From Cytophagales bacterium (GTDB taxonomy: Bacteria; Bacteroidota; Bacteroidia; Cytophagales; Cyclobacteriaceae): 35,398 bases of DNA. Made by a program: the position numbers and the translations under genes. This document shows, piece after piece, positions 1 to 35,398 of the stretch; position 1 is the first letter of the stretch, and each line of letters opens with the position of its first letter. The notes beneath the pieces are model-generated. The model was not told the origin of the DNA. It saw nothing but the letters and a program-made list of their open reading frames with translations, and did not search any database. The stretch lies in contig JAKSDO010000235.1 in the NCBI GenBank assembly GCA_022360055.1, positions 1 to 35,398 on the forward strand, written 5' to 3'.

Positions 1-131
1 GTGTTCTGAATTTGTTCCGGTCTTACCGGTTTCATCCGTTTATATTTTTTAGATTGCTGACACACTGAGTAATATAATCATGCTCGTGTGTGTCCTGAAT
101 TTGCTCCGGTCTTACCGGTTTCATTTGTTTG
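1..131. repeat. Two-copy direct repeat, 89-base period
   Basis: Bases 1-42 recur at 90-131 with only a few changes. Both copies contain CCGGTCTTACCGG (17-29 and 106-118), a 5-base stem with a 3-base loop. Between them, GACACAC (59-65) and GTGTGTC (88-94) can also pair. The first copy begins at the window edge, so more copies may lie to the left. The repeat lies just past the 3' end of the acyl-CoA synthetase gene and has no T-run typical of an intrinsic terminator. Its function is unknown. Confidence 0.7.
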
Positions 132-162
132 TGTAAATCTTAAAAAAAATACGCCGCTCGAG

Positions 163-2289
163 TTAAACCATTATTTTGGCATCGGCCACATAGCAACCCT
201 TGTCGAGTAAAATGAGCGGATTTATGTCAAGTTCCCTGATCTGCTCGCATTCAGTTGCCAATTGGCCCAACCGAACAATACAAGATTGCAGGAGTTGGAC
301 ATCTCGCGCTTTCTTCCCGCGAAATTCCCCAAGGAGCGGATATCCCCGGATCGCTTCGATCATGGACATCGCATCCTCTTTAGATACCGGAGCAACACGG
401 AAACTGACATCTTTGTAGATCTCGACATGAATCCCGCCAATTCCGAACATCAACACCGGTCCGAATGAGGGATCTCGTTTCATTCCCAGAATCACTTCTA
501 CACCGTCTTTGATCATCGGAGCGATCATTATTCCCTGTATACCGGATTCCGGGCTTTTCTCTTTTACATTTCGAACTATAGATCCGTAAGCTTCGACAGC
601 TTCGTCCTCATTTTGAATGTTGAGGACGATCCCCCCCACCTCTGTTTTATGTGCGATATCATCGGATACAATCTTCATGACCTGCGGATAGCCGATCTCA
701 TTTGCTGCCGGTTTAACTTTTTCTTCCGATGAGACTACCCGAACCGGTAATGTGGGAAAACCATAGGTCTTAAGAATGGAATAGGCTTGATTTTCCGCTA
801 TAAGGCGTTGATTATTCCCGGTGGCCTTGTTTAATATCCGATGTACGGATTCATTATTGATGTCCGAAGTTGCGCCAGGTTCTGATGCAGGCAATTCAAG
901 TCTTTTATTGAAATTGACAACACAACTTAGTGCGTCGGCCATGGATTCCGGTAATTGATAGTGGGGGATACCATTGCGTTGTAATACTTCAATTCCTTCT
1001 TGTACATCCGCTTCGCCCATAAATGAGGCATACACGGGTTTGTCGTAATGACTGGATACTTTAGCCACTTCGCGAGCGATTAAGTCAATATCCGTCATCG
1101 ATTGTGGTGTCAGGATCACAAAAACAGCGTTTACATCATTATCTTTAAACGTCGCTGTCATTGCGGCATTATACCGGTCCGTTCTGGCATCGCCGATTAC
1201 ATCTATCGGGTTGTTGCGGTTGGAAGTAGAAGGGAGATGTTGTTTAAGGTATTTCGCAGTTTCGTCGGAAAACTTTGCCAGTCGCAATCCGGTTTTTATG
1301 GCCGCGTCGGTTGTTAACACCCCAGGGCCACCCGCATTGGTGATAATTGCAACTTTATCTCCTTTAGGAGCAGGTTGATATGCAAATGCAATGGCGCGGT
1401 TAAACATATCTACAATATTGTCACATCTGATAATGCCTGCCTGCTCAAAAGCGGCGTCGCAGATTTCATCACTTCCAGCCAATGATCCGGTATGCGACGC
1501 TGCTGCCGCGGCGCCCTCCTCGGTTCTGCCGGATTTTATGATCAGGATGGGCTTTCCGCTTTTTTGAATTACCTCCCTGGCTGCGGCCAGCAACTCTTTT
1601 CCGTTGCTTACTTCCTCCAGATACAGCAGGATGACTTTTGTCTTTTCATCCTCCATAAGGTAAAATAACAGGTCAATTTCACTGATATCTGCCTTATTCC
1701 CGAAACTTATGAATTTCGAAAATCCAATGTGCTTAGCTCTTGCATAATCGAGCACCGCTGTGCAAAGTGCGCCGCTTTGAGATAAAAATCCAATGGGACC
1801 CTCTTCAGGCATTTTCCTGGCAAAAGAAGCGTTGAGGTGTGACTTTGGGTCTGTGTTAATAACTCCGAGGCAATTTGGGCCTATAAATGAAATATCATAT
1901 TTCTCGGCAATTGACAGAATCTGCCGTTCCCTTTCCAAACCTTTTTCGCCGATTTCCCGAAATCCCGCTGAAATAATAATTACCGATTTAATTCCTTTCT
2001 TGCCACATTGTTCCAGAGCCAGATGGCAAACCGCACTTGGGAAAACCAATATCGCCAGGTCGACATCCTCTTGAATATCAATCACGTATTTATACGTCCG
2101 AATACCTGCAATAAATCTTTCTCCCGGACTTACAGGAAATACTACTCCATTGAAGTTTGCATGCACAATGCTCATCAAAATGTCATACGGGACGGTACCT
2201 TTTACCTTGTTGGCACCCACGATTGCGACCGAATCGGGATAAAATATCTTATGTAAATTCTTGCGGTGGAGTGACGATCTTTTTTTCAT
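163..2289 (-). CDS. ADP-forming acyl-CoA synthetase (fused alpha-beta subunits)
   Basis: This 708-residue protein belongs to the NDP-forming acyl-CoA synthetase (ACD) family, which interconverts acyl-CoA + ADP + Pi with acid + ATP + CoA in the cytoplasm. A CoA-binding Rossmann domain comes first (about 14-140, with SVAIVGANKVKG and FIGPNCLGV). A succinyl-CoA-ligase-like part follows, with GFLSQSGA and the expected phosphohistidine His266 in SHTGSLAGSDE. The C-terminal half is an ATP-grasp domain (about 490-705) with DIAHKTEVGG (His547) and GMKRDPSFGPVLMFGIGG. Length fits a fused alpha-beta enzyme, and there is no C-terminal GNAT domain, so it is not a Pat-type lysine acetyltransferase. The gene lies 63 bases downstream of an acyl carrier protein gene on the same strand and is probably cotranscribed with it. 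The acyl substrate cannot be told from the sequence. Confidence 0.9.
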   Translation of the reverse strand: MKKRSSLHRKNLHKIFYPDSVAIVGANKVKGTVPYDILMSIVHANFNGVVFPVSPGERFIAGIRTYKYVIDIQEDVDLAILVFPSAVCHLALEQCGKKGIKSVIIISAGFREIGEKGLERERQILSIAEKYDISFIGPNCLGVINTDPKSHLNASFARKMPEEGPIGFLSQSGALCTAVLDYARAKHIGFSKFISFGNKADISEIDLLFYLMEDEKTKVILLYLEEVSNGKELLAAAREVIQKSGKPILIIKSGRTEEGAAAAASHTGSLAGSDEICDAAFEQAGIIRCDNIVDMFNRAIAFAYQPAPKGDKVAIITNAGGPGVLTTDAAIKTGLRLAKFSDETAKYLKQHLPSTSNRNNPIDVIGDARTDRYNAAMTATFKDNDVNAVFVILTPQSMTDIDLIAREVAKVSSHYDKPVYASFMGEADVQEGIEVLQRNGIPHYQLPESMADALSCVVNFNKRLELPASEPGATSDINNESVHRILNKATGNNQRLIAENQAYSILKTYGFPTLPVRVVSSEEKVKPAANEIGYPQVMKIVSDDIAHKTEVGGIVLNIQNEDEAVEAYGSIVRNVKEKSPESGIQGIMIAPMIKDGVEVILGMKRDPSFGPVLMFGIGGIHVEIYKDVSFRVAPVSKEDAMSMIEAIRGYPLLGEFRGKKARDVQLLQSCIVRLGQLATECEQIRELDINPLILLDKGCYVADAKIMV

Positions 2290-2352
2290 GAGACTGAGCG
2301 CTTTAAAAAGTGAGATAACCTTTAAAAATAATGAAGGGCTTAAATCGGATAA

Positions 2353-2592
2353 TCAGAGGTAGCCGTTTATAAAATCAACGGCATCTGCAATATTTTGAAC
2401 TTCCAGGGCTCCATCTTCGTCCATTTCAATATCAAATTCTTCTTCAAATGCGCCGACAAGCAATACGCTCTGCATTGAATTAGCCCCCAGGTCAAAAATA
2501 AAATTAGCGTCATCGCCGATTTCCGATGCGGGAATTTTTAAAACTTCGCCGACTACTTTTTTTACTCGTTGAGTTAACTCTTGCTTTTCCAT
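2353..2592 (-). CDS. Acyl carrier protein
   Basis: A 79-residue four-helix carrier protein of normal ACP length. The phosphopantetheine attachment site is Ser39 in DLGANSMQSV. The usual family motif there is D-S-L, so Asn-Ser-Met is a variant, but the serine and the following acidic helix (AFEEEFDIEMDEDG) are kept. It is the first gene of a minus-strand pair with an ADP-forming acyl-CoA synthetase, not part of a fab cluster. It is therefore more likely a dedicated carrier for a specialised acyl transfer than the housekeeping fatty-acid ACP. That specialised role is inference. Confidence 0.9.
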   Translation of the reverse strand: MEKQELTQRVKKVVGEVLKIPASEIGDDANFIFDLGANSMQSVLLVGAFEEEFDIEMDEDGALEVQNIADAVDFINGYL

Positions 2593-2693
2593 ACTTAGGG
2601 TGTTTATTGTCTGTATACAATTTAATATAGAACTTAAGAAAAGAAAAGGAAGTCCGCTATTATTTGACGGGAACGGTTGCTGCCATCAGGTTT

Positions 2694-2705
2694 GCCGGAT
2701 CCGGC
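2694..2705. promoter_or_regulatory. 12-base perfect palindrome in a divergent spacer
   Basis: GCCGGATCCGGC is a perfect 12-base palindrome roughly midway between the divergent ACP gene and the pyruvate kinase-like gene. It could be an operator for either direction or a small hairpin. A TATCTTTA stretch at 2797-2804, about 30 bases before the pyruvate kinase-like start, weakly resembles the Bacteroidota -7 element (TAnnTTTG), but no convincing -33 partner is visible. Confidence 0.25.
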
Positions 2706-2835
2706 GACTCCGATCTTTTAAAAGCGCGGCCTTGTTAACAATACATTAAGTCTATATAAACAATCTTTTTTTATATGTTAATGCACCTCGAACCGATATC
2801 TTTACATCCCTGCATCAAATTCACTGAAAAGCGAA

Positions 2836-4692
2836 ATGAAGATCCGTACAGAAGTTTTAGAACAGCTAAACAGGCAAATAAGTGTAATCATTGATAAGAC
2901 CCTGGAGCTCGAAAGGAAATATATCGTTGAAATTTCCAGCGTTCATCCGGTATATAATCGCAGCGCCAGGAACCTTATCCATTACCTGGCTTTCAGAAGT
3001 TTTGAAATGGATATATTACAGGATCAGCTAAGAGCACTGGGATTACCTTCGCTTACCAATATTGAAGGGCACGTCTTGGAAAGTTTGTTGTCGATTAAAA
3101 CGATCATCAATCATTTACTCGGAGTGCAGAAAGTAGAGCATAAAAAGGGTGTTATCACCACTGCCAAAAGCAAGAAGATTCTCAGTAAAAATACCATGCT
3201 TCTTTTCGGTTATAAGTCAAAAAAGCGCCGGACACGAATAATGGTTACCCTGCCCGGCATTGCTGCCGAAGAGCCTAAACTCATAAGGAGATTATTGAAA
3301 GCCGGTATGAATAGCGCCAGAATCAATTGTGCTCATGATGATCCGGAAGTTTGGAAGCAGATGATATCTCATTTGGACGATGCAAAGACCATTATGAGCA
3401 GGAATTGTAAAGTAATGATGGATCTGGGCGGGCCCAAACTCAGAACCGGCCCAATGGAAGAAGGCCCGAAAGTGATTCATATTCGCCCGGAAAGGAATGA
3501 TCTTGGTGAGGTGATAACTCCTTCCAGGATTTGGATCGCGCCCTATGACGTGTTGCCGCCGAAGGATAATGCCGATGCGATCTTGCCGATTGATGAACAG
3601 CTCTTCAGTAAAATTAAAAGGGGGAGCGAAATATTATTTAATGATTCCAGGGGCAAGAAGTGCAAAATTCTGGTCGATAAAAAGCAAGGAGGCGGGAAAT
3701 GGGGGCTGTGCCGGGATTCGGCGTACGTGACTACCGGTACGGAGATGGAAGTTCATCGCAGGAAGAAGTCGGGGAAGGAAGCAATATTTGTCGGAGAGTT
3801 ATTGCCACTTGAGCAAAGCTTAACCCTTAAATCCGGCGATACATTGATACTAAAAAAGGACCAGGAACCCGGTAGAAATGCGACCTATGATCAAGGCGGG
3901 CAAATAGAAGCACCGGCTTTCATCTCCTGTACGCTTCCCGAGATCTTCAAATATGTCAAGGTGGGCGAACCCATATTTTTTGATGATGGTAAAATAGAAG
4001 GTAGAATTGAGGAAGCTCATCCGGAATATTTAATTGTCAGAATATTGCAGGCAAAGGTGCTCGGGTCAAAGCTAAAATCCGATAAAGGGATTAATCTGCC
4101 CGAAAGCGATCTCCCGATCAGCGGCCTGACCGATAAGGACAGGCAGGATATGAAGTTTGTAATCGATCATGCGGATGCAGTGAATTTTTCCTTTGTAAAC
4201 GACAAATCCGATGTGGAAGAACTACAGGATTTAATGGAGGAATTGGGGAAAAGAATTGGTATTATACTTAAGGTCGAAACTCAGAAAGCATTCAAAAATC
4301 TCCCGAAAATCCTGCTTCAGGCCATGCGCTCCTATCCGATCGGAGTTATGATCGCTCGCGGCGATCTCGCCATTGAAACCGGCTGGAAAAATTTTGCCTC
4401 CATACAAGAGGAAATTCTTCGCATTTGTGAAGCTGCTCATATCCCGGATATTTGGGCGACTCAGGTTCTTGAGAGCATGGCTAAAAAAGGTGTGCCCTCC
4501 AGAGCGGAAATTACAGACGCCTCAATGGCTCAGCGCGCAGAATGTGTTATGCTCAATAAGGGAATTTATATTGAAAAAGCGGTAAAACTCTTGGATCGCA
4601 TACTCATTAAAATGCAGCGCTATCAAAAAAAACAAAACACCCTGCTGCCCAAGCTTGGAGAAGCTGATCGGTTAATTCTGGAATATTATTAG
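2836..4692 (+). CDS. Pyruvate kinase-like protein with N-terminal helical extension
   Basis: This 618-residue protein has a pyruvate kinase catalytic barrel but an unusual architecture. Residues 1-125 form a mainly helical extension. The barrel starts at RRTRIMVTLPGIA and continues through GMNSARINCAHD and DLGGPKLRTG (family form near D-x-x-G-P-x-I-R-T). A B-domain-like insertion follows. The second half has KGINLPESDLPISGLTDKD, the catalytic lysine Lys479 in ILKVETQ, the metal and substrate loop ARGDLAIE (508-513), and ATQVLESM with Thr542. The chain ends about 75 residues later and lacks the roughly 120-residue allosteric C domain of normal pyruvate kinases. It may therefore make ATP and pyruvate from PEP without the usual effector control, or act on another phospho-substrate. 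It stands alone, divergent from the ACP gene. Confidence 0.8.
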   Translation: MKIRTEVLEQLNRQISVIIDKTLELERKYIVEISSVHPVYNRSARNLIHYLAFRSFEMDILQDQLRALGLPSLTNIEGHVLESLLSIKTIINHLLGVQKVEHKKGVITTAKSKKILSKNTMLLFGYKSKKRRTRIMVTLPGIAAEEPKLIRRLLKAGMNSARINCAHDDPEVWKQMISHLDDAKTIMSRNCKVMMDLGGPKLRTGPMEEGPKVIHIRPERNDLGEVITPSRIWIAPYDVLPPKDNADAILPIDEQLFSKIKRGSEILFNDSRGKKCKILVDKKQGGGKWGLCRDSAYVTTGTEMEVHRRKKSGKEAIFVGELLPLEQSLTLKSGDTLILKKDQEPGRNATYDQGGQIEAPAFISCTLPEIFKYVKVGEPIFFDDGKIEGRIEEAHPEYLIVRILQAKVLGSKLKSDKGINLPESDLPISGLTDKDRQDMKFVIDHADAVNFSFVNDKSDVEELQDLMEELGKRIGIILKVETQKAFKNLPKILLQAMRSYPIGVMIARGDLAIETGWKNFASIQEEILRICEAAHIPDIWATQVLESMAKKGVPSRAEITDASMAQRAECVMLNKGIYIEKAVKLLDRILIKMQRYQKKQNTLLPKLGEADRLILEYY

Positions 4693-5097
4693 TTAATCGC
4701 GTTTCCGGAAACATCCTGGCTTGCAACAGAGCAGCTGAAATCCGTCCGGAGAGCAGGTTGCTTATTGCCGGATGATCTTTGTATGCCATTTTACGGATGA
4801 CGCCGAATGGAATTTATATGCCCGGATTTGTATAGCATTTGACAGGTTCCGCAGGGACCTGATGCTTAATCCCGTCCGTGAAAAAGACGGCTGATTTTAT
4901 ATATTTCCGGGCGGTTTCGGCGGTGTGCTTTCCCTTGTTGTTCACGAAACGAGAATGAAAGAATTGAAGTATGGAAAAAAGAATGAAAAATTTACTTCCG
5001 ACAAGCAATTTTTTCGAGAAATTACGGAATTCATTGTTAAATTCGCAATAGAATTCTTGAGTGCACGATTGGGTAATTTTAGTTAATTCACAACTTA
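4693..5097. other. Intergenic spacer, no confident gene
   Basis: A 405-base gap between the pyruvate kinase-like and GNAT genes. One plus-strand frame is open from 4895 to a stop at 5084-5086, with an internal ATG at 4955 that would give 43 residues starting MKELKYGKKNEK. It ends 11 bases before the GNAT start. I do not recognise it; it may be a leader-like small ORF or a gene remnant. CCGTC and GACGG around 4871-4890 could form a short hairpin. Nothing else stands out. Confidence 0.4.
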
Positions 5098-5562
5098 ATG
5101 ATTTTACATATACTGAAGCCGGAAGCGGAAGATTATAAGAAACTAACAGACATATGTTTCAAATCCAATAAGCACTGGGGATATCCCGACTACCTGATCG
5201 ATTTATGGAAAGACGAGCTTACGATAACACCGCGGTATATTCGAAATCATAACATCATTAAAGTCCAAAATGAGCACTATGAAATCCTGGGGTTTGGAGT
5301 CATTGAAAGTTTAAACGGCAACGGTGTTTATGAAATCCTCCACCTTTGGGTATTGCCTGAATATATGGATAAGAACATCGGCAGGCTGTTGCTTGAAAAA
5401 CTCGAGCAAAATGCGGGTCCTCATAAGACGATCAAGGTAGTTTCCGATCCCAATGTTATGTCTTTTTATCAGGATTGCGGATATCAGAAAGTTGGCGAAG
5501 TAAAAAGCAGGCCGGACGGAAGAAAACTTCCGTTAATGAAAAAAATACTGAATGGCATTTAG
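5098..5562 (+). CDS. GNAT family N-acetyltransferase
   Basis: A 154-residue single-domain GNAT protein of typical length, predicted to transfer an acetyl group from acetyl-CoA to an amine on a small molecule or protein. The beta-4 strand and acetyl-CoA loop are visible as EILHLWVLPEYMDKNIGRLL, where the usual R/Q-x-x-G-x-G/A loop is loosely represented by D-K-N-I-G-R. The late strand-helix segment VVSDPNVMSFYQDCGYQKVG carries the usual aromatic residues before the 'GF/Y' turn. The gene stands alone and is followed by a probable terminator. The substrate is unknown. Confidence 0.85.
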   Translation: MILHILKPEAEDYKKLTDICFKSNKHWGYPDYLIDLWKDELTITPRYIRNHNIIKVQNEHYEILGFGVIESLNGNGVYEILHLWVLPEYMDKNIGRLLLEKLEQNAGPHKTIKVVSDPNVMSFYQDCGYQKVGEVKSRPDGRKLPLMKKILNGI

Positions 5563-5565
5563 CGT

Positions 5566-5595
5566 AATCCTGAGCGATCACAAAAGGATTTTTTT
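5566..5595 (+). terminator. Probable intrinsic terminator after the GNAT gene
   Basis: AATCCT (5566-5571) pairs with AGGATT (5585-5590) across a 13-base loop. The 3' arm runs directly into a T-run ending at 5595. It sits 4 bases after the GNAT stop codon. The stem is short, so it may be weak. Confidence 0.45.
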
Positions 5596-5762
5596 GCTGT
5601 GTTTCCCCGCTTTTTAAGGGAGAAGTGAAAAGCTATATCTTCTATTCGCCCATCAATTTTTGGGCTGCCGCATTTCCTTTGTGGCATTAAACAATTTCTT
5701 TTTGTTTGGGATTATTGTTTTACATTTATTGTTTAATTACGGTTGACAAAAGGATGGGTAAA

Positions 5763-6800
5763 ATGTTTTTTTGGTTTTTAGCCTTCATAATCTTTGTGAT
5801 TTTAATTTTTAATGTTGTCGGTTTTGTGATATCAGTCCCCGGGTATAAAGGCGAAGTATCCGATCATTTCAACGGCAGGGTTTTTATCAATCCCGGCAAG
5901 GTGAAAGCAAAAGGATTGAAGGATATAATTAGATGGGCAGCCAGCAGAAAGCGGGAATCCTGGAAAGAACTATCCGTTATCTCACAGGGGAAGCCCCCGG
6001 ATTCCATCTTTAACGACGGAATCAAGATTACCTTTGTGAATCATTCCACATTTTTGATACAAATGGCCGGAGTAAATATCTTAACCGATCCTATTTGGAG
6101 CCAGCGTACCAGCCCGGTCCGGTTTGCCGGACCAAAGCGCGTGCGTCCGCCCGGGATTTTATTTGAAGATCTGCCGGCTATTGATTTTGTCATCATCAGC
6201 CATAATCACTATGATCATCTGGATGCTCCGACAATGAAAAAGCTTATACTTCAACACAATCCGCAGGTGATAACGCCTTTGGGGGTCGGGCAATTCATAG
6301 AAAGTCTGGGATCAAAAAGGGTAAGTGATATGGATTGGTGGCAAACCGTAGAAATGTTGAACGGACTGAAAATTTCATGTGTTCCTGCTCAGCATTTTTC
6401 CGGTCGCGGTACGAATGACAGGGATGCTACCTTATGGTGCGGTTATGTGATTACACTGGAAGGAGAAAATATTTATTTTGCCGGAGATACCGGGTACGGC
6501 GGATTTTTTAAGGAGATCAGAGAGAGATATGGCGATATGAAAATTTCATTTATCCCGATCGGCGCATACCTGCCAAGGTGGTTTATGAGCCCAATACATA
6601 TTTCTCCGGAAGAGGCCGTAAAAGTTCACCGGGATGTCGGATCCCAAACGAGCATAGCGATGCATTTTGGAACATTTCCGCTCGCGGACGACGGACAGTT
6701 CCAGCCTGTGGCTGAGTTGAAAAAAGCGATTGAAAATTCAGGAATAGATAAGGCATCCTTTAAAATCATAAACGAAGGCGCGAGTATTGTATTAAATTAG
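5763..6800 (+). CDS. Membrane-anchored metallo-beta-lactamase-fold hydrolase (NAPE-PLD/UlaG-like)
   Basis: The chosen ATG at 5763 has an AAAGG about 9 bases upstream and gives 345 residues; in-frame starts at 5754 and a TTG at 5706 are less well placed. Residues 1-20 are one hydrophobic helix (FFWFLAFIIFVILIFNVVGF), so the enzyme is probably anchored in the inner membrane. The metallo-hydrolase core has FVNHSTFLIQ, NILTDPIW, the metal-binding motif SHNHYDHLD, then QHFSGRGTNDRD, FAGDTGYGG and a C-terminal AMHFGTF. This order matches the branch containing N-acyl-phosphatidylethanolamine phospholipase D and UlaG-like lactonases. A phosphodiesterase or lipid-related substrate is plausible given the membrane anchor, but this is inference. 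Confidence 0.85.
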   Translation: MFFWFLAFIIFVILIFNVVGFVISVPGYKGEVSDHFNGRVFINPGKVKAKGLKDIIRWAASRKRESWKELSVISQGKPPDSIFNDGIKITFVNHSTFLIQMAGVNILTDPIWSQRTSPVRFAGPKRVRPPGILFEDLPAIDFVIISHNHYDHLDAPTMKKLILQHNPQVITPLGVGQFIESLGSKRVSDMDWWQTVEMLNGLKISCVPAQHFSGRGTNDRDATLWCGYVITLEGENIYFAGDTGYGGFFKEIRERYGDMKISFIPIGAYLPRWFMSPIHISPEEAVKVHRDVGSQTSIAMHFGTFPLADDGQFQPVAELKKAIENSGIDKASFKIINEGASIVLN

Positions 6801-6843
6801 AATAACCATGAAAGACCTTGTATCATGATGGAAATACGGCGTC

Positions 6844-7062
6844 ATGAGCGCATCGGATTATTTCCGGGAAATCGATGTACCGCATGATCCCAGGTGCGAC
6901 GCGATCACCCTCTTGAAGAAAAAGGAAAAGGCCGGGAAATGGCCTTTGCAACAAAAATACAGCGGGCTTGCGTATTTTGATATGGAAAAAGTCGGTAAAC
7001 CCGGCAGGAGGAATACACTCAGGGCTCTAAGGATCCTCAAATGGTGGTTCAAAAAACCGTAA
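6844..7062 (+). pseudogene. Stranded C-terminal fragment of a terpene-cyclase-fold/prenyltransferase-like protein
   Basis: The 72-residue frame reads like only the last helix-hairpin of an alpha/alpha-barrel protein (squalene cyclase/prenyltransferase-like family of hypothetical proteins). The pattern KWPLQQKYSGLAYFDMEKVG followed by NTLRALRILKWW resembles the common C-terminal ending of such proteins, where a 'G-R-W' repeat is followed by 'S-R-W-x-T-L-R-A-L-R-V-L'. Here the W of 'SRW' is replaced (GRRNTLRAL). Only 43 bases separate it from the preceding gene, so the N-terminal repeats are missing. It is either a decaying remnant left by a deletion or, less likely, a small independent gene. 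The family link is from memory. Confidence 0.5.
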
Positions 7063-7107
7063 ACTTTGAGGTGTACACGGGCTGTTTCGTAATTGCGCGG
7101 TCATAAG

Positions 7108-8037
7108 CTAAGACCAGTTTACCCTTTTGTATTCACCGATTTTATCTAATTCCACAACTGCCATGCCGTGATGATTTGAAAAAATAGGTGAGAATTTTGC
7201 GTCCCAAACCACATCGTAATGTTTATAGGAGGTTCGGGAATGTACGTTCTGGGATAAGGTATTGTTAAATCCTTTGATCAAAACCATAAACTCTGCATTT
7301 GATTGATGAAAAGTTTCCTTATCGAAATTTCTTAACGGACTTTGACCATCAATGGGGTGGACAATTGTCCAGCTCAATGCCAGCATATTTATCTTGTTCA
7401 TTTCCAAAGGTAAATCATAGAATTTCCGGACAGATTTCCCATCTTCATTCATAGTTATGGACAACAATACCTTTGCTTCAACATCCAACAGCAGGTTCGT
7501 CTTGGCATTTGAAAGCCTGAGCATAAAGCCTGTCCCGCTTCCGTAGGGCGCAATCACCGCTTTTTTGCTGAAAACGATTTTAGCGACGGGCCTGGAGAAT
7601 CGGGCAAATAGCAATCCGGCTGCCAAGGCCAGATACATCATTCCGATTAACATTTCTGAAAATGCAATAAAGTTTGCGAGGTGACTGCCGGGGTTGGCCC
7701 GGCCATATCCGACGATCGAAAAAGTTTGAGCGCTGAAATATACCGATTCCAAAAAATCTTCAAAATTGGTACCGTGCTTTATCCCGATGCCCCAGTATAC
7801 CAGGCCAAAAAGCATATTTACAGCCAGGTATGTTGCGATAACAAGCAGATTGAATGTTACCCAATTGGTGGTGACCAAGAAATGAAAAATGCTGAAATGA
7901 TCAAAAAAACTCAATCCGGTTTTGACTACATTGACGGTGCCATCCTGATTTAATAATCGCGCGGGCTGATGATCCGTTTTGGAGCCGAATCCTGAATTCT
8001 TGTATTCATTTATTCTATTCCTATTGCTTTGTGCCAT
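7108..8037 (-). CDS. Inward-rectifier-type potassium channel (KirBac-like) with altered filter
   Basis: A 309-residue Kir-family subunit that should form a tetrameric inner-membrane K+ channel. The slide helix is FDHFSIFHFLVTTNW (45-59), TM1 is about 60-84, the pore helix starts near 94, and TM2 is about 119-146, ending ARFSRP. The cytoplasmic immunoglobulin-like domain follows (VIAPYGSGTGFMLRLSNAKT onwards). The filter region reads SAQTFSIVGYGRANP: the usual T-V-G-Y-G is I-V-G-Y-G, with Ile108 where the innermost filter threonine is expected. The codon is ATC. The rest of the fold looks intact. The gene converges on the fragment at 6844 and is divergent from a YfiR-like gene. Confidence 0.9.
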   Translation of the reverse strand: MAQSNRNRINEYKNSGFGSKTDHQPARLLNQDGTVNVVKTGLSFFDHFSIFHFLVTTNWVTFNLLVIATYLAVNMLFGLVYWGIGIKHGTNFEDFLESVYFSAQTFSIVGYGRANPGSHLANFIAFSEMLIGMMYLALAAGLLFARFSRPVAKIVFSKKAVIAPYGSGTGFMLRLSNAKTNLLLDVEAKVLLSITMNEDGKSVRKFYDLPLEMNKINMLALSWTIVHPIDGQSPLRNFDKETFHQSNAEFMVLIKGFNNTLSQNVHSRTSYKHYDVVWDAKFSPIFSNHHGMAVVELDKIGEYKRVNWS

Positions 8038-8418
8038 AAATCATTGAGAAATTTTTTAAATAATAAAGGATTATAAGAAGAAATAAAAGATATCATCTCA
8101 TCAAATTTTATTGATTTGAAAAAGCATTATATTGCCGGTATTCTTTTATCCTTTACTCCCGCCGTCAAAGCTGGCTCCGGGGCCGAAGGAGAAAAGCAGG
8201 ACAATCAATTAGATAAAAATTATTAGAAGGAAATCTCCCGGTAAGGAGCAGTTCAGACCATCCAGGGATTGAATATGTAACCCCGATCGACAAAATAAAA
8301 TTTTTTTTTGCAAGAGGAGCGGTTACAATTGTATAAAACAAAGAATAAATTATAGATTTCCAATTTTTTGAAAAACGACCTGAGATGTATTAATAATCTT
8401 ACATAAGGAAACTAATTG
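8038..8418. other. AT-rich divergent spacer between K+ channel and YfiR-like genes
   Basis: About 380 bases that must carry the promoters of two divergent genes. It holds A/T runs, including a run of T around 8300-8310, and an ATAAGGAA (8403-8410) that can serve as ribosome binding site for the ATG at 8419. No clear dyad, small RNA or coding frame is visible. Confidence 0.5.
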
Positions 8419-8928
8419 ATGAGAAAAGTAATCTTTTTTGCGCTACTTGCTACTACAATTGCCAATTCAGGATATGGACAAAAAGAGAAATATCAAAGCT
8501 TATTTATCTATAATTTTACCAAGTACATTAAATGGCCCGAATCTTACAATCCAAATAGATTTGTAATTGGCGTTATTGGAAGTTCAAAAATCCTGGAATC
8601 GCTTAATGCAATGACCGCAGCCAAAAAGAAGACAGTAAATGGCAAGGTGTTGGAAATTAAAAAATACAGTTCGGTTTCTGAAATTGATGATTGCAATATT
8701 TTATTTATTTCCGAAGATATGTCTGGTGAATTGGGACAAATTGAACATGAAACAAGTTCAAAACCTGTTCTCATTGTCACAGATGTACCGGGGCTTGCTG
8801 CTCAGGGGTCTATGGTTAACTTTGTGGAGCAGGATGGTAAAATTAAGTTTGAGCTCAACAGGGCTAGCGTAGATCGACGAGGATTGATCGTATCCGGTTC
8901 GCTCATAAATCTTGCAATTCTTATCTAG
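8419..8928 (+). CDS. Secreted YfiR-like protein (DUF4154), copy 1
   Basis: 169 residues from the ATG at 8419; a TTG one codon earlier is possible but the ATG has a purine-rich AAGGAA at good spacing. It starts with a signal peptide ending S-G-Y-G-Q, then the DUF4154 (YfiR) domain: FIYNFTKYIKWPES, NRFVIGVIGSS, DDCNILFISEDM, KPVLIVTDVPGLA, and the C-terminal LNRASVDRRGLIVSGSLINLA. In Pseudomonas, YfiR is a periplasmic repressor of the diguanylate cyclase YfiN; no YfiN or YfiB gene is adjacent here. Its role is therefore likely periplasmic ligand sensing or a structural function. A second copy lies 578 bases downstream. Confidence 0.88.
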   Translation: MRKVIFFALLATTIANSGYGQKEKYQSLFIYNFTKYIKWPESYNPNRFVIGVIGSSKILESLNAMTAAKKKTVNGKVLEIKKYSSVSEIDDCNILFISEDMSGELGQIEHETSSKPVLIVTDVPGLAAQGSMVNFVEQDGKIKFELNRASVDRRGLIVSGSLINLAILI

Positions 8929-9506
8929 CGAAAGCCAATTTGACGGCGGTTTTTTCACCCGCACAGGACGGCCAGGCTTGTCAAATTTTCAGGTTAAATG
9001 TTTCCGGATTCCGGAGATCATCCGATTATCCAAACTCAAATTGGGGCGCCGGTAATACCTGTGCAATTCATGTTTTTGGAATAGCTTAACACTTCTCGGC
9101 GCAAACGAGGCATGACAAAAATTAATCGTCAATCAGCAAGGTTTTCTGTACACGTAAAGAAAAGCCGCGCTATGCACATTGTACTTGTAAAAGTCCATAT
9201 TGCTTTACTGAAACAGGTTGCCGATATCATTGAAGTAAAGCTTTAAGAAGTACTGTTTGTCCGTGATTACCTGTTGTTTATCGATCACCAAATTGCACTC
9301 GTGGCACACCTGGCCGATGGCCGGGAAAATCTTTTGATTAATTGCAATAAGTAAAATATCTATTGGAAAAACTTAAAACCGAATATAAAATTGATACTCC
9401 CTTTAAATCTTACGCTTACGATCGAAAGCCCGTTCTTTTTTTGATTTTAATAATCGTAAATTAGGTTTGTTCAATTTAGCACAGCATATATTTAATTTTG
9501 TAAGGG
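8929..9506. other. Spacer between the two YfiR-like genes
   Basis: 578 bases without a confident gene. On the minus strand a frame is open from about 9416 to a stop at about 9243 (about 57 codons, no ATG; includes GQVCHECNLVIDKQQVITD). A short stretch follows the stop (NMDFYKYNVHSAAFLYVYRKP). I do not recognise either. They may be traces of a decayed gene inserted between the duplicated YfiR-like genes, or chance. Confidence 0.35.
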
Positions 9507-10010
9507 ATGCGGAGATTTTTTTTATTCTGCCTTTTAATTTTTTTAAGTTATTCCTCGGTAGCACAAAAGGCAAAACATCATATCGAAATTATATTTCGGC
9601 TTAGCCGGTATGTGACATGGCCGGCGGAAAAAGAAAGAAATAAATTTGTGATCGGAGTTGTGGGGGATGCTTCGGATTTTAAGTGTTTTCAACTGCTTGC
9701 AGCAGAAAAAGAAGCGATTCACAATTTTCCAATTGAAGTCCGATATTACGAATGCGCTGAAACTATGGACGATTGCAATTTATTGTATGTATCCGAAGCG
9801 TGCAAAATCGAGATGAGCGAGATCATAATGAAGACAAAAGATGAACCGATACTTATTGTCTCTGGTAAAGCCGGGTACGGAAAATTGGGCTCAATAATAA
9901 ATTTTGTTGATTACGATGGAAAATTGACGATTGAATTGAATCAGAATCAGGCAGATAAGCGGGGATTGCGAGTTTCAGATAAACTCAAAAATCTCGCAAC
10001 TGTCATATAA
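9507..10010 (+). CDS. Secreted YfiR-like protein (DUF4154), copy 2
   Basis: 167 residues with a signal peptide (MRRFFLFCLLIFLSYSSVAQ). The same domain landmarks as copy 1 appear in the same order: IIFRLSRYVTWPAEKE, NKFVIGVVGDA, DDCNLLYVSEA, EPILIVSGKAGYGKLGSI, and LNQNQADKRGLRVSDKLKNLA. The two copies are clearly homologous but well diverged, so the duplication is old or they were acquired separately. AAGGG lies immediately before the ATG, closer than an ideal Shine-Dalgarno. No diguanylate cyclase, histidine kinase or OmpA-like partner is adjacent. Confidence 0.87.
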   Translation: MRRFFLFCLLIFLSYSSVAQKAKHHIEIIFRLSRYVTWPAEKERNKFVIGVVGDASDFKCFQLLAAEKEAIHNFPIEVRYYECAETMDDCNLLYVSEACKIEMSEIIMKTKDEPILIVSGKAGYGKLGSIINFVDYDGKLTIELNQNQADKRGLRVSDKLKNLATVI

Positions 10011-10086
10011 TTGATTACTTTTTATCCGTTGTTTTAACCTGATTCAAACCGGCCTGAGCAGCAGTTGCGATCGTTATTCGCCGGAT

Positions 10087-10365
10087 TTATATCGGATTTA
10101 ATCTTTCACCACATATATGCCTTTCCGAAAAGTGTCTGATATTGACGGAGGACCCGAAGCTACCATACGAAGGGGTGGCCAAATAACCGTTTGTGAGTAA
10201 AGTACTGCAAATCCTGAAAATTGTGGATTTCGGGACTTTGGTCATCTGCACCAGTTTGGGCAAATTCAAACCTTCAAGGTATTCGGAAATCAATTCGATC
10301 AGCTCCAACGCGTTTTGAAGATTTGGAATGATGTACTTTGAATCGTCGCTATTGTCTTGTTTCAT
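10087..10365 (-). pseudogene. IclR-family regulator reduced to its DNA-binding domain
   Basis: The 92-residue frame matches only the N-terminal winged helix-turn-helix of IclR regulators. NLQNALELIELISEYLEG (15-32) is followed by NLPKLVQMTKVPKSTIFRIC and TLLTNGYLA, the recognition helix and wing. IclR proteins are normally about 250 residues with a ligand-binding domain. Here, after residue 62, the sequence becomes unrecognisable (TPSYGSFGSSVNIRHFSERH) and stops. Only 76 bases separate the stop from the next gene, so the effector domain has been deleted rather than frameshifted. The start codon sits inside a perfect palindrome. The fragment could still bind DNA, but without ligand control. 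Confidence 0.7.
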
Positions 10366-10375
10366 ATATGAAACA
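10358..10375. promoter_or_regulatory. 18-base perfect palindrome over the IclR fragment start (candidate operator)
   Basis: TGTTTCATATATGAAACA is a perfect 18-base palindrome that includes the start codon (10363-10365) of the IclR-type fragment. That position suits autoregulation by the former full-length regulator. Two related 16-base sites lie in the same spacer towards the oxidoreductase gene. Confidence 0.5.
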
Positions 10376-10714
10376 TTGATTTATATATTAAGTAGAAGAT
10401 GATGTATTTTTATTTAGCATCCAACTTTTTTTTCTTTTTCCAAGATTGAATATGCCTTTATTCTTAATAACATCGGTTTATATGATTTTGAGAATATTTT
10501 GCATCAAAATTTTTGCTTTACATTTTTCTTTTTTTATTTTTATTAAAAGTTCCAAATATGGAATTATATTTTGAATATGAAACAATAGTAGCCCGGCAAT
10601 CTTGTAAGTACAATTTTTGATTGAGATTGATCTCATTTTATTTTTTAGTTCAGACATGGATTATCTCAAAATACAAAGCCTGAATTATACTTAACCTAAA
10701 TATTTTAACAAAAC
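10366..10714. other. AT-rich control region of the Tat enzyme cluster
   Basis: About 350 bases, strongly AT-rich with T-runs near 10420-10545. Besides the IclR-like sites it holds the dyad TGAGATTGATCTCA (10622-10635: 6-base arms, 2-base spacer). The half-sequence ATCTCA recurs at 10663-10668, nearer the oxidoreductase start. No open reading frame looks coding. Confidence 0.5.
10549..10583. promoter_or_regulatory. Two related palindrome-like sites upstream of the Tat enzyme cluster
   Basis: GTTCCAAATATGGAAT (10549-10564) and ATTTTGAATATGAAAC (10568-10583) each match the core GTTTCATATATGAAAC of the 10358-10375 palindrome at 12 of 16 positions. Their starts are 19 bases apart, about two helical turns. 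They lie roughly 130-165 bases before the oxidoreductase ATG, so they are candidate IclR operators for the divergent enzyme cluster. Confidence 0.4.
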
Positions 10715-12103
10715 ATGAAAGCGACACGTAGAAAATTTATCACCTCTTCAGCCGCTGTAGCTGCAGGGGTTTCGGTAAGCGGAAAAATCCTCGGAGCGCC
10801 GTTTATTGCCAAACGGCGCAATGTAAATGATACGGTTCGCATGGGATTTATTGGCGTTGGTAATCGGGGGAGTCAATTGTTGGAATGGTTCAGGGACAAT
10901 AAAGACGTAGAGATTGCAGCTCTTTGTGACGTGTACGAGCCTTATACTTCCAGGGATAGATCAAAAGTGGACAAGCGATATATTGAAGGTGGAAAGGTGC
11001 CGAAAATGGGTGAAGATCTCGGAAAATACAGGCGCTATGAAGACTTCAGAGAGTTGTTGGATCGGAAAGATATTGACGCCGTCTGCATTGCCACCCCCGA
11101 TCACTGGCATGCTTTACAGACGATCCTGGCATTCGAAGCGGGTAAAGATGTCTACTGTGAAAAACCATTGACAATTGTCCTGAAGGAAGGCAGGGCCATG
11201 ATAGAGGCGCAAAAAAGAACCGGCCGGGTGTGTGCGGTTGGATTGAACAGAAGAGGTTCGTCAATTTACCAACATTTGGCAAAGCAAGTGCAAAATGATT
11301 TGATTGGAAAGGTTACCACTGCCAGGGCGCTCAGGATCAGCAATATGTACCCGAGCGGTATTGGAAAGTTAAGCAGTGAAGTACCTCCCGCGGACTTCAA
11401 TTGGGACATGTGGCTGGGACCCCGCGCGAAAAGAGACTATCAATATAATATCGCCCCGTATTATTTCCGCTGGTGGAAAGAGTATTCCAGTCAGATGGGA
11501 AACTGGGGCGTTCATTACATGGATGTAATCAGATGGATGGTCGGCGAGCAGGCGCCATCGGCAATTACGGCCCATGGAGGCAAATATGCCGTAGAAGATG
11601 ACCGGAACATTCCGGACACCATGGAGGTGCTGTTCGAGTTTGATTCCGGTTTGATAATTACGTTTGCAATTCATGAGGCGAGCGGAGGTGGTGGCATCAC
11701 TGGCGGCGAAGTGGAATTGAATGGCGCAAAAGGAAATCTGGTAGCCGATCAAAACGGATACACGGTTACTCCATCGAAAAGCGGTCAGTTTCAAACTTGG
11801 GAAAAGCTTGTGGAACCGCAAGAAGAAAAGCTCAGGGGAAATGCAAAATTCGGCGATCTGGCCATCGCCGAGAATTCAACTGCCAATTTGATCAGGAACT
11901 TCCTGGACTGTGTAAAATCCGGGGAAGAACCGTTATGTCCGCTGGAAGAAGGGCACCGCTCTACTTCTTTTGCTCATTTGGCAAACATTGCACTCGAGGT
12001 AGGTGGAAGAATAGAATGGGACGCTAAAAATGAGAAAATCACCAACAACGAAAATGCAAATGATTTGCTTTATTACGAGTATAGAAAGCCCTGGAAGTTA
12101 TGA
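10715..12103 (+). CDS. Tat-exported Gfo/Idh/MocA-family oxidoreductase
   Basis: A 462-residue NAD(P)-dependent sugar dehydrogenase-type protein. The twin-arginine signal is TRRKFITSSAAVAAG (4-18), so the folded, cofactor-loaded protein should be exported by Tat to the periplasm. The Rossmann motif is GFIGVGNRGSQ (44-54), and the family's conserved Glu-Lys-Pro is VYCEKPL (147-152, Lys150). C-terminal substrate-domain segments include GNWGVHYMDVIRWMVGE with the expected histidine. It probably oxidises or reduces a sugar hydroxyl with tightly bound NAD. Its stop overlaps the next gene's ATG (ATGA), showing translational coupling with the isomerase-type enzyme. Confidence 0.92.
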   Translation: MKATRRKFITSSAAVAAGVSVSGKILGAPFIAKRRNVNDTVRMGFIGVGNRGSQLLEWFRDNKDVEIAALCDVYEPYTSRDRSKVDKRYIEGGKVPKMGEDLGKYRRYEDFRELLDRKDIDAVCIATPDHWHALQTILAFEAGKDVYCEKPLTIVLKEGRAMIEAQKRTGRVCAVGLNRRGSSIYQHLAKQVQNDLIGKVTTARALRISNMYPSGIGKLSSEVPPADFNWDMWLGPRAKRDYQYNIAPYYFRWWKEYSSQMGNWGVHYMDVIRWMVGEQAPSAITAHGGKYAVEDDRNIPDTMEVLFEFDSGLIITFAIHEASGGGGITGGEVELNGAKGNLVADQNGYTVTPSKSGQFQTWEKLVEPQEEKLRGNAKFGDLAIAENSTANLIRNFLDCVKSGEEPLCPLEEGHRSTSFAHLANIALEVGGRIEWDAKNEKITNNENANDLLYYEYRKPWKL

Positions 12104-13044
12104 TGACAAACCGCAGAGCTTTTTTAAAAAAGACCGGAGCAGCTATTGGGTCCCTGCCTTTTATTCCATCTCTCATACATGGAAATTCCCTGAGAAATCC
12201 GGATACCTCTCATCCGGTATGTTATTTCTCCAAGCATCTCGAATGGTTGGAATTTGACGATCTTGGAATTGTTCTCCGTGAGGCAGGTTTTAATGGCGCA
12301 GATCTCACTGTTCGCGATGGAGGGCATGTGGAACCCTCCGAGGCAAAGACAACGTTTGGGAAAGCCGCAAGAGCCCTGGATAGGCAGGGCATATCCGTTC
12401 CAATGGTCGTTACCCGGATCACAGGTCCGCGTGACAAAGGATTGGATGATTTGTTAAAAGTGCTTTCCGACCATGGCGTCCGGTACTATAGAATGGGATA
12501 CCTCAACTACGATTACGACATCTCTATGGAGAAAAACATAAGCCGGTTTCATGATGTTTTACGCGCATTGGCGGATAAAAATGCCAAACATGATATTTGC
12601 AGCGTATACCAGAATCATGCGGGAAATCGGCTTGGCGCTTCGATATGGGATCTTTTGATGGCATTAAGGGGCATCGATCCCGATTATTTGGGGTGTCAGT
12701 TTGATGTACGACATGCAACCTTTGAGGGCGGCAGATCATGGGAAAATGATTTTCGCGCGATAAAGGGGCACGTCCGGACGACCGTTGTCAAGGATTTTCA
12801 CTGGACAAAAAATGATAAGGGACAATGGACCTATAACAATACCCCGATGGGGAAAGGCATGGTAGATTTTGAAAAGTACTTTAAACTTTATCATGAAATG
12901 AAAATCAGAGGCCCGATATCCAATCATTCGGAGTATCCGCTAATTACAAAAGATGAAAGCAAGTTGCCGAAAGCGGAGAAAATGAAGATCGCCATAGCGC
13001 GATTGAAACGAGATGTGGATTATATCAGGGCCTACTTAAAATAG
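12100..13044 (+). CDS. Tat-exported sugar isomerase/epimerase-type TIM-barrel protein
   Basis: 314 residues. The signal NRRAFLKKTGAAIGSLPFIPS is a near-ideal twin-arginine motif (R-R-x-F-L-K), and a second ATG follows at 12103. The body is the xylose-isomerase-like TIM barrel found in sugar phosphate isomerase/epimerase-type proteins: LREAGFNGADLTVRDGGHVE, DICSVYQNHAG (metal-ligand region), LGCQFDVRHATFEGG, and VKDFHWTK near the C terminus. Such proteins bind a divalent metal and catalyse 1,2-hydride shift, epimerisation or, in some periplasmic relatives, other sugar rearrangements. Export and coupling to an oxidoreductase suggest a free sugar substrate rather than a phosphorylated one. Confidence 0.88.
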   Translation: MMTNRRAFLKKTGAAIGSLPFIPSLIHGNSLRNPDTSHPVCYFSKHLEWLEFDDLGIVLREAGFNGADLTVRDGGHVEPSEAKTTFGKAARALDRQGISVPMVVTRITGPRDKGLDDLLKVLSDHGVRYYRMGYLNYDYDISMEKNISRFHDVLRALADKNAKHDICSVYQNHAGNRLGASIWDLLMALRGIDPDYLGCQFDVRHATFEGGRSWENDFRAIKGHVRTTVVKDFHWTKNDKGQWTYNNTPMGKGMVDFEKYFKLYHEMKIRGPISNHSEYPLITKDESKLPKAEKMKIAIARLKRDVDYIRAYLK

Positions 13045-13045
13045 A

Positions 13046-13062
13046 TTTTCCATTGTGGAAAA
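13046..13062 (+). other. Hairpin between the isomerase and enolase-superfamily genes
   Basis: TTTTCCATTGTGGAAAA is a perfect 7-base stem with a 3-base loop directly after the isomerase stop codon, in the 53-base gap. It lacks a following T-run, so it is better read as an mRNA-stabilising or processing hairpin within the transcript than as a terminator. Confidence 0.4.
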
Positions 13063-13097
13063 AAGAGATTAATTGTTCTCAAATTTGATCCAATGCT

Positions 13098-14522
13098 ATG
13101 ATTAACAACTTGACAAGTATTTCCAGAAGAGCATTTGTAAGATCCTCATCGCTGGTCACCGGATCGCTGGTCGCAGCTCCACTCATCAATTCGTGTGCGG
13201 CACAAAGCAACCAGGATAAGGAGATCACAATATCTCATGTAAACTCAAATTTTGAACGTGAGCCGCTTATCCGCCCATTTGGATTTAAGGGCGGATATAT
13301 GACTGAAATCTGGCAGACAGTATCGCTTATAGCGTCTGAGTCGGGCAATCGAGGCCTTGGTTTAGATACGCAAAATGTTCTCTGGTCAGACGCATCGGTG
13401 TTCGGGAGCAATTCCGAAGCTGCCGGCAATGCTTTGATGTATGCGATCACAGAACGGGCCATGCAGATGGTAAAGGGCATGAAGTTTACCACACCCGTCG
13501 ATCTTCAGGAGGCGATTTTAGAGGATGTTTATGCGTATGCACAAAGAGTCACTTCGAATCCGGACCTGAGAATGACATTTGCTCTTAACGCGTTGGTCGG
13601 GCTTGATAATGCCGCCTGGATGCTTTACGCGCATGAAAACGGATATGATAATTTTGATCAACTCATTCCAAAAGCGTACCGGCCGGCCCTGTCAGACAAA
13701 CACGAAAAAGTTGCGAGCATTCCTTTGATGGCTTATAATATCCCAATCGATGAGATTAAAGAAGCGGTTGATCAGGGCTACTTTTTTATGAAGATCAAGA
13801 TCGGCCAACCCGGTACACAGGAAGAGATGTTGGAAAAAGATAAAGCCAGATTGTCGGCAATTCACAAGGCCATTGGCGATAAAAATACGAAGCATACAAA
13901 AGACGGAAAGCTGCCTTATTATTTTGACGCCAACGGCAGGTATGAAAAAAAGGAGACCTTATTAAGGCTGCTGGACCACGCAAAAAAGATCGGAGCTTAC
14001 GAGCAATTAGCTGTGATCGAAGAACCTTTTCCGGAGCACGCAGAAATCGATGTTCATGATATAGAAATACGGTTGGCAGCCGATGAAAGTGCCCACACGG
14101 ATAAGGATGCGCTTGAACGAATTGAAATGGGGTATAAAGCCATAGCCTTGAAAGCCATAGCGAAAACAATGAGTATGACCTTAAAAATCGCACAGGTAGC
14201 TCATGACCACAATGTTCCCTGTTTCTGTGCTGATCTTACGGTAAATCCAATACTGGTAGAATGGAATAAGGTCGTGGCGGCCAGGTTGAGCGCGTTTCCC
14301 GGATTGGGCGGAATGGGATTGATGGAGACCAACGGACATCAGAACTATCGAAATTGGGAAACCATGAGCACGTATCATCCGGAACCGCATGCGACATGGG
14401 CAAAAACAGTAGATGGCGTCTTTAATTTAAACCGGGATTATTACCGGAAAAGCGGAGGGATCCTGGAAGCATCCGGCCATTATTTGAATTTGGTCTTGCC
14501 TCCTTTTAAGACAAAAAAATAA
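13098..14522 (+). CDS. Exported enolase-superfamily enzyme (mandelate racemase/muconate lactonizing type)
   Basis: 474 residues. The signal has SRRAFVRSS and then LINSCAAQ, which fits a Tat signal and perhaps a lipobox with Cys33, so it may be a Tat-exported lipoprotein. The barrel shows the superfamily signature: K-x-K at Lys232/Lys234 (FFMKIKIGQPG), metal ligands Asp277 (YYFDANG), Glu308 or Glu309 (VIEEPFPEH) and Asp329/Glu330 (AADES), and a lysine pair at Lys352/Lys356 (ALKAIAKT). Members remove a proton alpha to a carboxylate, giving dehydration, racemisation or cycloisomerisation, so a sugar-acid substrate is expected. It follows two Tat-exported sugar enzymes on the same strand and likely belongs to the same pathway. 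Confidence 0.88.
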   Translation: MINNLTSISRRAFVRSSSLVTGSLVAAPLINSCAAQSNQDKEITISHVNSNFEREPLIRPFGFKGGYMTEIWQTVSLIASESGNRGLGLDTQNVLWSDASVFGSNSEAAGNALMYAITERAMQMVKGMKFTTPVDLQEAILEDVYAYAQRVTSNPDLRMTFALNALVGLDNAAWMLYAHENGYDNFDQLIPKAYRPALSDKHEKVASIPLMAYNIPIDEIKEAVDQGYFFMKIKIGQPGTQEEMLEKDKARLSAIHKAIGDKNTKHTKDGKLPYYFDANGRYEKKETLLRLLDHAKKIGAYEQLAVIEEPFPEHAEIDVHDIEIRLAADESAHTDKDALERIEMGYKAIALKAIAKTMSMTLKIAQVAHDHNVPCFCADLTVNPILVEWNKVVAARLSAFPGLGGMGLMETNGHQNYRNWETMSTYHPEPHATWAKTVDGVFNLNRDYYRKSGGILEASGHYLNLVLPPFKTKK

Positions 14523-14873
14523 ACCGGAGTTCCGCGAGGAATTGCAACACCTGACACAGGCGTGCATCATATTTTCCGCTTGATCCAAATTCGTTTCATT
14601 ACAGCGGTTTAACGCAATCGACATGGATTATACAGGGCAATTACGCAAGCTTGTCTGCCATTGACAGGCCAGTCCTCCCAAATAATTCAAAAACCTCTAT
14701 TGAAGTTATTGCCGGATCGGATTGTATTCGAACTGCATATCCGGTGATGTCCTGATATTGACCGTAAAAGCATTTCTACACACCTGGTTTTTATAGCTCT
14801 TCTTCGCCTGATTTTTGCAGCAGGTTTTCACAAATATGTATTTTGATATTTTGAGCGATTTATCCCTGCATCA
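14523..14873. other. Convergent spacer, nothing confident
   Basis: 351 bases between the converging enolase-superfamily and PEP carboxylase genes. AGTTCC/GGAATT around 14528-14543 can form a small hairpin without a T-run. No gene, repeat or clear terminator is visible. Confidence 0.5.
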
Positions 14874-17666
14874 TTATCCGGTATTTCTCAAAGCGCCGGC
14901 GATCGCATTGATCGTAAGCAGCAAACTCAACAGTGTTTCTTCAGCCTTTTGATCCAATTCTTTTTCGGCTCTCCATTTTTTGAGTAAGGAAACTTGTTTT
15001 AAATGTAAGTGATCCAGAATGGAAGCCCTCAATACATTCGAGTAAAAGTGTTGAACTCTCCGTTCTTCAATAGGTTTGCCGAGTATCTTATTCAATGATT
15101 CGCGTGTGCTTATAAGTTCTTCTTTAAATACATTGAAATATTTATCGATCAACACCTTGTCCTCAACCAGCTTTGCGTATTCTTTCATGATCCCGACATC
15201 ACTGGCGGCTAAACTCGTATCGATGTTGGTAAATACGTACCGAATAAAATCGTCGTGTTTTATCGCTTCTTTGAACGATTTAAACTCTTCGGGTTTTTCT
15301 TTTTCAAGCTTTTTCAAAGTGCTTCCCACCCCGAACCAGCTCGTCATGTTATGTCTGGATTGGTTCCAGCTAAACACCCATGGGATGGCTCTCAGATCTT
15401 GAATGGTCGAGCTGCCGGTTCGCCGGGACGGGCGCGAACCAATCCTGCTTGACTCTATGGCGTCAATTGGTGTCGCTTTGCGGAAATACTCAATGAAATG
15501 ATCATCATTTATCAGCTCGGAATACATTTTTTTGCTTTCTCGTGCCAGGTATTCGAGGAGTTCTCCAAACGGGTATTTTGATTTTTTCCTGAAACGATCT
15601 GCGATGGACTTCGCTGTGGTTGATGCAATTAAGAGTTCCAGATTGTAGGCTGCATTAATCTTATTGGCATACTTTTGAGCGATGGTCTCTCCCTGTTCCG
15701 TAATGCGGATATCACCCGATGGAGAATGATGCGGTAAGGCTTTGATAAAATAGTGAATTGGCCCGGCGCCCCGGCTTATGGATCCGCCCTTTCCATGAAA
15801 AAACCGGATTTTTACGCCGTATTTTTCTCCAATTTGCAACAACTTTGTTTGCGCTTTGTGCAAGTGCCATTGACTGGCCAAAATACCGCCATCTTTGTTG
15901 CTGTCGCTGTAACCTACCATGACCTGTTGAATCTTTTGTTTATCGGGATGAAATTGCCTTTGATATTCCAGGCTTCTTTTGGTAAACGGGTGGCTCAGGA
16001 AATTGTCGAGAATTTTAGCAGATCCGTCCAGATCGTCTATGGTTTCGAACAAGGGCACTACCGGGAGTAAGCATATTTGTCCAGATTCGGTCTTCTTAAT
16101 AAGTCCCGCTTCCCTGGCGAGCAGATACACGGTGAGCAAATCGGCGACATTCCTTGTCATGCTGACAATAAGCGATCCCAACCCTTTTATCCCATAGCTG
16201 TGGATGTGCTCGCTAAGCACCTTATAGCAGCTAATGACCGCACTGGCGTTTTCACCCACTTTCATACTGACATGCGAAAAGGGACGGCTCGATGTTAATT
16301 CTTCATTTATAAACTGAAGTTTCTTCTTTTCATCTTTGTTTGTAAATGCGGAAGTGTCGATCGATGCGGCTTGCATAAGTTGCACAAGCGCTTTTTCATG
16401 AAATTGACTATTCTGGCGGACATCAAGATGCGCCAGATGAAAACCAAAAGTTTCCACCAACCGTATTGTTTCATTTACATCGCAGTAGGCAATCGATTTG
16501 GCTCCAAAATCCAGCAAAGCGGTCTGCACGATATGTAGATCATCGATTAATTCATGATCGTACTTGTAGCCTCCCGGATGTTCGTGAAGTGAAGTAGCGT
16601 GACCGCGTTGCGTATCTATGGGGAGCATGCTTATAATTAAGTTTAGATATTGCCTGAATACTTCCCCCTTATTTCTATTGTATGCCTCAAGGCCTCTCGC
16701 TCCGAGTTCTTTAATCATCTGGTCGATACGTTCGCGTAATTTCCAATGACATTCTTTGTAGGTAAACGCAAAGCTCAGCCGCTTGACAAGCTGATTTAGC
16801 TTTCTGTTAATTACGACCAATGCATGCAATCTAAGCAATTGAAGTGTTTGCTTTGTGACCCGATCGGTGACAAACGGATGGCCGTCACGATCGCCTCCAA
16901 CCCAGTTCCCAAAAGAAATTTTAGGCCAGTTTGTTGCACGCTCAATCAATTCCGGATTAAAACCTACATCTTTCCATGCCTGCTTAAACCGGTTATCAAT
17001 AACCGGGATTACTTCAGGGAAAACATTGGTCAGGTAATGCAATATATTTCTCAGTTCGGAAGGGACATCCGGTTTCTCGATAAAAATCTCACCGGTCTTC
17101 CAGATTCGAAACAAGACAAGTTTTATTTCGTCGCGTATTGCTTCCTGTTCTTTTACGGTAAACATTTTATTTTCTCGCTGAACGAGGAGCAAATACAATT
17201 CTCTGTGATGCTCGAGTATTGTTTCTCTTTTGGCTTCGGTGGGGTGGGCGGTCAACACCGGCTCAATCCTAATCTCCGGAAGAATCCTTGCGATCTCCTC
17301 ATCCCTGATGCCTTGTCTCTTCAGCTTTTTCAAATTATCCGCCCATAGCCCGCTGATACCGGTGCCGTGTCCTTTATTTTCACTGGCTCTTCTGGTTTGG
17401 ACCGCTCCATTGATTTCGACCATATTCATCAACTGAAAGATCAGGGAATACAGTTGGATATGTTTTTCGGTAAAGATTTCCGCATCAAATGGTTTTGACG
17501 CACAGATCCAAGGAATTTGTCCTGCAATGTCTTTTTCTCCGTTTTCTTCAAGGACTTCTTTTAAAGCAATCAGTAAGAATTCAAAGTCTTCATACGGTTT
17601 GCCCAATTCCTTCCGTACGAGTTCCAAGGTGTTGATTGATTTGATGGTTTTTTGATCTTCCTTCAT
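14874..17666 (-). CDS. ppc: Phosphoenolpyruvate carboxylase
   Basis: A 930-residue PEP carboxylase: PEP + HCO3- gives oxaloacetate + Pi, an anaplerotic reaction in the cytoplasm. The catalytic histidine lies in VLTAHPTEAKRETILEHHRE. The middle has VMVGYSDSNKDGG and FHGKGGSISRGAGPIH; the usual R-G-G-S is K-G-G-S and the usual R-G-G-G-P is R-G-A-G-P. GSRPSRRTGSSTIQDLRAIP and WFGVGS follow, and the chain ends with the expected R-N-T-G. Length is normal. It lies 59 bases downstream of the TolC gene on the same strand, so read-through from the export cassette is possible, although no functional link is obvious. Confidence 0.96.
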   Translation of the reverse strand: MKEDQKTIKSINTLELVRKELGKPYEDFEFLLIALKEVLEENGEKDIAGQIPWICASKPFDAEIFTEKHIQLYSLIFQLMNMVEINGAVQTRRASENKGHGTGISGLWADNLKKLKRQGIRDEEIARILPEIRIEPVLTAHPTEAKRETILEHHRELYLLLVQRENKMFTVKEQEAIRDEIKLVLFRIWKTGEIFIEKPDVPSELRNILHYLTNVFPEVIPVIDNRFKQAWKDVGFNPELIERATNWPKISFGNWVGGDRDGHPFVTDRVTKQTLQLLRLHALVVINRKLNQLVKRLSFAFTYKECHWKLRERIDQMIKELGARGLEAYNRNKGEVFRQYLNLIISMLPIDTQRGHATSLHEHPGGYKYDHELIDDLHIVQTALLDFGAKSIAYCDVNETIRLVETFGFHLAHLDVRQNSQFHEKALVQLMQAASIDTSAFTNKDEKKKLQFINEELTSSRPFSHVSMKVGENASAVISCYKVLSEHIHSYGIKGLGSLIVSMTRNVADLLTVYLLAREAGLIKKTESGQICLLPVVPLFETIDDLDGSAKILDNFLSHPFTKRSLEYQRQFHPDKQKIQQVMVGYSDSNKDGGILASQWHLHKAQTKLLQIGEKYGVKIRFFHGKGGSISRGAGPIHYFIKALPHHSPSGDIRITEQGETIAQKYANKINAAYNLELLIASTTAKSIADRFRKKSKYPFGELLEYLARESKKMYSELINDDHFIEYFRKATPIDAIESSRIGSRPSRRTGSSTIQDLRAIPWVFSWNQSRHNMTSWFGVGSTLKKLEKEKPEEFKSFKEAIKHDDFIRYVFTNIDTSLAASDVGIMKEYAKLVEDKVLIDKYFNVFKEELISTRESLNKILGKPIEERRVQHFYSNVLRASILDHLHLKQVSLLKKWRAEKELDQKAEETLLSLLLTINAIAGALRNTG

Positions 17667-17725
17667 AATAGGTATTAAATTATGTTTGTTGTTTTTGTTT
17701 ATATGAATTTTTTATTGCTCCCATT

Positions 17726-19144
17726 CTAAGTTGGTATTTCAGCTCCTCCCAGCGCAAATATCAAACCCGCCTGTGCCTTTTGGTATTTCCCGAGAAGCTC
17801 AATGAGTTTTACTTCCGCATTGATCAGGCCTGTTTCCCGGCTGTTCACGATAAATAAGGAGCTTTCCCCCTCTTCGAATTTTCTTTTCTCACCATTAAGT
17901 AATATCTGATAGTTATTTACAGCGTCTTTGAATAATTCGATCTGGTCGAAGAGATTATTGATTTCCATTTCATATGCTTTGATCTTGTTTTTTATGTTAA
18001 GGCTTTCCTGCTGTCGATCCAGGTCTGTCTGATTCATTTTGATTTTAGTCAGTTGCAAATCGCCCCGTCCTTTTCTCAGCAAAATCGGCATGCTAAACTC
18101 GAACCCCCATTTATAATCATTGGTACTGTAGTTTTCAAAAGGATTGCCCGCCACAGGTTGATTGAGCAAATTGTAATTAATATCAAACCGAGGTTTTACC
18201 TTTTCAGCTTTCATTTTTCTTTCAAAATTCAGATTTTCCAGCTTGTTGTAATACAATTGCAACTTGGGATGAGTGCGGTCTATGCCCGATAGGATAGAGG
18301 CTATTAATGCTTCATCGACAGGATTTTCGACGGTGACGTCCTCGTGCTCAATCGGTTTGGAATTATCAGAGAGTTTCAAGGGTTCCAAATCGGGAGACCA
18401 TAAATAATTGCTCGCTTCAAATTTTGCCTGTTGCATTTTTATAGCGGCTTCATTTCTGCTCAATTGCCTGTTCTGGACCAATATGTAAGCCTCTAAGGTG
18501 TCTATGGCCGGAACATCTCCCTGAATGTAACTTTCCTTTACAGCCCGGAGCCTGAATTCCGCCAGAGAAACGGATTCATCGAAAATCTCATAGATGTTCC
18601 AGGCGCTATACCAGTCCCAGTAAGCCTTTGTGGCATCAAATATCAGATTATTTAGCAATAGGATCCGCTCAAGTTCGGTCGCTTTCTCAAATACCTCAGC
18701 TTGTCTTACCGCCTGCCTCCGATCATCAAATAATAATCCCTTTCCCAATGGCACGGCGATGCCGGCATAAGCCAGTCCGTTTGCCGGTAATTGATTTTCC
18801 GGATTTAGAAATACACCGCTGGTATTATCGTATCCGGCCTTCAGCTCCAGTCCAAGAGGAGTTGGCACGGTCAGTGTATTGGAATTTATCTGGTAATAGT
18901 TTTTGCTGTCAAATTGTTTTTGATTGTAGTCAGATTTGATGACAGGATCAAAATTCCCCCTGGCTTTGCGAAGGTTTGCATCTCCGGATTCGATGAGCAA
19001 TTCTGCCTGTTTGCCCGCGGGATGATAGGCCCTGACCATATGCATAAATGCTTCAAAACTGACATACGAGGAGTCCGGTTGCCCAAAGCCATGTTGAGGA
19101 ATTGCCAGGATTGAAACAAATAGTAATCGCATTCCAAATTTCAT
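17726..19144 (-). CDS. TolC-family outer membrane efflux protein
   Basis: 472 residues with a signal peptide (LLFVSILAIPQHGFGQ). The long helical hairpins with two repeated halves are typical of the TolC/OEP fold: YVSFEAFMHMVRAYHPAGKQ near the start, NYLLNQPVAG and FSMPILLRKGRGDLQL in the second half, and a final ELLGKYQKAQAGLIFALG helix. It would form the trimeric outer-membrane exit duct for the HlyD-type adaptor and ABC exporter encoded just upstream. Its ATG overlaps the HlyD stop by 4 bases (ATGA), indicating coupled translation. No lipobox is seen. Confidence 0.9.
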   Translation of the reverse strand: MKFGMRLLFVSILAIPQHGFGQPDSSYVSFEAFMHMVRAYHPAGKQAELLIESGDANLRKARGNFDPVIKSDYNQKQFDSKNYYQINSNTLTVPTPLGLELKAGYDNTSGVFLNPENQLPANGLAYAGIAVPLGKGLLFDDRRQAVRQAEVFEKATELERILLLNNLIFDATKAYWDWYSAWNIYEIFDESVSLAEFRLRAVKESYIQGDVPAIDTLEAYILVQNRQLSRNEAAIKMQQAKFEASNYLWSPDLEPLKLSDNSKPIEHEDVTVENPVDEALIASILSGIDRTHPKLQLYYNKLENLNFERKMKAEKVKPRFDINYNLLNQPVAGNPFENYSTNDYKWGFEFSMPILLRKGRGDLQLTKIKMNQTDLDRQQESLNIKNKIKAYEMEINNLFDQIELFKDAVNNYQILLNGEKRKFEEGESSLFIVNSRETGLINAEVKLIELLGKYQKAQAGLIFALGGAEIPT

Positions 19145-20496
19145 TTTTCAGCTTTGTTTGATGCTACCTGGCTGTCCGTTTGGTAATAATCCGGCGGAAA
19201 TCCATTCAACTGACGCCATAACTCATACCATATCGGCACATCACAGAGCAGGGCAAATCCGTTGGCCCCCGACCCGATCCGTATGGCTTCCGGCCAAGGT
19301 GTATTGGTATCGTCCGGGGCAACCAGGATGCGGTATTTTGAATCCTTGCTTGTGAAATTATCGATGGCCACGATCTTGCCGCCAAAAGTACCATAGGAAA
19401 CATTTGGCCATCCGGAAAATATAATCGCAGGCCATCCGTCAAACATAAAACGAACTTCCTGGCCTTTTTTCAACAATGGTAAATCCATAGGTTTTACGTA
19501 CATTTCTACTGCCAGGTCATATTTGGCTGGCATAATGCTTACGATGGAGGCACCTTCTTTTATCGTTTCACCAATACCCGTTTGAATGGCTTGTGTGATG
19601 TAACCGTTTTGTGGCGCCAAAATATAGTACAAACCAATCCTCACGGAATAATTCATATACTGATTTTGCAGTTTGGTGATCTCTACATTCGCATTGTACG
19701 AATTTGATAATGCCGAGAACCTTTCGGAATTGGCCTTGGCCTGTTTATCCCGGTATTCATTTTTTATGGCAGACAGTTCAAGTTTGGCATTGATAAGTTC
19801 ATTTTTGCTGCTGAGTAATTTGCTTTCGTATCCAATCAATTTTGCCTGGCTTTCCTGCAACTTCAACATTCTGCTCTCCAGGTCGGTAAGAGATTTTAAT
19901 CCTTCGTCATATAGTTCGCGCATACGTTCCTGCTGTCGTTGGGCAATGCTGAAATTTGTTTTGGCCGCTTCAAACTCGATGCTGTCGGCAGTAACTTTGA
20001 GCTTTGACTGGATAAGCTTATTTCGAGCCTGCTCCATTTTGAGTTCCTGCATTTCTTTCAATGCGCCGATTTGATTTTCCAGCGCCTTTACTTTTTCATC
20101 ATAAGATTTCTGAGTGAGCTCTTTGGCCTGGATCTGCTGATTGGTTCGGTCCAGCAGATTGGGATCGAAATAATCATCTTTTATTTCTGAAATATATAAG
20201 ATGGTGTCTCCCTTATGTACGAAGTCACCTTCCTTAACAAACCATTGTTCAATTCTCCCGGCAATGATCGAATGTACTGCCTGAGGCCTCTGGTCGGGCT
20301 TCAAGGTCGTTACATAACCGCGGGCGGTGATATTTTGTGTCCAGGGGATGAACAAGCTTATGACGATCAGAATGAGAAATCCAATGAGTATCCTGGCAAG
20401 CGACCTGCTCGAAGTCTTGCTTTCCACCTTCCCGAATGCTTCGTATTTTTTGGTATCAACCTTATCCGATATACTGTTTCCCGATATATTAAGCAT
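19141..20496 (-). CDS. HlyD-family membrane fusion protein
   Basis: 451 residues. A single N-terminal membrane helix (ILIGFLILIVISLFIPW, about 36-52) anchors it in the inner membrane. The lipoyl half-motif follows (IIAGRIEQWFVKEGDFVHKG). A long alpha-helical coiled-coil spans roughly 120-280 and reaches towards the outer-membrane partner. The return lipoyl/beta-barrel part has YYILAPQNGYITQAIQTGIG and EVRFMFDGWPAIIFSGWP. It should bridge the ABC exporter (3 bases upstream) and the TolC protein (4-base overlap), making a type I-like secretion or efflux apparatus. Confidence 0.92.
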   Translation of the reverse strand: MLNISGNSISDKVDTKKYEAFGKVESKTSSRSLARILIGFLILIVISLFIPWTQNITARGYVTTLKPDQRPQAVHSIIAGRIEQWFVKEGDFVHKGDTILYISEIKDDYFDPNLLDRTNQQIQAKELTQKSYDEKVKALENQIGALKEMQELKMEQARNKLIQSKLKVTADSIEFEAAKTNFSIAQRQQERMRELYDEGLKSLTDLESRMLKLQESQAKLIGYESKLLSSKNELINAKLELSAIKNEYRDKQAKANSERFSALSNSYNANVEITKLQNQYMNYSVRIGLYYILAPQNGYITQAIQTGIGETIKEGASIVSIMPAKYDLAVEMYVKPMDLPLLKKGQEVRFMFDGWPAIIFSGWPNVSYGTFGGKIVAIDNFTSKDSKYRILVAPDDTNTPWPEAIRIGSGANGFALLCDVPIWYELWRQLNGFPPDYYQTDSQVASNKAEK

Positions 20497-20499
20497 GGT

Positions 20500-22221
20500 T
20501 TAAGCTATATTTGACTGGTAAAACGTATCTTTATTCCGAAGATTTTTAAATTTGTCATCATTGATGATTTCTCCCTCTTTCATCAAGATCACTTTATCGC
20601 ATTTGGCTGCGATCTCCGACTGATTGGATATGAGTACCAACGTCCATTGATTTTTCTTATCGACCAGAAAATCCACGATCTTGCCTCCCTCCACAGAATC
20701 CATTCTGCTCAGGTGATCCGTTATCAATAGCAGTTTGGATTGACAGGCAATACCTCTTGCCAAAATGATTTTGGTCTTAATGCTGTCGGGAAGTGTTTTC
20801 CCTTCAGGATCAATTATGGTATTAAAACCATCCTTTAGATTTTGAACAAATTCCGAAAGGAATGTCTTTTCTACAACCTGTAAAACCACCTTCATATCTA
20901 TTCCCGGCCTTCCAAGTGAAATATTCTCGTAAAGCGTTCCCTTAAACAGTTTTTCTTCATGCAGGCTGTCACCAATGTACGTGCGGAGGTTTTCAAGATT
21001 TAAGTTCCCGATAGGGATACCGTTATAGTTTAGGCTGCCATCAAAATTTTCGTATAAACCTGCGATCAATTGCATCAAAGTCGATTTGCCCGAGCCGTTA
21101 TATCCGGAAATGCACACCCGGTCGCCGGGTGCAATATCCAGGTTGATGTTTTTGAGAATTTTCTTTTTACCGTCCGGATATGAAAAGGTCAGGTCTCTGA
21201 TTTTTAAGGACATACCTTTATTCTCGTTTCCATTCTGAAGTTTGAGACCATCGTATCTTTCCAGAGGCAAGTCTGTGACATGCCCCATTTTTTCAAGAGC
21301 GGTTAAGACATCGTATATGGTCTCCATGCCAAGAATGAGCTTCTCCACCGAACTTATGGTCAGTAGTATTACAATTTCAGCAGCGACAAACTGACCGAGA
21401 TTTATTTGCTGATTGACTACAAGCAAGCTGCCCATAATTAACAATCCGGCTGCAATGATGACCTTAAAGCCAACCATGTTGATGTATTGCTTTATCAGCA
21501 CCTTGAAATGGTTCTTTCGCGCATCTACGTAATTTGATACCAGTTCATCGGTCTTTTTCATCGGCAACTCGGTGTCGCCGGCAAGTTTGAAGGTCCCCAT
21601 GTTCCGGCCGACTTCCTCAAGCCAGTGGGCGACCTCATATTTGTATTTTGATTCGGCCAGGGATGTTTTTAGCCCCTGAGGACCCGTAAGTCTGAAAATC
21701 AGGTATACAAACAGGATGAGAATCAGACCAAAAATGATAAAAAACGGATGATAGAAGGACAGCAATATCAATCCGAATATGATTTGAAGTGTGGCCGTCG
21801 AGAAATCGATTAATATTTTGGAAAGTCCCTTTTGAACCGAGAGCGTATCGAAGAAACGGTTTACCAGTTCGGGGACGTAGTATTTATAGACCGATTCCAA
21901 TTTTAACCTTGGAATACGATAGGCAAATTCGAAGGATGCCCTTGTAAAGATTCTTTGTTGCAGTCGTTCTGTGATCGTTAATTGGAACACCTGTAATCCT
22001 CCCGTCATGGCAATGCCGATCATAACGAAAACGACCAGAACTGTCCAGGACGTGGAAATCTGACCGCCGGTTATAAGATTTATGATTGCCTGGATGCCCA
22101 GAGGGAGAGAAAGGTTGATCAATCCATTAAAGATGGCGTACAAATACACGTAAAGGATGTCTTTACTCTCCGGTTGCAGCAGTCGGAAAAACCGGCGCAA
22201 TGGTTGGTTTTTATTTTCCAT
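20500..22221 (-). CDS. ABC exporter (fused permease-ATPase) with degenerate nucleotide-binding domain
   Basis: 573 residues. There are six membrane helices in residues 20-300, with no N-terminal C39 peptidase, followed by an ATPase domain at 335-573. Walker A is intact (GYNGSGKSTL, Lys379), and a Walker B aspartate remains in LLLITDH (Asp502). Other key positions differ from active ABC ATPases: the Q-loop glutamine is His421 (IGDSLHEEKLF), the LSGGQ signature reads LPDSI (477-481), the catalytic glutamate is His503, and the switch histidine is Asn533 (LISNQSE). ATP binding is therefore likely, but hydrolysis may be slow or need a partner. The gene starts 1 base after the TetR stop and leads into HlyD and TolC. 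The cargo is unknown. Confidence 0.9.
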   Translation of the reverse strand: MENKNQPLRRFFRLLQPESKDILYVYLYAIFNGLINLSLPLGIQAIINLITGGQISTSWTVLVVFVMIGIAMTGGLQVFQLTITERLQQRIFTRASFEFAYRIPRLKLESVYKYYVPELVNRFFDTLSVQKGLSKILIDFSTATLQIIFGLILLSFYHPFFIIFGLILILFVYLIFRLTGPQGLKTSLAESKYKYEVAHWLEEVGRNMGTFKLAGDTELPMKKTDELVSNYVDARKNHFKVLIKQYINMVGFKVIIAAGLLIMGSLLVVNQQINLGQFVAAEIVILLTISSVEKLILGMETIYDVLTALEKMGHVTDLPLERYDGLKLQNGNENKGMSLKIRDLTFSYPDGKKKILKNINLDIAPGDRVCISGYNGSGKSTLMQLIAGLYENFDGSLNYNGIPIGNLNLENLRTYIGDSLHEEKLFKGTLYENISLGRPGIDMKVVLQVVEKTFLSEFVQNLKDGFNTIIDPEGKTLPDSIKTKIILARGIACQSKLLLITDHLSRMDSVEGGKIVDFLVDKKNQWTLVLISNQSEIAAKCDKVILMKEGEIINDDKFKNLRNKDTFYQSNIA

Positions 22222-22222
22222 T

Positions 22223-22906
22223 TTACCGGTCGGTCTTAATTGTTTTTAATACCATTTCAACCAAAAAACTCCCTAAATCACTTCCTGTCTTGTCAATATC
22301 CGTGAGCCTGGGGAAATGGTTTGCCAGAAAACGCTGATGATTTGAACTGTCAATTATTATAGATGCCAAGGTATTGGCATACGGATAGTGCGGATTTATT
22401 TCTTTGATGTTTTTAATTAAACGATCATTAATTCGCTTGTAATTCGAGAACAACCCATCTTCGTTTTCAATATCCACCTCTTTGGTTAAAAACGCCTTGT
22501 TTGATTCTTCAATGATTATTTTGTGCAGGGGCTGCAGATTAATATGATCATGTTCAATATTATTTTTAAGCGGATGACAAATGGTTTCGATGGTATTTCC
22601 TAGTTTTTCGACCGGATCTGCAATATTTATTGAGTTGAGTACCATTTCGTATTCCAGCCAGCCCCAGTACCACGAGATCAGGTAAATCAGCAGCTTGTGT
22701 TTATTTTCAAAATATCTGTATATTGTGCTTTCGGTGGTGCTCAATTCAATTGCAAGCTTTTTGAATGTGAATGCCTCCAAACCCATGCTGTGAATCATAT
22801 CGATACTGCGCCGGACAATATTTTTCCCAAGTTCGGAGGATTCCGGATCTTTGAGGTAGATCTTATCATTCACTCTGATCTGTATACTTTTTAATAGTTC
22901 CTGCAT
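22223..22906 (-). CDS. TetR-family transcriptional regulator
   Basis: 227 residues. The N-terminal TetR helix-turn-helix is clear: MIHSMGLEAFTFKKLAIELS followed by TTESTIYRYFENKHKLLIY (about 34-72). The C-terminal ligand/dimerisation domain is specific to this protein. It is the first gene of the minus-strand TetR-ABC-HlyD-TolC row and stops 1 base before the exporter start, so it most likely represses its own export operon and is released by the cargo or a related molecule. Two small dyads lie 68-98 bases upstream. Confidence 0.92.
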   Translation of the reverse strand: MQELLKSIQIRVNDKIYLKDPESSELGKNIVRRSIDMIHSMGLEAFTFKKLAIELSTTESTIYRYFENKHKLLIYLISWYWGWLEYEMVLNSINIADPVEKLGNTIETICHPLKNNIEHDHINLQPLHKIIIEESNKAFLTKEVDIENEDGLFSNYKRINDRLIKNIKEINPHYPYANTLASIIIDSSNHQRFLANHFPRLTDIDKTGSDLGSFLVEMVLKTIKTDR

Positions 22907-23555
22907 AATAATTAATTTTACTGCATTAAACTAAAACACGCGTAAAAGGTTTTAATACTTTAATAAAATGTTGTTATAAGCGCTATAAAAATAGTAATAC
23001 TATTATTATGTTAAGCTTTTACCACAGATACCGCAGCTTTGTTATTCAGAACAGGATATTCACGTACGGTGTTTTATGTATATTTTTCACAAAGATCTTT
23101 TCGGAAAAGGCGTGCTCGAATGCCGTATTTCGGATCGTCCTGCTTCACCGTTCAGAGACTGGTATTTCCCGGTTTCGCTTTACCGGAAGCCGCCTCATTT
23201 GATTAAGAAGACGTATGTTCGCTTGATTGCAGCAACAGGCTCAATCAACGCCTTGAGCCACTTGAATCTTCAAAAAATGCATGAATTCTTCCGGGATCTT
23301 CAATTTTAGCGGTATGCGCATCGTCGCATTCATGCGGAATTTTATATCATCTTGCCGGAACCCGTGAGCGAATTTTAAAAATTCTTATTGATCTTGCTCT
23401 GGCAGCTCACCTTATCAGAAGATTTCCGACGCTCTTTTCCACCCTTTGATACACAAAAGCCAGGATCAATCCGGTTCCTTGGCCTCGTTCGGGCAGACTT
23501 TAGGATTCGACGAGGTGGATGCATATAACCTGACAAGCCGGACGAATTCATAGTC
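22907..23555. other. Spacer with one unassigned open frame
   Basis: About 650 bases between the TetR gene and the Rieske-ThDP gene. A plus-strand frame at 23076-23309 (77 codons, ATG start) encodes a coherent-looking but unrecognised peptide (FRDWYFPVSLYRKPPHL; LIAATGSINALSHLNL). Another plus-strand frame ending at about 23552 contains LASFGQTLGFDEVDAYNLTS. Neither has a visible ribosome binding site or known motif. They may be remnants of decayed genes or chance. Confidence 0.35.
22974..23004. promoter_or_regulatory. Adjacent dyads upstream of the TetR operon (candidate operator)
   Basis: AATAGTAATACTATT (22990-23004) is a perfect inverted repeat with 7-base arms and a 1-base centre. Immediately before it, TTATAAGCGCTATAA (22974-22988) has 5-base arms around a 5-base spacer. 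Both are 15 bases long and lie upstream of the TetR gene, at a distance compatible with its promoter. TetR operators are commonly about this size. Confidence 0.45.
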
Positions 23556-25499
23556 CTAAACCAGTTTCACATCCGTGATGATTTCGAGTAATGCAGTGCC
23601 TTTATGGGTCAGAATTTGTTCCATAGACCTTTCCAACATGGACTGCTCGGTGACCCGGACCCCGAGGGCCCCGCAGCTATTCGCATATTCGGCAAAATTC
23701 GGATTGCTTAAACTCGTCTGCCACACGTCCCATGCTCCTGCCATTTGTTCTTTGGAGATCTTGCCAAGTTCATTGTTATTCAACAAAACAACTTTAATAT
23801 TCATATTGTATTTTACCGACGTCGTAAGTTCTGCCATATACTGACCAAAGCCACCGTCTCCGGCGACGGCAATTACCTGTCTTTCATTTTTCACTGCGGC
23901 CCAGGCGCCCAGGGCCGCAGGTAAGGCAAAACCGATAGATCCCAGATAGCCACTCATAAGAAAACTATGATTTTTGCTTTCGAAATACCTTCCAAGTGAA
24001 TAGGCATTATTCCCAACATCTACGCATATCACAGCATTTTGTGGAGCTAATCTTGTCAAAGCGTCGAATGCTGCAATCGAACTTAGTCCCTTACCGCGAT
24101 CCTCAAGTAACCTTTTTGCTTTCTCATTGCGCCAGATGACCCATCGATGTTCTACTTCGTCCAATTGATTGGCCGTGGAGTTAAACCCTCTTAATTGTTC
24201 TTTTAAAATTCTAGTTGTTATGGAAATTTCCCCCCAGACCGGGACGTCAACTTTATGGAACTTTCCAAGTGCCATTGGGTCCAGGTCGATTTGGATCGTT
24301 GGCTTTTTGGGCGTAATTCCCGTGTGATTGGAAAAAGAAGCTCCGAAAACCACCAGTAGATCGGCTTCGTTCATAAACCATGACGCAATGGGTGTACCGC
24401 TTCTGCCAAGGACGCCACACCCAAGGGGGTGATCGTCGGGGATCAACCCTTTCCCTTTAAAGGTGGTGCAGACCGGCGCGCCGAGTTGTTCCGCCAGCGA
24501 AACAATATTTTCCATATGAAATCGAGCGCCATGGCCGACAATAAATACCGGCCGACTCGATCCTTTGATCAGGGCAATCGCCCGGGCCAAAGAATCCTCA
24601 GGAGGAGTAATCCGCAAGGAAGATATCCTTCCATCCGGCAATTGTGCTTTTTCTTCTACCGGTTTTATCTGTATTTCGTCCGGAAAGGTAAGATGGGAAA
24701 CCCTTCGATTTAATATGGCATGTTTCATCGCGAGTGTGGCCAGCTCCGCATGCTTACTATCTGCCTGTACGCGATGATTAAAATCTGCTACGGTATGGAA
24801 AGCCTGCACAAGGTCTACCTCCTGAAAATTACCTGTGCCGACGACCTGGGTGGCTACCTGACCCGTCAAAGCCAGGAGCGGAGCGCGATCAACTTTTGCA
24901 TCCCACATACCGGTGTACATGTTGGTGCTTCCGGGCCCGGCAATGCCGAAGCATGCTGCCGGCTTTCCGGTGAGCTTGCCATACGCCGACGCGGCAAAGG
25001 CTCCGGCACCTTCATGGCGAATGCCGATGTAGGTAAGTTTCCCTTTTTCTTCCTGTCTCCGGAAGGCATCCGCCAGACCGAGGTTGGAATGTCCGACCAT
25101 GCCAAAAACCGTATTCAGCCCCCAATTGATCATCGTTTCAACCATAACATCCGATATGTCATACTGATGATCTTCTTCAGGTTCCAATCCGACATAAATC
25201 CCATCACTTCGCTCGTCTGTATTGTATACATCCACACCGTCATCGTAGCCCGGGACTTTACCGGAACATGGATCATAATCCCAGCCATGCCAGGGGCATC
25301 GGAGCAACCCGTTTTCAATGCTCCCTTCACCCAGCGGCCCGCCCTGATGCGGACATTTATTGTCAAGAGCGCAAATTTTCCCGTTGAAATGAGCCAGACA
25401 AATAGTCTTATGGCCGGCTGTAACGGTCATTACCCTTCCTTCGGCAAGCGTATTTTTATTATCGAGCACTTTATGCCAGACGAGATTTTTATGGTTCAT
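23556..25499 (-). CDS. Rieske [2Fe-2S] - thiamine diphosphate enzyme fusion
   Basis: 647 residues from the ATG at 25499, which is 23 bases past the previous stop; an in-frame GTG at 25547 would add 16 residues and overlap that gene. Residues about 5-105 are a Rieske domain with CPHQGG (Cys49, His51) and CPWHGWDY (Cys68, His71). The rest is a complete acetolactate synthase/pyruvate oxidase-type ThDP enzyme. The PYR domain has catalytic Glu163 in IGIRHEGAGAFAASAYGKLT, the central domain starts near SSRPVFIVGHGARFHMENI, and the PP domain has the GDGGFG (from 547) to NNN (574-576) ThDP-Mg motif. It probably decarboxylates or transfers a 2-oxoacid-derived unit, with the Rieske centre passing electrons. 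It is the third gene of a tight operon. Substrate unknown. Confidence 0.88.
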   Translation of the reverse strand: MNHKNLVWHKVLDNKNTLAEGRVMTVTAGHKTICLAHFNGKICALDNKCPHQGGPLGEGSIENGLLRCPWHGWDYDPCSGKVPGYDDGVDVYNTDERSDGIYVGLEPEEDHQYDISDVMVETMINWGLNTVFGMVGHSNLGLADAFRRQEEKGKLTYIGIRHEGAGAFAASAYGKLTGKPAACFGIAGPGSTNMYTGMWDAKVDRAPLLALTGQVATQVVGTGNFQEVDLVQAFHTVADFNHRVQADSKHAELATLAMKHAILNRRVSHLTFPDEIQIKPVEEKAQLPDGRISSLRITPPEDSLARAIALIKGSSRPVFIVGHGARFHMENIVSLAEQLGAPVCTTFKGKGLIPDDHPLGCGVLGRSGTPIASWFMNEADLLVVFGASFSNHTGITPKKPTIQIDLDPMALGKFHKVDVPVWGEISITTRILKEQLRGFNSTANQLDEVEHRWVIWRNEKAKRLLEDRGKGLSSIAAFDALTRLAPQNAVICVDVGNNAYSLGRYFESKNHSFLMSGYLGSIGFALPAALGAWAAVKNERQVIAVAGDGGFGQYMAELTTSVKYNMNIKVVLLNNNELGKISKEQMAGAWDVWQTSLSNPNFAEYANSCGALGVRVTEQSMLERSMEQILTHKGTALLEIITDVKLV

Positions 25500-25522
25500 T
25501 GGATGTGCAATTAAGTTTGAAT

Positions 25523-26320
25523 CTATAAGATCGTTTGCTGATACCACGAAAATGACGAGAGGATGAAATTGTCTATAACAGCGTACGTATCCTCTTGATC
25601 ATACAATATATTCAATGGCAATACCGCCCCTTTCCAGGCGCCTGTTTCCCAGTAGCCATCTTTTAATTTTGGCAGATTTTCCATTTTTAGCCCCCCATCC
25701 AGGGGATAACCGCTCAGATAGAAATAGGGAGCATTTACCATGCTGTCCTGAACAGCCAGCCCAAATCCAACCCCGAGTTTGCCGGAAAGTACCGTATAGA
25801 TACCGGTATCAAAATGATGCGGCCAAATTCTTATTTCCGCAGTGGCATTAAGATGTTCCAGAAGATGCTCGCATGCGGTATTGGCGCTGCTTCTGAATTT
25901 TATCCAGTCATTCAATCCATCTTTGGGAAGTGATCGGTAAATTGCTTCTTTAAACGGGTAATCTTCAATTTCATATTTCAACGGTTTTTTGTACAATTCG
26001 GGGCCATATCCAAATTCCGAAGCTGAAAATTCCAATTCACTTTCCAACTGTCCGTAGGTTTTGCCAGATATGGGGATTTCTTTTTTTACCCTTAACCCGT
26101 GATCGATCCATTGAAATGAAAACCTGTTCAGATCCACGCACAAACTGATATCTCCTTTTTCCGAGTTTATCCAGCGTGTAAAAATGCGCCGTCCAATTGG
26201 GTCAAAGCCCAGGTTGGTATGGCTGTAATCTTCCGTTTCCTCGATCAGGTTTGCCGCGATCTTTGCCAGAACCTGACAGAGAAGATGAAGTTTCCGGTCA
26301 ACATTTACGTATTCCTGCAT
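25523..26320 (-). CDS. DUF5996-like protein of unknown function
   Basis: A 265-residue cytoplasmic protein with no signal or membrane segment. It resembles the DUF5996 family by recall: IRIWPHHFDTGIY (164-175), then APYFYLSGYPLDGG (197-210), WETGAW (224-229) and GAVLP (231-235). The clustered His168, His169 and Asp171 look like a possible metal or substrate site. The N-terminal 160 residues (LNRFSFQWIDHGLRVKKEIP) are less characteristic. Its start overlaps the 3' end of the Rieske-glutamate synthase gene by 23 bases, and its stop lies 23 bases before the next ATG. It must be co-translated with two Rieske-fusion enzymes and is likely a functional part of their pathway. Confidence 0.72.
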   Translation of the reverse strand: MQEYVNVDRKLHLLCQVLAKIAANLIEETEDYSHTNLGFDPIGRRIFTRWINSEKGDISLCVDLNRFSFQWIDHGLRVKKEIPISGKTYGQLESELEFSASEFGYGPELYKKPLKYEIEDYPFKEAIYRSLPKDGLNDWIKFRSSANTACEHLLEHLNATAEIRIWPHHFDTGIYTVLSGKLGVGFGLAVQDSMVNAPYFYLSGYPLDGGLKMENLPKLKDGYWETGAWKGAVLPLNILYDQEDTYAVIDNFILSSFSWYQQTIL

Positions 26321-27914
26321 AGCTGATGTCGGTTAACTGATGTATGTTCCAATCAAATGTGGAAAGGTCTTCCTTGTTGAAATCCTTAAAATTGCCGTGA
26401 CCACAGGATCGAGCAATTACTTTTATAAGATTTGTTGTAGCTTCGAGAAAATTTTTTAGCTGAATTGCGGAGTTCCGGATCATCAACCTTGATCGCAGGT
26501 TTTCTTTCTGCGTCGCTATCCCGACCGGACAGTTATTGGTATGGCAGGCGCGCATTCCCAGACAACCAATGGCCTGCATGGCAGAGTTTGAAACGGCAAT
26601 TGCATCGGCGCCGAGCATTAAGGCCTTGGCAAAGTCTTCTGCAATGCGCAGTCCACCCGTAATAATGAGTGATACATCATCGATATTTAAACGATCGAGA
26701 TGTGCTCTTGCTCTTGCCAATGCGGGGATGGTCGGTACATTTATATTGTTTCTCAAAACCGTCGGCGCGGCTCCCGTTCCACCGCCTCTTCCATCGAGGA
26801 TGATGTAGTCTGCTCCCGCCTCGAGCGCAAAGTCAATGTCCTTTTCAATATGGGATGCGGCAATTTTAAATCCGACAGGTATACCATTGGTTTTTGCCCG
26901 CACTTCATTTGCAAATCCTGAAAAGTCTTTTGCCGTCTTAAGATCTGTGAATGTTGCAGGGCTTATTGCTGCTTGTCCGGGCTTCAGGTTTCTAACTTTA
27001 GCGATCTCTCCCTTGACTTTATCTCCTGGGAGATGACCTCCGGTTCCGGTTTTCGCGCCTTGGCCTCCCTTGAAGTGAAAAGCCTGTGCCTGCTGAACTT
27101 TTTCCCAACTGAAGCCAAACTCGGCAGAAGCTAATTCATAAAAATACGTAGAATTGGCATTTTGCTCATCGGGTAACATCCCACCTTCTCCTGAACAGAT
27201 GCCTGTGCCGGCCATTTCCGCTCCGGTGGCTAAGGCGATTTTTGCTTCCCTGGAAAGCGCCCCGAAACTCATATCCGAAACAAAAATGGGAATGTCCAGT
27301 TTGACCGGTCTTCGGGCCCTGGGTCCAATCATTGTTGTTGTGATCACCTCTTCATGATCCAACAGTGGTTTTCTCCACAATTGCGCAGGTAAAAATTGGA
27401 TGTCGTCCCATTTGGGCAATGTATCTCTATCCACGCCCATGGATTCCGTAAATCCATGGCGGCCGGTTTTTTGTAATCCATGCTTCGACAGCTCACGAAT
27501 ATATCTGGTATACGGCTCCGTTGATTCGGGATGTGTATCGGCATACTGCCCGAGGTATTCGTCCCGATTAAAAGGTTGAGGATGTTTGATCAGAAAATCA
27601 TCTACCTCTTCCTCATCGATCATAATTCGGCCATTTTCAACTTTGGATTCAAATTTATAGAGCGCTTCTGCATTGTTGTACGAACTCACACCGGTATCGT
27701 ACCTGTAGTCCCAGCCATGTACACCACAAATAAGATTCTCTCCATCAACGGTCCCATCGGCCATTAACGCTCCCCTGTGCAAACATCTTCCATATAAAAC
27801 GGAGATGTCTGAATCATAGGCAATAATTACCAAATCGAGATCTTTTACCCGGGCATATGTAGGAATTCGATCTTGCAGGCTTCCTGTATCTAATAATCGG
27901 ATTGGTCTTTTCAT
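26298..27914 (-). CDS. Rieske [2Fe-2S] - FMN glutamate synthase-domain fusion
   Basis: 538 residues. Residues 1-105 form a Rieske domain with Cys44/His46 (RCLHRG) and Cys63/His66 (CGVHGWDY). The C-terminal part is the FMN-binding barrel of glutamate synthase-type enzymes: FVSDMSFGALSREAKIAL, GICSGEGGMLPDE, FKGGQGAKTGTGGHLPG, IILDGRGGGTGAAP, IITGGLRIAEDFAKAL, and the [3Fe-4S] motif Cys451-x5-Cys457-x4-Cys462 (CLGMRACHTNNC). There is no glutaminase domain, so ammonia or another amine donor, or a different flavin reaction, is expected. It is first in a three-gene minus-strand operon. Rieske centre, [3Fe-4S] cluster and FMN in one chain suggest an internal electron relay. Confidence 0.93.
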   Translation of the reverse strand: MKRPIRLLDTGSLQDRIPTYARVKDLDLVIIAYDSDISVLYGRCLHRGALMADGTVDGENLICGVHGWDYRYDTGVSSYNNAEALYKFESKVENGRIMIDEEEVDDFLIKHPQPFNRDEYLGQYADTHPESTEPYTRYIRELSKHGLQKTGRHGFTESMGVDRDTLPKWDDIQFLPAQLWRKPLLDHEEVITTTMIGPRARRPVKLDIPIFVSDMSFGALSREAKIALATGAEMAGTGICSGEGGMLPDEQNANSTYFYELASAEFGFSWEKVQQAQAFHFKGGQGAKTGTGGHLPGDKVKGEIAKVRNLKPGQAAISPATFTDLKTAKDFSGFANEVRAKTNGIPVGFKIAASHIEKDIDFALEAGADYIILDGRGGGTGAAPTVLRNNINVPTIPALARARAHLDRLNIDDVSLIITGGLRIAEDFAKALMLGADAIAVSNSAMQAIGCLGMRACHTNNCPVGIATQKENLRSRLMIRNSAIQLKNFLEATTNLIKVIARSCGHGNFKDFNKEDLSTFDWNIHQLTDISYAGIRKC

Positions 27915-28511
27915 GAATGGTTGTCAGATGTTTATTTACTTATGTTGGGCGAACTTATTCTTCTTGAGCATATCGTTTGGTCGGATCGAATACAAAATTG
28001 AAAATTTCACTGTCTAATTTATCAAATATCAAATGAGATTAAAAATCAAGCCGAATTATTGTGACATTACTAACACAAGTAATGCATACTTTTTAACAGT
28101 TTAAAATAATTTTGATAGATCAACGCAACGAATTGTGATATAAATTTATATAAATATATAATTATTATTAACTTGGCTTTGAATAAGAAAATTGGAATAA
28201 TTGAAAAAGCGCAAGCTGGAATAAGTCGAGCTTGCGCTTTTTTCTTGTAGTTTTGAATGAATTTTTCGGTGATCGATCAACCTCGATTATTCACAATCAA
28301 TCCGGGGAAATTCGGAAATCATCGTCGCGAGATATTAATTTTGAATGCAATGCCTGGAGTTCAGTCCGGATGAAGCAGAATAACAATCCGTATTCGGGAG
28401 ATTCCGGGTTGGATTTATGATAGGCAAGCCGATGTCTGTATGTATTTCTGTGATATCAACACGAAGGGCTCATTGAATTCGGCAGGACATCTATTAAAGC
28501 GATTTGTGCAA
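27915..28511. other. AT-rich spacer upstream of the Rieske operon and the class D beta-lactamase gene
   Basis: About 600 bases that must contain divergent promoters. 28010-28200 is very AT-rich with runs of A and T. The only clear structure is the long hairpin at 28205-28243. A reading frame in line with the beta-lactamase gene extends upstream to an ATG at 28440, but the segment before 28512 lacks signal-peptide character and is more likely leader. Confidence 0.5.
28205..28243. terminator. Long hairpin with A- and T-tracts, no gene in front on the plus strand
   Basis: AAAAGCGCAAGCT (28205-28217) is perfectly complementary to AGCTTGCGCTTTT (28229-28241), with an 11-base loop and a continuing T-run. 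It has the form of a bidirectional intrinsic terminator. No coding gene ends here on either strand: both neighbours point away from it. It could end a small non-coding RNA starting in the AT-rich region to the left or right, or insulate the two divergent transcription units. Confidence 0.65.
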
Positions 28512-29342
28512 ATGAGAATCATTTACCTTTTTATTTTACTATCATTTCTCTATGGTTGCCGGAGTAAAAATACTAAAAGCGAATCCGGAGTCGATTCGAG
28601 GTGGTTGTCTCGGCTAAAACCGGATTCGATAAGGATGGCGTATGAATCAAGAAGTGTAGAGGGATGCTTTATCTTATATGATCTCAGACGGGATACGAGT
28701 ATGATATACAACATCGAACGGGCGCATCAATCGTTTCTGCCTGCCTCGACGTATAAAATTCCGAACTCACTTATTGCGCTGGAATGCAAAGTAGTGAAGG
28801 ACGAGCGTGAAATAATTCATTGGGATAGTACGATGCGACCCGTAGCAATCTGGAATCAAGATCATAACATGGCTACGGGAATAAAATATTCGGTGGTTTG
28901 GTTCTACCAGGAGTTGGCCCGCAGAATAGGAGCGGAGCGCATGCAATCATGGGTAAATCGGATCGAATATGGGAATCGGCAAATCGGAAGAAATATTGAT
29001 GATTTTTGGCTCGAAGGTGAATTGCGCATCTCTCCGGTCCAGCAGATTGAGTTTTTGAAAAAACTGATTGAAAATGACCTTCCTTTTAAGAAAAGGCATA
29101 TTGAGACGGTCAAGACAATATTGATCGAAGATGAAAACGATCATTATGTTTTTCGGGCAAAAACCGGTTGGTCTGTCCACGGAACACCAGTGGGCTGGTA
29201 TGTGGGCTATCTGGAGATAAATGACAACACATATATTTTTGTAAATAACATCGAAATTACAGAAAGCAAAGACGCTAAGGCGAGAAAGGAAATCGTAAGA
29301 GAGATCTTTAAGCATATCTTCGACATCAACTTAAATATATAA
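28512..29342 (+). CDS. Class D (OXA-type) beta-lactamase-like lipoprotein
   Basis: 276 residues from the ATG at 28512, chosen because it begins the signal peptide (MRIIYLFILLSFLYGC) with a lipobox ending at Cys16. All class D landmarks are present in order: S-T-Y-K at 79-82 (nucleophile Ser79, Lys82 expected to be carboxylated), S-V-V at 127-129 (KYSVVWFYQELARRIG), Y-G-N at 153-155, Trp166 in DFWLEGELRISPVQQ (the tryptophan that stabilises the carboxylated lysine in OXA enzymes), and K-T-G at 217-219. Beta-lactam hydrolysis is therefore plausible; a penicillin-sensing role (BlaR-like domain) is unlikely because no membrane sensor is attached. The stop directly abuts the radical SAM gene. Confidence 0.9.
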   Translation: MRIIYLFILLSFLYGCRSKNTKSESGVDSRWLSRLKPDSIRMAYESRSVEGCFILYDLRRDTSMIYNIERAHQSFLPASTYKIPNSLIALECKVVKDEREIIHWDSTMRPVAIWNQDHNMATGIKYSVVWFYQELARRIGAERMQSWVNRIEYGNRQIGRNIDDFWLEGELRISPVQQIEFLKKLIENDLPFKKRHIETVKTILIEDENDHYVFRAKTGWSVHGTPVGWYVGYLEINDNTYIFVNNIEITESKDAKARKEIVREIFKHIFDINLNI

Positions 29343-30329
29343 ATGGCGACGACTCAAAAACCGATGGAATATGTATGGGGACACAGGCGCAGATATAACG
29401 ATTATCCTTCATTCATCAGAAAAAAATTTGGCGGAAGGGTACAGAAATTGTCGATAAATGCGGGTTTCACGTGTCCAAACAGAGATGGCACAAAAGATGT
29501 GAGAGGATGTGCTTATTGCAACAATAATTCGTTCCGGCCGGCATATTGTGAGCCTGATAAATCCGTTACGCAGCAAATTGAGGAAGGTATTGCATTTTTT
29601 GAAAGGAAGTATCCGGATATGAGATTTCTTGCCTATTTTCAATCTTATTCCAATACCTATGAGGAGGTCGGGTTGTTGGATAAAGTTTATTCAGAGGCCT
29701 TAAATCACCAAAAAATCAGGGGTTTGGTAATTGGAACACGGCCGGATTGTGTAAATGTGGAAATTCTGGATTTGCTTCAAGAAAAATCACACGATTATTT
29801 TGTAACCGTGGAATATGGCATCGAAAGTACCCTGGACCAAACGCTTGACAGGATTAACAGACATCACAGTTTCGAAGACGTCAAAAGGGCGGTAGCACTT
29901 ACAAAAGCCAGAGATATTCATACCGGAGGACACCTGATCCTGGGACTTCCCGGCGAAAATCAAAAGGATGCACTGCGTCACGCCGGCCGGATTTCGGAGT
30001 TGTCTATCGATACGTTGAAGCTCCATCAATTGCAAATTGTCAAGGGCACTGCGTTCGCAAAAGAATATAAAAGGGATCCGTCCGAATTTCCTCTCTTTAA
30101 TATGGAAGAGTATCTGGATCTGGTGGTAGATTTTTTGGAACGGCTCTCGCCGGGGATTACTGTGGAACGATTTATAAATCAGGCGCCGCATGATTTGCTC
30201 ATCGCACCGAAATGGGGACGGAAGAATTTTGAGGTTGTTGCAAAAATCGAAAAGCGATTAAAGGAAAGAAATACCTGGCAAGGGAGATTATCCCGATTTA
30301 TTCCCAATAAATCATTTCCTAAAGAATAA
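29343..30329 (+). CDS. Radical SAM protein, YhcC type (TIGR01212 family)
   Basis: 328 residues. The radical SAM [4Fe-4S] cysteines are Cys44, Cys56 and Cys59 (GFTCPNRDG and GCAYC), the longer C-x11-C-x2-C spacing typical of the YhcC group and unlike the common C-x3-C-x2-C. Other family segments are FLAYFQSYSNTYEEV, GLVIGTRPDCVN, VEYGIEST, HLILGLPGE and LKLHQLQIVKGTAFAKEY. The reaction of this family is not firmly established; an RNA- or protein-modifying role is often suspected. Its ATG follows the beta-lactamase stop with no gap, so the two are translated together, though a shared function is not obvious. Confidence 0.92.
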   Translation: MATTQKPMEYVWGHRRRYNDYPSFIRKKFGGRVQKLSINAGFTCPNRDGTKDVRGCAYCNNNSFRPAYCEPDKSVTQQIEEGIAFFERKYPDMRFLAYFQSYSNTYEEVGLLDKVYSEALNHQKIRGLVIGTRPDCVNVEILDLLQEKSHDYFVTVEYGIESTLDQTLDRINRHHSFEDVKRAVALTKARDIHTGGHLILGLPGENQKDALRHAGRISELSIDTLKLHQLQIVKGTAFAKEYKRDPSEFPLFNMEEYLDLVVDFLERLSPGITVERFINQAPHDLLIAPKWGRKNFEVVAKIEKRLKERNTWQGRLSRFIPNKSFPKE

Positions 30330-30381
30330 TATATCCGTAAAAGGATGAATCATAATCGACTGCGCCCCGGGATAATGATCG

Positions 30382-30413
30382 GCCCTTCGGGCGCCTGCCC
30401 TACTGCGGGCAGG
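30382..30413. repeat. REP-like GC-rich double hairpin
   Basis: GCCCTTCGGGC (30382-30392) and, 2 bases later, CCTGCCC/GGGCAGG (30394-30400 and 30407-30413, 6-base loop) form two consecutive perfect stems, much richer in GC than their surroundings. It lies in the convergent gap between the radical SAM gene and the DUF4340 gene. Similar extragenic GC-rich hairpins are scattered in many Bacteroidota genomes. It may also slow or end transcription. A further hairpin, ATTCGGATT/AATCCGGAT, lies at 30469-30489. Confidence 0.55.
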
Positions 30414-30555
30414 AAAAATTATGAGTTTTTCGGTTTATGTCCGGTCCCGAGCTAAAACGCACGGCAGGATTCGGATTGCAAATCCGGATAAACAGGAAAG
30501 TAAGCGTGGTTATCTAAAGCTGCGAAGCCGGATTGGACTTAGCGAACCGGATTTT

Positions 30556-31512
30556 TCATTTTTGTTTCTCAAAATCAGATTTTACGGCAAATAAATGCTG
30601 AATTCTCCGGGCTTCGAAAAGCACCATTTGATTGTCTTCCCTGAAGTGGGCCAACATCATCGGGTCATCCGGCAGAAGAGGGAAAAATCGAATGTTTTTG
30701 GAATTGTCAGGATCAATATCTTTTACAGATATCTCTGCGGTTTCCGGAGTTTTAAGCAGACTGTCATATTTCGCATTTTGCCCGGGATCCAGGTACCGGT
30801 CGGTTTGCAGATAACTGAAATTTTCGATGTACGTCATCATGGCTGAAGTATCGAGCTCATGAATGCCGTCGATGGTTAGAAATGTATTTTTAAAACGGAT
30901 TGTAAAATCATGCTCCTTAAACCCGGAATAGTTTAAGGAGAGCTCCTGGAGCGAATGCCAGTTCGCGCTCAATATCAGCCGGTCTCTCCAGTCATTCAAT
31001 GGTATTTCAAAAATTCCCGCCACATAATTGCCATAGCCCGGTATATTTATTATGAGCGGCTGGTCTTCATCTTTTTGCATCATATAGGAAACGGTTTTAT
31101 TTTCATTGCCGACCGAAAGGAAAGATCTGATCATTCGCTCTTCCACGTATATCTCAACCAAATAGCCATTTTCATGAATTCGCTTGACAATTGCCTCCTG
31201 TTGCGATTTTGGCACATTTCTGGATACTTCCATATCTTTTAAGATTGACAAAAGTACTTTCACGATATTTTGCTCGGCCTTAAATCTCTCATTTAGCATC
31301 CACATGTCGTTTTTTTTCACAAGCTCTATTTTCTGGCCTGCAGCAGCGCTTATCAAAATACGGTCAATTTCCGAGGTGTCTTCCACGGAAAACAGGACTT
31401 TGTTGCCGATGGTATTGATGGTGGTGTGCTTTGTCAAAGCGAGTACAACTGAGCAAATCACCAGCATTCCAAGAATAGAAACAAGTGTGATGTTTTTGGA
31501 TTTCTGATTCAT
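30556..31512 (-). CDS. DUF4340-domain protein
   Basis: 318 residues with an N-terminal membrane helix (ITLVSILGMLVICSVVLAL), so it is anchored with the bulk outside the cytoplasm. The DUF4340 pattern is visible: VLFSVEDTSEIDRILISAAAG, IELVKKNDMWMLNERFKAEQ, then repeats of the same beta-rich unit (LQELSLNYSGFKEHDFTIRF). DUF4340 proteins are commonly encoded next to GldG-like ABC accessory proteins. Here the start overlaps the gldG stop by 4 bases, making it the last gene of a gldA-gldF-gldG operon and a likely partner of that complex. Confidence 0.88.
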   Translation of the reverse strand: MNQKSKNITLVSILGMLVICSVVLALTKHTTINTIGNKVLFSVEDTSEIDRILISAAAGQKIELVKKNDMWMLNERFKAEQNIVKVLLSILKDMEVSRNVPKSQQEAIVKRIHENGYLVEIYVEERMIRSFLSVGNENKTVSYMMQKDEDQPLIINIPGYGNYVAGIFEIPLNDWRDRLILSANWHSLQELSLNYSGFKEHDFTIRFKNTFLTIDGIHELDTSAMMTYIENFSYLQTDRYLDPGQNAKYDSLLKTPETAEISVKDIDPDNSKNIRFFPLLPDDPMMLAHFREDNQMVLFEARRIQHLFAVKSDFEKQK

Positions 31513-33218
31513 GGCTGCTTTCCATTATTCGGTTTAAAACTCGCATATTTCCTTTTTCTCCAGACGAATTTCAGTGTCCCAAAAAAAACGAGCAGCACTA
31601 TCGGAGAAATTAAATTAATCAATTGCCAGTTGAGTTTTTGTGCTTCAAGCTTTACTGCATCCAGTGGGCGGATTTTTATTTCTTTGGACCGGGTATGGAT
31701 TATGCCGTCTTCCTCGAGCAGATACGTCATCACATTTAGTAGAAAATCAGCATTTGCATACCTGGTTTCGGTGAACTGGTTAAACCCTAATTCAACCGGT
31801 TGCCCGGTTTTAGGATTGATATCATTTCTTGCGATGTCTCCATCAGAGACAATCAGAATTTTAGTCGGATTTCCATCGGAAATAAAACGAGCCTCATCCG
31901 CATTTCCGGGCAGGAAGCGGTTCTTGAATAAGGATGTAAACGCTCCTTCATAAATCCAGGCCGTAATTTGCCTGCCGGAATTGAAAAATTCAGGGTTCAT
32001 CTCTTTCTTCAATTCATTGATGCTCACTTTCACGGGGGAACTTAAAACCTTTGAATATTGCGATGAATTCATCAACGGGATTTTTGTAATGCCATCCGCC
32101 TTAATGGTGTCTATCGTGCTGGTAAATCTGGTAAGAATGGCGTCAATATTTCTTACGGCCGGATGTTTAAAATACTCATTCACTATTGGAAAAAACGGCC
32201 ATGGCAACAATTGAATCTGCGGACGATCCCCGACATTGCCGACGACCACGGGATACGGGGCGGCATTCCGGTCCAGGATCATATCCTTGTTGATCCTGAA
32301 ACCATATTTAAAAAACATATCGTCGAGATTCAGTTCTATGGGTAAGGCCAGATTATCTTCCCTGCCGGCGCTATCCATATTTGCGTACATGGCGTCAATA
32401 AGAAACATTACTTTGCCTCCCCGCATGATAAATTGGTCAATTTTATACTTGTCGAATTCACTGAATGCTTCTTGTGGTTTGGCTAGTACGACAGCATCGT
32501 AACCCAGCAAATTTTGTTTTCGCGTAAGATCAATATGGAAAACCTGGTATTTATTCAATAATTCGGAAGTAAGACCTGCGATTTGTAGGGTATCCAGCTC
32601 TCCATGCCCTTTCAACAAAGCAATTCTTTTGGTCTTTTCTTCCGTGAGTGATTTTATGGCGCTGGAAAGTTCGTATTCTACCCCTTCGATGGATTGGTTC
32701 AATTGCTCCAGGGGAGAAGATGATTTATTGCCCTTCAGGAATGTGATCCCTTTTTCTTTTGTGCCATATGTTATTACTGCGCCCGGAAAGATTAAGGTTT
32801 GGGTTCTTTTGCCGTCTACATTGTCGTACAGATTGGTGGCGCGGATGCCTTTCTTTATCAAACTTTCATAAAACGTTCTTCGGGCTTTCTGACTTTTCGC
32901 GGAGGATGGATTTATGAATCTGTACTGAAGGTTATTGCCGGCGTAAACTTTAAATTCGTCCAGTGTCTCGCGAATGCTTTTTTGTAATCGCTTTACACCG
33001 GCAGGCATATCTCCCTCAAGATAAACATCCACATAAACGGCGTCTTCAAGGTTGCCAAGTATGTTTTTGGATGCCTCTGATATGGTATAACGTTTTTCTT
33101 CCGTGAGGTCAAATCGATAAAATACCCTTGCAGACAGTTGATTGGCAATGATGATGATGAACACACCTATCAAAAAATAAAGTACGGATTCCAGCTTTTT
33201 ACTGTCCAATTTTACCAT
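31509..33218 (-). CDS. gldG: GldG, gliding-motility-associated ABC accessory protein
   Basis: 569 residues. An N-terminal membrane helix (FLIGVFIIIIANQLSAR), a large extracytoplasmic part and a C-terminal helix (INLISPIVLLVFFGTLKFVW) give the GldG topology. Characteristic sequences are RFDLTEEKRYTISEASKNIL, DVYLEGDMPAGVKRLQKSI and a ThuA/GATase-like middle (YDAVVLAKPQEAFSE, GGKVMFLIDAMYANMD). In Flavobacterium johnsoniae, GldA, GldF and GldG form an ABC complex needed for gliding. Its start overlaps gldF by 7 bases. Transported substrate unknown. Confidence 0.93.
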   Translation of the reverse strand: MVKLDSKKLESVLYFLIGVFIIIIANQLSARVFYRFDLTEEKRYTISEASKNILGNLEDAVYVDVYLEGDMPAGVKRLQKSIRETLDEFKVYAGNNLQYRFINPSSAKSQKARRTFYESLIKKGIRATNLYDNVDGKRTQTLIFPGAVITYGTKEKGITFLKGNKSSSPLEQLNQSIEGVEYELSSAIKSLTEEKTKRIALLKGHGELDTLQIAGLTSELLNKYQVFHIDLTRKQNLLGYDAVVLAKPQEAFSEFDKYKIDQFIMRGGKVMFLIDAMYANMDSAGREDNLALPIELNLDDMFFKYGFRINKDMILDRNAAPYPVVVGNVGDRPQIQLLPWPFFPIVNEYFKHPAVRNIDAILTRFTSTIDTIKADGITKIPLMNSSQYSKVLSSPVKVSINELKKEMNPEFFNSGRQITAWIYEGAFTSLFKNRFLPGNADEARFISDGNPTKILIVSDGDIARNDINPKTGQPVELGFNQFTETRYANADFLLNVMTYLLEEDGIIHTRSKEIKIRPLDAVKLEAQKLNWQLINLISPIVLLVFFGTLKFVWRKRKYASFKPNNGKQP

Positions 33219-33940
33219 TTTCTGCTCCGCAAAATTAGATTTGTCAATAATAGCATGCCACTGATCACGCTGAAGAAGTAAACCAGGTTTCGGGTATCGA
33301 TCAGCCCCTTGCTCATCGAATTATAGTGATACAGGATCCCAATCTGATCAATGCTGTCGGATACGTTTCGAAGTGCGCTTAATCCCGATATGGCATTAAA
33401 GCCAAAGTAAAGGAAGAAACACAGAAAAACCGCGACGATAAACGCCGTTACCTGGTTTTCGGTAAATGAAGAAGAAAAGATGCCGATGCTTGTAAAGACG
33501 GCCCCGAGCAGGAACAAACCAAAGTAGGAACCCGTTACTCCGGCAGTATCGATATTGCCTACTGGATTGCCCAGGTAGTAGATCGTAAAATAATACAAAA
33601 GTGTCGGGATAATTGAAAATGCAACCAAAAATACTCCGGCAATATATTTGCCGAGGATAATATCAATGTCTCGAACCGGGCGTGTGAGTAACAATTCCAT
33701 GGTGCCTGCCCTTTTTTCCTCGCTGAACATTTTCATCGTAATTGCAGGAATCAGAAACATAAATATGTACGGACAAAGAGAGAAAAATGAACCCATGTCC
33801 GCAAATCCATAGTCCAGAACGTTGGTCTCTGGAAAAACCCACATCAACAAACCGATCCCGGTAAGGAATACGGCAATTATGATGTACGCAATAAGCGAGT
33901 TTAAAAAAGCATTGATTTCTTTCAGCAAGATTTGGATCAC
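33212..33940 (-). CDS. gldF: GldF, ABC permease of the gliding-motility complex
   Basis: 242 residues with six predicted membrane helices, as for ABC-2-type permeases: an N-terminal helix near FLNSLIAYIIIAVFLTGIG, FFSLCPYIFMFLIPAITMKM followed by the cytoplasmic FSEEKRAGTMELLLTRPVRD, then IAGVFLVAFSIIPTLLYYF, FGLFLLGAVFTSIGIFSSS, AFIVAVFLCFFLYFGF and a last helix near FFSVISGMLLLTNLILRS. It pairs with the GldA ATPase, whose stop overlaps its start by 4 bases. Confidence 0.93.
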   Translation of the reverse strand: MIQILLKEINAFLNSLIAYIIIAVFLTGIGLLMWVFPETNVLDYGFADMGSFFSLCPYIFMFLIPAITMKMFSEEKRAGTMELLLTRPVRDIDIILGKYIAGVFLVAFSIIPTLLYYFTIYYLGNPVGNIDTAGVTGSYFGLFLLGAVFTSIGIFSSSFTENQVTAFIVAVFLCFFLYFGFNAISGLSALRNVSDSIDQIGILYHYNSMSKGLIDTRNLVYFFSVISGMLLLTNLILRSRKW

Positions 33941-34851
33941 TTGTTCTTTGTTAACTGTCTAAAAACATCCTCCATCGAGGAGGTTTCCCGGTTCATCCCT
34001 ACCAGGGTAAAACCATTGTCCGCGGCAAATTTAAAAATCGCCGGACGAACGTCAATATCCCTTTCCGTTTCGATGAGGATCAAATGTTCGTTTTGTTTTA
34101 TCGAAATAACTCCATCAAGATTCTTGAGCAGGTTCGAATCGACGGTTTCCCTGAACTCTACGGAAATGACGGCGGTTTCCTTTTTAACATTCCGGAGGTT
34201 CTCCGGAACATCATCGGCGATAAGATGACCGTTGTTGATAATCAATACCCTGTTGCACAGTACCTGGACCTCCTGCATAATATGAGTAGAAAATATCACC
34301 GTTTTATCGCGACTGACACCTCTTATAAGTTCGCGTATTTCAACAATCTGGTTGGGGTCAAGCCCCGTAGTAGGTTCATCCAATATCAAAACCTGCGGAT
34401 CGTGCAGCAGGGCCTGGGCCAGCCCAATCCTTTGACGATAACCTTTTGACAGTGCCCTGATCAATTTATTTTGTTCTTTGGAAAGCCCGCAAAGCTCGAT
34501 CATTTCCGGTATTCTTTCTTTTAAAAAACGTCTGTTTGGTATGTGTAAGGAACCCACAAAATGCAGATACTCATGCACATACATGTCAAGGTACAGCGGA
34601 TTGTGTTCCGGCAAATAGCCGATGTTTTCTCTCGATTGTATGGGTTGATTAACTACGTCAAAGCCACAAACTTTTACCTGTCCGTGTGTAGGAGGAATAT
34701 ACCCGGCAATGATCTTCATAGTTGTCGATTTCCCGGCACCATTGGGTCCGAGAAATCCAACGATCTCTCCTTTTTCAGCGGAAAATGAAATGTTATTTAC
34801 CGCAGTTTGAGTATTAAAAATCTTGGTAAGTCCCCGTATTTCTATCGACAT
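33937..34851 (-). CDS. gldA: GldA, ATPase of the gliding-motility ABC complex
   Basis: 304 residues. A complete ABC ATPase: Walker A GPNGAGKST (35-43), signature LSKGYRQR (134-141), Walker B ILDEP (Asp158, Glu159) and switch His190 (FSTHIMQEV). The segment IGYLPEHNPLYLDMYVHEYL is typical of GldA. The C-terminal 80 residues form a regulatory extension. It is first in the minus-strand operon gldA-gldF-gldG-DUF4340, with 4-7 base overlaps throughout. This contrasts with F. johnsoniae, where gldA is separate from gldFG. Unlike the exporter at 20500, its catalytic residues are all intact. Confidence 0.94.
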   Translation of the reverse strand: MSIEIRGLTKIFNTQTAVNNISFSAEKGEIVGFLGPNGAGKSTTMKIIAGYIPPTHGQVKVCGFDVVNQPIQSRENIGYLPEHNPLYLDMYVHEYLHFVGSLHIPNRRFLKERIPEMIELCGLSKEQNKLIRALSKGYRQRIGLAQALLHDPQVLILDEPTTGLDPNQIVEIRELIRGVSRDKTVIFSTHIMQEVQVLCNRVLIINNGHLIADDVPENLRNVKKETAVISVEFRETVDSNLLKNLDGVISIKQNEHLILIETERDIDVRPAIFKFAADNGFTLVGMNRETSSMEDVFRQLTKNK

Positions 34852-35312
34852 TTTTGTGAAACGCGCATTATCTATGTAAAGAATACCCGCCGAAATTAAA
34901 AATTACCCGTAAATAAAACGAAATGGGGTATGTTTATTTTATCAATTAAATTCACGTACCTGTCAGCGGGCTGCATCCGATTTGAAGATATTTCAAGAAC
35001 GGAGGCAGGCTGGAATGCTCAAAAATGCCGGAAAAGCTTAAGGTAATTGCCTGAATCATCTTGCCCGGCTCCGAGGCATCAATAGAATTCTCCCGGCAGG
35101 AATGGGTTTTCGGCACTTCAGGCAAAATGAGAAACGTGGGATTGTATGGAATAATCTTTTGGCACTTCCCGGGAGCGCTCCACGTCCCGGAAGAGCCATA
35201 GCCTTGCCGGAATGATCTTGAAAACACTGGGTAAAGCGCTCAGAGATAAAAATAAATGCACAAAAAATTCAGGAATTAGAAATGCACTTAAAATTTCTAA
35301 AAGATTAATAAA
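34852..35312. other. Divergent spacer upstream of gldA
   Basis: About 460 bases. CTTCCCGGGA (35165-35174) can pair, with one bulge, to TCCCGGAAG (35185-35193), and GGAGCGCTCC lies within the hairpin. The sequence from about 34960 to 35220 is GC-richer than its flanks and open on the minus strand, but without recognisable coding content. The last 80 bases before the next ATG are AT-rich and presumably promoter. Confidence 0.4.
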
Positions 35313-35398
35313 ATGAAAAAATCATTCGTACTCACATTGATCTTATTTGTAAGTTTTGTTACGACGGATCTTTTTGCCCAAACAAATGATTCGATCTA
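35313..35398 (+). CDS. Secreted protein, N-terminal part only (cut by window end)
   Basis: The first 28 codons encode a clear signal peptide: MKKSFVLTLILFVSFVTTDL followed by F-A-Q as the likely cleavage site, then TNDSI. The gene runs off the window, so its family cannot be told. It is divergent from gldA. Confidence 0.7.
   Translation, partial: MKKSFVLTLILFVSFVTTDLFAQTNDSI

What the first reader, a model, noticed from the sequence alone, without database searches (positions are those of the whole stretch)
23556..27914. Operon joining two Rieske-fusion enzymes through a DUF5996-like protein
Three minus-strand genes overlap or nearly abut: a Rieske-FMN/[3Fe-4S] glutamate synthase-domain fusion, an unknown DUF5996-like protein, and a Rieske-ThDP acetolactate synthase/pyruvate oxidase-type fusion. 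Both Rieske domains keep the C-x-H and C-x-x-H ligands, and both catalytic parts look complete. Two unrelated enzyme classes with the same electron-transfer domain at the same end suggest a shared redox partner and one pathway, perhaps coupling oxidative decarboxylation of a 2-oxoacid to a flavin-dependent amination or oxidation. I know of no described pathway with this set. The proposed chemistry is inference; the architecture is directly visible.
Basis: partly seen in the sequence, partly recalled or inferred. Interest (0 to 1): 0.78.

Follow-up and report, generated by a model that had tools for sequence, protein, structure and literature searches.

The report
Conserved Rieske-fused pyruvate-oxidase-type operon
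Three adjacent genes encode two enzymes that each carry an iron-sulfur "Rieske" domain, plus a small protein of unknown function; relatives of these genes often sit together in other genomes and so probably work together, but what they do is not yet known.

Summary
GLT (Rieske + FMN/[3Fe-4S] glutamate-synthase domain), a distant DUF5996 relative and a Rieske-ThDP enzyme form one minus-strand operon. The linkage recurs: near the 80 Rieske-ThDP genes most like the window's, GLT lies within 10 kb in 45, DUF in 44, both in 29. Of 395 sampled phylum genomes, 11 have the Rieske-ThDP enzyme and 10 of these have GLT; all three are neighbours in only 2. Three haloarchaeal plasmids carry both fusions. 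The ThDP core groups with PoxB, not acetolactate synthase, and lacks PoxB's C-terminal tail. A third Rieske fusion (ferric-reductase-like membrane protein) and a Na+/H+ antiporter are frequent neighbours. A flavodoxin-like FMN protein occurs in 9 of 80 loci, with DUF in all 9 and GLT in none; the 8 of those genomes that were held lack GLT. Best reading: a stress-linked electron route in which a pyruvate-oxidase-type enzyme sends electrons through its Rieske domain to interchangeable flavin partners. Linkage is shown; chemistry is inferred.

The parts
26298..27914 (-). GLT: Rieske-FMN/[3Fe-4S] glutamate-synthase-domain fusion, 538 aa
   Evidence: ORF; Pfam Glu_synthase 302.6 bits and Rieske 37.8 bits
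27690..27887 (-). Rieske domain of GLT (residues 10-75), ligands C44-x-H46 ... C63-x2-H66
26397..27326 (-). Glu_synthase (FMN barrel) domain of GLT, residues 197-506
26526..26564 (-). [3Fe-4S] ligand motif C451-x5-C457-x4-C462
   Evidence: aligned to GltS large-chain structures
25523..26320 (-). distant DUF5996 relative, 265 aa; overlaps the end of GLT by 23 bases
   Evidence: AlphaFold2 mean pLDDT 93.4
23556..25499 (-). Rieske-ThDP, pyruvate-oxidase-type enzyme, 647 aa from the probable ATG (the mechanical ORF starts at GTG 25547, 663 aa)
25254..25472 (-). Rieske domain of the ThDP enzyme, ligands CPH ... CPWH
23580..25157 (-). TPP_enzyme N, M and C domains
   Evidence: RHEG in 80 of 80 and GDG...N[N/S] in 80 of 80 homologues

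Best explanation
The operon encodes part of a soluble, stress-linked electron route. Step 1 (inferred): the Rieske-ThDP protein decarboxylates pyruvate or a close 2-oxoacid as PoxB does, passing electrons from the ThDP adduct to FAD. Step 2 (inferred): with the tail of PoxB missing, electrons leave one at a time through the fused Rieske cluster. Step 3 (inferred): they go to a flavin partner that accepts single electrons and does two-electron chemistry. Here that is GLT, through its own Rieske domain and [3Fe-4S] cluster to FMN; in other genomes it is a flavodoxin-like FMN protein; and a haem-b membrane protein with its own Rieske domain may take electrons where present. The DUF5996-like protein stays when GLT is replaced (9 of 9 such loci), so it is more likely a common accessory or enzyme of the route than a GLT subunit. 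Shown: gene fusion, ligand conservation, recurrent linkage, PoxB kinship of the core, and mutual exclusion of GLT and the flavodoxin-like protein. Not shown: substrate, cofactor content, electron direction, protein contacts.
For: Linkage: GLT within 10 kb of the ThDP gene in 45 of 80 loci, 42 of 45 upstream on the same strand; of 46 loci with full flanks 40 have GLT or DUF, 22 both. Sample of 395 phylum genomes, the window's own included: GLT in 48 overall, in 10 of 11 ThDP-positive and 25 of 28 DUF-positive ones (no correction for kinship). GLT in 20 of the 27 stretches fetched around DUF from other genomes. Same genus and family: L217, L220, L221. Haloarchaeal plasmids: both fusions in 3 records, a Na+/H+ antiporter directly 3' of the ThDP gene in one. 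PoxB kinship 97/91; Glu50 and Glu469 positions kept, tail absent. Rieske motif in 80 of 80 ThDP, 42 of 44 GLT (over 300 aa) and 27 of 27 FRR proteins. FMN_red cluster in 9 of 80 loci: GLT in 0 of 9 (Fisher p 4e-4) and in 0 of the 8 genomes held, DUF in 9 of 9. A relative of it (55.7% identity) lies near the ThDP gene on an actinobacterial plasmid.
Against: In the 11 ThDP-positive sample genomes (G000 included) GLT neighbours the ThDP gene in 5, lies on another contig in 5 and is missing in 1; all three genes are neighbours in 2. DUF and ThDP co-occur in only 5 of 11. GLT is often without the others: 17 of 48 genomes, and 0 of 14 further GLT stretches, chosen because no DUF or ThDP locus had been seen there, show DUF or ThDP. 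The 80 named loci are the ones nearest the window among at least 556 relatives, so their rates lean upward. 18 of 80 have none of GLT, DUF, FRR or U264 nearby. A Lys, invariant in ten aligned proteins, stands where PoxB has Phe465, which I recall as part of its electron path. The tree has long reference branches whose place the tool calls unsure. No PDB match for the DUF fold at E 0.001. Nothing here measures electron transfer.
Confidence: 0.42

Rival explanations
1. Parallel donors: the ThDP enzyme (2-oxoacid), GLT run in the oxidative direction (glutamate or another amino acid) and the flavodoxin-like protein (NAD(P)H) each feed electrons into the Rieske-bearing, ferric-reductase-like membrane protein FRR, which passes them to the periplasmic side.
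For: FRR is a Ferric_reduct-Rieske fusion within 10 kb of the ThDP gene in 27 of 80 loci, followed by the membrane-anchored U264 in 26. The window's genome has U142-FRR-U264 on another contig (L101). MsrQ, a protein with the same kind of haem domain, passes electrons to periplasmic MsrP (PMC5676040, passages).
Against: 53 of 80 loci have no FRR in the held stretch. Amino-acid oxidation by such enzymes is not known to me.
Confidence: 0.22
2. Stress regulon without direct electron transfer: the genes are induced together (redox, thiol, pH or light stress), each enzyme acts alone, and each Rieske domain has its own partner or serves as a redox-sensitive switch.
For: Recurrent neighbour clusters, each named from one or two tested members, are of a stress kind: Na+/H+ antiporter in 37 of 80 loci, CRP-family regulator 16, a 16-locus cluster with YpdA, NAD(P)H-hydrate epimerase 7, EgtD 6, EanB-type rhodanese 4. 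Gene order shuffles freely.
Against: Three different proteins of one neighbourhood carry the same domain, and GLT and the flavodoxin-like protein exclude each other, which suggests a specific shared slot.
Confidence: 0.26
3. Coupled amination as first proposed: oxidative decarboxylation of a 2-oxoacid drives ammonia- or amine-dependent reductive amination by GLT, with DUF5996 as the link.
For: GLT keeps the FMN barrel and [3Fe-4S] ligands, and no amidotransferase domain was found; adjacency as above.
Against: GLT is replaced by an FMN_red protein in genomes without GLT, and DUF is still there; no DUF in the held stretch of 16 of the 45 GLT loci.
Confidence: 0.1

Closest known systems
Pyruvate oxidase, PoxB type (E. 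coli PoxB, PDB 3ey9/3eya)
   Same: Three ThDP domains; best PDB match 239.9 bits; groups with PoxB 97/91; Glu50 and Glu469 positions kept
   Different: N-terminal Rieske domain added, C-terminal tail absent, Lys at the Phe465 position; 388 bits against a cut-off of 742 for NCBIfam PRK08611 pyruvate oxidase
Glutamate synthase large subunit (GltS, PDB 1ea0, 7mfm)
   Same: FMN barrel region and C-x5-C-x4-C cluster motif
   Different: No amidotransferase domain found; Rieske domain at the N-terminus; 119-128 bits to the five GltS chains matched
MsrQ / ferric-reductase-like haem membrane proteins
   Same: FRR has the Ferric_reduct domain and a weak MsrQ match, 47 of 130 bits
   Different: Carries a C-terminal Rieske domain; MsrQ's possible donor is the flavin reductase Fre (PMC5676040, passages)
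EanA/EanB ergothioneine pathway
   Same: A neighbour in some loci: the L106 rhodanese protein matches PDB 6h98/6ktv 'Sulfurtransferase' at 708 bits (the name EanB for these entries is recalled); EgtD cluster in 6 of 80 loci
   Different: A neighbour only, 4-6 of 80 loci; the window's genome has an EgtD-like protein on another contig, 276.5 of 290.9 bits

Membership tests
Pyruvate oxidase (PoxB/POX) | TPP_enzyme N, M and C domains with catalytic Glu and GDG...NN motif | tested here: met
Pyruvate oxidase (PoxB/POX) | Groups with PoxB rather than IlvI, IlvB or Gcl | tested here: met
   97/91 in one tree of 35 rows; long branches, so moderate
Pyruvate oxidase (PoxB/POX) | Passes the curated family cut-off | tested here: not met
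   388 of 742 bits for the best model
Pyruvate oxidase (PoxB/POX) | C-terminal tail beyond the ThDP domain (membrane/quinone part of PoxB, recalled) | tested here: not met
   three Rieske-ThDP proteins aligned
Pyruvate oxidase (PoxB/POX) | Pyruvate oxidation with bound FAD | not testable with these tools
   needs purified protein
Acetolactate synthase | Groups with IlvI/IlvB | tested here: not met
   (one tree, long IlvB and IlvI branches); TIGR00118 293.8 of 538.35 bits
Glutamate synthase (GltS/GltB) | Glu_synthase domain with three-Cys [3Fe-4S] motif | tested here: met
Glutamate synthase (GltS/GltB) | N-terminal amidotransferase domain | tested here: not met
   not among the four Pfam families; the N-terminus is the Rieske domain
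Rieske [2Fe-2S] | C-x-H and C-x2-H ligands | tested here: met
   both window proteins; 80 of 80 ThDP, 42 of 44 GLT, 27 of 27 FRR
Rieske [2Fe-2S] | A bound 2Fe-2S cluster | not testable with these tools
   needs EPR on purified protein
DUF5996 (PF19459) | Passes the gathering score | tested here: not met
   21.2 of 25 bits; 5 of 32 aligned relatives match PF19459 at E 0.01

The most novel reading that the evidence does not exclude
A cytosolic Rieske network not described so far: up to three proteins of one neighbourhood carry Rieske domains as a common one-electron plug (a pyruvate-oxidase-type donor, a glutamate-synthase-type flavoenzyme, a haem-b membrane protein), joining 2-oxoacid oxidation to flavin and membrane chemistry without NAD(P)H or quinone as the first acceptor. 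Bacteroidota and haloarchaea share its two soluble fusions, a flavodoxin-like protein is an alternative module, and the set is wired to cation/proton antiport and low-molecular-weight-thiol defence.
Probability: 0.3. Interest if true: 0.88.

Novelty: new variant of a known kind. Interest (0 to 1): 0.72.

Why it matters
If right, Rieske clusters serve as interchangeable connectors between 2-oxoacid oxidation and flavin enzymes, a use that I do not know from print. The searches brought up no paper recognisable as describing it; of the six papers they returned, one was read in passages and five were seen as listings only. It would give a function to DUF5996 (no paper found), to a pyruvate-oxidase branch called only 'thiamine pyrophosphate-binding protein' in the five plasmid records that carry it, and to a glutamate-synthase branch called 'glutamate synthase-related protein' in three. 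The partnership makes plain, testable predictions in culturable marine bacteria.

Tried and rejected
Acetolactate synthase as identity of the ThDP core: not supported by the tree. DUF5996 as obligatory link: no DUF in the held stretch of 16 of the 45 GLT loci. DUF as a subunit of GLT alone: disfavoured, as DUF is present in 9 of 9 FMN_red loci without GLT; this replaced my earlier guess. A foreign or chimaeric contig: not favoured; the window's PEP carboxylase has its best match in the same genus (G435, 72%) and a same-genus genome has the same three-gene operon (L217). GLT is patchy, though: 11 of 39 relatives, G000 included, four of them partial or weaker matches; of seven stretches fetched from them, the ThDP gene is seen in three, and three of the other four end at or near a contig end.

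Limits of my counts: the script's gene picker keeps the longest ORF where two overlap and lost the known GLT in L187 and L193, so neighbour counts are lower bounds; cluster names rest on one or two tested members each.

Literature: searches returned no paper; some searches returned 1, 4 and 1. Of these I read passages of PMC6037941, which treats Rieske proteins and pyruvate oxidase in other contexts; the other five were seen as listings. From, PMC11767532 and PMC5676040 were read as passages; the other three as listings.
Full report
WHAT IS THERE. Three minus-strand ORFs lie at the stated places: GLT 26298-27914, DUF 25523-26320 and the ThDP protein 23556-25547. Pfam gives Rieske and Glu_synthase for GLT, Rieske and the three TPP_enzyme domains for the ThDP protein, and only a sub-threshold DUF5996 match for the middle protein. 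Both Rieske domains keep C-x-H and C-x2-H, and GLT keeps C-x5-C-x4-C. GLT and DUF overlap by 23 bases. The ThDP start is probably ATG 25499. About 650 bases separate the operon from the TetR, ABC-transporter, HlyD-type and outer-membrane genes downstream; the next gene upstream, a class D beta-lactamase homologue, is divergent.

IS THE LINKAGE REAL? In a sample of 395 genomes of the phylum, the window's own included, DUF relatives occur in 28, Rieske-fused GLT in 48 and the Rieske-fused ThDP enzyme in 11. I set the 11 by alignment from residue 23 or earlier at 59% identity or more; the next matches fall to 33% and begin at residue 120 or later. GLT is found in 25 of 28 DUF-positive and 10 of 11 ThDP-positive genomes (hypergeometric p 3e-23 and 3e-9), DUF in 5 of 11 ThDP-positive ones (p 4e-4); none of these is corrected for kinship. 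GLT lies in the fetched stretch around DUF in 20 of 27 loci from other genomes. Against: of the 11, GLT is a neighbour of the ThDP gene in 5 (G000, G077, G088, G304, G312), on another contig in 5 and missing in 1 (G128, where DUF and ThDP share a 3.9-kb contig); all three genes are neighbours in 2 (G000, G077). GLT also occurs alone: 17 of 48 GLT genomes have neither DUF nor the ThDP enzyme, 12 of them of one family (f18). Fourteen GLT stretches picked because no DUF or ThDP locus had been seen there show neither.

NAMED GENOMES. A scan of the species-genome collection with ten orthologues gave at least 556 relatives, of which the 80 most like the window were kept. Two are titled Chlorobiota and one each Calditrichia, FCB group, Pyrinomonadaceae and Shewanella; the rest carry Bacteroidota names (my reading of the titles). 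In the held stretch, up to 10 kb each side of the ThDP gene: GLT 45 of 80, DUF 44, FRR 27, U264 26. One of the 45 GLT (L182) lacks the Rieske motif and one (L140) is split. GLT and DUF together 29 of 80, either 60 of 80; of the 46 loci with full flanks 22 and 40. GLT is upstream on the same strand in 42 of 45; DUF is less ordered: 25 upstream, 9 downstream, 10 on the other strand. 18 of 80 have none of GLT, DUF, FRR or U264. Close kin: L217 (same genus) has GLT-DUF-ThDP with the same 23-base overlap; L220 and L221 (same family) have GLT-ThDP-antiporter-DUF; the other four stretches fetched show no ThDP gene (L219 has GLT-DUF, L222 GLT-antiporter, L218 GLT, and L223 is a fragment).

THE WIDER SET. 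De novo clustering of all neighbours, each cluster named from one or two tested members: Na+/H+ exchanger in 37 of 80 loci, directly after the ThDP gene in 14 and directly before it in 11 (within 150 bases); DUF2721 21; U142 21; CRP-family regulator 16; a cluster of 16 whose tested member is YpdA (TIGR04018, 491 bits; three longer members were not tested); outer-membrane beta-barrel 13; DUF427 11; YHS 11; FMN_red 9; YjeF_N 7; EgtD 6; and a rhodanese protein of the EanB type 4. U142-FRR-U264 forms its own tight module, with FRR-U264 adjacent in 26 loci; FRR is a ferric-reductase-type haem domain with a C-terminal Rieske domain. The window's genome carries this module on another contig (L101).

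REPLACEMENT OF GLT. None of the 9 loci with FMN_red has GLT (0 of 9 against 44 of 71, L182 not counted; Fisher p 4e-4), while all 9 have DUF. All 36 loci without a Rieske-GLT neighbour were handed to a whole-genome search; 35 genomes were held (L184 was not). 0 of the 8 FMN_red genomes and 13 of the other 27 have a GLT match; 10 of the 13 are full-length with the Rieske part, one is in two pieces and two lack the Rieske part. Assemblies may be incomplete, but 0 of 8 is telling.

BEYOND BACTEROIDOTA. Among 138 plasmid records matched, the best five carry the whole Rieske-ThDP enzyme at 53-60% identity; the next three listed align only from residue 112 on, and 130 were not listed. Three of the four haloarchaeal ones also carry GLT at 56-58% from residue 13 or earlier; the other five GLT matches, of bacteria, begin at residue 123 or later, and the Vibrio one that I looked at shows no ThDP gene nearby. 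GLT lies 1.4 kb from the ThDP gene in L211, 4 kb away in L212 with a Na+/H+ antiporter directly after the ThDP gene, and 17 kb away in L213 with an NAD(P)H-hydrate epimerase near GLT. Haloferax L214 has the epimerase near the ThDP gene and no GLT in its record at this sensitivity. A Mycobacteroides plasmid (L215) has a cation:proton antiporter, the FMN_red relative (55.7% identity) and the ThDP gene. No DUF relative was found on any of these five plasmids. The same partners thus recur in three distant groups; gene transfer may explain the sharing, but not why the same partners stay together.

WHAT THE ENZYMES ARE. In a tree with E. coli PoxB, IlvI, IlvB, Gcl and Oxc (fetched) the Rieske-ThDP cores group with PoxB and related plain enzymes (97/91) as a separate long branch; the tool warns that four reference rows have long branches. 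The PoxB Glu50, Phe112, Gln113 and Glu469 positions are kept, the Phe465 position is Lys, and the protein ends where PoxB's tail begins. GLT is a glutamate-synthase-type FMN enzyme in which no amidotransferase domain was found. The DUF protein has W166, D171, G187, D192, Y199 and Y201 invariant and H168/H169 nearly so in 32 sequences, and a confident model without a solved relative found.

HOW IT MOST LIKELY WORKS. Losing PoxB's tail and gaining a Rieske domain suggests that electrons from 2-oxoacid oxidation leave through the cluster. That GLT and a flavodoxin-like FMN protein exclude each other, with DUF and the ThDP enzyme in place, suggests that they fill one slot, and that the task of that slot is to exchange electrons at an FMN rather than to make glutamate. 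The neighbours (antiporter, hydrate epimerase, bacillithiol- and ergothioneine-type enzymes) suggest use under redox or pH stress. All of this paragraph is inference; direction, substrate and contacts are open.

NOVELTY. Both enzyme cores are known kinds in new fusions. No paper was found for DUF5996, nor one recognisable as describing the combination, in a library that lacks most subscription journals.

Noticed in passing
window 28440-29342 (+): Class D beta-lactamase homologue (NF012161, 291.7 bits against a cut-off of 250), divergent from the operon.
   Followed up: no
window 17726-22906 (-): TetR regulator followed by ABC transporter, HlyD-type and outer-membrane efflux genes; L151, in a MAG titled Cyclobacteriaceae, has a TetR relative at 202 bits in the same stretch as its ThDP gene.
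   Followed up: no
L039 7949-10890: EgtD, DUF5996 relative and EgtB in a row, so DUF5996 also travels with ergothioneine genes; no GLT in that stretch (that genome's GLT is on another contig).
   Followed up: partly
L047 251-5545: EgtD, DUF427, EanB-type rhodanese, DUF5996 relative and GLT in one row.
   Followed up: partly
L172 13550-14341 (U264): Membrane-anchored protein with a conserved CYFGVMKPGxGKxHRSCAxxC-like motif, beside FRR in all 26 loci that have it; no Pfam match for two members and no Foldseek PDB match at E 0.001.
   Followed up: partly
L102 8009-10276 (window's genome): Fatty-acid-desaturase, Rieske and FAD/NAD reductase domains fused in one protein.
   Followed up: no
L052 6866-8053; L213 3358-4332; L214 11065-12003: DUF3179 protein beside GLT or the ThDP gene in a Bacteroidota genome and two haloarchaeal plasmids.
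   Followed up: no
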